NCBI GenBank assembly: GCA_025454875.1 | Contig: JALONP010000022.1 | Span: forward strand, 1 to 48,241 | Source: Bacteroidia bacterium | GTDB lineage: Bacteria > Bacteroidota > Bacteroidia > UKL13-3 | Direction: 5' to 3' | Length of the DNA: 48,241 nt | Part shown: one piece after another, positions 1 through 48,241 of the stretch | Numbering within the stretch: the stretch's first letter is position 1 | Layout of the letters: each line of letters begins with the position of its first letter | Made by a program: the position numbers and the translations under genes | The notes under the pieces: generated by a model | Databases searched by the model: none | The model's input: the letters and a program-made list of their open reading frames with translations, nothing else | Told to the model about the DNA's origin: nothing

Positions 1-297
1 AGACCTCATGTTTGGCAAACTGACCAACGTGGTTGGAACGTAGGCCTTGAGCAACAAACAAAACTGAAAGGTTCAACGGTGTCTATTTATCCAAACCCTT
101 CTAACCATACAGTGAGTATTGCAGGAGGGCAAGGAGCACAAGTGAGCATTACAAGTATTACCGGCCAGCAAGTTTGGAGCAGTACCCTAACAAATAATAC
201 CTTTAGTGTTGGGCATTTGCCCAAGGGCTTGTATCTAGTTACGGTGCAATTGCTTAATGGGAACCAAAGCACACATAAACTCGTGGTACAACATTAA
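1..297 (+). CDS. C-terminal end of a T9SS-secreted protein (partial)
   Basis: The frame is open from the first base to the TAA at 295-297, so only the last 98 residues of a longer gene are present. The final ~75 residues form a Por secretion (type IX) C-terminal sorting domain: an SIYPNPS start, the ITGQQVW strand, a GLYLVTVQL strand and a KLVVQH end. This type A domain directs export through the outer membrane followed by anchoring or release. The catalytic or adhesive part lies outside the window, so the substrate is unknown. The same ending (LVVQH) occurs in the two serine hydrolases at 34560 and 37899. The family call is firm; the protein's identity is not. Confidence 0.85.
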   Translation, partial: RPHVWQTDQRGWNVGLEQQTKLKGSTVSIYPNPSNHTVSIAGGQGAQVSITSITGQQVWSSTLTNNTFSVGHLPKGLYLVTVQLLNGNQSTHKLVVQH

Positions 298-317
298 GAG
301 TAATGACGAATTGAGAA

Positions 318-331
318 GTTCAATGTTCAAT
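318..331. repeat. Heptad direct repeat (GTTCAAT x2)
   Basis: Two adjacent copies of GTTCAAT lie 20 bp after the stop of the T9SS gene. GTTCAAT is the reverse complement of ATTGAAC and is close to the opposite strand of the ATTCAAC-type heptads at 452 and 690, so the three patches may belong to one repeat family in two orientations. Confidence 0.5.
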
Positions 332-370
332 GAGGCATTAGGTAATTTGATTATGAGATGATGCAACCGT

Positions 371-407
371 CACTTCCAGTATAGCCGCAGGATCGTTTCG
401 GGAAGTG
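371..407. terminator. Weak hairpin, possible terminator
   Basis: CACTTCC (371-377) pairs with GGAAGTG (401-407) across a 23-base loop, and a short T-containing run follows. It lies about 75 bp after the stop codon of the T9SS gene. The long loop and poor T tract make this a weak candidate. Confidence 0.25.
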
Positions 408-451
408 TTGTTTAGGCAATTGGCTGTAGTCACCCGCAATTGGTATTTGGC

Positions 452-479
452 ATTAAACATTAAACGCCCAACATTCAGA
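452..479. repeat. Heptad repeat (ATTAAAC-type, four units)
   Basis: Four consecutive 7-bp units: ATTAAAC, ATTAAAC, GCCCAAC, ATTCAGA. Units one and two are identical; the others keep the AAC or ATT core. A further ATTAAAC follows at 482-488, offset from the register. Confidence 0.5.
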
Positions 480-528
480 TTATTAAACACTGACGCAGTT
501 AATTAAGCATACCCAATTCATTGAACTT

Positions 529-681
529 CCCTGAATAGTGTTGACCGGTTTTAATTAATTGCCATCATCAAAAATAGTAACAATCTCTTTTTTGAACTCT
601 TCGCTGAATTGGCGATGTTTTCGAATTTGTTTTAAATTCCCTTTCATTTAAATTGACTTTTGTGGTCAACCTATTTCAGGG
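529..681. mobile_element. Collapsed IS3-like element (153 bp) with terminal inverted repeats
   Basis: The left end CCCTGAATAGTGTTGACC (529-546) and the complement of the right end, CCCTGAAATAGGTTGACC (664-681), match except for one single-base gap on each side, as expected of terminal inverted repeats. Between them lies only the start of a transposase-like reading frame on the minus strand (555-647). An autonomous IS3-family element is over 1 kb, so almost all of the interior has been lost. It could be a deletion derivative or a MITE-like non-autonomous copy. I did not find a convincing target-site duplication. Confidence 0.6.
555..647 (-). pseudogene. Remnant of IS3-type transposase OrfA N-terminus
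   Basis: On the minus strand an ATG at 647 opens a 30-residue frame ending in TAA at 555-557. It reads MKGNLKQIRKHRQFSEEFKK and then EIVTIFDDGN. The RQFSEEFKKEIV stretch is typical of the first helix of the HTH_Tnp_1 (OrfA) domain of IS3-family transposases, normally around 90-100 residues. The frame stops where the helix-turn-helix should continue, and the left inverted repeat follows at once. The protein is therefore broken. Confidence 0.6.
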
Positions 682-689
682 ATATACAC

Positions 690-717
690 ATTCAACACTC
701 AACATTAAGCATTCAAC
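690..717. repeat. Heptad repeat (ATTCAAC-type, four units)
   Basis: Four units of 7 bp in register: ATTCAAC, ACTCAAC, ATTAAGC, ATTCAAC, followed by ATT. They begin 8 bp after the IS remnant and end about 60 bp before the aminopeptidase start. Confidence 0.55.
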
Positions 718-779
718 ATTCTCCTAACCGCTTAAAACATTTTTTTGCGAATACCTGATACTTTGCCCATTTTGCAGGT

Positions 780-3221
780 ATGAGTAAAATTGGTTTTCCC
801 TTTTTAGCTATTTGCATCAGTGTGATGTATGTGGCACAAGCGCAACAAACGTATCGTGCGTATATTAAGGACGCTACTACCTATCGTGAGCACCCACTCG
901 ATATTACCAAAATGAAAGTAGAGGTGCGTTTTAAACCCGAAATTGGTTTGGTAATTGGAACGGTTACCCATTCGTTCACCGTTTTGCAACAGCAAGTTGA
1001 TTCCGTATTTTTTGATGGTCCAGGTATTACCATATTATCAGCAACCTTAAACAATGCGCCACTTACATTTACCTCAACCAAAACTGGGGTTTGGGTTAAG
1101 CCATCCAAGCCGCTTACTTGGGATCAAACAGGTAATATTGTGTTTCAATACGAAGCCACTCCACGCAAGGGAATTTATTTTATTGGATGGAATGTGCCTG
1201 AAAATCCAGAGAAAAATCCGTTTGCGGTGCGCAAACAAATATGGACCCAAGGTCAAGGCATTGACAACCGCTACTGGATACCAATGTACGATGATATGAA
1301 CGATAAGTTTATTACCGAAACTGTTATCACATTCGATAAAGATTATCAGGTACTCTCAAATGGATTGCTCAAAAAGAAAACGACCAACAAAGACAATACA
1401 GTAACTTGGCATTATGCCATGAGCAAACCACATGCTGGTTATTTGTTAATGTTGGGTATAGGCAAGTATGCTATTCAACAAACCAAAAGCAGCAAAGGTG
1501 TTCCGATGAATTTGTATTATTATCCTGAGTTTGCTGAGCGCGCAGCGCCTACTTACCGTTACTCAGAGCGCATGGTTGATTTTTTGGAAACCGAAACTGG
1601 CGTTCCATATCCTTGGGAAAGTTACTCGCAAATAATGGTGCAAGACTTTTTATATGGTGCTATGGAAAATACCACTGCTACCATTTTTGGTGATTTTTTC
1701 AATGTAGATGAGCGTGCCTATATCGACCGGAATTATGTGGGTGTAAATTGCCATGAACTTACACACCAATGGTTTGGCGACTATATAACCGCGCGTGATG
1801 CGCGCGATACGTGGTTGCAAGAGAGTTATGCAACGTATTATCCGAAACAGTTTAACAAACTTATTTTAGGTAATGATGAATACAACTGGCAACGCAGAGG
1901 TGAGCAAAATGCTGCAATTGAGGCCAGCAAAAAAGACAAAAATCCGATACGCCACACCAATGCCGGAACCACAAGGGTGTATCCTAAAGGCTCTAACGTT
2001 ATCAGTATGTTGGCTTATGTTTTAGGCGAAGATCAATGGAAGCGTGCACTTAACCATTATTTAAAAACACATGCGTATGCCAATGTTGAAACAAATGATT
2101 TGCAACAAGCCATTCAAGATAAATTGGGTTTGGATATGAGTTGGTTTTTTGAGCAATGGATTTACAAGGGTGGCGAACCTGCATACACTGTGCATTACGA
2201 AGATATTTTAAAAGCAAATGGAACGCGCCATACCGAAATTGCTGTTGAACAAACGCACCAACGCGATGAAGTTGTTGGCTTATTTAAAATGCCAATTGTA
2301 TTCCAAGTATATTACACTGATGGAAGCATGGATGAGCGTAAAGAAATGATTGAAGACGCATTTGAAGTTGTAAAAATTGATAACAAAGGGCATAAAGAAA
2401 TTGCTTTCGTATTGTTTGATCCCAACTCGCAAGTAATGAAATCAGTTACGTTTAAAAAGTCGTTTGAGGAGTTGGAGTATCAGGCTACCATGGCTATACA
2501 CATGCTCGATCGATACGATGCTGTTCTGGCATTAAAATCTTTCCCTGTTGCGCAGAAACGCGACCTGTTGCTTAATGTATTTAATAAAGAACCATTTCAC
2601 CAGATTAAAGCTGAAATTATAAACCAGTTGGTGAATGATGATGCATCTGCAACCGCATTGCAAAGCGTGTTTACACAACGCAACTCAGCGCCAAAAATAG
2701 CAGCCATTAAAAACTATGCAGGCACAAGTGATTCATGGAAACAAGTTTTTGTGAAAGCACTAGCTGATTCAAGCTACGATGTGGTACAAGCTGCTTTAGA
2801 AAAACTGTGCAAGCAATATCCAGAAGAAGCGGTTCAATATTTGGAGGCTACCAAAGATGTTTATGGAATGGGTAACAGCGTGAATATAAAATGGCATGAG
2901 TTGGCTACCGATTTACCTGCATACCGCAATGCAAGTCTGCAACGGTTGGTGCAATATGCTTCACCTCAATGGGAGTTTCGCACCCGCAATAATGCATTCG
3001 CTTCGCTAAAGCCTTTGGGTTATTGTGACGAAGCCTTGGTTAAAAATCTGTTTGATGCAATGCTCAGCACCAACTCGCGTTTGGCAACACCTGCTTCGCA
3101 ATTAGCTGAGTTTTTAGCCCAACAAACAACCAATAAAAATAAATTTATTGCCTATTACAAAACACAAAAATGGGAGGCATGGCAGCAAGAACAGTTGAAA
3201 AAATACATGGGATTTTTGTAG
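780..3221 (+). CDS. M1 family metallo-aminopeptidase
   Basis: An exported zinc aminopeptidase that should remove N-terminal residues from peptides in the periplasm or at the cell surface. Residues 1-21 form a signal peptide ending AQA. The substrate-recognition motif GAMEN is at about 293-297, and the zinc site is HELTH (325-329) followed by Glu348, the exact HExxH-18-E spacing of the M1/gluzincin family. The middle is an M1 catalytic domain, and the last ~250 residues form a helical, HEAT-like C-terminal region. At 813 residues it is within the family's usual size. It is probably transcribed alone, with a 92-bp gap to the downstream sigma-factor gene. Confidence 0.93.
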   Translation: MSKIGFPFLAICISVMYVAQAQQTYRAYIKDATTYREHPLDITKMKVEVRFKPEIGLVIGTVTHSFTVLQQQVDSVFFDGPGITILSATLNNAPLTFTSTKTGVWVKPSKPLTWDQTGNIVFQYEATPRKGIYFIGWNVPENPEKNPFAVRKQIWTQGQGIDNRYWIPMYDDMNDKFITETVITFDKDYQVLSNGLLKKKTTNKDNTVTWHYAMSKPHAGYLLMLGIGKYAIQQTKSSKGVPMNLYYYPEFAERAAPTYRYSERMVDFLETETGVPYPWESYSQIMVQDFLYGAMENTTATIFGDFFNVDERAYIDRNYVGVNCHELTHQWFGDYITARDARDTWLQESYATYYPKQFNKLILGNDEYNWQRRGEQNAAIEASKKDKNPIRHTNAGTTRVYPKGSNVISMLAYVLGEDQWKRALNHYLKTHAYANVETNDLQQAIQDKLGLDMSWFFEQWIYKGGEPAYTVHYEDILKANGTRHTEIAVEQTHQRDEVVGLFKMPIVFQVYYTDGSMDERKEMIEDAFEVVKIDNKGHKEIAFVLFDPNSQVMKSVTFKKSFEELEYQATMAIHMLDRYDAVLALKSFPVAQKRDLLLNVFNKEPFHQIKAEIINQLVNDDASATALQSVFTQRNSAPKIAAIKNYAGTSDSWKQVFVKALADSSYDVVQAALEKLCKQYPEEAVQYLEATKDVYGMGNSVNIKWHELATDLPAYRNASLQRLVQYASPQWEFRTRNNAFASLKPLGYCDEALVKNLFDAMLSTNSRLATPASQLAEFLAQQTTNKNKFIAYYKTQKWEAWQQEQLKKYMGFL

Positions 3222-3237
3222 TAAAAATCTCATTTTG

Positions 3238-3266
3238 AATACAATATGATTTTTTATGATTGTATT
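3238..3266. promoter_or_regulatory. AT-rich inverted repeat upstream of the ECF sigma gene
   Basis: AATACAAT (3238-3245) and ATTGTATT (3259-3266) form a perfect 8-bp inverted repeat around a 13-base centre. It lies between the aminopeptidase stop and the sigma-factor start, about 50 bp before the latter. It could be a weak terminator or an operator; neither is established. Confidence 0.3.
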
Positions 3267-3313
3267 TGTAACTTCTGATAGGGGATTTCCGTATTACCAC
3301 CGAAAGCCTATTC

Positions 3314-3799
3314 ATGACTGCAGCTGACTACAATCGTTGTGTTGACTTATATGCCGATTCGGTTTACCGATTTGTGCTTAAAAGTGTGCGCGATGTTGAG
3401 CAGGCTAAAGATATTGTACAAGATACGTTTGAGAAGGTTTGGGTAAAGGCTCCTGATTTGGATATGGAGCGCGTAAAGTCATATATTTTTACTACCGCTT
3501 ACCACACCCTTATTGATAGCATTCGCAAACACAAACCAACAGCCGATATTGAAGGATTGGAAGAAAACCAACCGCATATTAACAATGGTTATTCTGATTT
3601 AAAGCAAGTACTGCAATTGGCATTGGCCAAATTGCCTGCTATACAACGCTCCGTGGTATTGCTTCGCGATTATGAAGGTTACAGTTATGAAGAAATTGGA
3701 GAAATTACCAGCTTAACCGAAAGCCAAGTGAAAGTGTACATTTACAGGGCCCGTCTTTTTTTAAAATCATTTATCGGTAAAGTCGACCACCTCGTATGA
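3314..3799 (+). CDS. ECF sigma-70 family RNA polymerase sigma factor
   Basis: A 161-residue extracytoplasmic-function sigma factor that should redirect RNA polymerase to an envelope-stress or surface regulon. Region 2 is seen in YRFVLKSVRDVEQAKDIVQD followed by TFEKVWV. Region 4 is seen in LAKLPAIQRSVVLLRDYEGY and the recognition helix region YEEIGEITSLTESQVKVYIYRAR. The gene overlaps the next one by ATGA (3796-3799), typical of sigma/anti-sigma pairs and of translational coupling. Its cognate regulator is therefore probably the 3796 product, and the surface protein at 4851 may be the regulated output. Confidence 0.93.
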   Translation: MTAADYNRCVDLYADSVYRFVLKSVRDVEQAKDIVQDTFEKVWVKAPDLDMERVKSYIFTTAYHTLIDSIRKHKPTADIEGLEENQPHINNGYSDLKQVLQLALAKLPAIQRSVVLLRDYEGYSYEEIGEITSLTESQVKVYIYRARLFLKSFIGKVDHLV

Positions 3800-4794
3800 G
3801 TATTTCCATTCACAACTACGAAACATACCTGATAGATTACCTTGATGGGAGCTTGGATCCGATAACGGTTTCTGAGGTATTGCTGTTTTTGGAGCAACAC
3901 CCTGCCATCAAACAAGAATTTTTGGAGCTGCAAGGGCCATTGTTTGCGGCAGAACCTGACCCTCAGCCCGATTTGGACTTTCTTAAAAAACCACTATACC
4001 AGCAAGCACAAAAAGATATTCAACTCCTACTCATAGCCGAGCTCGAAAACCAAATTACTGAGCAAGAACAAACCATGTTGCAACGTTATGAGGCGTTATA
4101 CCCACAACTGCAACACGACCGCCATTTGTATGCAACTACGGTGAGTGAACCGGATATATTTATTCTTTTTCCGGATAAGCAAAAATTAAAAAAGGCAGTT
4201 TTGTTTAGGTTATTCCGGTTGCAACAATGGCAGGCAGCGGCAGCAATTTTTATTGCAGTGGTTGGTATTGGATGGTTTATGAGTAATCAAGAAATTGGTA
4301 ACCAAACTGTGGCAATCCAAACCAAAACAAGCCAACAGGTACAATCAGTTGATAAGCCAAAAACACGAGTTGCCGCACACTTGCCTAAGCATGCTGTATT
4401 GCCTGAAAGTAAAACAGCGCAACTTCCTTCAAAAAATATGGAGGTGAAGCAATCACAAATTCAAATCATTGACCAACGCATGGTTTCATCAGTATTTTCA
4501 ATAAAGGAGCCAGCAACAGTGAAACTTACTCCAGTAGTTGTTGCAATTGCTAATAAACCTAAATCAATGGCAACACCGTTGGCAACCGATACACTTAAAG
4601 AAAAACACCGTTACTTGAGTTTATCTGAGCTAATGATGGCCAAGCTTAAAGAAACAACTACAACCTTGCAAACCAAAGCAACCACCACGGTAACCGATGC
4701 TGCAGGTATTGTAGTGGAACGCGATGAGGAACACAATAGAATAAGCAGACTGGGCATTGCCGCATTGGGTTTTGAGTGGTCACAATCAAAATAA
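3796..4794 (+). CDS. Probable anti-sigma factor, single-pass membrane protein
   Basis: The 332-residue product has a ~140-residue N-terminal cytoplasmic part beginning YETYLIDYLDGSLDPITVSE, which resembles the short zinc-finger-less ASD segment of Bacteroidota anti-sigma proteins. One membrane segment follows (about 144-163, QAAAAIFIAVVGIGW). The remaining ~170 residues are Thr/Lys/Gln rich, look disordered and would lie in the periplasm. Position (4-bp overlap with the ECF sigma gene) is the main argument for the role. No FecR domain is recognisable. It could instead be an uncharacterised membrane partner of the sigma factor. Confidence 0.65.
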   Translation: MSISIHNYETYLIDYLDGSLDPITVSEVLLFLEQHPAIKQEFLELQGPLFAAEPDPQPDLDFLKKPLYQQAQKDIQLLLIAELENQITEQEQTMLQRYEALYPQLQHDRHLYATTVSEPDIFILFPDKQKLKKAVLFRLFRLQQWQAAAAIFIAVVGIGWFMSNQEIGNQTVAIQTKTSQQVQSVDKPKTRVAAHLPKHAVLPESKTAQLPSKNMEVKQSQIQIIDQRMVSSVFSIKEPATVKLTPVVVAIANKPKSMATPLATDTLKEKHRYLSLSELMMAKLKETTTTLQTKATTTVTDAAGIVVERDEEHNRISRLGIAALGFEWSQSK

Positions 4795-4850
4795 ATTATA
4801 TGTGCTGTAACTTTTAATTATTCAGCCCGTATTACAACAAACAAAAAAAT

Positions 4851-6329
4851 ATGAAAAAGCAATTTTACAAATGGGTATTTGTACTGTTAGGTGGCCCAAT
4901 CCTTTTTATCAAATCGCTTTATGGGCAAAGCAGCCAAGTATTACCAGAGTTTGATCAAATTATTGTATCAGATCAAGTGCAAGTGGAGTTGGTTATTGCC
5001 GATCGACACTCATTATACCTCGAAGGGGCCATGCCTGAACTAACCATGGCAAAAGTAGTTAACCGCACACTTACCCTTACGGCTGAAAACGCCAATGCGA
5101 ACAAGGTTAAGGTATTTACTAAAAAGGTAATATTAATTGAAGCAACCGATGCTGCTAGAATAGAAACCGTAGATACGTTAATAGGTGAACAGCTATTGAT
5201 TAAAGGCGATGGTCAAGCAATGATCAAAGTTCCACTAAGCATCCAAAAACTTACAGTTGAACTGGATGGTGCTTCGCAAGCAATTGTATCGGGTATCATA
5301 GACCAAGCGATTGTGAAAACAGATGGAGCATCTAATTACAAAGCTGCATTGGCTAGTACCCGACAATTAACAATTGAAACAGATGGAGCATCCAAAGCAA
5401 CGGTATGGGCATCTGAATCCATTACAGCCAAAGCTGATGGCATGAGTAAAATTATGTACAGCGGTAATCCGCAAACCAAAGGACTTTCAATTGATGGGTT
5501 GGCTAAGATTCAAAGTATGACCATTGATACCAATCAAACACGCATCAATGGAGCAGAAGATAACGAACCTGAAATAAGTTCAAATGGAGATACCACACGT
5601 TTGAAGTTTGGTAAAAAACGGTTAACAATCATTGACGAAGGTGATGATGAACCAGAAGGGAAAGCTTACGGAGCTGACCAGCGCAAGCATGATTTAAAAT
5701 CGGTTTGGGGTGGTTTTGAGTTAGGTGTTCAAGGATTTACCAACAACCAACTTAATTTTAACATAGCAGCTCCATATGATTTTATGACAAGTGATATTGG
5801 AAAATCGTGGTTCTTTGGACTCAACTTTCCAGAATTTGATGCGCACTTAATCCAAAATAAATTGGCATTCACAACTGGGTTTGGATTGTTGTGGAACAAT
5901 ATCCGATTTGATGGAAACGAGTACCTTACTCCCAATATTGATTCTTTTTCGTCAACAGCGTCTTTACCTGGGGTTAATTTAACGAAAAACAAATTATATA
6001 CGTTTGACCTCACCGCTCCATTACTTATTAAATGGGCGCCTGGTAGAGCTAAAAAGGAAGACGGTGGGTTTCATATTGCGGCTGGAACTATTATCCATTA
6101 TGTTGCTATATCGCGTGTTGTTACTGAGACTACATCGAATGGTTACAAACAACGCACCGAACTGAAGGACGATTTTAATATCAATCCTTTTAGAGTAGAT
6201 GCAACTTTACGTGTTGGATATGATTGGTTTAGGTTGTTTGCCAATTACTCGCTTACACCATATTTCAACGATAGTAAAGCGCCTGATTTGCGTATGTTTT
6301 CAGCCGGTATTACCTTAATCGGTTTCTAA
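4851..6329 (+). CDS. GIN-domain (DUF2807-like) protein with C-terminal outer-membrane barrel
   Basis: A 492-residue exported protein; residues 1-25 form a signal peptide ending YGQ. Residues ~30-230 contain repeated short strands (VELDGASQAIVSG, VKTDGASNYKA, IETDGASKATVWA, AKADGMSKIMY), the parallel beta-helix of the head-GIN domain family. An acidic linker (~235-275) leads to ~215 residues of alternating strands ending in RMFSAGITLIGF, a terminal Phe as expected of an outer-membrane beta-barrel. The gene follows the sigma/anti-sigma pair by 56 bp. Most GIN-domain proteins lack a barrel, so the two-part architecture is worth noting. The role is unknown; a surface or envelope sensor is possible. 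Confidence 0.7.
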   Translation: MKKQFYKWVFVLLGGPILFIKSLYGQSSQVLPEFDQIIVSDQVQVELVIADRHSLYLEGAMPELTMAKVVNRTLTLTAENANANKVKVFTKKVILIEATDAARIETVDTLIGEQLLIKGDGQAMIKVPLSIQKLTVELDGASQAIVSGIIDQAIVKTDGASNYKAALASTRQLTIETDGASKATVWASESITAKADGMSKIMYSGNPQTKGLSIDGLAKIQSMTIDTNQTRINGAEDNEPEISSNGDTTRLKFGKKRLTIIDEGDDEPEGKAYGADQRKHDLKSVWGGFELGVQGFTNNQLNFNIAAPYDFMTSDIGKSWFFGLNFPEFDAHLIQNKLAFTTGFGLLWNNIRFDGNEYLTPNIDSFSSTASLPGVNLTKNKLYTFDLTAPLLIKWAPGRAKKEDGGFHIAAGTIIHYVAISRVVTETTSNGYKQRTELKDDFNINPFRVDATLRVGYDWFRLFANYSLTPYFNDSKAPDLRMFSAGITLIGF

Positions 6330-6341
6330 AGGTGGTTGGTG

Positions 6342-6349
6342 TATATTTG
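6342..6349 (+). promoter_or_regulatory. Candidate -7 box (TATATTTG) next to a start codon
   Basis: TATATTTG matches the Bacteroidota sigma-A -7 consensus TAnnTTTG and ends only 4 bp before the ATG at 6354. If it is used, the transcript would be leaderless or nearly so. No clear -33 TTG was found at the right spacing. Confidence 0.35.
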
Positions 6350-6353
6350 TTAC

Positions 6354-6752
6354 ATGCACACTACGGATATACACCAACAACTTGTGTTTGCAACAGATGC
6401 AATTGATTTGTACGATTGTTTAATGGACGAACGCAAACACAGTTCTTTCACAGCAGATGTAGCCAGTATTGAAGACAAAGTAGGGTCTGCGTTTAGTGCA
6501 TTATCGGGTTATATTGAAGAAACCAATCTTGAGTTGGAGCGTGGTCTAAAAATTGTTCAACGCTGGAGAGCAAATGAACCTGAATGGCCTGTCAATCATT
6601 TTTCGGAATTGGTGATTAGACTTGAAAATACACCAGCGGGTTGCAAACTGGAACTCCGCCATAACGGTATTCCTCTTCTTTTAGCCGATAAAATTGCAGC
6701 AGGTTGGCACCAGTACTATTGGGAGCCTCTATCTATTTATTTGAATCGGTAA
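6354..6752 (+). CDS. SRPBCC / AHSA1-domain protein
   Basis: A 132-residue START-like (AHSA1, Hsp90-ATPase-activator homologue) protein, expected to be a cytosolic small-ligand or chaperone-associated binding fold. Visible family features are GSAFSALSGYIEETNLELE, IVQRWRANEPEWP and the ending GWHQYYWEPLSIYL. The start is placed at ATG 6354 rather than an in-frame TTG at 6336, because the ATG gives the usual family N-terminus. It overlaps the convergent DUF5329 gene by 20 bp. No specific ligand can be inferred. Confidence 0.8.
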   Translation: MHTTDIHQQLVFATDAIDLYDCLMDERKHSSFTADVASIEDKVGSAFSALSGYIEETNLELERGLKIVQRWRANEPEWPVNHFSELVIRLENTPAGCKLELRHNGIPLLLADKIAAGWHQYYWEPLSIYLNR

Positions 6753-7137
6753 GCATTAGCAATTGTACCTTTCCCTCTTCCAACTTTTTCAACTCACTCA
6801 TCAATACCAGTTGTGTTGGAAACGCCTTTCCGTTTGCGAATTGAATAAGGTAAGGCTCACCCGTTAGTGATGACGCTGTAGCTATTTTGTCAATGAATTC
6901 TTTAGCTGTTTTAATGCGGTTACCAGCCTTATTTCGTTTCATGGATAAATGATCAGCAGCTTGTTTTGGTGTGTAAGACTCTCCATTGCGAATGAAAGTA
7001 GCACCCTTTAAGTGTTCAACAAAAGCGATGAGGTGATTAATTTTTTGCGCCTCAGTATAAGTTGCAGCAGGTTGTTGTGCGAATGCAGTAGCAACAAGTA
7101 AACATAAAAAAGTGCCGATGAATCTTATTTGAACCAT
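6733..7137 (-). CDS. DUF5329 family secreted protein
   Basis: A 134-residue protein with a signal peptide (MVQIRFIGTFLCLLVATAFA) and the DUF5329 pattern: INHLIAFVEHLKGATFIRNG, an AADHL-type helix, then RIKTAKEFIDKIATASSLTG. The family is small, periplasmic and of unknown function. The gene starts 8 bp after the methyltransferase stop on the same strand, so the two are probably co-transcribed. Its 3' end overlaps the convergent AHSA1 gene. Confidence 0.75.
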   Translation of the reverse strand: MVQIRFIGTFLCLLVATAFAQQPAATYTEAQKINHLIAFVEHLKGATFIRNGESYTPKQAADHLSMKRNKAGNRIKTAKEFIDKIATASSLTGEPYLIQFANGKAFPTQLVLMSELKKLEEGKVQLLMLTDSNK

Positions 7138-7145
7138 TGTACGAG

Positions 7146-7925
7146 CTATTGTTTTTTATGAGCAGTAACAAAAATATCCCACGTAAAATCTAATCGTTCT
7201 GTTGTTAAGAAGAAATCTTTAGTAGTGATGGCTAAAGTATTTTGATTGGTTTCTTTTAGCTTTTTACGCATAAGTGTGGTAAGTAGGTTGTAAGGTGCAA
7301 CTAACCACGAAGCTGGAATAAGTTTGTGTATTCCTAATGGGTCAAGGCGCAATATTTTTTTTGCCCACTTGGCATTGTCTTCGTAGTAAGCATTTACTTG
7401 GGCATTGCCTTGCACACCCTGAATCGAATATGAATCAAATACCTTACTAATTTCACTTTCCATTTCAGTAAAGGTATATTCATGCACATGAAACGGGTTA
7501 CGTGCAATACTCATCAATGCATTAGGCGTAGAACATAAAAAGATACCGCCAGGTTTTAATACACGGTATACTTCTTTCATAAATTCTAGTCGGGCATGTA
7601 TATGTTCAATAAATTGAAAAGCTGTTACCACATCCACACTCTCACTATCCAAAGGCAAAGGAGGCACACTTCCTGACTTAAATGTCAGGTTGGTTTTGGC
7701 AGCATGTTTCAGCCTAGCTTCGGCAATGGTTGTTTCGCTGTAATCAACACCAATGGTTGTATTTGTGTAATCGGCTAAATATTGTGTACCATATCCGTCA
7801 GCACATCCAATATCAGCAGTATGCTTGCCATTAACATATTGTTGTGCGATTTCATATGCAAAAAAACAACGTTGAACCGTTACGTTATTGCTATCTTCAA
7901 AACTAGGTCTTTCTCTATCTGCCAT
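7146..7925 (-). CDS. SAM-dependent methyltransferase (Methyltransf_11 type)
   Basis: A class I Rossmann methyltransferase of 259 residues. Motif I is TADIGCADGYGTQYL, an acidic loop follows at IGVDYSE, the post-II region is ESVDVVTAFQFIEHI, and motif III is VLKPGGIFLCSTPN. The substrate is unknown. The ATG at 7925 is preferred over an upstream in-frame ATG at 7964, which would add 13 residues overlapping the divergent promoter region. It probably forms an operon with the DUF5329 gene downstream and is divergent from the DUF2461 gene. Confidence 0.85.
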   Translation of the reverse strand: MADRERPSFEDSNNVTVQRCFFAYEIAQQYVNGKHTADIGCADGYGTQYLADYTNTTIGVDYSETTIAEARLKHAAKTNLTFKSGSVPPLPLDSESVDVVTAFQFIEHIHARLEFMKEVYRVLKPGGIFLCSTPNALMSIARNPFHVHEYTFTEMESEISKVFDSYSIQGVQGNAQVNAYYEDNAKWAKKILRLDPLGIHKLIPASWLVAPYNLLTTLMRKKLKETNQNTLAITTKDFFLTTERLDFTWDIFVTAHKKQ

Positions 7926-7958
7926 TTTACTTGGTAAATTTGTGTGCTCAATACAAGG

Positions 7959-7987
7959 TTGCAAAAATATACAATTGTATAACTTTG
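7959..7987 (+). promoter_or_regulatory. Promoter of the DUF2461 gene (TTG-N18-TAACTTTG)
   Basis: TTG at 7959-7961, an 18-bp spacer and TAACTTTG at 7980-7987 match the Bacteroidota -33/-7 promoter consensus. The ATG at 8000 lies 12 bp after the -7 box, so the leader would be very short. Confidence 0.55.
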
Positions 7988-7999
7988 ACTACTTTTAAA

Positions 8000-8677
8000 A
8001 TGCAATCTATGGAGTTTGATTCCCTTTTGTCTTTTTTGCAGCAATTAAAGCAGCACAATACCAAAGAATGGTTTGACGACCACAAAAAGCAATACCAGCA
8101 ATTGCGTTTGCAATGGTTGGATTTTGTAGCAGAAACAATTATGGCTATGTCAGTCCAATGGCCTTCAATTGCTAAGCTGGAGCCTAAAGATTGTGTGTTT
8201 CGCATTAACCGTGATATTCGCTTTTCTTCTGATAAATCGCCATATAAAACCAATTTCGGAATGAGCTTAAACCCTGGCGGTAAAAAAGCTCCCTTTTGTG
8301 GGTATTACTTGCATATTGAGCCGGATAATTGTTTCATTGCAGGTGGGGCTTATTTGCCGGAGCCCGCATTTCTGGCCGCAATTAGGCAAGAAATTGATTA
8401 TCAGTTCAACCAATTTACCAGAATTGTAAAGCACCCTGCATTTACCAAACAGTTTGGTAAGATCAGTGGTGAAGCACTCAAGCGCCCACCTAAAGGATAT
8501 GACGCAGACAATCCAGCAATTGAATACTTAAAACTCAAAACCTTTATTGCACAAAAAGCGCTTTCTTCTGTTGATTTATACCACCCAAAAATGACACAAA
8601 ACATGGTTCAATCGTTTGCGGTGCTTAAACCGTTAGTCGATTTTTTACAAGCACCACTTAGTGAAATAAAGAAATAA
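8000..8677 (+). CDS. DUF2461 domain-containing protein
   Basis: A 225-residue cytosolic protein of the DUF2461 (TIGR02453-like) family. Typical features are LLSFLQQLKQHNTKEWFDDHKKQY near the N-terminus, FRINRDIRFSSDKSPYKTNFG and YYLHIEPDNCFIAGGAYLPEP. The biochemical function of the family is not known to me. The start at 8000 fits the promoter just upstream; the in-frame ATG at 8009 is an alternative. It converges on the efflux operon with a gap of one base. Confidence 0.85.
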   Translation: MQSMEFDSLLSFLQQLKQHNTKEWFDDHKKQYQQLRLQWLDFVAETIMAMSVQWPSIAKLEPKDCVFRINRDIRFSSDKSPYKTNFGMSLNPGGKKAPFCGYYLHIEPDNCFIAGGAYLPEPAFLAAIRQEIDYQFNQFTRIVKHPAFTKQFGKISGEALKRPPKGYDADNPAIEYLKLKTFIAQKALSSVDLYHPKMTQNMVQSFAVLKPLVDFLQAPLSEIKK

Positions 8678-8678
8678 G

Positions 8679-9812
8679 TTATTCCTCTTCCGCAGCATTT
8701 TTTAATTTACCAAGCAAGGCATATGCTCCAGTTGTAACAATATTGTCTTTTTCCGTAATGCTGTTAGTAGGCATTATTTCAGTATATCCGTTTTCATGCG
8801 CTCCAACTTCAATCTTGATGCATTCGAACGTAGCTGAATCGCGCGCAATAAAAATATAATTTGCTCCTTCAAAGCCAACAATTGCTTCTGTAGGAACGCT
8901 CATCACCGTTCGTGCATCTGTTTCAATCTCGGCTTTTAAAAAGGTGCCTGGCAATAAGTTTCGGTCTTCTTTATCCAGGTGGCAATGAATTTGCACAGAG
9001 CGATCGGCTTTAATTTCACGGCCTATTAAGTGAATTTGTGCGGTGCGTTCTTTGGTTTCATTCGATAAGGTAAATACTACTTTTTGGCCTACAGCAACCT
9101 TGGAAACATCTTTTTCAAAAATGGTAAGTTCAGCATGTAAATGTTCGGTATTTACCAACGTGAACATTACTTCTGTTGGATTCACAAAAGAACCAATATT
9201 CACATTTACTTGGGTGATATAGCCATCAATAGGCGATTTCACATCAAACCATTGCAGCAGCTCTCCCGAAGACAACGTACTCGGGTTCACGCCTAAGAGT
9301 TTGAGTTTAGCAGTGAGTCCTTTCACACGTGCTTGCGCACTTTCAAAAGCGGCTTTGGCTTGTTGCGCTGTTTTTTGAGCGTTGATATTGTCTTTTGCCA
9401 GTTGCTGTTGCCTGGTATTTTCAGCTTCTAAATAGGCAAGTTGGCTTTTTTGTTCTAGATAATCTTGTTGCAGTTGGATAAAATCAGGGTGTTGCAATTG
9501 AACTACAACATCTCCTTTATGAACATGGGTTCCTTGCAACATGGATGTGTGTTTTACAAATGCGGGTATGGGTGCCGATAAGCTAATTTTACTATTGGGC
9601 GGCACATCCAACATGCCACTTGCCTTAATAGTGCTGCTAATTGTTTGTTGCGAAAGTGTTGTTGTTTGCAATTTAATAAGTGCCCTTTCCTCACTTGAAA
9701 GTTCAATTACATCTTGAGTTGGTATTGCTGCTTCTTTGCTTTCGGTTGGGGAGTTTGATGTACAGCCCCAAACAAATATGAGTATGTAAATAATGGTATA
9801 CTTGGTTTTCAT
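8679..9812 (-). CDS. Efflux RND transporter periplasmic adaptor (CzcB/CusB-type membrane fusion lipoprotein)
   Basis: A 377-residue adaptor that would link the RND pump at 9818 to its outer-membrane channel. The N-terminus carries a lipoprotein signal (IFVWGC, Cys at 17). A beta-barrel and lipoyl-like half at 65-110 (KGDVVVQLQHPDFIQLQQDY) leads into a coiled-coil hairpin (~110-165), then the second lipoyl half (VKSPIDGYITQVNVNIGSFV) and HlyD-type barrel domains. It starts 5 bp after the pump gene and is the last gene of the operon. The metal is inferred from the pump. Confidence 0.88.
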   Translation of the reverse strand: MKTKYTIIYILIFVWGCTSNSPTESKEAAIPTQDVIELSSEERALIKLQTTTLSQQTISSTIKASGMLDVPPNSKISLSAPIPAFVKHTSMLQGTHVHKGDVVVQLQHPDFIQLQQDYLEQKSQLAYLEAENTRQQQLAKDNINAQKTAQQAKAAFESAQARVKGLTAKLKLLGVNPSTLSSGELLQWFDVKSPIDGYITQVNVNIGSFVNPTEVMFTLVNTEHLHAELTIFEKDVSKVAVGQKVVFTLSNETKERTAQIHLIGREIKADRSVQIHCHLDKEDRNLLPGTFLKAEIETDARTVMSVPTEAIVGFEGANYIFIARDSATFECIKIEVGAHENGYTEIMPTNSITEKDNIVTTGAYALLGKLKNAAEEE

Positions 9813-9817
9813 GTTGG

Positions 9818-12800
9818 TTAGTTTGATGTTAAAAATTCGATATCGATAATGGCTTTGTCATACTCCAGTACGGTTTGAACATAGTTTTCTTCAATTGTTA
9901 ACGATTGCTGCATGTTTAACAAATGTTGCGCAAAACTAATTTCACCTGATTGATAGGCTTGTGTAGATTGTGTGCGTATTAAAGTAGCATTGGGTAAAGC
10001 TTTGGTTTGGTAATATGTTAAACTGCGTTCGGTTCGTAAGTACATTTGTACGGCCTGGGTAAATTGAGATTGCAATGTTCTTTTTTGGTGTGCAATATTT
10101 GCTTCTGATGCTTGCCGTAAACGATCTAGTTGTTTCATTTTTGACAATTCAGGTGCAAACCATAATGGAAATGCGAGTCCAACAGAAATTCCTTGAAAGC
10201 GTTGATTGGCATCGGCCAATACACCTGGCTCATCACTTAAGGGTACACCATATAAACTTTGGTTCAAATATCCAATACTCACATCGGGCAGGGTACTATT
10301 TACTACAACTGATTTCTCGTGTTGTGCAATAGCGATTTGGTTAGTTAATAGCCGAAGTTGAGGATTGTTCTGAAAGGCATTGGTATCGGGTTGCAATTTA
10401 AGTACACGTACAAATGTTTCCGTTGGCAATACACTCACTGGTTGGTTGGTTCCCAAAATGGCTTGCAGTTGTGTTTCTAAAACGCTTGCTTCTGCCCGGT
10501 TGTTCAATAGCATATTTTGCAACTCAAGCATGCGCATTTCGGTGCTTGTTTTTTCAAGTAAGGTTGCATCACCTTGTTCAAACCTGCTCGCAGTTGTTCT
10601 TGCTAAATCACGTATCACACTGTCGTGTCGCAACAACAATGTATATCTTTGTTGAACGCCTAACAATTGGTAATACAGCCATTTTATTTGGTAGTTCACT
10701 TCATTTTGGGTAATGGCAACTTGTGTTGTAGCTGCATCTAAACGCGCTTTGCCCAACGCTGATTTTGCTGCTATTGATCCCGGAAATGGAATGGTTTGAG
10801 ATACGGTAAATTGGTTATCGTTTTTGTAAAAACCATTATACTGACCATACAACAAACCCAACTGTGTTTTTGGCAATTCTGAACTGCTTCGTTTTTGGTA
10901 CAATACCGACTCGCGGTTTAAGCGTGCCGCATTTAGCTGGAGGTTTTGGGTCTGTGCAATTTTTAAAGCACTATCAAGGCTCATTTGTATAGATTGTTGG
11001 GCCTGCGTTTGGAACGAAGCAAACAAACCAATGACCAATATTGGGAGGGCATTTTTGACTCTTGGTAAATGCATGCGGAAGTAAATGCAAGGCAGCACCA
11101 ATAAGGTTAACAAAGTTGCCGAAATGAGACCTCCAATTACAACTGTTGCTAAGGGCTTTTGCAATTCGGCACCGCTGCCATGCGACAATGCCATGGGTAA
11201 AAATCCAAGTGAAGCAACTGCTGCAGTCATTAAAACAGGCCGCAAACGTGTTGCAGTTCCTTGTTCAATAATATCTTTGATACTTAGCGTACCCGATTCT
11301 TTTAGCCTATTAAAGGCGGCTATTAACACAATTCCATTCAACACAGCAACACCAAACAAAGCTATGAATCCAATTCCTGCTGAAATGCTAAACGGCATTC
11401 CCCTGAGCCACAATGCTAAAATTCCACCAATTGACGATAAAGGAATGGCTGTAAAAATAACCAAACCAAGCTTGAGCGAATGAAAGGTAAAGTAGAGCAA
11501 CAGTAGGATTAAAATGAGTGCTGCTGGAACAGCAATTAATAACCGTTTTCGTGCTTCTTCTAAGTTTTTAAACATGCCTCCATATTGCACAAAATAGCCA
11601 GGATCAAACACCACTTGTTTTTGAATCGCAGTTTGTATTTCATTTACAACTGTTTCAACATCTTTACCGCGCACATTAAATCCAATCATAATTCTGCGTT
11701 TAGCATCTTCACGTTGAATTTGGTTGGGGCCTGTCACAAATTGTACATCCGCTAACTCGGTTATTGGAATTTGAATACCCGATGGCGCTAATACAAACAA
11801 GTTGCGTACATCGTCTATCGTTTGTCTTTGTTGTTCATCTAACCGCACAACAATATCAAATCGTTTTTCACCATCATACAATTTACCAGCTTGCTGCCCC
11901 GCAAAAGCGGCATTTACAACTTGGTTGATGCTGGCAACTGAAATACCATACTTTGCAAGTTGATCGCGTTTATATTCAATTACAATTTGTGGGAGTCCAC
12001 TCATTTTTTCAACATATACATCTTTGGCTCCATCTACTTGGTGTGCAATGGCACCTATTTGTTCAGCATATTGCTTGAGTTTTGATAAGTCTTCACCAAA
12101 TACTTTAATTACCACATCTTGGCGAGCCCCACTTGCTAATTCATTAAAACGCATTTGTATTGGTTGTTGAATTCCATGCGTAACACCAGGAACAGCCTTG
12201 AGTGCTTCCGACATTTTGTCGGCAAGTTCACTGGTTGTTTTTGCCTGTGTCCATTCTGACTTATCTTTTAAAATAACCATTAAATCAGCAGCCTCAATGG
12301 GCATTGGGTCTGTAGGAATTTCAGATGAGCCAATTTTGGATACCACTTTTTCTACTTCGTCAGGAAAGTTGGAGAGCAACACACCTGCACTGTTTGTTGT
12401 TGCTTCTGTTGTTGCAGATAGGCTACTGCCAAGCAATACACGGGTGTCTATGGCAAAATCACCTTCATCCAATGCAGGAATAAATTCAGCTCCCAACTGA
12501 CCAAACAAAAGCAATGCGGCAACAAATGAGGCCAATGCTCCTGCAATCATTTGTTTTGTATTGCGCAACACATATTGCAGAATCGGGTTGTAGAATTGTT
12601 GGATTTTGAGCATCATTTTATCGGAGAAGTTTTGGTGCGGACGAATATTTTTGGATAAGACCAATGCGCTCATCATAGGCACATAAGTAAGCGAAAGGAT
12701 GAACGCACCAATGATGGCAAAACTTACAGTTTGCGCCATGGGTTTAAACATTTTGCCTTCAACACCAACCAAAGCAAGTATAGGGAGGTATACAATTAAA

Positions 12801-14164
12801 ATAATCAGTTCACCAAAAGCGGCTGCATTCCTAATTTTACCAGCTGATTCATATACTTCCTCATCCATTTGTTTTTGTGATAGGGTAGCTGTACCTCTAA
12901 GTCCTAAGTGGTGCAACGTAGCTTCAACCATAATAACGGCACCATCCACAATCAACCCAAAATCAATTGCGCCTAAACTCATTAAGTTACCCGATACACC
13001 AAACACATTCATCATTGAAATAGCAAAAAGCATGGCAAGGGGTATTACGGATGCTACTACCAATCCTGCTCGCATGTTTCCCAAAAACAACACCAACATA
13101 AAAACAACAATGAGTGCGCCTTCAGCTAAGTTCTTCACTACGGTTTCGATGGCATTAGTTACCAATTTGGTTCGGTCTAAAAACGGCTCAATGGTTAATC
13201 CTTCAGGTAATGTTTGTTCAATTTGGCTGATTCTGTTTTTCACTTGTTGAATCACTTCTGATGAGTTCGCACCTTTTAGCATCATCACTACAGCACCAAC
13301 AACTTCGCCAGTTGTATCATAAGTCATCGCCCCATATCTAATTGCAAACCCTTCTTGCACGGTTCCTACATCACGAATTAAAATCGGTATTCCGGAGGCG
13401 TTGTTCTTTACAGCAATTTGTTCTATTTGGGTTGTTCGGGTAACTAAACCTTCCGATCGGATATAATAGGCATTGGGGTATTTATCAATATAAGCTCCTC
13501 CCGTGTTTTGGTTATTGAACTGCAAAGCAGATAATACTTCCGTTATGGTAATATTCATGCTTTTAAGTTTGTGTGGATCCAATGCTACTTCGTATTGTTT
13601 AAGCTTGCCACCAAAACTGCCAACATCAGCTACGCCAGGCACACCTAGTAATTGCCTGCGCACAATCCAATCTTGAACGGTGCGCAAATCGGTAACTGAA
13701 TACCGCGACTCGTAACCTGGTTTTGGCTTAATGCAATACTGGTAAATCTCACCAAGCCCAGTGCTGATTGGCGCTAGTGTGGGCGTTCCAATTTCAGGTG
13801 GAATTACGTCTTTGGCATTCATGAGCCTTTCGGCAATTTGTTGGCGTGCCCAATACACATCAATATTGTCTTTAAAAACAACCGTAACCACACTTAATCC
13901 AAACCGAGAAAACGAACGCACTTCTTCAATATAGGGTATTGTTGCAATCGATTGCTCAACCGGAAACGTGACTAGCCGCTCAATATCTTGGGCAGCTTGC
14001 GATGGTGCAACAGTTAAAATTTGAACCTGGTTGTTTGTGATGTCAGGCACAGCATCAATGGGTAATTGGGTAACAGAGTATCCACCCCAAATTACCAGTA
14101 GTAACGAACCTATCCCCACCACTAACTTATTGCGTATGGAGAATAATATGATTGAATCAAGCAT
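9818..14164 (-). CDS. CzcA-type heavy-metal RND pump fused to a TolC-like outer-membrane factor
   Basis: A 1448-residue two-domain protein. Residues 1 to ~1035 form a complete HME-RND permease: first membrane segment, the porter loops, and a TM4 proton-relay signature DFGLIVDGAVIMVE near 400-415. This DFG...DGAV form is characteristic of divalent-metal (CzcA/CnrA-like) pumps, not of Cu/Ag CusA pumps. Residues ~1036-1050 (LPILVIGLFASFQTQAQ) look like an internal signal peptide. Residues ~1051-1448 form an outer-membrane efflux (TolC/CusC-like) protein with long helices. Fusion of pump and channel genes is known in Bacteroidota. The channel part must cross the periplasm, so cleavage after AQ is likely but inferred. 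Confidence 0.9.
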   Translation of the reverse strand: MLDSIILFSIRNKLVVGIGSLLLVIWGGYSVTQLPIDAVPDITNNQVQILTVAPSQAAQDIERLVTFPVEQSIATIPYIEEVRSFSRFGLSVVTVVFKDNIDVYWARQQIAERLMNAKDVIPPEIGTPTLAPISTGLGEIYQYCIKPKPGYESRYSVTDLRTVQDWIVRRQLLGVPGVADVGSFGGKLKQYEVALDPHKLKSMNITITEVLSALQFNNQNTGGAYIDKYPNAYYIRSEGLVTRTTQIEQIAVKNNASGIPILIRDVGTVQEGFAIRYGAMTYDTTGEVVGAVVMMLKGANSSEVIQQVKNRISQIEQTLPEGLTIEPFLDRTKLVTNAIETVVKNLAEGALIVVFMLVLFLGNMRAGLVVASVIPLAMLFAISMMNVFGVSGNLMSLGAIDFGLIVDGAVIMVEATLHHLGLRGTATLSQKQMDEEVYESAGKIRNAAAFGELIILIVYLPILALVGVEGKMFKPMAQTVSFAIIGAFILSLTYVPMMSALVLSKNIRPHQNFSDKMMLKIQQFYNPILQYVLRNTKQMIAGALASFVAALLLFGQLGAEFIPALDEGDFAIDTRVLLGSSLSATTEATTNSAGVLLSNFPDEVEKVVSKIGSSEIPTDPMPIEAADLMVILKDKSEWTQAKTTSELADKMSEALKAVPGVTHGIQQPIQMRFNELASGARQDVVIKVFGEDLSKLKQYAEQIGAIAHQVDGAKDVYVEKMSGLPQIVIEYKRDQLAKYGISVASINQVVNAAFAGQQAGKLYDGEKRFDIVVRLDEQQRQTIDDVRNLFVLAPSGIQIPITELADVQFVTGPNQIQREDAKRRIMIGFNVRGKDVETVVNEIQTAIQKQVVFDPGYFVQYGGMFKNLEEARKRLLIAVPAALILILLLLYFTFHSLKLGLVIFTAIPLSSIGGILALWLRGMPFSISAGIGFIALFGVAVLNGIVLIAAFNRLKESGTLSIKDIIEQGTATRLRPVLMTAAVASLGFLPMALSHGSGAELQKPLATVVIGGLISATLLTLLVLPCIYFRMHLPRVKNALPILVIGLFASFQTQAQQSIQMSLDSALKIAQTQNLQLNAARLNRESVLYQKRSSSELPKTQLGLLYGQYNGFYKNDNQFTVSQTIPFPGSIAAKSALGKARLDAATTQVAITQNEVNYQIKWLYYQLLGVQQRYTLLLRHDSVIRDLARTTASRFEQGDATLLEKTSTEMRMLELQNMLLNNRAEASVLETQLQAILGTNQPVSVLPTETFVRVLKLQPDTNAFQNNPQLRLLTNQIAIAQHEKSVVVNSTLPDVSIGYLNQSLYGVPLSDEPGVLADANQRFQGISVGLAFPLWFAPELSKMKQLDRLRQASEANIAHQKRTLQSQFTQAVQMYLRTERSLTYYQTKALPNATLIRTQSTQAYQSGEISFAQHLLNMQQSLTIEENYVQTVLEYDKAIIDIEFLTSN

Positions 14165-14240
14165 ACTTAGAATATGATAAAATAAAAAAGAAGCACTCGC
14201 TTGCGCAAATGCCTTTAAAAAAGGGAAAAAGCCAAATAGA

Positions 14241-14624
14241 TTAGCCTAAACGTGGCGGTTGGAAAATAGTTTGACGCAATAATAAACAATAGTGGTTTGG
14301 GATATCCGAAACCAATTCAATGCATTGGCTTAAATGCAATGCGTTAACAACCTCATAAATGTCAGTGATTGCATATTGAACCGCGTGTGTACTGTGGTTG
14401 CAAAGCGGTAGTTCATCATGTTTGTTTTCTGCTCTGTGGTTCGACTGGTCGTCATAATGCATGGCCAGAAATTCCCAAAAACCTAGGTTGTCTTTGGCAG
14501 CAGTGCGGTGCTCAGCATAATGTTGGATTAAAACAGGCAACTTTCGCAGTTCATTTACCCCGCCCGGAAATATTGCCGAAAGCAGTAAAAACAAACCCGA
14601 AAAATAGATACATGCTTTTTTCAC
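14241..14624 (-). CDS. Small His-rich secreted protein leading the metal-efflux operon
   Basis: A 127-residue protein with a signal peptide (MKKACIYFSGLFLLLSAIFPGG). The mature part has clustered potential metal ligands: H35, H38, H57, then NHRAENKHDELPLCNHSTH, and the tail ends IFQPPRLG. Short proteins with this layout (helix, FWEFLAMHY, LPLCNHS, QPP tail) recur upstream of heavy-metal RND genes in Bacteroidota as far as I recall. It is the first gene after a good promoter and lies 76 bp upstream of the pump gene. A periplasmic metal buffer or sensor role is inferred only. Confidence 0.65.
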   Translation of the reverse strand: MKKACIYFSGLFLLLSAIFPGGVNELRKLPVLIQHYAEHRTAAKDNLGFWEFLAMHYDDQSNHRAENKHDELPLCNHSTHAVQYAITDIYEVVNALHLSQCIELVSDIPNHYCLLLRQTIFQPPRLG

Positions 14625-14629
14625 GCAAA

Positions 14630-14662
14630 CAAAAGTAGCAAAAAGTATCAGACTTAAACAAA
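14630..14662 (-). promoter_or_regulatory. Promoter of the metal-efflux operon (TTTG-N21-TACTTTTG)
   Basis: On the minus strand TTTG (14662-14659) is followed by 21 bp and TACTTTTG (14637-14630), an exact match to the TAnnTTTG -7 box. The ATG at 14624 lies only 5 bp downstream, so the operon mRNA may start at or next to the first codon. Confidence 0.6.
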
Positions 14663-14760
14663 CATGAATCGATTAATCCAAAAAAACTATGTGGCTTTAT
14701 TGTTAAGAATACGCGGTTTGTAAAAAATAGCAGCCTATTGTATAATTATGAAAAAAAATG

Positions 14761-14791
14761 TTTGCGGCTATGCATTTTTAGTGTAATGTTG
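14761..14791 (+). promoter_or_regulatory. Candidate promoter of a structured RNA (TTTG-N19-TAATGTTG)
   Basis: TTTG at 14761-14764, a 19-bp spacer and TAATGTTG at 14784-14791 (one mismatch to TAnnTTTG) would start transcription near 14797, directly before a run of hairpins. Confidence 0.4.
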
Positions 14792-14917
14792 TACTGTGAT
14801 TCATCAGCAATCACAACTTAATTGAAAGTACAGTACAAACGTACTAAAGAAGCACATAGGGGTTAACGTGCAAAAGCCGTTGGACTACCGCAAGGTAGTC
14901 CGCGGCTTTTATCTTTT
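14789..14917 (+). ncRNA. Candidate structured small RNA or leader RNA
   Basis: About 125 bases with four nested or consecutive stems and no open frame. TGTGATT (14795-14801) pairs with AATCACA (14809-14815). Alternatively TTGTACTGT (14789-14797) pairs with ACAGTACAA (14830-14838); the two stems overlap and are mutually exclusive. GCAC...GTGC closes a loop holding AGGGG before 14870. A long GNRA-loop hairpin with a T-rich tail then ends the structure at 14872-14917. It fits either a free-standing sRNA with its own terminator or a switchable leader of the gene at 14925. I do not recognise a named RNA family. Confidence 0.45.
14872..14917 (+). terminator. Strong intrinsic terminator-like hairpin just before a start codon
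   Basis: AAAAGCCG and GGACTACC (14872-14889) pair with GGTAGTCC and CGGCTTTT (14894-14910) around a GCAA tetraloop, with only a small internal bulge. ATCTTTT follows. The stem has 16 pairs. It ends 15 bp before the ATG at 14925, so it either stops an upstream transcript or attenuates the hydrolase gene. Confidence 0.75.
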
Positions 14918-14924
14918 ACAAGAA

Positions 14925-15557
14925 ATGAAATTCACAAGCCACGCAATTAAAGTTACCAAAACTGCACGTTACTTACAGGTGGGTTCACTAAATGATACGA
15001 CAACAGAAGTTTGGATTGTGCTACATGGATACGCACAATTGGTAACAGATTTTATCCAATCGTTTGAATGCATTGTAGCGCCAAATCGTGTGATTGTTGC
15101 ACCCGAAGGATTAAATCGGTTTTATGCAAAAGGGTTTGGAGGCAAACCAGCAGCTACTTGGATGACCTCAGAAGAACGTGAGTTAGAAATTGCCGATTAT
15201 ATAGCATACTTGGATCAAGTTTACCGTCAATGCGGGTTGGAATCCTTTAATGGGCGAATTCGGTTATTCGGTTTTTCGCAAGGTGTAGCAACGGCATCGC
15301 GTTGGGCGGCAGCCACATCTATGCGAATCGATGATTTAATTGTGTACGCAGGTGAACTTGCAGCTGAGTTAACCAATCCGCTCGCGCCACAACTTGCTCG
15401 TTATCCAATAACGTATGTTACCGGAACAAGCGACCCTATGATTTCAGCCGAGAAAGCTGCGGCTATTCAAGAATGGATGCTTGCACACCAAGCCAAACTT
15501 ATTGTATTTAATGGAGGGCACCAAGTAGTGCCTGAGGCCTTGATGCAATTAATTTAA
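14925..15557 (+). CDS. Alpha/beta-fold hydrolase (carboxylesterase/phospholipase-like)
   Basis: A 210-residue cytosolic hydrolase. The nucleophile elbow is GFSQG (Ser118), the acid is probably Asp170 in GTSDPM and the base His199 in NGGHQV. The oxyanion region is VLHGYAQ (31-38). This layout matches the small esterase YpfH/Abhydrolase_2 group; the substrate is unknown. An upstream GTG at 14868 would place the terminator-like hairpin inside the coding region, so ATG 14925 is chosen. The 3' end overlaps the convergent menF gene by 4 bp. A menaquinone-related role is possible from position but weakly supported. Confidence 0.8.
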   Translation: MKFTSHAIKVTKTARYLQVGSLNDTTTEVWIVLHGYAQLVTDFIQSFECIVAPNRVIVAPEGLNRFYAKGFGGKPAATWMTSEERELEIADYIAYLDQVYRQCGLESFNGRIRLFGFSQGVATASRWAAATSMRIDDLIVYAGELAAELTNPLAPQLARYPITYVTGTSDPMISAEKAAAIQEWMLAHQAKLIVFNGGHQVVPEALMQLI

Positions 15558-16651
15558 AGAGCTGCCAACGCAGATAATAAGGTCTGCATTTTTCGTTCAG
15601 TTTCATTCCACTCAGCTACTGCATCAGAGTTAGCAGTGATACCGGCCCCTGCATACAAAAGCGCATTTGTTTGTGCCAATTCCATGCACCGCAAATTCAC
15701 GAATAAATGGGTTTGTTGTTGCCGTTGCAATCCTATAAAACCTGCATAAAACCTGCGTTCAAGTTGTTCGTTTTGCGCAATAAACAAGGATGCCTCATGC
15801 TGAGGTAATCCGCAAACCGCTGGCGTTGGGTTAAGCAGTGCAAGTAGTTTGCCCATTCGTTGAGCGAACCAATCGGATTTAGCTTTAAATGTAAAGGAGC
15901 TTTTAAGGTGTTGGATGGCGCCTGCCGCTACCGTTTCGACTGGCGATTTTTGGTAATTTTTGGCTTTGAGTTGGGTAAATATGTCCTCAATAAATAGTTC
16001 GGTAAGTGCCTGTTCTTCGCGCTCCTTTGCTGTCCATAATGCATTGTTGCCAATTGGTTGGGTTCCTGCGAGTGCCACCGTTTCAAGCAATCCATTTTCA
16101 ATTGTAATCAGCTTTTCAGGTGTAGCTCCACACCAAGTTGGTCCGTTTGCAAAATGAAAAAAATAAACACAAGCATCTGGGTATTTTGTGGTCAGTAATT
16201 CAAAATAGTGAGCAATATCAAATGATGTTGGCAGTTGGGTTTGTGCACAACGTGCGGCTACCATTTTTCTAAGTTTGTGGCTGCGGATATTGGCAACACC
16301 ATTTTCTACATAACCAATATAGTTAGTCTGATTAGCAAAATGGTTTTGAACGGTAACGGGTAAATCAAAATTTGCAGGATGATGGACTGGCGGCAAGGGT
16401 TTGCCAAACTGAACCTGGTCGTTAATCAAATACAACTCAGGAACCAAGGTATAAGCCATGTCGGCTGCACCGTAAGGCGAACACACAAATTGCACTCTGG
16501 CATCGGTTATAAATTGCACCGCGGCCATTGTTGGCGCTTCTTTGCTGTACAAATAGTGTATAGCTGTTTGTTGCGGTAATTTAATTGCCGCAAAATTTAA
16601 CCTATTGGCTGCAGCCTCGTTAAATCTTTGGTGGATTAAAGTTGCGCTCAT
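15554..16651 (-). CDS. menF: Isochorismate synthase (chorismate-binding family)
   Basis: Converts chorismate to isochorismate, the first committed step of menaquinone synthesis. The 365-residue protein has the chorismate-binding fold: WCGATPEKLI, the ETVALAGTQP motif, LKSSFTFKA, NPTPAVCGLPQHEA, RRFYAGFIG and the C-terminal AGAGITANSDAVAEWNETE. Length is typical for the Bacteroidota form. An entC-type siderophore role is possible in principle, but the upstream thioesterase looks like MenI, which favours menaquinone. It overlaps menI by 32 bp, suggesting translational coupling. Confidence 0.9.
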   Translation of the reverse strand: MSATLIHQRFNEAAANRLNFAAIKLPQQTAIHYLYSKEAPTMAAVQFITDARVQFVCSPYGAADMAYTLVPELYLINDQVQFGKPLPPVHHPANFDLPVTVQNHFANQTNYIGYVENGVANIRSHKLRKMVAARCAQTQLPTSFDIAHYFELLTTKYPDACVYFFHFANGPTWCGATPEKLITIENGLLETVALAGTQPIGNNALWTAKEREEQALTELFIEDIFTQLKAKNYQKSPVETVAAGAIQHLKSSFTFKAKSDWFAQRMGKLLALLNPTPAVCGLPQHEASLFIAQNEQLERRFYAGFIGLQRQQQTHLFVNLRCMELAQTNALLYAGAGITANSDAVAEWNETERKMQTLLSALAAL

Positions 16652-17087
16652 CTTTTTGCAAGGCGATTACCGCCATTGTTAACCTGCTTATGCAACATAA
16701 TTTGTCTGCTTCGTCCGTAATTCGTATTTCCCAAACTTGGGTGGTTCTGCCAATATGAATCGGTTTTGCAACGCCATACACATTGCCACTTCCTTCATGT
16801 GCTGATCGGATATGGTTGGCATTAATATCCAAGCCAACTGCAACAAATTGATCGCGGTCTAAACACAAGTTAGCAGCAGTACTGCCAATGCTTTCGGCCA
16901 ATACGCAATAGGCGCCACCATTTACAATACGTAAAGGTTGCACGGTGCGGTGGTCAATTGGCATGATTGCTTTTAGGTAATCATCGCCTAACTCAACTAC
17001 CCGAATGCCAATCCATTCGCATAATGTATTTTCGTTTCGTTTATTGATTTTGTCTATATCAATATCACCTTTAAAAATTGATCCCAT
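16620..17087 (-). CDS. menI: Hotdog-fold thioesterase, probable 1,4-dihydroxy-2-naphthoyl-CoA hydrolase
   Basis: A 155-residue PaaI/YdiI-type hotdog protein. The active-site segment NGGAYCVLAESIGSTAANLC aligns with the HGGxxxxLAExxGSxA motif of MenI, with Glu65 as the general base; the usual first His is Asn here. The second half has the HIRSAHEGSGNVYGVAKPIHIGR pattern of the family. ATG 17087 is preferred because the longer frame (from 17225) adds an unrelated 46-residue extension. The overlap with menF supports a menaquinone role. It could still act on another acyl-CoA. Confidence 0.8.
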   Translation of the reverse strand: MGSIFKGDIDIDKINKRNENTLCEWIGIRVVELGDDYLKAIMPIDHRTVQPLRIVNGGAYCVLAESIGSTAANLCLDRDQFVAVGLDINANHIRSAHEGSGNVYGVAKPIHIGRTTQVWEIRITDEADKLCCISRLTMAVIALQKDERNFNPPKI

Positions 17088-17413
17088 ATTGTTGAATACA
17101 CCTGCAAGTATAAACATATTGCATGGTTTCCTTTTGTACTCGTTTAAGATGGTTATATTTGAGTAGATACGCGCTATCAGAGAGCAAGCAAAGATGATTA
17201 ATGAATTATTATGTGTAAAAATCAAACTTCTTAAAAGACAGCTTAATGTATTACTTATTAGAAATCAGCAGGTCTAATTCTGTTTATATATTTGATATAA
17301 GAAGCTGATTTGGTGAAGAGATTCAACTAATAGCAGAAATTCAAGTATTTTATATCTTGAAAAATAATATATTTTTAGAGTTAGATATATATTAGCAGAC
17401 ATTTCAAAATGAC
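17088..17413. other. AT-rich divergent region between menI and the hsd island
   Basis: A visibly AT-rich 326-bp gap. It contains a TATATTTG box (17287-17294, plus strand), an inverted repeat (17340-17361) and a direct repeat pair (17328-17344 and 17390-17407) before the regulator gene. No clear integration site or flanking duplication of the island was found. The first 138 bp are open in the menI frame but do not look coding. Confidence 0.6.
17328..17407 (+). promoter_or_regulatory. Candidate operators of the hsd-linked regulator
   Basis: Two near-identical direct repeats, TAATAGCAGAAATTCAA (17328-17344) and TATTAGCAGACATTTCAA (17390-17407), bracket a perfect inverted repeat TTCAAG-N10-CTTGAA (17340-17361). 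All lie within 90 bp of the regulator start. Controller proteins of restriction-modification systems bind repeated boxes in this position; binding here is inferred. Confidence 0.4.
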
Positions 17414-17605
17414 ATGAACAGAATAAAAGAAGTGTTGGAAGAAAAAGGAGTAAAACAGACTTGGTTGGCTGAACAACTGGGGAAAAGTTACAACATGGTG
17501 AATGGCTATGTGCAAAACCGACAACAGCCAAGACTTGAAGTGCTTTTTGAAATTGCCAAAATACTAGGTGTTAAACCACAAGACTTAATAAAAGAGAAAA
17601 AATGA
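17414..17605 (+). CDS. XRE-family helix-turn-helix regulator of the hsd operon
   Basis: A 63-residue single-domain DNA-binding protein. The helix-turn-helix is [20 protein letters not shown], and the rest ([21 protein letters not shown]) is typical of the HTH_3/XRE fold. It overlaps hsdM by ATGA (17602-17605) and begins the operon, so it is likely a controller-type regulator that times methylation and restriction after entry into a new host. It is smaller than most C proteins (about 75-100 residues). Confidence 0.8.
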
Positions 17606-19149
17606 CAAGCATAGCACAACGACAAGAATTGCAAGCCAAAATATGGAAAATAGCCAACGATGTTCGTGGCTCAGTGGATGGATGGGACTTTAAACAGTTT
17701 GTCTTAGGTACGCTGTTCTATCGCTTTATTAGTGAAAACTTTACCAACTATATTGAAGGTGGTGACGATAGCGTTAACTATGCAAACTATCCTGACAAAG
17801 ACATTACACCCGAAATAAAAGACGATGCGATAAAAACAAAAGGTTACTTCATTTATCCTAGTCAACTTTTTGTGAATGTTGCCAAAACAGCAAACACAAA
17901 CCCCAATCTGAACACAGACTTAAAAGCGATTTTTGACGCTATTGAAAGTTCTGCAAATGGTTATCCGTCAGAGCCAGACATTAAAGGTTTGTTTGCCGAC
18001 TTTGACACCACAAGCACACGATTGGGCAATACCGTTGAAAGCAAAAACTTACGTTTGGCTGCCGTTTTGAAAGGTGTTGAAGAACTAAATTTTGGAAATT
18101 TTGAAGACAACCAAATTGACCTTTTTGGTGATGCTTATGAGTTTTTGATTTCTAACTATGCAGCCAATGCAGGAAAATCAGGAGGTGAATTTTTTACTCC
18201 GCAGCACGTTTCAAAACTCATTGCACAGTTGGCAATGCACAAGCAAGAAAAGGTAAATAAAATTTACGACCCTGCGGCTGGTTCAGGCTCTTTGTTGTTG
18301 CAAGCCAAAAAGCATTTCGACAATCATATTATTGAAGAAGGTTTTTATGGGCAGGAAGTAAACCACACTACATACAACCTTGCCCGTATGAACATGTTTT
18401 TACACAACATCAATTACGACAAGTTTAATATTGCCCTTGGCAATACACTGATTGACCCACATTATGGCGATGAAAAACCTTTTGATGCCATTGTTTCTAA
18501 TCCTCCTTACTCAATAAAATGGATTGGTGACGATGACCCAACGTTGATTAATGACGACCGCTTTGCTCCTGCTGGTGTTTTGGCTCCTAAATCAAAAGCT
18601 GATTTTGCCTTTGTACTTCATGCCCTTAGTTATCTATCCAGTAAAGGAAGGGCAGCAATTGTTTGTTTCCCTGGTATCTTTTACCGTGGCGGTGCAGAGC
18701 AGAAAATCAGAAAATATTTAGTGGATAATAATTTCGTTGAAACTATTATCTCTCTTGCTCCAAACTTATTCTATGGAACTCCAATAGCAGTTACAATTCT
18801 TGTCCTCTCAAAACACAAAACCGAAAACAAAACTCAGTTTATTGATGCCAGTGGTGAAGACTTCTTTAAGAAAGTCACCAACAACAATGTGCTTACTGAT
18901 AAACACATTGAAAGGATTATGGAAATTTTTGATAGCAAAGAGGATATTGAATATGTAGCTAAGACTATAGATAATTCGAAAATTGCAGTAAATGATTATA
19001 ACCTCTCGGTAAGCTCTTATGTTGAAACAAAAGACTACAGAGAAAAATTTGATATAGTTGAATTGAACAGTGAGGTTTCAAAAACTGTGGCGAGGATAAA
19101 TATACTTCGTGCTGACATTGATAAAATAATAAAAGAAATTGAGGCATGA
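17602..19149 (+). CDS. hsdM: Type I restriction-modification DNA methyltransferase subunit
   Basis: The adenine-N6 methyltransferase subunit of a type I system; with HsdS it methylates, and with HsdR added it restricts. The 515-residue protein has the HsdM_N helical domain (1-150), GGEFFTP at 194-200, SAM motif I DPAAGSGS (223-230) and catalytic motif IV NPPY (300-303), confirming an m6A enzyme. It overlaps the regulator by 4 bp and hsdS by 4 bp, so the subunits are translated together. All key motifs are intact. Confidence 0.96.
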
Positions 19150-20411
19150 GTTACTTTGATAAGTTAATAGAAGGAATCGAAGTTGAATGGAAAGCCTTGG
19201 GTGAAGTATGCGATTTTCAAAACGGCTTTGCATTTAAGAGTAGTTTGTTTAAAGAAACAGGTTTGCCAATTATTAGAATTACAAATATTAATGGTACTAA
19301 TGTTGACTTGTCGAATGTAAAGTACTTTGACCCCGTTGACTATAGTTCAGGTAACCCACTTAATTACGAAGTTGAAAAAGGAGATATACTTATAGCCATG
19401 TCAGGTGCTACCACTGGTAAAATTGGGTATTACAACTTTAACGAAAAAGCCTACTTAAATCAACGTGTAGGCAAATTTATACCTAACAAAGAAATACTTA
19501 ATAATCGCTTTTTATATCATTATCTTCTAACTAAATCTGATTTTTTATATGTTCTTGCTGGAGGCGGAGCACAGCCTAATTTAAGTTCAAATAATTTAAA
19601 GGAAAAATTAGAAATACCTATTCCGTGTCCAGATAATCCAAAGAAATCACTGGATATCCAAAATAAAATTGTTCATATACTTGACAGATTTGCGGAGCTT
19701 ACAGCGGAGCTTACAGCGGAGCTTACAGCGGAGCTTACAGCTCGTAAAAAGCAGTATACCTTCTACCGGGAGCAGTTGTATAGTTTTAATGAAGTGGGTA
19801 CTAACAGAGAACCACTTGGCGTAATTGGTGGGTTTCAAAGAGGAAAAAGGTTTGTAAGAGAAGATATGCTTGCAGATGGTGTACCCTGCATTCATTATGG
19901 TGAGATGTACACTTATTATGGTACTTGGGCAAACAAAAGCAAGTCATTTCTAAGTGAGGAATTGGTAGAAAGAAAAAATCTACGAGTTGCGGAATATGGA
20001 GATGTTGTGATTGTGGCTGCCGGTGAAACCATTGAGGATATAGGATTGGGTACAGCTTGGTTAGGCGATGAAGGCGTTGTAATTCACGATGCTTGCTTTT
20101 CTTTCAGAAGTCCATTAAACCCAAAATATGTAGCCTACTTTACACGTACTAAACAATTCCACGACCAAATAAAAAAACATATTTCATCGGGAAAAATATC
20201 CGCCATCAATGCCAAAGGTTTAGAAAAGGTTTTAATCCCAGTTCCTTCACCAGAGGAACAGGAACGTATTGTTACCATCCTTGATAAATTCGACATACTC
20301 ACTGCTTCAATTAGCGAAGGTTTGCCGAAAGAAATTGAGTTAAGGAAAAAGCAATACGAGTATTATCGTGATTTATTACTAACCTTTCCTAAGAATAATA
20401 TAGAATCATAA
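19146..20411 (+). CDS. hsdS: Type I restriction-modification specificity subunit
   Basis: The 421-residue DNA-recognition subunit with two target-recognition domains. TRD1 is about 10-180 and TRD2 about 215-385, each followed by a conserved helix: ILDRFAEL... (from ~176) and [20 protein letters not shown] (C-terminal). The central spacer carries four exact 12-bp repeats (19692-19739) coding AELT each, then [20 protein letters not shown]-type repeats at this site in the EcoR124 family set the spacing between the two half-sites. The two halves are unrelated, so the target should be bipartite and asymmetric. Confidence 0.95.
19692..19739 (+). repeat. Four 12-bp tandem repeats inside hsdS
   Basis: GCGGAGCTTACA is repeated four times without mismatch and in frame (residues 183-198, AELT x4). 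Perfect short repeats can change number by slippage or recombination; because each unit is 12 bp the frame is kept. Confidence 0.95.
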
Positions 20412-20412
20412 A

Positions 20413-21558
20413 ATGGGACAGTCGTTAATCCAAATAGCAGAAACACTTAGAGATGCTGATAAAAAGTTGCAGCTAATCTATGCTTTTAATGGATCTGGTA
20501 AAACTCGTTTATCTCGTGAATTCAAGCAGTTGATAGCCCCAAAAGAACTCGAAGCAGAACAGGAAGAAGATTCAGGGATTAAAATACTTTACTATAATGC
20601 TTTTACCGAAGACTTATTCTTTTGGGATAATGATTTAGAGGCAGACTCAGACAGAAAGCTAAAAATACAACCCAACAATTTTACAAATTGGGTACTTCGT
20701 GAACAAGGTCAAGACCGCAATATTGTTGAGAATTTTCAACTTTTAACTAATGAAAAATTAACTCCGCAATTCAATGAAGAGTTTACAGAGGTTCGATTTT
20801 CATTTGAACGAGGTAATGAAGGTGACACTGAACTTGTGAAAATTTCTAAAGGTGAGGAAAGCTGTTTTATTTGGAGTGTGTTTTTCAGTTTAATGGAACA
20901 AGTTGTAAGCGTTTTAAACATTTCGGAAAAAGAAAATCGTGAAACTGATCAATACGATAAGCTAGAATATATTTTTATTGATGACCCAGTTAGCTCCTTA
21001 GATGATTCACATCTAATTGAATTGGCTGTGAATATTTCAGAATTAATAAAGTCAAGTACTTCAGATTTGAAATTCATTATCACAACCCACAATCCTTTAT
21101 TCTACAATGTGCTTTTCAATGAGTTTAATAGAGTTAAAAAGACCAAAAAATGGCTTTTGGAAAAGTTGAATGATGGTACTTTTTCAGTTAATGAATTAGA
21201 AAACGATTCACCTTTTTCGTATCACTTGTTTCTATTAGCAGAATTAGAGAAAGCAATACAGCCAGCAGGTGAGATAAAAAAGTTTCATTTCAACTTTCTA
21301 CGCAACATACTAGAAAAGACCTCAACATTTCTTGGATACAATAAGTGGGAAGAACTTTTGCCGCAAGAGTCAAGAGAAGCATATTACAGAAGAATAATAA
21401 ACCTATCAAGTCATTCAAAACATAATGGCGAAGAAATTGCAATTGTTGAAGAAAATGATAAGAGAGTATTGGGCTTCCTCGTTAATGAAATAAAAAGAAT
21501 GTACGGCTTCAAGCCAACAATTAACACAAGCACAACGGAACAAAATGTCGCAGTATAA
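20413..21558 (+). CDS. prrC: PrrC-type anticodon nuclease (AAA_13 ATPase) linked to hsd
   Basis: A 381-residue ABC/AAA-like ATPase with a C-terminal nuclease part. The Walker A motif is AFNGSGKT (24-31), a signature-like ISKGEES is at 144-150, Walker B is [12 protein letters not shown] (187-198) and the switch His226 is in TTHN. The C-terminal third has DSPFSYHL (265-272), resembling the tRNA-recognition region of E. coli PrrC, and Arg297-x3-Glu301 with His334 33 residues on, close to the PrrC triad Arg320/Glu324/His356. Length (PrrC is 396) and position between hsdS and hsdR, as in the prr locus, both agree. It should be held inactive by HsdMSR and cut host tRNA, classically tRNA-Lys, when restriction is blocked by a phage. 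The match rests on recalled family features, not on an alignment. Confidence 0.83.
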
Positions 21559-24500
21559 AACCATAGCAGAATCCAACAACTTCATCGTGTTGGATAAATT
21601 CACCAAACATTTTGAGGTGAATGAAGCACTTGCTGTTTATCAAACAGAGGCAGCACTGGAAAAGGAATTTATTCAAGACCTGATTAATCAAGGTTACGAA
21701 AATCCGAAAAACTTAAATACGCTTGAAGAGATGTTGGCAAATGTAAGAGTGCAATTGCAATCGCTTAACAATGTAGAGTTTTCAGATAGTGAATGGACAC
21801 GTTTTGTTGAAGAATATTTAGATAAGCCAAGCGATAACCTTGTTGAGAAAACAAGAAAAATCCACGACAACTATATCTATGATTTCGTTTTTGATGATGG
21901 TCATATTCAAAACATCTACTTGTTAGACAAAAAGAATATCACACGAAACAAATTACAGGTAATTTCTCAATTTGAACAGAAAGGAACTCAAGCCAATCGC
22001 TATGATGTTACCATTTTAGTAAATGGTTTGCCTTTAGTTCAAGTTGAATTAAAGAAACGTGGTGTTGCCATTCGTGAAGCATTCAATCAAGTTCACAGAT
22101 ACTCAAAAGAAAGTTTTAACAGTCAAAATTCCCTCTTTAAATACATTCAGATTTTCGTCATCTCAAACGGTACCGACAGCCGATATTTTGCAAACACGGT
22201 TGAACGAAGCAAAAACAGTTTCGACTTTACCATGAATTGGGCAAAGGCTGACAATACCCTGATTAAAGACCTCAAGGATTTTACTGCTACATTCTTTCAA
22301 AAACATACGCTTTTAAATATTCTGCTTACCTATTCTGTTTTTGATACGAGTGATACACTGCTTATAATGCGACCTTATCAGATTGCTGCCACAGAACGTA
22401 TGTTGTGGAAAATAAAAAGTTCCTATGAGGCAAAGAAATGGTCTACAACAGATGGTGGTGGTTATGTTTGGCACACTACAGGCTCAGGCAAAACGCTTAC
22501 CAGTTTCAAAGCAGCACGATTAGCAACACAATTGGAATTTATTGAAAAGGTATTTTTTGTAGTTGACCGTAAAGATTTGGACTATCAAACTATGAAGGAA
22601 TATCAGCGATTTTCTCCCGATAGTGTGAACGGTTCAGAAAGTACAGCGGGTTTGAAAAGAAATATAGAAAAAGACGATAATAAGATAATTGTAACCACCA
22701 TTCAAAAACTAAACAACCTCATGAAAACAGAGGGTGACTTGCCGATTTACCAAAAGCAAGTCGTTTTCATTTTTGATGAATGTCATCGTTCTCAGTTTAG
22801 CAGTAAGAAAGATGGTAAAACAATTGGAACACAGTATAATCTACAAAAGAAGTTCAAGAAATATTACCAATTTGGATTTACAGGAACACCTATTTTCCCT
22901 GAAAATGCTATAGGTGCTGAAACTACGGCAAGTGTTTTCGGTCGTGAACTACATTCATATGTCATTACAGATGCTATTCGGGATGAAAAGGTGTTGAAAT
23001 TCAAAGTTGATTACAATGATGTTCGTCCTCGGTTTAAGAGCATAGAAACTGAAATGGATGAGAAAAAATTAAGTGCAGCCGAAAACAAAACTGCTTTGCT
23101 TCACCCTGCTCGAATCAAAGAAATATCTCAATACGTTTTACAGAATTTTAAGATAAAAACCCATAGAAATCAGGGAAGTAATAAAGGCTTTAACGCCATG
23201 TTTGCTGTAAGCAGTGTGGATGCTGCCAAATGTTATTATGAGGAACTAAACAGCCTGCAAAAAGAGAGCGACAAACCTTTAAGGATTGCAACAATCTTCT
23301 CCTTTGCTGCCAATGAAGAACAAAGTGCAATTGGTGAAATTGTTGACGAGACTTTTGAGCCTTCAGCAATGGATGTTACAGCCAAAGAGTTTTTAACCAA
23401 AGCTATCAATGACTATAACGCCATGTTCAGAACCAGTTATGGCGTTGACAGCAATGAGTTTCAGAATTATTACCGTGACCTTGCCAAACGTGTTAAGAAC
23501 AAAGAGGTTGACTTAATTATTGTAGTCGGAATGTTTTTAACTGGCTTTGATGCTCCAACACTTAATACATTATTTGTTGACAAGAATTTGCGTTATCACG
23601 GCTTAATTCAAGCCTTTTCACGAACAAACCGAATTTATGATGCAACAAAGACTTTTGGCAATATTGTTACATTCAGAGATTTAGAAAAAGCAACGATTGA
23701 CGCAATTACCCTTTTCGGAGATAGCAACACTAAAAATGTAGTTCTTGAAAAGAGTTACAAAGAATATTTGGAAGGCTTTACGGACATTGTTACAGGTGAA
23801 GCACGGAGAGGTTATGTTGAAGTAGTAAAAGAGTTAAATGAGAAATTTCCTAATCCAGACGAAATCGCAAAAGAAAAAGACAAAAAGGAATTTGCGAAAC
23901 TATTCGGAGAGTATTTGAGAGTAGAAAACATACTCCAGAACTACGATGAATTTAACCACCTTAAAGCACTTCAAGGACTTGACTTAAATAATCCAGAAGC
24001 AGTTGAAGAATTTAAAAAAGCTCATTTTGTAACAGAAGAGGACATTGCAGCAATGCAAAAGATTGAATTGCTTAAAGAAAGGACAGTTCAGGATTACCGT
24101 TCAACTTACAATGATATACGTGATTGGTTAAGACGGGAGAAAAGCGGTAAAGAAGCAGAAGAATCTAAAATCGACTGGGACGATGTTGTGTTTGAAGTTG
24201 ACTTGTTAAAATCGCAAGAGATAAACCTTGACTACATTCTTGAATTGATTTTTGAGCACAACAAGAAAACCAAAGACAAAGACAGTTTAATTACTGAAAT
24301 ACGCAGAGTAATCCGTGCAAGTGTTGGAAATAGAGCAAAAGAAAGTTTGGTTGTTGACTTCATAAATGAGACAGACCTTGACACCTTGCAAGACAAAGCA
24401 AATGTTATAGATTCATTTTTTGTATTTGCCCAAAACAAACAGAAAGCAGAGGCATTGGAATTAATCACAGAAGAAAATCTAAATGAGGAAGCAGCTAAGC

Positions 24501-24676
24501 GTTACATAACAAATTCCTTGAAGCGAGAATATGCAAGCGAAAACGGAACAGAACTGAATGCACTTTTACCAAAAATGAGTCCATTAAATCCTCAATATTT
24601 GACTAAGAAGCAAAGTGTATTTCAAAAATTAGTTTCGTTTGTAGAGAAGTTTAAAGGAGTTGGAGGGCAACTTTAA
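21545..24676 (+). CDS. hsdR: Type I restriction endonuclease subunit
   Basis: The 1043-residue motor-nuclease subunit, which translocates DNA and cuts far from the recognition site. The nuclease centre is seen as Asp154...Glu168-Leu-Lys170 (PD-(D/E)xK). The helicase part has Walker A TTGSGKT (311-317), DECH (411-414), FTGTP and the later [20 protein letters not shown] and QAFSRTNRI motifs. The C-terminal ~200 residues should bind HsdM/S. It overlaps prrC by 14 bp. No frameshift is seen, so the system looks functional. Confidence 0.96.
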
Positions 24677-24757
24677 TCGAGTAAATGAGAAGATATTGAT
24701 AAAGCGGAGTTTTATGAAGGCGTCTTCAAAAATGGGAAGCTTCAATTCAAACTAATA

Positions 24758-25378
24758 ATGACAAAAACAATTTATATCATCCGACACGGAGAAACAGATT
24801 TTAACAAACAAAATATTGTACAAGGCAGCGGGGTGGATATGCCGCTAAATGAAAAGGGCAGGTGGCAAGCCGAACAGTTTTACAACGCATACAAAAACCA
24901 TCCCTTTCAGGTTGTTTACACCTCAGCATTGGTGCGCTCTCAACAAAGCGTGGCAAAATTTATTGAGCAAGGTATTAAACATATTGCCCTACCCGAACTT
25001 AATGAAATTAGTTGGGGCGATTTTGAGGGGAAACAGCAAACACCTGTCCAACGTGAAACATACTGGCGCCTTATTGAGCAGTGGAATAAGGGCGAGTTAA
25101 ACGCAAAAATTCCAAATGGCGAGAGCCCAATTGAAATGCAAGCGCGCCAACAAGGTGCACTGAACAGAATACAAGCAAGTACCGAAGAAGAAATATTGAT
25201 TTGCATGCATGGCCGTGCAATGAAGAGTTTTTTGTGCTTGTTACTAAATGAACCCCTTACACAAATGGAAAAATTTCAGCACACTAATTTGTGTTTGTAC
25301 CAACTGCAAATAGAGGACAATACAACCCAATTGCTTAAAACAAACGACACAAGCCACCTGCATACCATGTCCCAATAA
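24758..25378 (+). CDS. Histidine phosphatase family protein (phosphoglycerate mutase-like)
   Basis: A 206-residue cytosolic phosphatase. The phospho-acceptor motif is IRHGET (His10), followed by a second Arg in ALVRSQQS, the acid-containing ELNEISWGDFEGK and the second catalytic His in ICMHGRAMKS. These are the hallmarks of the dPGM/GpmB branch. Substrates in this branch range from phosphoglycolate-like metabolites to cobalamin intermediates; none can be assigned here. It starts 81 bp after hsdR and marks the return to core genes. Confidence 0.85.
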   Translation: MTKTIYIIRHGETDFNKQNIVQGSGVDMPLNEKGRWQAEQFYNAYKNHPFQVVYTSALVRSQQSVAKFIEQGIKHIALPELNEISWGDFEGKQQTPVQRETYWRLIEQWNKGELNAKIPNGESPIEMQARQQGALNRIQASTEEEILICMHGRAMKSFLCLLLNEPLTQMEKFQHTNLCLYQLQIEDNTTQLLKTNDTSHLHTMSQ

Positions 25379-25444
25379 TTTACATAAATGGTGAATAAAC
25401 CTTATGGGTAATTGCTAACTTGCTCACTCAAAAATTTACGCTGT

Positions 25445-27571
25445 ATGAAAATAACAAATAGCATATTCATTGCACTTGCTATTGTTGCTTGCAACAAACG
25501 TGCAAAACAAAACCTAAGTATGATGCCATATCCTGAAACTAAAAAAGATACTACTGTTGATTCCTATTTTGGCCAAACCGTTGCCGATCCATATAGGTGG
25601 CTCGAAAATGATACTGCCTCTGATGTGGGGGCGTGGGTTAAATCCCAAAATGAAGTAACACACCATTACCTTAGTCAAATTCCTTACCGCGATCAAATCA
25701 AACAACGACTTACCCAAATCTGGGATTACCCAAAATATTCAAGTCCGTTTAAAGAGGGCGATTGGTATTATTTTTTCAAAAACGAAGGATTGCAAAACCA
25801 AGCCATACTTTACCGCCAAAAGGGATTAAATGGTGAACCCGAAGTGTTTATTGACCCGAATAAATTAAGCGAAGATGGAACGGCATCGTTGGCTAGTTTT
25901 ACGTTTAGCAAAGACCACAAGTTATGTGCAGTTGGTGTGGCACAGAGCGGCAGCGATTGGAATGAGCTGTTTGTAATGGATGTTGCCACCAAGCAAAAAT
26001 TAACCGACAAGATAGAATGGGTTAAGTTTAGTGGTGCCACTTGGAAAGGCAATGGCTTTTATTATAGCAGATACGATGAACCTGTAAAAGGAAAAGCGTT
26101 TAGCAACCAAAATGAGTACATGAAAATTTACTACCACACCATTGGTACACCACAAAGTGCTGATCAGTTGGTATACGAAGACAAAGCACATCCGTTACGT
26201 TATTTTAATGCCGCTATAACCGAAGACGAACGGTTTATGTTTATTTATGTGAGCGAAGGCACTAGCGGAAACGAAATTTTAGTAAGCGACTTAAGCAAAA
26301 AAGAAAAAGGTTTTCGCACTTTATTTAAAGGATTCGAAAACAATTTTGCAGTAGTAGATAATATTGGCGACAAACTATTGGCCACTACTGATAAAGGAGC
26401 TCCTAAATACAAACTCATTGAAGTAGATCCAGCGCAACCTGACGAAAAAAATTGGAAAACCATTATTCCTGAAGGCACGGATTTGCTCGAAGGGGTTTCA
26501 CATTGGAACGGAAAATTATTTGCTAACTATTTAAAGGATGCCAGCACCCGTATTTACAGATTGAATTTGGATGGTTCTGGTAAACAAGAAATTCAATTAC
26601 CGGGCATTGGAACAGCAAGCGGCATTGGTGGCAAAAAGGATGATACGGAAACGTTTTACACCTTTACTTCATTTACCAATCCGGGTGAAATATACCGTTA
26701 CGATTGGGCAAGCGGCAAGTCGGAGCTTTTCCGCAAAACCGAGGTTAAGTTTAATCCCGATGATTTTGAAACCAAACAGGTTTTTTACACCAGCAAGGAT
26801 GGAACCAAGGTGCCCATGTTTATCATGCACAAAAAAGGAATCACCTTAGATGGTACCAATCCAACTTTATTGTATGGTTATGGTGGATTTAATATTTCGC
26901 TTACTCCATCATTTAGTGTGAGTCGTATTTTGTTTTTAGAGCAAGGAGGGGTGTATGCAATTGCCAATTTGCGTGGTGGTGGCGAGTATGGAGAGGAGTG
27001 GCACAAGGCGGGTATGCTCGATAAAAAACAGAACGTATTTGACGATTTTATAGCTGCGGCAGAGTACCTAATTGCTGAAAAATATACATCAAGTGCAAAC
27101 TTAGCCATTCAAGGTGGCAGCAATGGAGGGTTGCTTGTGGGAGCCTGTATGACGCAGCGCCCCGAGTTGTTTAAAGTGGCTATTCCACAAGTAGGTGTGC
27201 TTGATATGTTGCGTTACCACAAATTCACTATTGGCTGGGGCTGGGCTGTTGAGTATGGTAGCAGCGAAACAAAAGATGCATTCGACTACCTTATTCGGTA
27301 TTCTCCATTGCACAATGTAAAAGCTGGAACAAACTATCCAGCAACATTCATTATGACAGCCGATCATGACGACAGGGTGGTGCCTGCCCACAGCTTTAAA
27401 TTTGCGGCCGAGCTGCAAAGCAAACAAGCCAAAGATGGAAACCCAACCCTTATTCGGATTGATAGCAAAGCGGGGCATGGAGCCGGAAAACCCACAACCA
27501 AACTTATCGAAGATGCGGCTGATATGTGGAGTTTTATGTTGTGGAACACGGGCGTTGTTACCTTAAAGTAA
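25445..27571 (+). CDS. Prolyl oligopeptidase family serine peptidase (S9A), lipoprotein
   Basis: A 708-residue peptidase that should cut short peptides after proline in the periplasm or at the membrane. The start at 25445 gives a lipoprotein signal (ALAIVAC, Cys16). An N-terminal part begins DPYRWLEN, a seven-bladed propeller follows, and the catalytic alpha/beta hydrolase domain contains GGGEYGEEWH and GGSNGG with Ser559. The acid lies in TADHDDRVVP and the base in KAGHGAGKP. All three catalytic residues are present. It belongs to a nutritional protease set that also includes the M1 aminopeptidase. Confidence 0.93.
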   Translation: MKITNSIFIALAIVACNKRAKQNLSMMPYPETKKDTTVDSYFGQTVADPYRWLENDTASDVGAWVKSQNEVTHHYLSQIPYRDQIKQRLTQIWDYPKYSSPFKEGDWYYFFKNEGLQNQAILYRQKGLNGEPEVFIDPNKLSEDGTASLASFTFSKDHKLCAVGVAQSGSDWNELFVMDVATKQKLTDKIEWVKFSGATWKGNGFYYSRYDEPVKGKAFSNQNEYMKIYYHTIGTPQSADQLVYEDKAHPLRYFNAAITEDERFMFIYVSEGTSGNEILVSDLSKKEKGFRTLFKGFENNFAVVDNIGDKLLATTDKGAPKYKLIEVDPAQPDEKNWKTIIPEGTDLLEGVSHWNGKLFANYLKDASTRIYRLNLDGSGKQEIQLPGIGTASGIGGKKDDTETFYTFTSFTNPGEIYRYDWASGKSELFRKTEVKFNPDDFETKQVFYTSKDGTKVPMFIMHKKGITLDGTNPTLLYGYGGFNISLTPSFSVSRILFLEQGGVYAIANLRGGGEYGEEWHKAGMLDKKQNVFDDFIAAAEYLIAEKYTSSANLAIQGGSNGGLLVGACMTQRPELFKVAIPQVGVLDMLRYHKFTIGWGWAVEYGSSETKDAFDYLIRYSPLHNVKAGTNYPATFIMTADHDDRVVPAHSFKFAAELQSKQAKDGNPTLIRIDSKAGHGAGKPTTKLIEDAADMWSFMLWNTGVVTLK

Positions 27572-27579
27572 TACTGTTT

Positions 27580-27663
27580 GGGCGCATCCCGGCTTTGCAG
27601 CAGGGTCGGGCTGTATCTCTGCGGCCTGTGGCCGCAGAGGATGCCGCTGCCATCCCTTGCGTG
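27580..27663. repeat. REP-like palindromic element
   Basis: An 84-bp GC-rich element just after the peptidase. Its core is a 10-bp perfect stem, CTCTGCGGCC (27617-27626) and GGCCGCAGAG (27630-27639), around TGT. The flanks GCATCCCGGCTTTGCAG, GGGTCGGGCTGTA and GATGCCGCTGCCATCCCTTG resemble an intergenic palindrome I recall as common in Bacteroidota, with a variable stem between conserved arms. No other copy is visible in this window. It might also end transcription. Confidence 0.65.
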
Positions 27664-27787
27664 TATCAATAATGACAAATTCCTCCAACATCAGCATTCA
27701 CTCATAAGCTGCTTTGGGATGTATCACCAATTTGTCATTTAACGGAAACACACCAAACATTTTAAGAAGGATTGTTCTTTACATGGC

Positions 27788-28444
27788 ATGAGGCCTATTT
27801 ATGTAATTACCTGTACACTTCTTTTTTCCGCTTGTTCATCCATTCGGTATGTAGAATATGATTTGGATCGAAGTGTTAACTTTAAACAATACAGAACCTA
27901 CGCATGGATACCCTCGCCTGATGCGCCATACAAAGATTTGCGTTACGATAACCACATTATCGAAAACAATATCAAAGCGTATGCTGCAGACAATATCATG
28001 GCCAAAGGATTGCGCTTAAGTGTTGATTCCCCTGATTTGTTGTTTTATTATGATTTGCAAATAGAGAAGGGTGTTCACACATCCAAAGTGCCAATTTATT
28101 CGCACCCCCAAAACTTTATGCCGCCTATTTTACCAATTAACCCAATGGTTCCGGGTATTGCACAAACTCCCGCCCAACAACAAGTGCTATTGCAACAGCA
28201 GTTATTGCAACAACAAATGCTTCAACAGCAACTTATGATGCAGCCTCCCCAAATTATTGGTTACGAAACAAGGCAAATTCCTTTTAAAGATGGAACCCTC
28301 ACCATCATTGCCATTGATCGCAATACAAACCGCATGGTATGGCGTGGTTGGTCTGAGTCATGTATCATCGACCCTGCCAATTACCGCCAAACACTTCCAG
28401 TTAAAATTAACCGCATGTTTAACAGGTTTCCTTCTGTTAAATAA
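27788..28444 (+). CDS. DUF4136 domain lipoprotein with a Gln-rich insert
   Basis: A 218-residue lipoprotein (lipobox LLFSAC, Cys16). The DUF4136 pattern is present: YDLDRSVNFKQYRTYAWIP near the start, DLLFYYDLQIEKG, and a late VWRGWSES. Between ~residues 124 and 155 the chain is replaced by a Gln/Met/Leu-rich run (QQQVLLQQQLLQQQMLQQQL), which may be a disordered or coiled insert. The family is envelope-located and functionally uncharacterised. The upstream ATG at 27783 is out of frame. Confidence 0.8.
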   Translation: MRPIYVITCTLLFSACSSIRYVEYDLDRSVNFKQYRTYAWIPSPDAPYKDLRYDNHIIENNIKAYAADNIMAKGLRLSVDSPDLLFYYDLQIEKGVHTSKVPIYSHPQNFMPPILPINPMVPGIAQTPAQQQVLLQQQLLQQQMLQQQLMMQPPQIIGYETRQIPFKDGTLTIIAIDRNTNRMVWRGWSESCIIDPANYRQTLPVKINRMFNRFPSVK

Positions 28445-28743
28445 CCATTCGCATTAAGCAACATCCTTCAACCCTGTTTTTTTCGTTTAAGTATAGCTTA
28501 TTTGTTTACTGAACCACATAAACACTTGACTCGTGTGGCTTTTGGAAAAACATTGCTCTTTAACTGATGACCCGCCCTGAGTTAACCAATGGGCTGTCTG
28601 CTTTTTCCACCAAACAACTTAGGATGGTTTGTAAATAAAATATGACATAATATGGGGTTAATCCTATACAAAATCAAACACTTTAACTAAATAATTGTAA
28701 TTGATTAAATGGGAATAATATTACATCCAAAACCTTAACGCGT
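28445..28743. other. AT-rich intergenic region
   Basis: About 300 bp with no coding frame I can support. A small inverted repeat, CCACA...TGTGG followed by CTTTT near 28522-28550, could be a weak terminator for the DUF4136 gene. No clear TAnnTTTG promoter was found for the following lipoprotein gene. Confidence 0.5.
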
Positions 28744-29562
28744 ATGTTGCACAAATACCTCTTTCTGCTTTTACTAGGCAGCAGTTTCCTTTTGCTAACC
28801 TTAAACAGTTGCAAAGATAAAAATGACCCATGTCAAGACCCGCGCAACCCTGAATGCGAAAATTACGACCCCTGCTTAGATGCCCAGCCTGTGAGTGCGT
28901 CTTTCCATATGTATGAGGAGAATGCTTTCTTACAATTGGAGCAATTATGGGTGGATTATGATACCGATACCAGTATTACCGACCGTGTAAGGTTTGTAGC
29001 CCAAGAAAAAAATGCACTGAGTTATACTTGGTATATAGGTACCGAAACCCAACCTCGCACTGGAGCATCAATACTAATTAATTTTGCAGACAGCCGTACT
29101 CCTAAGCGCATCCGATTAATCGTACAGAAAGAACCTAACCTGCGCTGTTTTCCCAATGATGATGGTGTGGATACAGTAGATCGAATGTTATCCTTTATTG
29201 AAAGGTATGATTCCATTAATATGCCTATTGTTGGAACATTCAGAGGAATATCAACCAAAAATCCGAATCAAGAAATTGAAGTTCGTATAGGCTATTTCTT
29301 TAGAGGCACTTATTATACGACTTTTACAGGTTTTAATGATTGCACAGCATATGTTAGTGGTGGCGATATGAGCTTTAGGCAATATAATCCTTGGGAAGTT
29401 GATTATCGAGTTTTTGTCTCACCCGGAGTATTGAGTGAAAGGTGTAACCTATTTGATGTAATGTGTCGCATGCCCGATAATTCAGATTCCATTTATGTGC
29501 AATACAAACAATGGAGCAAAGACAGTACATTATACCATTTTAGAGGAATTAAGATCCAGTAA
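28744..29562 (+). CDS. Lipoprotein of unknown function, first of a tandem pair
   Basis: A 272-residue lipoprotein; the signal ends LTLNSC (Cys23). After it comes a conserved Cys/Asn-rich segment (DPCQDPRNPECENYDPCLDA) and a ~230-residue beta-rich domain with PNDDGVDTVDR in the middle and FRGIKIQ at the end. The same landmarks occur in the 29803 product, so the two are paralogues. No known domain is recognised. The pattern suggests a surface-exposed lipoprotein, possibly a partner of a T9SS-secreted protein such as the stub at 29588. Confidence 0.65.
   Translation: MLHKYLFLLLLGSSFLLLTLNSCKDKNDPCQDPRNPECENYDPCLDAQPVSASFHMYEENAFLQLEQLWVDYDTDTSITDRVRFVAQEKNALSYTWYIGTETQPRTGASILINFADSRTPKRIRLIVQKEPNLRCFPNDDGVDTVDRMLSFIERYDSINMPIVGTFRGISTKNPNQEIEVRIGYFFRGTYYTTFTGFNDCTAYVSGGDMSFRQYNPWEVDYRVFVSPGVLSERCNLFDVMCRMPDNSDSIYVQYKQWSKDSTLYHFRGIKIQ
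28768..28817 (+). repeat. 50-bp identical repeat, first copy
   Basis: This stretch, encoding most of the lipoprotein signal peptide, is identical at all 50 positions to 29836-29885 in the downstream paralogue, while the rest of the two genes has diverged strongly. Confidence 0.9.
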
Positions 29563-29587
29563 TTATTAATTTATCTTAGCTACTCAA

Positions 29588-29806
29588 ATGAAAAAATATA
29601 CAATTTTATTAACTTCACTTATTTTTACTCTCAGTTATAATAATGCATTGTATGCACAATGCGATACTGAAATTATTTCAACAAATCCTCCTCCAAGCAA
29701 CACAGGAGATCAATGGGGGAGTTTGCCTCCTCAAAATAAAAATCCTGAGAGACCTTACATGCAAAGCACATTTAGTTGGATGGATTATCATAAATATTCT
29801 AGATGA
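29588..29806 (+). pseudogene. Truncated N-terminus of a secreted protein
   Basis: A 72-residue frame with a clear signal peptide (MKKYTILLTSLIFTLSYNNALYAQ) but only 48 mature residues (CDTEIISTNPPPSNTGDQWG...STFSWMDYHKYSR). Its start looks like that of long T9SS-exported proteins, and nothing follows because the frame stops where the next lipoprotein gene begins (ATGA overlap, 29803-29806). The simplest reading is that recombination placed the second lipoprotein gene after the first ~70 codons of a larger gene. A genuine small secreted protein remains possible. Confidence 0.5.
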
Positions 29807-30660
29807 AAAGACAGAAACACAAATACCTATTCTTACTTTTACTAGGCAGCAGTTTCCTTTTGCTAACCTTAAACAGTTGCAAAGACGAATGCCAAGACCC
29901 ACGCAACCCTGATTGCGAAAACTACAATCCCTGCATTGATGCCAAGCTCACTAGTGCTGCGTTTACCATTAAAGAGAAAGTTGATGTAGATACTCATCCA
30001 TTGTTTTCCGATTGGTTAATGGACACGGATACAACATATAATAAGCTTGTTGTTCTTGAAGCGAGTTCGAATGATGCATCGAGTTATTTATGGATAGTGG
30101 AAGGAAAACAAAAAATGTCTGATATTGCTAACAGCAATAAAGTTACAATAAACCTGGAAGAAGATAGAAATAGTAGAGGAAATTGGTTTACTATCACGTT
30201 AATAGTAAAGCGCAATCCCAATACTATTTGCCTTCCTAACGATGATGGAGTAGATACAGTAACTAGGCGTCTATATTTCATGAAGTATTCCGATACATTT
30301 AGTTGGGAAGGTACTTATTATGGGAGTGATAATGACATGCCAAATAGCCCATTTACAGTATTCATTAGTCATGATTATGATGAATCTAGTTTTTGGAAAG
30401 ATTACATAAAAATTCACGGGTTACCAAGAGGCTGCAATGACACAGCTTACGAAGGATTACATTACGAAAGCTTAACATATAAAAATATCGATTTAAACGG
30501 AACCGGATCAGATAGTAATGGCATAAATTGTAAGGATAGAACTATAAGTGGAATATATAAACAAGGGTCCTTATATACCATCAGGCAGCTCTATAGTTGG
30601 AGAGTTAATGGAATTTATTACGAAAAAACTAGAGTGTTTACCGGTATTAAGATTAAATAG
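29803..30660 (+). CDS. Lipoprotein of unknown function, second of a tandem pair
   Basis: A 285-residue paralogue of the 28744 product. The signal (lipobox LTLNSC) and the following DECQDPRNPDCENYNPCIDA are nearly the same; the body is diverged but keeps PNDDGVDTVTRR and the FTGIKIK ending. It overlaps the preceding stub by 4 bp, so translation may be coupled to it. No enzymatic motif is seen. Confidence 0.65.
   Translation: MKRQKHKYLFLLLLGSSFLLLTLNSCKDECQDPRNPDCENYNPCIDAKLTSAAFTIKEKVDVDTHPLFSDWLMDTDTTYNKLVVLEASSNDASSYLWIVEGKQKMSDIANSNKVTINLEEDRNSRGNWFTITLIVKRNPNTICLPNDDGVDTVTRRLYFMKYSDTFSWEGTYYGSDNDMPNSPFTVFISHDYDESSFWKDYIKIHGLPRGCNDTAYEGLHYESLTYKNIDLNGTGSDSNGINCKDRTISGIYKQGSLYTIRQLYSWRVNGIYYEKTRVFTGIKIK
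29836..29885 (+). repeat. 50-bp identical repeat, second copy
   Basis: Second copy of the 28768-28817 repeat, inside the signal-peptide region of the second lipoprotein gene. Confidence 0.9.
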
Positions 30661-31070
30661 TATCAAACTAATACTTTCAAGTAGTTTAAGTTTAGTTTTT
30701 ATTTATGTAACATCACTTAAAATAAAGTAACGTGATTGGTTTACAATTACTTTCCCGAATTTGCTTCAGTTTTTATTTCACATTTTAAAGAAGAACATCA
30801 ATTATATGATTCTGTTATCTATGTGATTGTAGTATCTGTGTATTAGCACATAACCCTATCACATAAACTTTAGCCGTTAAGAAATCTAATATTCTTTTCT
30901 AGAAGGGGATCTTCCTGATTTCACTGAAGGTCGGACAGCACTGACAGCATCAGTTCACAATCCACTCACCTACCTTAACTTTTCATTCACCTATCTTTCT
31001 GTTTTTCATACCTAATTGGGTTGGTTCTCAACGGTATTTAAGTGTACGTTTGTATTGAAATTAGATTCAA
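30661..31070. other. AT-rich intergenic region before the LiaF-like operon
   Basis: About 410 bp without a supportable gene. Near its start AAACTA (30665-30670) can pair with TAGTTT (30682-30687), or AAACTAA with TTAGTTT (30692-30698), followed by TT: a weak terminator for the lipoprotein genes. Its end holds the promoter at 31021-31052. Confidence 0.5.
31021..31052 (+). promoter_or_regulatory. Promoter of the LiaF-LytS-LytTR operon (TTG-N21-TACGTTTG)
   Basis: TTG at 31021-31023 and TACGTTTG at 31045-31052 match the -33 and -7 consensus with a 21-bp spacer. The start codon is at 31071, giving a leader of roughly 10-15 bases. Confidence 0.55.
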
Positions 31071-31847
31071 ATGAACGATACAATCAATAGAGATGAAACC
31101 TGTAACGGAAAATGGAAGCAATACCGCCATACTCCCGCAGGTAAAATAGCAGCAGGAATCTGGGTGGTAATTGTAGGTGCCGTGTTATTGGCTAGGCAAC
31201 TGGGTGTTGAGCTTCCGTTTTGGTTGTTCACTTGGCCTGCACTCATTATTGCAATTGGCATCTACATCAGTGCACGCCATTTGTTTTGCAATCCGGGTGG
31301 GTATATCCTAATAATAGTGGGTGGGGTATTTTTACTTGATACCGTTTCTCCCAATGTGAATCTTTCAACCTATGTATGGCCTGTATTGATTATTGCGGTT
31401 GGGCTGCTCATGATTTTTAAATCAAACAAACGCAAGCGCTATACCAAAGAAGAAGAAAATGCTGCCATACGTGCATGGGAAGAACGTGTAGCCAACCATG
31501 AAAATTATCCGAATGATGTTATTGATACCGTTGCCATTTTTGGTGGGGTGAAAAAAAATATGCTCACCAAAAACTTTAAAGGGGGAGAAATTACGTGTGT
31601 ATTTGGCGGGGCCGAAATTAATTTGATGCAAGCCGACTTTGAAGGACGTGTTGAATTGGAGGTAAACTGCATTTTAGGTGGAACCAAACTCATTATTCCC
31701 GCTCACTGGGATGTACAACCTGAAATGTTAGCTGTATTAGGTGGCATCGAAGATAAACGCCAACAACACCATGCTGTTTCTGCTGAGAAAACACTGATCT
31801 TAAAGGGAACATCCATTTTAGGAGGAATTGAAATCAAAAGCTATTAA
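31071..31847 (+). CDS. LiaF-like membrane protein (DUF5668 plus LiaF C-terminal domain)
   Basis: A 258-residue protein with four short membrane segments between ~25 and 118 (GIWVVIVGAVLLARQL, LFTWPALIIAIGIYI, YILIIVGGVFLLDT, YVWPVLIIAVGLLMIF). A cytoplasmic beta-helix-like domain follows (VAIFGGVKKNML, VFGGAEINLM, CILGGTKLIIP, VLGGIED, SILGGIEI). This is the LiaF/YvqF layout, a regulator of cell-envelope two-component systems. It heads an operon with a kinase and regulator two genes downstream, which agrees with such a role. Confidence 0.8.
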   Translation: MNDTINRDETCNGKWKQYRHTPAGKIAAGIWVVIVGAVLLARQLGVELPFWLFTWPALIIAIGIYISARHLFCNPGGYILIIVGGVFLLDTVSPNVNLSTYVWPVLIIAVGLLMIFKSNKRKRYTKEEENAAIRAWEERVANHENYPNDVIDTVAIFGGVKKNMLTKNFKGGEITCVFGGAEINLMQADFEGRVELEVNCILGGTKLIIPAHWDVQPEMLAVLGGIEDKRQQHHAVSAEKTLILKGTSILGGIEIKSY

Positions 31848-31864
31848 ACACCACGATCTGCCTT

Positions 31865-32239
31865 ATGAAAAACAACTGGTACTTTGCAAAACTGATTTTT
31901 GCCATTCAGCATCCACAACAACAACTGCCAACACAGTTTGACGAACAATTGCGGTTAATTGCAGCCAACGATAAATTGGAAGCAATCATCAAAGCCCGCA
32001 TGCTTGGCATTAAAGAGGAACGAACGTATACCAATGAACAGGAGTTGGAAGTTACTTGGACATTTGTGGATGTGATTGAGTTAACGTTAGTTGAAGCATT
32101 TACTGATGGCATGGAAATTTGTTCGCGGATAGACGAACACGAAGCGACCGACTCATATGCTGCATATGTTAAACACCGTGGTCAATTATTGGTACAACAA
32201 GCAGAACAATCCGTAGCACAGTCGGCAGTAAATGTTTAA
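31865..32239 (+). CDS. DUF4288 domain protein
   Basis: A 124-residue cytosolic protein with the DUF4288 pattern: WYFAKLIFAI at the start, a KARMLGIKEERTYTNEQELEVTWTFVDV core and DGMEICSRI. The family's function is unknown. It lies 17 bp after the LiaF-like gene and overlaps the kinase gene by 8 bp, so it is part of the same operon and may modulate that signalling system. Confidence 0.7.
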   Translation: MKNNWYFAKLIFAIQHPQQQLPTQFDEQLRLIAANDKLEAIIKARMLGIKEERTYTNEQELEVTWTFVDVIELTLVEAFTDGMEICSRIDEHEATDSYAAYVKHRGQLLVQQAEQSVAQSAVNV

Positions 32240-33266
32240 AGAATTTTCTACTCGGTATGTAGCTTTTGCATTTGGTACGTGGTGGGTACTATGGACCGCA
32301 GTTGTGTGGTATATCATCACATTTTATGGAGTATCTTGGCAACAAGCCCTTGTTGATGCTTCAATCAATATGGCATTATTGGCACTCACCTCCATAGCGG
32401 TGTTAAACACCATTAAATTTTACCGTCCTACACGCGGCAATTTATTGTACTTGCGTTTATGGTCGTTATTGCATGCATTGTTTATTAGCGCAGTTCATGG
32501 TTGGTTAATTGCCGAAATTTATTCGTATCAAATTGAGGTGGTTCGTTTTGTTGAACTTAGTTCACCTATTCGGTATGTGTTTAATTTGGTTATGATAGGC
32601 ATTAGTACCACGGCAATTGTTATTTACCATTACGTAAAAGACGAACGTGAGCATGAGCTTAGAAAAGATGCAGCAGAACAGTTGGCAAAAGAAACGGAGC
32701 TAATCAAGTTGCGCCAGCAATTGCAACCTCATTTTTTGTTTAACAGCTTAAACTCGATAAGTGCACTTGCGGGGAGCAAGCCTGAACAAGCACGTAAAAT
32801 GATTCAACAACTGTCTGATTTTTTGCGTGGCACATTGCGCAAAGAGGAACAACAACTCACAACCTTGCGCGATGAATTGCACCACCTGCAATTGTACCTC
32901 GATATTGAGAAGGTGCGTTTTGGTCACCGTCTCGAAACAGCCATTCAATGCGGAGCTGAACTGGAGGCATTGGAATTGCCACCTCTAATTTTACAACCCA
33001 TTGTTGAAAATGCCATTAAATTTGGACTGTACGATACAACCGATGCGGTATTAATTGAGTTAACGGCCCAATTGGCGCAAAAGGAATTGATTGTGCAGGT
33101 AAAAAATCCGTTTGATGCGGTAACTGCCGCTCCGCGCAAAGGCACAGGCTTTGGGTTAAACGCAGTGAGCCGCAGGTTATACTTGTTATACGGACGTACC
33201 GATTTGCTTAAAACCCATACAGAAGGCAATTTATTTATCACCACCATCCATATCCCACAACCATGA
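32232..33266 (+). CDS. LytS-type sensor histidine kinase
   Basis: A 344-residue membrane kinase. Four membrane segments occupy ~10-135, then a short coiled linker, the His_kinase box LRQQLQPHFLFNSLNSIS (phospho-acceptor His167), and an HATPase_c domain (PIVENAIKFGL, GTGFGLNAVSRRL). There is no separate extracellular sensor domain, as is usual for Bacteroidota LytS-like kinases. It overlaps its response-regulator gene by 4 bp. The signal is probably passed through the LiaF-like protein or the membrane itself. Confidence 0.92.
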   Translation: MFKEFSTRYVAFAFGTWWVLWTAVVWYIITFYGVSWQQALVDASINMALLALTSIAVLNTIKFYRPTRGNLLYLRLWSLLHALFISAVHGWLIAEIYSYQIEVVRFVELSSPIRYVFNLVMIGISTTAIVIYHYVKDEREHELRKDAAEQLAKETELIKLRQQLQPHFLFNSLNSISALAGSKPEQARKMIQQLSDFLRGTLRKEEQQLTTLRDELHHLQLYLDIEKVRFGHRLETAIQCGAELEALELPPLILQPIVENAIKFGLYDTTDAVLIELTAQLAQKELIVQVKNPFDAVTAAPRKGTGFGLNAVSRRLYLLYGRTDLLKTHTEGNLFITTIHIPQP

Positions 33267-33985
33267 TTAAAGCTATTATCATAGACGATGAGCCATTGGC
33301 TCGGTCCATTGTTGCAGAGTATTTACAAACCTATTCGCAAATAACCATTGTCCAAGAATGTGGCGATGGATTTGAAGGCATGAAAGCCATTGGCCAACAC
33401 CAACCTGATTTGGTGTTTTTAGATGTACAGATGCCCAAAATTAATGGGTTTGAAATGTTGGAATTGCTCGACCAACCTCCTGCAGTGATTTTTACAACAG
33501 CCTTTGATGAATTTGCTATGCGTGCTTTTGAAGCACATGCAATTGATTATTTGCTAAAGCCGTTCAGCAAAGAGCGTTTTGACAAAGCGATGGAAAAGTG
33601 GATGAAGCAAAAAGCAACACCTCAACACACACAAGCATTGCTCGATACTGTTGCTGCACAGCAAGAGGAACAGCAACGTGTTGTGGTTAAAACGGGATCA
33701 AGCATTCGCATTATTCCCATTCAAGAGGTTTTGTATTTTGAGGCATATGATGATTACGTTAAAATACATACCAAGGATGGGTATTTTTTAAAGAAAAAGA
33801 CCATGCAGTATTTTGAGAACACACTTGACCCAAAAGTGTTTGTGCGTGTTCACAGGTCATTTATTATTCAAGTTGCTGAAATTACCAAGATCGATTCAGC
33901 AGATGAAGTATTGCTGAAAAGCGGTAAGCGTGTTCCATTGAGCAGAACGGGTTATGGCAAACTCAAAACCGTTTTGGGAATTTAA
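33263..33985 (+). CDS. LytTR-family response regulator
   Basis: A 240-residue regulator. The receiver domain (1-~120) has the DD pair in IIIDDEPLAR, phospho-acceptor Asp54 in VFLDVQMP, and KPFSKERF. The LytTR DNA-binding domain (~140-238) contains VLYFEAYDDYVKIHTKDG and VRVHRSFIIQVAEI. It is the output partner of the kinase at 32232. Its stop abuts the stop of the convergent Rieske gene with no gap. Confidence 0.93.
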   Translation: MIKAIIIDDEPLARSIVAEYLQTYSQITIVQECGDGFEGMKAIGQHQPDLVFLDVQMPKINGFEMLELLDQPPAVIFTTAFDEFAMRAFEAHAIDYLLKPFSKERFDKAMEKWMKQKATPQHTQALLDTVAAQQEEQQRVVVKTGSSIRIIPIQEVLYFEAYDDYVKIHTKDGYFLKKKTMQYFENTLDPKVFVRVHRSFIIQVAEITKIDSADEVLLKSGKRVPLSRTGYGKLKTVLGI

Positions 33986-34393
33986 TTACGAAAATACCCT
34001 TAACGTGCTCCCATTTAACTCTGTTTTGTATTGGGTAAGTGCACGGCTTGCAGGTCCGCTTACAACGCCACCACTTTCATTAAAAACAGCGCCATGGTTT
34101 GGGCACCTAAATCGGTTATTGGCAGCCTCATAATTAATGGTAGTTCCTTGGTGTGTACAAGCTGAAGCTACGGCAATAAAGTTTCCAGTATTTGTTCGGG
34201 CTACAATCACTCCATCATTTACTACAGAGCCACCATTGTTTTTTAAAGCAGCATTTGCGGCAGCGTTAAGGTCAAGTGTAAAATTTTTGGAAGCTGATTC
34301 TTCATCATCCTTTTTACATCCAATACCACAAGTTGCAAGCATAAATGCACCTAGCGACATTCCAGTTAAAGCTAAGAATTCTTTTCTGTCCAT
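33986..34393 (-). CDS. Rieske [2Fe-2S] lipoprotein
   Basis: A 135-residue exported iron-sulphur protein. The cluster ligands are Cys79-Thr-His81 (CTHQG) and Cys97-Pro-Asn-His100 (CPNHG), the standard CxH...CxxH set. The N-terminus MDRKEFLALTGMSLGAFMLA with GIGC at 23-26 looks like a lipoprotein signal. It resembles small ubiquinol/menaquinol-type Rieske proteins but has no linked cytochrome b gene, so its redox partner is unknown. ATG 34393 is preferred over 34423, which would add ten residues before the signal. Confidence 0.88.
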   Translation of the reverse strand: MDRKEFLALTGMSLGAFMLATCGIGCKKDDEESASKNFTLDLNAAANAALKNNGGSVVNDGVIVARTNTGNFIAVASACTHQGTTINYEAANNRFRCPNHGAVFNESGGVVSGPASRALTQYKTELNGSTLRVFS

Positions 34394-34536
34394 AATGTGT
34401 TCATTGATTGTTAAAAGTAACAAAATTGTCTAGCAGCTGTTTGTTAAAAAATTAAGGTGACGCCTATTTGACCATTTATCCAACAATAAGTTGGCTTTAT
34501 CAAATGACTGGATAAGTTCAAGGTAAAAAACGATAT

Positions 34537-34547
34537 TCGAATGACAA
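34537..34547 (+). promoter_or_regulatory. Motif shared by the two serine-hydrolase promoters
   Basis: TCGAATGACAA lies 13 bp before the first serine-hydrolase gene. TCGAATGATAA (37819-37829) lies in the intergenic region before the second. They could be sites for the LytTR regulator between them, but are only 11 bp long and at different distances from the start. Confidence 0.3.
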
Positions 34548-34559
34548 ATAGACCAGCTC

Positions 34560-35921
34560 ATGAAAAAACAACTACTGTTATTAGTTTTCGCAACGTTGTT
34601 GCTTTCGCGTGTATATGCGCAACTCACTCCTTTTATGGAGGGACGCCTTCAGTTTACACTCGACAGTGTTTGCAATAGGTTTAAATACAAAGGAGTAACC
34701 GCAGCGGTATTGATTCCGGATCAAGGCATTTGGAAGGGAACCTACGGATATTCGCACGAGTCGGTTCGCATTACTCCTGATATGGCATTTGGTATGGGTA
34801 GTAATACCAAAACCTTTATTTGTGCGTTGTTGCTTAAAATGCAAGAAAACAATTTGCTATCGCTTGATGATACAATTGGAACTTGGATTACGGGCTATCC
34901 AAACATTAATGGATCCGCTACGATTAGGCAATGTTTGAATCATACTTCGGGTATTGCCGAGTATTTTTCGGCTAAGGTAAACGATAGCTTGTTTACGAAT
35001 CCCAATAAAATTTGGATTAAACCCGAAATTTTAACCTTGGCTGATACCCCTGAATTTGCTCCTGGAGAAGGGTGGACGTACTCAAACAGCAATTATATTA
35101 TTGCAGGAATGATTATCGAGTCGGTATTAGATAAGCCTGTGAATCAAGCCATGCGTGAATGGATATTGGACAGTGCCGGTTTTAACCACACGTTTTTTTA
35201 TGGAGAACCAAACGATGCTCCAATGCCACACCAATGGACCATGAACTTAACGGGTACATCCTTGGTAGACATGAATGAGTTTGAATTGAACCTATTGCCT
35301 CAACTTTATAGTTTGGCAACAACAGCGGGAGCTATGTTTACAACAGCGGAAGAAAATGTATTGTTCTGGAGCAAATTGGCATCAGGCCAGTTGTTAAGCA
35401 GCCAATCGATGGCCGAAATGATGGAATGGGTTTCTGTTACGTCTAATTTGTCTTACGGGCTCGGCATTTTTCTGAACAAAAATTATATGAATGGGAGAAC
35501 AATTATTGGCCATGGTGGTACCTACCTTGGATCGATTACCGAAAATATGGTTGATACACTTTCTGGAATAACAGTTTCTGTATTAACCAATCAAGACAGT
35601 TTGGGCAATGCGCATGTTGCTAATAATATTATGAGGGCCTTGCACCGCACGGCACTGAGGGCTCCTGCAGTTGGTATTGCTGATGCAGATCATAATGGGC
35701 CCCTCCAGTTGTATCCCAATCCAGCAAATACCCAAGTATGGATCACCGCAGATGCAGTTGGTAGTACTGTTCGTTTGATGGATTTACAAGGTAGATTGGT
35801 AATTGCACAAACAGGTATAAATACACTCAACGTGGCAACTGTTCCAAATGGCGTTTATATAATACAACTCGACAAAGATGGATACACATATCACCAACGA
35901 TTGGTGGTTCAACATGATTGA
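34560..35921 (+). CDS. Beta-lactamase-family serine hydrolase with T9SS sorting domain
   Basis: A 453-residue surface or secreted hydrolase of the class C beta-lactamase/D-aminopeptidase fold (PF00144). The signal is MKKQLLLLVFATLLLSRVYA. Active-site motifs are SNTK (Ser81-Lys84), YSN (Tyr174-Asn176) and HGG (318-320). Residues ~376-453 form a T9SS C-terminal sorting domain (LYPNPA...QRLVVQHD). Likely substrates are D-amino-acid peptides or esters; lactamase activity is possible but not implied. The product is strongly similar along its length to the 37899 protein, with a LytTR pair between the two genes. Confidence 0.9.
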   Translation: MKKQLLLLVFATLLLSRVYAQLTPFMEGRLQFTLDSVCNRFKYKGVTAAVLIPDQGIWKGTYGYSHESVRITPDMAFGMGSNTKTFICALLLKMQENNLLSLDDTIGTWITGYPNINGSATIRQCLNHTSGIAEYFSAKVNDSLFTNPNKIWIKPEILTLADTPEFAPGEGWTYSNSNYIIAGMIIESVLDKPVNQAMREWILDSAGFNHTFFYGEPNDAPMPHQWTMNLTGTSLVDMNEFELNLLPQLYSLATTAGAMFTTAEENVLFWSKLASGQLLSSQSMAEMMEWVSVTSNLSYGLGIFLNKNYMNGRTIIGHGGTYLGSITENMVDTLSGITVSVLTNQDSLGNAHVANNIMRALHRTALRAPAVGIADADHNGPLQLYPNPANTQVWITADAVGSTVRLMDLQGRLVIAQTGINTLNVATVPNGVYIIQLDKDGYTYHQRLVVQHD

Positions 35922-35933
35922 GTTGCAGGGTAG

Positions 35934-36653
35934 TTACGATTTGCGGTAAGGAAACGTTTTTAGCACTTCGTCTTTATACGTGCTGCCAATTGTTAAGCGT
36001 TGTCCATTAATAAGCATAGTCGAATGATTGGCCTCTGAAACATGGTTTAAGTTTACAATATACGATTTATGGATGCGCATAAAATGCGTGTGCAATGATA
36101 GCTGGGATTCAAAATTTTTCATGGTGCTATGAACCGTAATGCGTTCATCATTTATCCATAACCGAACATAGTCTTTTAACCCTTCTACCAACCAGAGATT
36201 TGCTAAATCTATTCTAACCCATTTACCTTCAGAGCGCACCAGTAAATGGTTTTGGATAGGTGTGGTATGATTCGTTCGGTTGGTGTGGGAACGAAACTGG
36301 TCAACCGCCTTTTGAATGGCTTTTGTAAAACGCTCAAACGAAATGGGTTTAAGAAGGTAATCAACCGCATTCAGCTCATAACTTTCAACAGCATGCTCGG
36401 AGTACGCTGTTGTAAAGATGGTCATAGGTGGATTTTTAAGTTGTTTTAAAAAGTCAATGCCGCTCATTTCAGGCATATTGATATCAAGTAGTAAAAGATC
36501 AATTGTTTGGTTATTTAATATAACAAACGCTTCCAATACATTTCGGCAGGTGCCAACCAAAGTTAAATCAGCTATTTTGCCAACATATGATTTTAAAATT
36601 TCCTTTGCCAAAGGCTCATCATCAATAATTAAAACACTGAGCGTTTTTTGCAT
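35934..36653 (-). CDS. LytTR-family response regulator
   Basis: A 239-residue regulator: receiver domain with IIDDEPLAK, phospho-acceptor Asp57 in LLLLDINMP and KPISFERF, then a LytTR domain (~140-235) with NLWLVEGLKDYVRLWI, MRIHKSYIVNLN and RLTIGSTYK. It overlaps the kinase gene by one base (TAATG), so the two are co-transcribed. It sits between two paralogous serine-hydrolase genes, which are its most obvious candidate targets. Confidence 0.93.
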   Translation of the reverse strand: MQKTLSVLIIDDEPLAKEILKSYVGKIADLTLVGTCRNVLEAFVILNNQTIDLLLLDINMPEMSGIDFLKQLKNPPMTIFTTAYSEHAVESYELNAVDYLLKPISFERFTKAIQKAVDQFRSHTNRTNHTTPIQNHLLVRSEGKWVRIDLANLWLVEGLKDYVRLWINDERITVHSTMKNFESQLSLHTHFMRIHKSYIVNLNHVSEANHSTMLINGQRLTIGSTYKDEVLKTFPYRKS

Positions 36654-37738
36654 TATGAAAGTTGTATATGCATTTCAATAGTAAAATAATTTTCAGTAAT
36701 TGTTGTTTCTAAGCTGTATTTATTCGGAAACAACAATGCCAGTCGTTTTTTTAACGTACCTAGTCCAACACCGCCAATTTGATTTTGGGCGGTCGCAACA
36801 ATATTATTTGTGCTTTTAAGGTGCATTTGGTTTTGAACAATGGTTAATTGAAAATCCACCTCAAGTTCGGCCATATTTCGGGTATGTTTAAAAATATTTT
36901 CTACAATAGGTAGCCACAAAAGTGGTGGAATGAAATACGGTTTATCAGCCATTATTGAAAACTGAGTCTTAGGCGTTTCGTTGATTCTTAACAATTCAAT
37001 ATCTACATAAGCAAGTAAAATTTCTTTTTCCTTTTCAAATGAGATTTGGTCTATGTTTGAATCGTACAAGATATACCTAAGTATAGATGATAACCTCAAA
37101 ATGGCATCAGGTGTTTCATCTGATTTTTTAAGCGCTAATCCATATAAGTTATTAAGTGTGTTAAACAAAAAATGTGGATTGAGTTGTCCTTTTAAAAATG
37201 CCAGTTCGGCTGCCCTGTGTTCATTGACAAGGGCCTGAAGTTGCTTGTTTTTAGCAACCGAAAAATGGTAATATCCAAGCAGGGTAAACAATACTACCCA
37301 AACCACCATGAATGGGAAATAGGATGTTGTATCGGATAAGATTCCCAGTAAACTCATATCATTGGTAACGGGCGTCATGATGATACTCATTTCAAATAAG
37401 CCAGGATCAGCAAATGCAATTGGTATCCACTTCATGCAATAGGTGTATGCAAATGATACCATCAATACAAGTGCAGTTGAAGTGAGGATATATAACAGGC
37501 GTTTTTGTTGAAACAACAACTTAGGTAATAGCACCAAGTTATTTACATAACTGAGGATAACAAAGAACAGCATGTAAAACAAGATGATGCTGTAATAGAA
37601 TAAGTTTGAATGAATATGTTGATCATCGGCATCACTTATTTTAAGAATGAATAAAAATATCCAGAAGTAACTATTAAGTGCAATACGGGAGCCTAATAAT
37701 TGGATATATTTACTGTAGGTATGTTTTACTTGATTCAT
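36653..37738 (-). CDS. LytS-type sensor histidine kinase
   Basis: A 361-residue kinase with four membrane segments in the first ~160 residues, the His_kinase box FLKGQLNPHFLFNTLNNLYG (His189) and an ATPase domain (LPIVENIFKHTR, GGVGLGTLKKRL). It is the partner of the regulator at 35934. It is divergent from the second serine-hydrolase gene with 160 bp between starts. Confidence 0.92.
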   Translation of the reverse strand: MNQVKHTYSKYIQLLGSRIALNSYFWIFLFILKISDADDQHIHSNLFYYSIILFYMLFFVILSYVNNLVLLPKLLFQQKRLLYILTSTALVLMVSFAYTYCMKWIPIAFADPGLFEMSIIMTPVTNDMSLLGILSDTTSYFPFMVVWVVLFTLLGYYHFSVAKNKQLQALVNEHRAAELAFLKGQLNPHFLFNTLNNLYGLALKKSDETPDAILRLSSILRYILYDSNIDQISFEKEKEILLAYVDIELLRINETPKTQFSIMADKPYFIPPLLWLPIVENIFKHTRNMAELEVDFQLTIVQNQMHLKSTNNIVATAQNQIGGVGLGTLKKRLALLFPNKYSLETTITENYFTIEMHIQLS

Positions 37739-37818
37739 TACGCAAAGAAGTAAATCCTGATTTATTTATTAAGCGCTTACTCGACAAACAAGGTCATTTT
37801 TTAGACGAAAGATAAAAG

Positions 37819-37829
37819 TCGAATGATAA
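37819..37829 (+). promoter_or_regulatory. Second copy of the shared serine-hydrolase promoter motif
   Basis: TCGAATGATAA matches 10 of 11 positions of the motif at 34537-34547. It lies about 70 bp before the second hydrolase and about 80 bp from the kinase start on the other strand. Confidence 0.3.
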
Positions 37830-37898
37830 CCCACGTTTGTCTACTTCTAAACATTTGCATTGGTTATTCATGTTTTTTTGAATGCAATAAATAACCGA

Positions 37899-39266
37899 AT
37901 GATGAATAAAAAATACAGGATAGCCATACTGATACTCGTTTGTATGGGTTTGGCATTAAACACAAAAGCACAAGTTACACCATTTGTTGCTGGGAGGCTT
38001 CAATTCACGCTTGACAGCATTTGCAACCGGTACAATATCAAAGGAACTTCAGCCGCTGTGCTTATTCCTAATATGGGAATTTGGAAGAGTGTAAATGGTG
38101 TTTCGCAAGAGGGTGTTCCTCTTTCAACTGATATGCTTTTTGGAATGGGTAGCAATACCAAAACATTCATTGCTGCTACGCTTCTTAAGATGCAGGAACA
38201 GCAACTTATATCATTAAATGATACGATTGGCAAATGGATTACTGGATACCCCAATATCAATGGTAAGGTTACAATCAGGCAATGCTTGAACCATACAAGT
38301 GGTATATTTGATTATTTGCAGAACGCTACAATTAATGATAGCATTTTGGGCAAACCTGAAAAAAGATGGACAAGGGAAGAAATTCTTTTCTTGGCTAAGG
38401 CACCATTATTTGCTCCTGGTGCAAGTTGGGATTATTCCAATACCAATTATATTATTTGTGGTATCATTATCGAAAAGGTGCTTAATAAGTCTCCCTTCCA
38501 AGCCATTAACGAGTTGATTTTGCAGCCCAACGAACTGTTGAATACAGTGGATTTTAATGAAAAGGGGAACCGCAGTTTTGCACATCCTTGGAGCATGATT
38601 GAAAACGGGCAAACCCTTACCGATATGACCACCACACCATACCTTGAGCAACTGTTTAGTTTAGCTAACACTGCGGGTTCGCTCATTACCTCATCTGAAG
38701 ACAATGTGCTGTTTTGGCATAAATTGTTTACGGGTCAAATTGTTAATGCGCAATCATGGAGAGAAATGACAACCATGGTTAACTTAAGCAACAATACACA
38801 ATACGGGTTGGGCATATTTAGGTATAACCGCAGAATCAATGGCCGCACAGCTTACTCACATGGAGGTACTTTTTTTGGATACATTAATGAAAACATAGTC
38901 GATACAACTTCGGGTGTTACCATTGCGGTGCTCACCAATCAAGATAGCATTAACAACAATGGACTTCTTGATATTGTAATTAAGGCATTGCACCGTGTTA
39001 CGTTAAACATGCCTCCTGTTGGTATCAATGAATTCCAACCATTATTGGCGGTAAACATTAGGCCTAATCCAGTGAGCAATACAATTTGGGTAGAGTTGGA
39101 AGCAAACGGAACTTATCTTACACTGTACGATATGCATGGTCGAATGGTACTGAGCGAATCAGAAACAAATACCATTGATGTTTCAGGTATTGCGAATGGA
39201 ATGTATATCCTACACGCAACCAAAGGTGGGTTGTATTACCAACAGCGTTTGGTGGTGCAGCATTGA
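37899..39266 (+). CDS. Beta-lactamase-family serine hydrolase with T9SS sorting domain (second copy)
   Basis: A 455-residue paralogue of the 34560 product. It has a signal peptide ending TKAQ, then VTPFVAGRLQFTLDSICNR and AAVLIPNMGIW, close to VTAAVLIPDQGIW in the other copy. Active-site motifs are SNTK, YSN (in WDYSNTNY) and HGG. The C-terminal sorting domain starts IRPNPVSN and ends QRLVVQH. The start is placed at 37899 (ATGATG; 37902 is equally possible) because the longer frame from 37860 adds a segment unlike a signal. A strong terminator follows. Confidence 0.9.
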   Translation: MMNKKYRIAILILVCMGLALNTKAQVTPFVAGRLQFTLDSICNRYNIKGTSAAVLIPNMGIWKSVNGVSQEGVPLSTDMLFGMGSNTKTFIAATLLKMQEQQLISLNDTIGKWITGYPNINGKVTIRQCLNHTSGIFDYLQNATINDSILGKPEKRWTREEILFLAKAPLFAPGASWDYSNTNYIICGIIIEKVLNKSPFQAINELILQPNELLNTVDFNEKGNRSFAHPWSMIENGQTLTDMTTTPYLEQLFSLANTAGSLITSSEDNVLFWHKLFTGQIVNAQSWREMTTMVNLSNNTQYGLGIFRYNRRINGRTAYSHGGTFFGYINENIVDTTSGVTIAVLTNQDSINNNGLLDIVIKALHRVTLNMPPVGINEFQPLLAVNIRPNPVSNTIWVELEANGTYLTLYDMHGRMVLSESETNTIDVSGIANGMYILHATKGGLYYQQRLVVQH

Positions 39267-39312
39267 GATTTCTTGTTAAGAAAGATAATACATGTGTTTT
39301 TGTATTTACTAA

Positions 39313-39342
39313 AAAATCCCGTTCAATACTGAACGGGATTTT
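39313..39342. terminator. Bidirectional intrinsic terminator
   Basis: AAAATCCCGTTCA (39313-39325) pairs perfectly with TGAACGGGATTTT (39330-39342) around ATAC, with A and T tracts on both sides. It serves the convergent serine-hydrolase and urocanate-hydratase genes. Confidence 0.9.
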
Positions 39343-39348
39343 ATGTAT

Positions 39349-41034
39349 TTAGTAACCAGCTTTTGCTGTTTTATCTTTTAAACGCTCTTTGATATCGAGT
39401 CGGTGTTTGCGAGCGGTATCAATGGCAATATCATAACCTGCATCAGCATGTCGAATTACTCCCATTGCAGGGTCGTTGTGCAATACGCGTTTGAGTCTGC
39501 GAGCAGCATCTTCCGTTCCATCAGCAACAATTACCATTCCTGCATGAATGCTGTAACCCATGCCTACGCCACCACCATGATGGATGGAAACCCAACTTGC
39601 ACCACCTGCGGTATTGATTAGTGAATTTAAAATGGGCCAATCTGCTACGGCATCACTGCCATCTTTCATAGCTTCTGTTTCGCGGTTCGGACTTGCAACA
39701 GAGCCCGTATCCAAATGATCGCGGCCAATTACGATGGGCCCTTTTACTTTTCCAGTGCGAACCAATTCATTAAATGCCAAAGCAGCTTTCTCTCGGTCAC
39801 CTTGTCCAATCCAGCAAATACGCGCAGGCAATCCTTGAAAAGCAATACGTTCTTGAGCCATATCTAACCAGCGGTGTAATGATGTATTCTCAGGAAACAG
39901 CTCTTTCATTACTTGGTCAGTTACATAAATATCATTTGGGTCGCCACTCAATGCCACCCATCGGAATGGGCCTTTACCCTCACAAAACAACGGACGAATA
40001 TATGCAGGCACAAACCCTGGAAACGCAAATGCATTTTCTACATGGCGTTGGTCTTTGGCTTGCCCACGAAGATTGTTGCCATAATCAAATACTACTGCAC
40101 CCCGCTCTTGCATTTCAATCATCAATTTTATATGGTGTGCCATTGTATCCAACGATTTTGAAACATACTTTTCGGGCTCTGTTTTACGCATGCGGTCAGC
40201 AACTTCTTCTGCTATGCCTTCGGGGTAATATCCATTTAATGGATCATGTGCCGATGTTTGATCTGTAAGTAAATCAGGTGTGATATTGCGTTCTTTTAAG
40301 CGCTCCAATAAGTCGATGATATTGCATACAACACCAATAGACAAACGTTGACCCGCAGCTTTTGCTTTTAAGGCCATGTCAATCGCTTGGTCAATGTCAC
40401 GGCTCATCACATCAAGATAACGTGTTTCAATTCTTTTTTTGATACGCCATTCAACTACTTCAGCAGCCAGGCATACGCCATCACACATGGTAACAGCAAG
40501 TGGCTGCGCGCCTCCCATTCCGCCCAAACCTGCCGTAACGGTAAGTGTTCCTTTTAAGCTTCCACCAAAATGCTGGCGAGCCGCCTCGGCAAAAGTTTCA
40601 TATGTACCTTGTACAATACCTTGCGACCCAATGTAAATCCAACTACCAGCAGTCATTTGACCATACATCATCAATCCTTTTTTATCCAACTCATGAAACG
40701 TTTCCCAGTTGGCCCATTTAGGTACCAACATGCTGTTTGAAATCAACACGCGTGGAGCATCTTTATGTGTAGGTAAAATACCAACAGGTTTACCACTTTG
40801 AATCAACAATGTTTCGTCTTCTTCAAGGTCTTGTAGCGCTTTTACAATTAAATCGAAACTTTCCCAGTTGCGTGCGGCTTTTCCAATACCACCGTATACA
40901 ACCAAATCTTCTGGTTTCTCTGCAACCTCAGGATCCAAGTTGTTATGCAACATACGCAAGGCCGCTTCTTGCACCCATCCTTTGCAGCTTAATGTATTGC
41001 CAGTAGCGGCATGTAAAACTCTTTTAGTCGACAT
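39349..41034 (-). CDS. hutU: Urocanate hydratase
   Basis: A 561-residue NAD-dependent enzyme that converts urocanate to imidazolonepropionate in histidine degradation. Recognisable stretches are [54 protein letters not shown] and [19 protein letters not shown]. Length matches the family (~555). No hutH, hutI or formiminoglutamate gene is present in the window, so the rest of the pathway must be elsewhere. It shares a bidirectional terminator with the hydrolase gene. Confidence 0.97.
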
Positions 41035-41156
41035 GTTTTTTATGATTAATAAGGATTCAAAAATAATTGTTAATGAGAAAATAACTGTTATCTAACCCCG
41101 CTCTTTTTTTAAATAAAACCAAATAGCTTATCTTGCTGTTTTAACACCCTTATTAC

Positions 41157-41861
41157 ATGAAATCACAACCCTTGTTTTTAACCCTATCAGGCATTATTAC
41201 GTGTTTATTTTTTGTGTCGAGTTGTACCTTTTACGATGGTAGTATTACAGGTAATGCAGCCTTGGCTGACGCCAATTACAGGTATGTTGGCAATGTTACG
41301 GCAAGCAACAAGTGCGTGTATGTTTTTCATATTGGCGGCAATAGTAAAGAGGCGCAAATAACAGAGCTAAAAGACAACCTGCGTAAAAGATACCCGCTTC
41401 GTGATGGACTTGCTTGGGCAAATGTTTCGCTCGAAATGAAATCAGGTTTCTATATTTTATTTGATGTAAGGAAAGCGGTATTATCAGCTGATATTGTGGA
41501 CTTTTGGCCAGATACCAATAGTGCATACGCTGCATATAATGGGTATTATCTAAATAAATCAACGTTTATTCCAGTACCGGCAACGGCTAATTTTGCTACA
41601 GTTAGGAGAGACTCACTTTATAACCGACTCACCTTAGCCGCAGCCCGTAAGAATAATATGGAAAATATACGACTTAAATCACTTGAGTTTGACCAAACAC
41701 AGGTAAATACGGAGGTGGTTATTTACATCGCAAATCAACCTGTACGAGGGATTATTTTTAAAAAGGATTTTGACACTGTGTACATTGCCTATTTAGATCG
41801 TTATGGTGAGGTTGCTTACACCATGCGCAGGTTTGGTTTGTATTTAACAGACAAACCTTAA
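41157..41861 (+). CDS. Lipoprotein, DUF6567-like
   Basis: A 234-residue lipoprotein (lipobox FVSSC, Cys23). The segment SITGNAALADANYRYVGNVT, with GNSKEAQITELKDNLRKRYP and ANVSLEMKSGFYIL, resembles a Bacteroidota family I recall as DUF6567; the assignment is tentative. The C-terminal ~70 residues are beta-rich and end in RFGLYLTDKP. No function is known. It converges on the oxidoreductase gene with a 15-bp gap. Confidence 0.6.
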   Translation: MKSQPLFLTLSGIITCLFFVSSCTFYDGSITGNAALADANYRYVGNVTASNKCVYVFHIGGNSKEAQITELKDNLRKRYPLRDGLAWANVSLEMKSGFYILFDVRKAVLSADIVDFWPDTNSAYAAYNGYYLNKSTFIPVPATANFATVRRDSLYNRLTLAAARKNNMENIRLKSLEFDQTQVNTEVVIYIANQPVRGIIFKKDFDTVYIAYLDRYGEVAYTMRRFGLYLTDKP

Positions 41862-41876
41862 CCGTTTTGGGTATAT

Positions 41877-42668
41877 TTAATCGCAGCTACCATCTGGTTT
41901 GCAAACAGATCCTTGTACCGTATCAGCTTTTTCGGTTTCACTCCAAGCTTTTCGTAACGTGTTTAAGAATACCTCTGGTTGTTGGGCACCGGAAACAGCG
42001 TATTGATTGTTAAATACAAAAAATGGAACGCCCGTTACACCTATTTGTTGCGACTCATAAATATCTTGTCTCACCGCATCAGCATAAGCATTGCTAGCCA
42101 AAACCTGTTTCACTTCCATTTCATTTAGGCCAATGGCAACAGCTAGTTGCGTAAGCGTTGTATGGTCGGCCGTGTTTTTACCGTCACAAAAATAGGCTTT
42201 AAACAATTGCTCTTCCATGGCGTCACCTTTGCCTTTGCTTTTGGCGTAATGTGATAAACGGTGCGCATCAAACGAATTGGCAACAACCGCTTTATCAAAA
42301 TCATATAACAAGCCAACTTCTTTGGCCATTTGTGTTACATTGGCAGTAACCTGGCGGGTATAAGCAAGCGTCCAACCTTTGCTTTCAGCTAAATGGGTAA
42401 TGGTACTTTTGCTTGGGTCTGTTTTCATATCGGGTTGTAATTGAAAACTTTTCCATACCACTTCAACATGTTCGCGGTGTTCAAATTTTGCCAATGCTGC
42501 TTCAAATTTACGTTTGCCGATATAACAAAACGGACACATGACATCGCTCCAAATTTCTACTTTCATTTTTTTAACAGATTTAGTTCTTTCTGGTAATTGT
42601 GTATAAGCAATAGCAGCACACAGCAATATTCCGGTTACAAAGATGATGATTCGCTTGCTTGTATTCAT
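41877..42668 (-). CDS. FrnE/DsbA-family oxidoreductase with N-terminal membrane anchor
   Basis: A 263-residue thioredoxin-fold protein. The active site is CPFC (Cys45-Cys48) in SDVMCPFCYIGKRKFE, and the cis-Pro loop is TGVPFFVFNN. Residues 1-34 add a hydrophobic signal or anchor (IIIFVTGILLCAAIAYTQ), whereas FrnE relatives usually start at about Met35 and are cytosolic. The tail GSVCKPDGSCD holds two more cysteines. It should promote disulphide exchange in the periplasm if the long start is used; the short start (ATG near 42566) would give a cytosolic enzyme. It is divergent from the metal operon. Confidence 0.82.
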   Translation of the reverse strand: MNTSKRIIIFVTGILLCAAIAYTQLPERTKSVKKMKVEIWSDVMCPFCYIGKRKFEAALAKFEHREHVEVVWKSFQLQPDMKTDPSKSTITHLAESKGWTLAYTRQVTANVTQMAKEVGLLYDFDKAVVANSFDAHRLSHYAKSKGKGDAMEEQLFKAYFCDGKNTADHTTLTQLAVAIGLNEMEVKQVLASNAYADAVRQDIYESQQIGVTGVPFFVFNNQYAVSGAQQPEVFLNTLRKAWSETEKADTVQGSVCKPDGSCD

Positions 42669-42726
42669 TATGTTATTGCTATTAATACCAACAAAGAAAT
42701 AAATTGTTTGATAAAATTATGGATAT

Positions 42727-43131
42727 TTGAGGCGCATTTTGAAATTCAAAGTTTCTCATATAGCATTTTTGTTGCTCGGAATTTTTACGGTTACGTTTAT
42801 TCCTTTCAACGCCATGCATCATCATGACGAAGATGATCATGTGATTGCTACGCACTTTCATAAGGCTAAAGAGCATCATTGTGAACTCGATGAACAATTT
42901 TGCCAGCCCTCTTTAAATGAGCATTGCGGGCATGATACGCACATAGCCAAACCTATTGGCAAGTGCTTTACCTGTGCGTTTCACTTTATTAAGTATTATG
43001 AGCCGCGGTTAATTGAAACAGCAAATGCGAATATTATAAAGCATCACTTTTTCGCACAGCCGGTTTCGGTTAACATTCTCAATGTAATCATTGAGCTAAG
43101 CAATAAGGGCCCACCAACTTTACTTTCTTAA
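42727..43131 (+). CDS. Small His/Cys-rich secreted protein heading a metal operon
   Basis: Up to 134 residues with a signal or anchor (FLLLGIFTVTFIPFNA) and dense potential metal ligands: HHHDEDDH, HFHKAKEHHCELDEQFC, EHCGHDTH and KCFTCAFHF. It ends GPPTLLS. There is no in-frame ATG: candidate starts are TTG at 42727 or TTG at 42739, the latter with GAGG 6 bp upstream; a stop at 42712-42714 excludes anything earlier. It lies 35 bp before a TonB-dependent receptor gene. A periplasmic metal carrier or buffer for that receptor is inferred; zinc or copper cannot be separated by sequence. Confidence 0.6.
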   Translation: MRRILKFKVSHIAFLLLGIFTVTFIPFNAMHHHDEDDHVIATHFHKAKEHHCELDEQFCQPSLNEHCGHDTHIAKPIGKCFTCAFHFIKYYEPRLIETANANIIKHHFFAQPVSVNILNVIIELSNKGPPTLLS

Positions 43132-43166
43132 GTCCCTTTTTTGCAACATTTATTTCCTTTTACAAC

Positions 43167-45506
43167 GTGTACAAAACAATTCTCATGTTATGTGCAGGGT
43201 TGTGCTTCGCTTCATTAATTAAGGCTGAAAAGAACCTGCCAAAGCGATTTAGCTTGCAAGTTCTGGTTGTTGATAGTAATACACAAAAGCCTTTAGAAGC
43301 GGCAAGTATTACCCTTGCCGAAACTCAATGGCATGCCATTACCAATTTATCGGGAATGGTAAAAGCTGACTCATTGCTTGGGGGTTGGTACACGTTGCAA
43401 TGCTCATTTGTTGGTTATCACGCTTTTCAGCAAAGGATTTGGATCGAAAGTGATAAACAGATACGCATTGAACTTTGCCCAGAAAGCGAACACTTGCATG
43501 AAGTTGAAATTGTATCCCATTCTGATGAGTTAAGGGATTATACAGTACAAACCAGAACAATACTTAGTGCGCAAGAAATTGAACGTAATCGAGGTATCAC
43601 TTTTGTAGATCAGTTGAAGCAACTTTCAGGAGTTACACTTCTAAGTACAGGTCCTGCCATTGCAAAACCTGTAATTAGAGGTCTACATAGCAATCGATTG
43701 GTTACTATTAACAATGGGGTAAGGCAAGAGGGGCAGCAATGGGGGAGTGACCATGGAACTGAGATTGACCCTTTCGCTCCTGCAAGCATAGAAGTAATTA
43801 AAGGGGCAGCCTCTGTTGAATATGGAGCTGAAGCTATGGGTGGTGTTGTTCGTATTAACGCTAAACCATATATGGATGTTAAGGGAATCAATGCAGAACT
43901 TCAACTTATGGGCGCAAGTAATAATGGGATGGGCGCTGGATCACTTCAGATGGAAGGCTCTCACTTTGATAGGCATAAACTTAGTTGGAGGGCACAAGGG
44001 TCTTTTCGCAAGGCAGGTGACTCGCGCACTCCTGAATATGTAATGTCGAATACGGGCTTTCAAGAAATGAGTGGACAATACGGCCTGCACTACGCATATA
44101 AAGGTTTTCATGCAGATTTCTCACAAAGTTTGTTTACGACTGAAATGGGCATCTTAAGAGCGGCACATGTTGGTAATCGAGGCGACTTACTAAACGCTAT
44201 ACAGCTTGGAAAGCCAGCTTTTATTGCACCTTTCTCTTATCAAATTGAAACACCAAGCCAGCAAGTATCGCATCTCATTTCATCAATAAAAATGTGGTAT
44301 GGATTTAACAGCCAAACCAAGGTTCATATTCAGTTGAGCCGCCAATTTAACGAAAGAGCTGAGTATGATCGCCCTCCTAGGCAATCACAAAGAGACTTGT
44401 TCAATACAGTTCCTGCATACCAGTTGTTGCTTACGACCGATATTGTAGAGGCTAAACTTGAACATCAATTACTTAAAAATGTTCGTGGTGTGGTAGGTGT
44501 AAATTGGATGAACCAAGGAAATGTAAGCGAAGGTCTGCAACCAATTTTACCTAACTACCGAGCTTACACTTATGGGATTTTTGTGATTGAAAAATGGCAA
44601 CGTGGTCGGTGGATGACAGAATTGGGGATACGACAAGATTGGCGTGACCAAACACGTTTCATTTACCAAAATGGTATACAATCCAATGCCATGTATTATT
44701 CAGGTTTGACCTATTCAATTGGTGCAGCTTATGCAGTAAACGAGTATCTAAAGATCAATGCAAATAGTTCATCCGCTTGGAGGCCACCGAGCATTAATGA
44801 GTTATATAGTTATGGACTGCATGGAGGTACAGCCACGTTTGAAATTGGAAATCCGAACTTGGTACCGGAGCGTAGCTTAAACAGTGAAATTGGCTTGGTA
44901 CTTCACCATTCAAAATGGACCGGAGAATTTAACCTGTTTCGTAACCTATTTCACAACTTCATTTACCGCTTGCCTAATCCAGTTCCTACCATCACTATTC
45001 GGGGATCTTTTCCGATGATGAACTTTGTGCAAGACGATGCGTTGCTGCAAGGTGCTGAATTGAACCTTACCCGGTATTTAAATAAGTCGTTTTCTGCAGG
45101 TGTTAATGCTTCATATTTATATGCACAAAATACATCTGATAATGTACCACTCATATTTATGCCTGCCAATCGCGCTCGATTTACTATTGCTTACCAAAAG
45201 GAGGCTATTTGGAAGATAAAAGGGGTGTTTGTAAATGTACAATACAACTATGTTGCAATGCAAAGTCGATTCCCTAAAGGTATTGATATTATTGATCCTC
45301 CTGCTGCTTACGGATTACTCGATTTAAATGCCGGATGTGAAACCCATATTGGCAAACAACCAATTCGTGTTTCAATGAGTGTATACAATATGCTTAGTAC
45401 TTCTTACCGTGACTATTTAAGCCGACTTCGTTATTATACCCTTGAGCCTGGCATTAATTTTTTATTGAGGCTCACAATTCCGATTACTATCTATAAACCA
45501 TCATAA
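43167..45506 (+). CDS. TonB-dependent receptor, probable metal (zinc?) uptake
   Basis: A 779-residue outer-membrane receptor. After a signal peptide ending KAE come a carboxypeptidase-regulatory-like domain (~30-110), a plug (~130-225) with VIRGLHSNRLVTINNG and VIKGAASVEYGAEAMGGVVRI, and a beta-barrel to the end. The plug segment GQQWGSDHGTEIDPFAP is rich in acidic and His residues, a feature I associate with ZnuD-like zinc receptors. The GTG start at 43167 gives a good signal; ATG 43185 is an alternative without the positive end. Neighbours on both sides suggest metal, but substrate remains an inference. Confidence 0.85.
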   Translation: MYKTILMLCAGLCFASLIKAEKNLPKRFSLQVLVVDSNTQKPLEAASITLAETQWHAITNLSGMVKADSLLGGWYTLQCSFVGYHAFQQRIWIESDKQIRIELCPESEHLHEVEIVSHSDELRDYTVQTRTILSAQEIERNRGITFVDQLKQLSGVTLLSTGPAIAKPVIRGLHSNRLVTINNGVRQEGQQWGSDHGTEIDPFAPASIEVIKGAASVEYGAEAMGGVVRINAKPYMDVKGINAELQLMGASNNGMGAGSLQMEGSHFDRHKLSWRAQGSFRKAGDSRTPEYVMSNTGFQEMSGQYGLHYAYKGFHADFSQSLFTTEMGILRAAHVGNRGDLLNAIQLGKPAFIAPFSYQIETPSQQVSHLISSIKMWYGFNSQTKVHIQLSRQFNERAEYDRPPRQSQRDLFNTVPAYQLLLTTDIVEAKLEHQLLKNVRGVVGVNWMNQGNVSEGLQPILPNYRAYTYGIFVIEKWQRGRWMTELGIRQDWRDQTRFIYQNGIQSNAMYYSGLTYSIGAAYAVNEYLKINANSSSAWRPPSINELYSYGLHGGTATFEIGNPNLVPERSLNSEIGLVLHHSKWTGEFNLFRNLFHNFIYRLPNPVPTITIRGSFPMMNFVQDDALLQGAELNLTRYLNKSFSAGVNASYLYAQNTSDNVPLIFMPANRARFTIAYQKEAIWKIKGVFVNVQYNYVAMQSRFPKGIDIIDPPAAYGLLDLNAGCETHIGKQPIRVSMSVYNMLSTSYRDYLSRLRYYTLEPGINFLLRLTIPITIYKPS

Positions 45507-45526
45507 ATAAATAACTAAAAACAACA

Positions 45527-46114
45527 ATGAAAACAACAAAGAACATTTTAGTATCATGCGCATTATTGGTTTGCGCATTCACTTTTACATCATGCGAAAA
45601 AGATGATGACAAAAAACCTGAAACGCCTCAAGCTCCAAGTAATCCCAAAGAAGTAATTACAACTGTTACTTTATTAATGGAAGACACTTTAGGCAATTTG
45701 GTTACAGCATCTTGGAAAGATGCAGATGCAGATGGCCCAGGTGCTCCTGTAATAACAGGCTTAACGTTAAAGGCAGGAATGCATTATGATGGAGCAGTAT
45801 TACTCCTTGACGAGAGTAAGTCGCCTGTTGATACCATTTCAAACGAAATTGCTGAGAAAGAAGCTGAAGCTCATCAGTTCTTTTATACTGCCGAGGGTGG
45901 TGCAAACAGCCGTTTAATCGTGGAAAGAGAAGACAAGGATAAAAACAATCAACCTTTGGGTATGCTTATTCATGTTGATGTTTCTGCTGGCGGCAGTGCA
46001 GCAGGTACGCTTAAAGTAGTACTTAAGCACTACGATGGCATTAACAAATCTACAGATCCAGCTGTAGGCGAAACAGATGTAGAAGCGGTATTTCCAGTTA
46101 CAATTCAAGAGTAA
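45527..46114 (+). CDS. Lipoprotein partner of the TonB-dependent receptor
   Basis: A 195-residue lipoprotein (lipobox FTSC, Cys23) with an acidic linker (EKDDDKKPE), then strands VITTVTLLMEDTLGNLVTASW, LTLKAGMHYDGAVLLLDESK, the Glu-rich NEIAEKEAEAHQFFYT and GTLKVVLKHYDG. Proteins with this pattern (sometimes annotated type 1 periplasmic binding fold) often follow the same kind of receptor gene. It starts 20 bp after the receptor and is followed by a strong terminator, so it closes the operon. It probably captures the ligand at the surface or receives it in the periplasm. Confidence 0.7.
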   Translation: MKTTKNILVSCALLVCAFTFTSCEKDDDKKPETPQAPSNPKEVITTVTLLMEDTLGNLVTASWKDADADGPGAPVITGLTLKAGMHYDGAVLLLDESKSPVDTISNEIAEKEAEAHQFFYTAEGGANSRLIVEREDKDKNNQPLGMLIHVDVSAGGSAAGTLKVVLKHYDGINKSTDPAVGETDVEAVFPVTIQE

Positions 46115-46130
46115 CAACGAACAATCTTTG

Positions 46131-46154
46131 AAAAGCGGGGCTTGCCCCGCTTTT
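46131..46154 (+). terminator. Intrinsic terminator of the metal-uptake operon
   Basis: AAAAGCGGGGC (46131-46141) pairs with GCCCCGCTTTT (46144-46154) around TT, with further Ts after it, 17 bp beyond the lipoprotein stop. Confidence 0.92.
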
Positions 46155-46196
46155 TTTGTGTCGTTTATGTGGGTATTTTAATATTTTTACCAACAC

Positions 46197-47528
46197 ATGA
46201 AACGGTTGCTCCAAAGATATTTTCAGTTTTTTACCAACGATATTTGGCATGTAGAACTTGAGCGTTTTCCAAAATGGCAACGCGCTGCAATTAAAACAGC
46301 TCGAATTGTATTGTTAAGTGTGAATGATTTTAATGAGAAAAAGCTCATCTTACGTTCCTCAGCTTTAACATACTACACCTTGTTGTCAATTGTGCCTGTT
46401 ATTGCAATGATATTTGGGATTGCACAAGGATTTGGACTCGAACAATACATTGATAAGCAACTAAACAAGGCATTTGTTTCGCAACCCTATATTGGTGAAA
46501 ATCTCAAAACGTATTCACATAACCTTTTGCAAAGCACAAGTGGAGGATGGGTTGCAGGGTTGGGTTTTGTGCTACTGTTGTGGACAGTAGTAAATGTATT
46601 AAGTAATATAGAAGATACGTTGAACTCAATTTGGTATGTAAAAACCCCGCGAACATGGTCACGTAAGTTTACAGATTACCTATCCATAATGGTAGTATCA
46701 CCAGTTTTCATTATTGTTTCGGGTGCGGCTACCATTTTTGTATCAACGCAAATTGAAGCACTTGCCAATATGGCTTCGGTATTGGGTGATGGTGTTCACC
46801 AGTTGATGGTATTCTCTATCAAGTTGGTTCCTTTTGTGAGCACTTGGTTGTTATTTTTTATGGTATATGTGGTGATGCCCAATACGCGCGTTAAACTTCG
46901 TTCAGCATTTATTGCAGGAGTAATTGCCGGAACTGCATTTCAATTTTTTCAATGGGGTTATATCGAGTTTCAAGTCGGTGTATCGAGGTTAAACACTATT
47001 TATGGTAGTTTTGCATCCATTCCTCTTTTTATTACTTGGTTGTACTACAGTTGGACGATAGTGCTGGTGGGTGCTGAAATATCTTATTCGATTCAACATG
47101 TACAAACGTTTGAAGCGCAAGAACGAACCAAGAACCTGAGTCATGAAATGCGGATGTTGTATCATTTGCATGTAATGCACCATGTGACCAAACAATTCAC
47201 GCAAGATAGTCCGGCTCCATCTGTAACTGAATTGAGCAAATCTTTAGGCATTCCAGCAGCATTGTGCCGTACTGTTTTGTCAAATTGTATCAAGGCAAAA
47301 TTGGTTGTTGAATCAGTCGATGGCAAATCAAAGGAAAATGTATTTACACCAGCAGTAGACGCATCCAAACTTACTATCGGCTTCATAATACACAAGCTTG
47401 AAAATGTAGGGGAGCTTAAAAGGGGAAGCCAAACGCATGAAGCATTTCAACGTATCAAAACCTATTACAACGAATTAGAGTTTGAAATGCTACGCTCGCC
47501 TTCTAATAAGCATATAGTTGATTTGTAA
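46197..47528 (+). CDS. YihY/virulence factor BrkB family membrane protein
   Basis: A 443-residue inner-membrane protein. After LRSSALTYYTLLSIVPVIAMIFGIA there are about six membrane segments with the family's LLLWTVVNVLSNIEDTLNSIW, YVVMPNTRVKLRSAFIAGV and YGSFASIPLFITWLYYSW. The last ~110 residues (from ~330) form an additional cytosolic winged-helix-like domain (VTELSKSLGIPAALCRTVLSN), longer than in enterobacterial YihY. The transported substrate, if any, is unknown. Its stop shares a base with the aat start (TAATG), so the two are coupled. Confidence 0.9.
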   Translation: MKRLLQRYFQFFTNDIWHVELERFPKWQRAAIKTARIVLLSVNDFNEKKLILRSSALTYYTLLSIVPVIAMIFGIAQGFGLEQYIDKQLNKAFVSQPYIGENLKTYSHNLLQSTSGGWVAGLGFVLLLWTVVNVLSNIEDTLNSIWYVKTPRTWSRKFTDYLSIMVVSPVFIIVSGAATIFVSTQIEALANMASVLGDGVHQLMVFSIKLVPFVSTWLLFFMVYVVMPNTRVKLRSAFIAGVIAGTAFQFFQWGYIEFQVGVSRLNTIYGSFASIPLFITWLYYSWTIVLVGAEISYSIQHVQTFEAQERTKNLSHEMRMLYHLHVMHHVTKQFTQDSPAPSVTELSKSLGIPAALCRTVLSNCIKAKLVVESVDGKSKENVFTPAVDASKLTIGFIIHKLENVGELKRGSQTHEAFQRIKTYYNELEFEMLRSPSNKHIVDL

Positions 47529-48097
47529 TGGCAACTCAGTTAACTGCGCAGCAAGTGTTGCATGGATATACAATGGGCATTTTTCCAATGGCCGATAGTG
47601 ATGACAATAATACCATTCACTGGTACGAGCCCAAAATGAGAGGTGTTATCTTCCCTCAAGATTTTAAAATTAGCAAATCACTTCGCCAAACATTGCGTTC
47701 CGGAAAATTTACTATTACCCTGAACAGATCGTTCGAGCAGGTAATGCGCATGTGCGCTAATAGATATGAAAGTTGGATTAGTGAAGAAATCATTGAAGTA
47801 TTTACAGAACTGCACCTAATGGGTTATGGATACAGTTTTGAAACCCGCAATGTACAAGGTGACTTGGTTGGTGGATTGTACGGAGTTCGGTTGGGTAAGG
47901 CTTTTTTTGGAGAGAGCATGTTCCATATAGAGCGGGACGCATCGAAGGTGGCGCTTGCTTATTTGGTGGAGTGGATGAAAATAAACGAAATGACACTGTT
48001 GGATACGCAATACCTTACTCCACATTTGGAAAGTTTAGGCGCTTGTGCCATTCCTCAAGAAGAATATTTGGATTATTTACTGGAAGCCATTCGGTAA
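47528..48097 (+). CDS. aat: Leucyl/phenylalanyl-tRNA--protein transferase
   Basis: Transfers Leu or Phe from tRNA to proteins with N-terminal Lys or Arg, marking them for ClpAP (N-end rule). The 189-residue protein keeps the family core: LHGYTMGIFPMAD, WYEPKMRGVIFP, VGGLYGVRLGKAFFGESMFH and ASKVALAYLVEWM, then LGACAIPQEEYLDYL. It is shorter than E. coli Aat (234) mainly at the N-terminus. It is translationally coupled to the YihY gene, although no functional link is known. Confidence 0.93.
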   Translation: MATQLTAQQVLHGYTMGIFPMADSDDNNTIHWYEPKMRGVIFPQDFKISKSLRQTLRSGKFTITLNRSFEQVMRMCANRYESWISEEIIEVFTELHLMGYGYSFETRNVQGDLVGGLYGVRLGKAFFGESMFHIERDASKVALAYLVEWMKINEMTLLDTQYLTPHLESLGACAIPQEEYLDYLLEAIR

Positions 48098-48099
48098 AA

Positions 48100-48129
48100 A
48101 AAACGCCCACCTTTGTGGGTGGGCGTTTT
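48100..48129. terminator. Bidirectional intrinsic terminator
   Basis: AAAACGCCCACC (48100-48111) pairs with GGTGGGCGTTTT (48118-48129) around a 6-base loop, starting 2 bp after the aat stop. It separates aat from the convergent cold-shock gene. Confidence 0.92.
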
Positions 48130-48148
48130 AGGGTAAACATCCATTGTA

Positions 48149-48241
48149 TTAAATAACCTTCACGTTAACCGCGTTGATTCCTTTTTTTCCTCTTTCTGTT
48201 TCAAATTGTACTTGGTCATTCTCTTGAATACGGTCGATTAA
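48149..48241 (-). CDS. Cold-shock domain protein (C-terminal part, partial)
   Basis: The last 30 residues and stop of a CspA-family RNA-binding protein run off the window edge: LIDRIQENDQVQFETERGKK followed by GINAVNVKVI. This is the final beta-strand region of the cold-shock domain, which melts RNA structure during cold shock or growth resumption. The RNP motifs lie outside the window. The frame is continuous to the last base. Confidence 0.88.
   Translation of the reverse strand, partial: LIDRIQENDQVQFETERGKKGINAVNVKVI

What the first reader, a model, noticed from the sequence alone, without database searches (positions are those of the whole stretch)
20413..21558. PrrC-like anticodon nuclease embedded in a Bacteroidota hsd operon
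Seen: gene order hsdM-hsdS-X-hsdR with X a 381-residue ATPase (Walker A AFNGSGKT, Walker [11 protein letters not shown]) whose C-terminal third has DSPFSYHL, Arg297-x3-Glu301 and His334. Known: E. coli prrC sits at the same place, is 396 residues and uses Arg320/Glu324/His356 to cut tRNA-Lys when phage T4 Stp blocks EcoprrI. Inference: a second-layer suicide defence guarding this type I system. The tRNA target could differ because the recognition peptide (265-272) is not identical to what I recall of E. coli.
Basis: partly seen in the sequence, partly recalled or inferred. Interest (0 to 1): 0.8.

Follow-up and report, generated by a model that had tools for sequence, protein, structure and literature searches.

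The report
PrrC tRNA-cutting guard of restriction operon
A bacterial gene cluster that cuts foreign DNA carries a built-in back-up toxin, PrrC, predicted to cut the cell's own lysine tRNA when a phage disables the cluster; it is a new member of a known family, and comparison with its relatives suggests that the toxin half has been swapped between bacteria several times.

Summary
Window 20413-21558 encodes a 381-residue PrrC ortholog (PADLOC PrrC model, E=3.2e-140; 53% identical to a 396-residue E. coli PrrC). It lies in an intact, tightly coupled type IC operon, hsdM-hsdS-prrC-hsdR. The ATPase motifs are present, and R297/E301/H334 align with the catalytic R320/E324/H356. Most likely it is a latent tRNA-Lys anticodon nuclease released when a phage neutralises the R-M enzyme (inferred from family biology; no assay). 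The doubt about the target is only weakly supported: the wobble-contact residue D287 is kept (D265), and the one tRNA-Lys gene found in the host has E. coli's anticodon loop.

Going further, PrrC nuclease domains come in two discrete types: E. coli-like 'DSNKSFSYH' and 'DSPFSYH' as here. The split needs one change on the nuclease-domain tree but ten on the ATPase-domain tree (three forced by well-supported branches). AU tests reject congruence both ways (p=0.0007; p=3e-5). In the chimeric cases examined the flanking hsd genes look native. So the nuclease domain appears to be an exchangeable cassette on an R-M-linked chassis. I found no report of this in print, but two key PrrC papers are not held.

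The parts
17602..19149 (+). hsdM, type I modification subunit (515 aa)
   Evidence: TIGR00497 5.3e-194
19146..20411 (+). hsdS, type I specificity subunit (421 aa)
   Evidence: PDLC03077 4.5e-126
19692..19741 (+). 12-bp tandem repeat, 4.2 identical copies, in hsdS; encodes the TAEL spacer repeat described for type IC enzymes
   Evidence: meaning of TAEL repeats from PMC3874165 passages
20413..21558 (+). prrC, predicted latent anticodon nuclease (381 aa): ABC-ATPase residues about 1-245, HEPN-type nuclease about 262-381
20482..20505 (+). Walker A AFNGSGKT (residues 24-31)
   Evidence: G29, K30, T31 invariant in 83 of 83
20845..20859 (+). ABC signature SKGEE (residues 145-149)
20977..21006 (+). 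Walker B / D-loop [10 protein letters not shown] (residues 189-198); D197 aligns with E. coli D222
21088..21090 (+). linchpin His226
   Evidence: invariant in 83 of 83
21205..21228 (+). tRNA-recognition peptide DSPFSYHL (residues 265-272), P type; D265 aligns with the wobble-contacting D287 of E. coli PrrC
21301..21303 (+). catalytic Arg297 (E. coli R320)
   Evidence: invariant in 83 of 83
21313..21315 (+). catalytic Glu301 (E. coli E324)
   Evidence: invariant in 83 of 83
21412..21414 (+). catalytic His334 (E. coli H356); with R327 also gives the HEPN R-x6-H motif
   Evidence: invariant in 83 of 83; R327 in 82 of 83
21545..24676 (+). hsdR, type I restriction subunit (1043 aa), overlapping the end of prrC by 14 bp
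   Evidence: TIGR00348 5.4e-201

Best explanation
A true PrrC: a latent tRNA-Lys(UUU) anticodon nuclease encoded in one operon with, and presumably kept silent by, the type IC enzyme HsdMSR. Its N-terminal Rad50/SMC-like ABC-ATPase (about 1-245) is the regulatory and R-M-binding chassis. Its C-terminal helical HEPN-type domain (about 262-381) uses R297/E301/H334 to cut the anticodon loop. When a phage anti-restriction factor disables the R-M enzyme, the nuclease is released, the host tRNA-Lys is cut, translation stops and the phage is contained. Shown here: homology, motifs, intact operon, conserved linkage, presence of a matching tRNA-Lys. Inferred from characterised relatives: silencing, trigger, cleavage site and tRNA target. 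In addition the nuclease domain is one of two discrete types, which appear to have been exchanged on a common ATPase chassis.
For: PADLOC PrrC 3.2e-140 over residues 3-377. 53% identity to E. coli PrrC with five published residues aligned. Triad, wobble-contact Asp, Walker A Lys and linchpin His invariant in 83 of 83 sequences. Of 82 homologous loci, HsdR follows prrC in 82 (within 50 bp in 71), HsdS precedes it in 81 (the 82nd, L082, is cut by the contig end) and HsdM is found upstream in 75. Own genome: one tRNA-Lys found, anticodon UUU, loop CTTTTAA and discriminator A the same as in E. coli lysT. ATPase part of the model aligns to Rad50 and SMC heads (Z up to 13.2). Nuclease model is helical with HEPN toxins at ranks 2 and 3 (Z 6.1 and 5.7, weak). 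Literature: E. coli PrrC biology (PMC3014915 section 33 and passages; PMC2610378 sections 3 and 5), and a divergent PrrC, PrrC170, which with its R-M genes protects against T1 and T7 and targets tRNA-Lys (PMC11555353 passages).
Against: No biochemical or in vivo evidence for this protein. The recognition peptide lacks the N-K of the E. coli peptide and has P for S, and the C-domain is only about 40% identical to K-type (E. coli-like) ones (34-45%), so target or cleavage site could differ. The silencing and trigger mechanism as read here is that of E. coli EcoprrI/Stp. The HEPN fold match is weak (no Foldseek match at E<=0.001 for the nuclease domain). Distances between the triad residues in the model were not measured, because coordinates are not delivered, and H334 borders a low-confidence loop (pLDDT under 50 at 335-341). 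The PrrC box could not be checked by name.
Confidence: 0.85

Rival explanations
1. A PrrC-fold nuclease with a different RNA target (another tRNA, or another site in tRNA-Lys), because its recognition peptide and nuclease domain are of the second (P) type.
For: Peptide DSPFSYH versus DSNKSFSYH; two sharply separated types; K-P C-domain identity 31.5-50% (mean 39.5) against a mean of 66% for the ATPase part; 20 of 21 class-separating columns lie at residue 246 or later. The review PMC3014915 (section 33) states that the recognition sequence varies among PrrCs and substrates may vary.
Against: D287-equivalent kept in 83 of 83 and in 13 of 15 further rows. Host tRNA-Lys loop identical to E. coli's. 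The type does not follow host MnmC/MnmD wobble-modification genes. The more distant PrrC-like group also lacks the N-K insertion (24 of 24), and PrrC170, which fits that group by gene order and identity (its sequence not seen), targets tRNA-Lys (PMC11555353 passages).
Confidence: 0.2
2. A degenerate or non-nuclease PrrC homolog kept only as a structural part of the R-M enzyme.
For: No activity data; the peptide differs from the E. coli prototype.
Against: Catalytic and ATPase residues intact, open frame undisturbed, the five closest relatives 86-91% identical with the same residues.
Confidence: 0.04
3. An RloC-type DNA-damage-responsive nuclease rather than PrrC.
For: Shared ATPase and triad; RloC-like genes occur in other genomes of the same family.
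Against: 381 aa against 754-811 aa frames, no CxxC zinc hook, embedded in hsd; full-length match is to the PrrC model.
Confidence: 0.01
4. The apparent nuclease-domain exchange is an artefact of slow ATPase-domain evolution, long branches or chimeric assemblies.
For: Many N-tree branches are weakly supported (41 of 95 open), and starred branches alone force only 3 class changes, not 10. All trees used quick methods.
Against: AU tests reject one clade per type on the N part (p 0.015 with 83 rows; p 0.00066 with 98 rows) and reject the N-part Bacteroidota clade on the C part (p 2.9e-5). Chimeric patterns occur in records not titled as MAGs (L049, L086, L053). HsdM and HsdR of the chimeric loci examined look native.
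Confidence: 0.12

Closest known systems
E. coli PrrC / EcoprrI (hsdM-hsdS-prrC-hsdR, type IC)
   Same: Gene order, size class, ABC-ATPase motifs, catalytic triad, wobble-contact Asp; TAEL repeats in HsdS (for EcoprrI from PMC3874165 passages)
   Different: 53% identity overall; nuclease domain about 40% identical and of the other type; lacks the 16-residue insert after residue 17 and the N-K of the recognition peptide
P-type PrrCs of Bacteroidota (e.g. L010, L012 Aquiflexum, L014 Chitinophaga), Enterococcus casseliflavus plasmid L091, Klebsiella plasmid L122
   Same: Recognition peptide D-x-PFSYHL, operon order
   Different: 51-91% identity; hosts
PrrC170 of Klebsiella quasipneumoniae (PMC11555353, passages)
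   Same: ABC-ATPase nuclease with type I R-M genes; targets tRNA-Lys
   Different: 35% identical to E. coli PrrC; its gene list HsdR, HsdS, PrrC, HsdM resembles the distant group found here (24 of 24 with an HsdM-like match downstream); sequence not seen here
RloC
   Same: ABC-ATPase plus R-x3-E...H nuclease
   Different: Twice the size, zinc hook, seldom linked to R-M (PMC2610378 sections 3 and 5)

Membership tests
PrrC | Sequence homology over the whole protein, both domains | tested here: met
   PDLC02360 3.2e-140, residues 3-377; 53% identity to E. coli PrrC
PrrC | 341-416 aa without zinc-hook insert (PMC2610378 section 5) | tested here: met
   381 aa, no CxxC
[quoted passage not shown]
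PrrC | Catalytic triad Arg-x3-Glu...His (E. coli 320/324/356) | tested here: met
   R297, E301, H334 aligned, invariant 83 of 83
PrrC | Embedded between hsdS and hsdR of a type IC R-M operon | tested here: met
   type IC read from EcoR124_C domain, TIGR00497 and TAEL repeat
PrrC | 15-residue PrrC box | not tested
   Its sequence is not in the texts read; the papers that should give it are not held
PrrC | Recognition peptide 284-294 of the E. coli protein (conserved in a subset only) | tested here: inconclusive
   D and FSYH kept; N-K absent and P for S
PrrC | Cuts tRNA-Lys 5' of the wobble base | not testable with these tools
   needs an assay
PrrC | Silenced by its HsdMSR and activated by an anti-restriction factor | not testable with these tools
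   needs an assay
HEPN nuclease superfamily | R-x4-6-H motif (PMC3710099 passages) | tested here: met
   R327-x6-H334; R in 82 of 83, H in 83 of 83
HEPN nuclease superfamily | HEPN helical fold | tested here: inconclusive
   Helical model, pLDDT 82; HEPN toxins Z 6.1 and 5.7; no Foldseek match at E<=0.001
RloC | Coiled-coil zinc-hook (CxxC) insert, 658-897 aa (PMC2610378) | tested here: not met
   381 aa, no CxxC

The most novel reading that the evidence does not exclude
PrrC is a two-module weapon. The ABC-ATPase chassis stays with its HsdMSR enzyme, while the anticodon-nuclease domain is an exchangeable cassette existing in two interchangeable types (E. coli-like K and the P type seen here). 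The types differ in how they grip or cut the tRNA, and phage counter-measures (tRNA repair, decoy tRNAs, inhibitors) select for swapping.
Probability: 0.35. Interest if true: 0.7.

Novelty: new member of a known kind. Interest (0 to 1): 0.45.

Why it matters
It adds a clean Bacteroidota PrrC in an intact operon. The wider pattern makes an old question testable: whether PrrC substrate specificity varies. Two natural nuclease types on similar chassis (for example L047 and L016, with 83% identical ATPase parts and different nuclease types) are ready-made swap partners for asking which tRNA, which bond, and which phage counter-defence each type meets. The published prototype (E. coli) carries what looks like the derived type.

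Tried and rejected
Wobble-modification hypothesis. I asked whether the P/K type follows host MnmC/MnmD. PF05430 and TIGR03197 were searched in 48 genomes (49 handles given, chosen by me from the 80 loci plus the own genome; L033 is not held). Bacteroidota: 16 of 19 P-type and 4 of 4 K-type hosts have a PF05430 match; none of these 23 has a TIGR03197 match over cut-off. The P-type gammaproteobacterium (G087) has both in one frame; the five other P hosts outside Bacteroidota (one of them, L048, unassigned) have no PF05430 match. K-type Proteobacteria are mixed (14 of 19 with PF05430). The type does not follow these genes: rejected.

Empty site without prrC: the closest HsdR in the family sample (G045, 87% identical) lies near a contig end, and no match to HsdM, HsdS or PrrC was found in the 6 kb fetched; the 0.7 kb upstream is repeat-rich and full of stops. 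It is no clean empty operon; nothing concluded.

Solved PrrC structure: none by sequence (best E 0.11; profile best E 0.14). Promoter and terminator scans were at shuffle level; no Rfam match at gathering score in 17200-24900; no tRNA gene in the window. The own tRNA-Lys found no E. coli tRNA-Lys by blastn, so K-12 lysT was fetched directly.

RloC comparison: a first script gave no usable frame for five of seven loci (L003, L004, L006, L007, L008), and for the other two (L005, L009) a profile made from A1 reported no match. One search read six of the seven (not L009) as stop-to-stop frames of 754-811 aa: CxxC and a DDP Walker B in 6 of 6, the R-x3-E...SH pattern in the C-terminal part in 3 of 6 (L003, L004, L005). 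'RloC-like' rests on that.

S. mutans PrrC, reported as active in unpublished results (PMC2610378 section 3), could not be typed; the relevant papers are not held.

Sampling bias: the 80 genome-contig loci (best 80 of 120) were seeded with the window protein, including peptides of the C-domain, which favours P. Of the Bacteroidota found by the N-domain query, the eight with 63% or more N-part identity are 7 K and 1 P, the P being the window itself.

Rows dropped before the 98-row trees: L134 (the window), L156 (same genome as L078), L172 (second piece of L163), L174 and L177 (same genome as L044), and the 24 distant rows. Klebsiella L122 was compared but not put in the trees. HsdR and HsdM trees used 78 and 73 rows; 5 and 10 loci lacked a long enough frame, so L046 has no HsdM value.

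Full report
1. Observation. One search finds four collinear genes: 17602-19149, 19146-20411, 20413-21558 and 21545-24676. Profiles identify HsdM, HsdS, the unknown X, and HsdR with an EcoR124-type C-terminus. X is 381 aa and carries Walker A AFNGSGKT (24-31), signature SKGEE (145-149), [10 protein letters not shown] (189-198), linchpin H226, DSPFSYHL (265-272), R297, E301 and H334. Neighbouring genes touch or overlap, so the operon looks translationally coupled (inference). No other copy of X is in the genome at E<=0.001. Among 64 genomes of the same family only the window's own holds a full-length PrrC. Seven others match the model in part; six of these seven were read: frames of 754-811 aa, all with a CxxC and a DDP Walker B, three with the R-E-H pattern near the C-terminus, i.e. 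RloC-like. The one same-genus genome (G063) has neither PrrC nor an HsdR match at E<=1e-50. The gene is thus accessory in this family.

2. Identity. The PADLOC PrrC model matches residues 3-377 at 3.2e-140. A tblastn of plasmids finds 113 records, 105 with at least 80% of the query covered. One, L090 (E. coli), is a 396-aa protein annotated 'anticodon nuclease' between hsdS and hsdR. It has D222, D287, R320, E324, H356 and the peptide KYGDSNKSFSY at 284-294, the positions given for E. coli PrrC in the review PMC3014915 (passages and section 33). Window residues D197, D265, R297, E301 and H334 align with them. Of 82 homologous loci (80 of genome contigs, the best of 120, plus L090 and L091), HsdR follows prrC in 82 (within 50 bp in 71), HsdS precedes it in 81 (L082 begins 32 bp before prrC), and HsdM is found upstream in 75, six of the other seven being cut by contig ends. 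In 83 aligned proteins (these and the window) the triad, the D287 equivalent, Walker A G-K-T, Walker B DD and the linchpin His are invariant.

3. Structure. The full model (pLDDT 78) aligns over about residues 1-270 with Rad50 and SMC heads (best Z 13.2, rmsd 3.7, 211 residues). The nuclease part alone (pLDDT 82) is helical. R297 and E301 lie in one helix and H334 just after another, next to a low-confidence loop. Foldseek finds nothing at E<=0.001; VIA-align lists two HEPN toxins at Z 6.1 and 5.7, ranks 2 and 3 of the 35 rows shown, which is weak. The HEPN R-x4-6-H motif named in PMC3710099 (passages) is met by R327-x6-H334. The distance between triad residues could not be measured.

4. Target. 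The own genome yields 31 tRNA matches (150 of 225 candidates were scored). In the 30 that became loci there is one tRNA-Lys, anticodon UUU; a second, missed copy is not excluded. Its anticodon loop CTTTTAA and discriminator A equal those of E. coli lysT, while the stem differs. In E. coli PrrC, D287 is thought to contact the modified wobble base (PMC3014915 passages); this Asp is kept here. A more distant group was also found: 24 proteins of 336-409 aa, N-part identity to the window 35-46%, triad in 24 of 24, each with an HsdM-like match downstream (24 of 24). None of the 24 has the N-K insertion; in 14 of them the stretch reads mostly D-T-P-x-F-[HY]-H. The D287 position holds D in 11, K in 8, N in 3 and S in 2 of the 24. 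PrrC170, 35% identical to E. coli PrrC with genes listed as HsdR, HsdS, PrrC, HsdM, targets tRNA-Lys (PMC11555353 passages). It fits this group by order and identity (26-33% over the alignment, 35-41% of aligned pairs for the 24), although its sequence was not seen. If so, tRNA-Lys brackets the P type, the P state appears ancestral, and the E. coli NK-S form derived; C-domain identity to the 14 is 30.3% for P and 25.9% for K.

5. Two nuclease types. In 83 proteins the recognition region is either G-D-[SA]-N-[KQR]-[SR]-F-S-[YH]-H (42, E. coli type, 'K') or D-[SA]-P-F-[SA]-Y-H (41, window type, 'P'), with nothing between. On a whole-protein tree without those columns the label changes once (SH-aLRT 100). 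But the two halves disagree. Mean identities for residues 1-240: K-K 71, P-P 71, K-P 66%. For residues 262-381: K-K 76, P-P 65, K-P 39.5% (31.5-50). Twenty of 21 class-separating columns lie at residue 246 or later. The N-part tree groups 38 rows, Bacteroidota but for one unassigned, including four K types (97*), and needs 8 label changes (3 forced by starred branches); the C-part tree needs 1.

6. Independent sample. The N part alone was searched in 395 genomes of the window's phylum, 398 of the phylum of L078's genome and 398 of that of L044's (22, 16 and 4 genomes matched at E<=1e-20). Fifteen new close PrrCs were added. With 98 rows (55 K, 43 P) the N tree needs 10 changes (3 forced), and Bacteroidota, Pseudomonadota and Bacillota rows each include both types. 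The AU test rejects one clade per type on the N part: p 0.015 with 83 rows, p 0.00066 with 98. The reverse test, holding the 41-row N-part Bacteroidota group together on the C part, gives p 2.9e-5. The D287 equivalent is kept in 13 of the 15 new rows, S in L160 and A in L173.

7. Exchange, not whole-gene transfer. In L047 (Flavobacterium), mean identity to Bacteroidota-P versus Proteobacteria-K rows is HsdM 81/74, PrrC-N 73/66, PrrC-C 41/69, HsdR 85/77. The reverse holds in L053 (Neptuniibacter): 78/85, 62/65, 53/40, 78/84. L049 and L086 behave like L047, although the difference is small for HsdM in L049 (76/74) and for PrrC-N in L086 (66/64). HsdR leans native from its first 60 residues in L047, L049, L086 and L053, and is undecided in L046 (63/62). 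The crossover lies near window residues 200-245, close to the domain boundary. HsdR and HsdM trees each need 7 label changes (FastTree). So the segment that moves is about the last 400 bp of prrC. Against this: overall pairwise-identity correlations do not single out N over C strongly (N-HsdR 0.67, C-HsdR 0.62; N-HsdM 0.58, C-HsdM 0.58), many N-tree branches are weak, and the trees used quick methods.

8. Prior knowledge. [quoted passage not shown] I found no report of nuclease-domain exchange: one search was aimed at it and five were on PrrC in general; these are listings of a partial library, with passages of PMC12409363 and PMC12707154 looked at. The two papers most likely to discuss it (Blanga-Kanfi 2006, Klaiman 2007) are not held, so novelty of that point is unproven.

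9. Verdict. The finding is a correct and well-read PrrC; as such it is a new member of a known kind. The cassette-like behaviour of its nuclease domain is the part worth following. Whether the two types differ in function is open.

Noticed in passing
window 19692-19741: hsdS carries 4.2 identical copies of a 12-bp repeat (TAEL). Copy-number slippage would be expected to change the spacer of the recognition site, as described for EcoR124I/II in PMC3874165 (passages).
   Followed up: partly
L142-L155, L164-L171, L175, L176: A distant PrrC-like group (336-409 aa, R-E-H triad in 24 of 24) sits upstream of a divergent hsdM, i.e. in other type I families; two subtypes by C-terminus (14 and 10).
   Followed up: partly
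L090:10570-11076 (-): An E. coli plasmid with phage-like genes carrying hsd-prrC has, just after hsdR on the other strand, a stand-alone PNKP-type 3'-phosphatase (PF25109 6.7e-12), reminiscent of the T4 Pnk repair enzyme that counters PrrC.
   Followed up: no
L054:7491-8534, L056:7088-8170: In 11 of 82 loci extra sequence (0.35-2.1 kb, five times 1047 bp) separates prrC from hsdR. Two were read: a RhuM-like ORF after a short ORF (L054) and a YhcG-like ORF (L056); names recalled, not searched.
   Followed up: partly
L010:3908-4804: A 298-aa ORF (looks like DinD; name recalled) lies between hsdM and hsdS in a close relative.
   Followed up: no
G000 contig C1 32346-33483: An MnmD-type methyltransferase match (PF05430) lies next to an oxidoreductase weakly like MnmC's FAD domain (71 bits, below cut-off), possibly a split MnmC.
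   Followed up: no
L003-L008: RloC-like zinc-hook ATPases in genomes of the same family, while PrrC itself was found in the window's genome only.
   Followed up: partly
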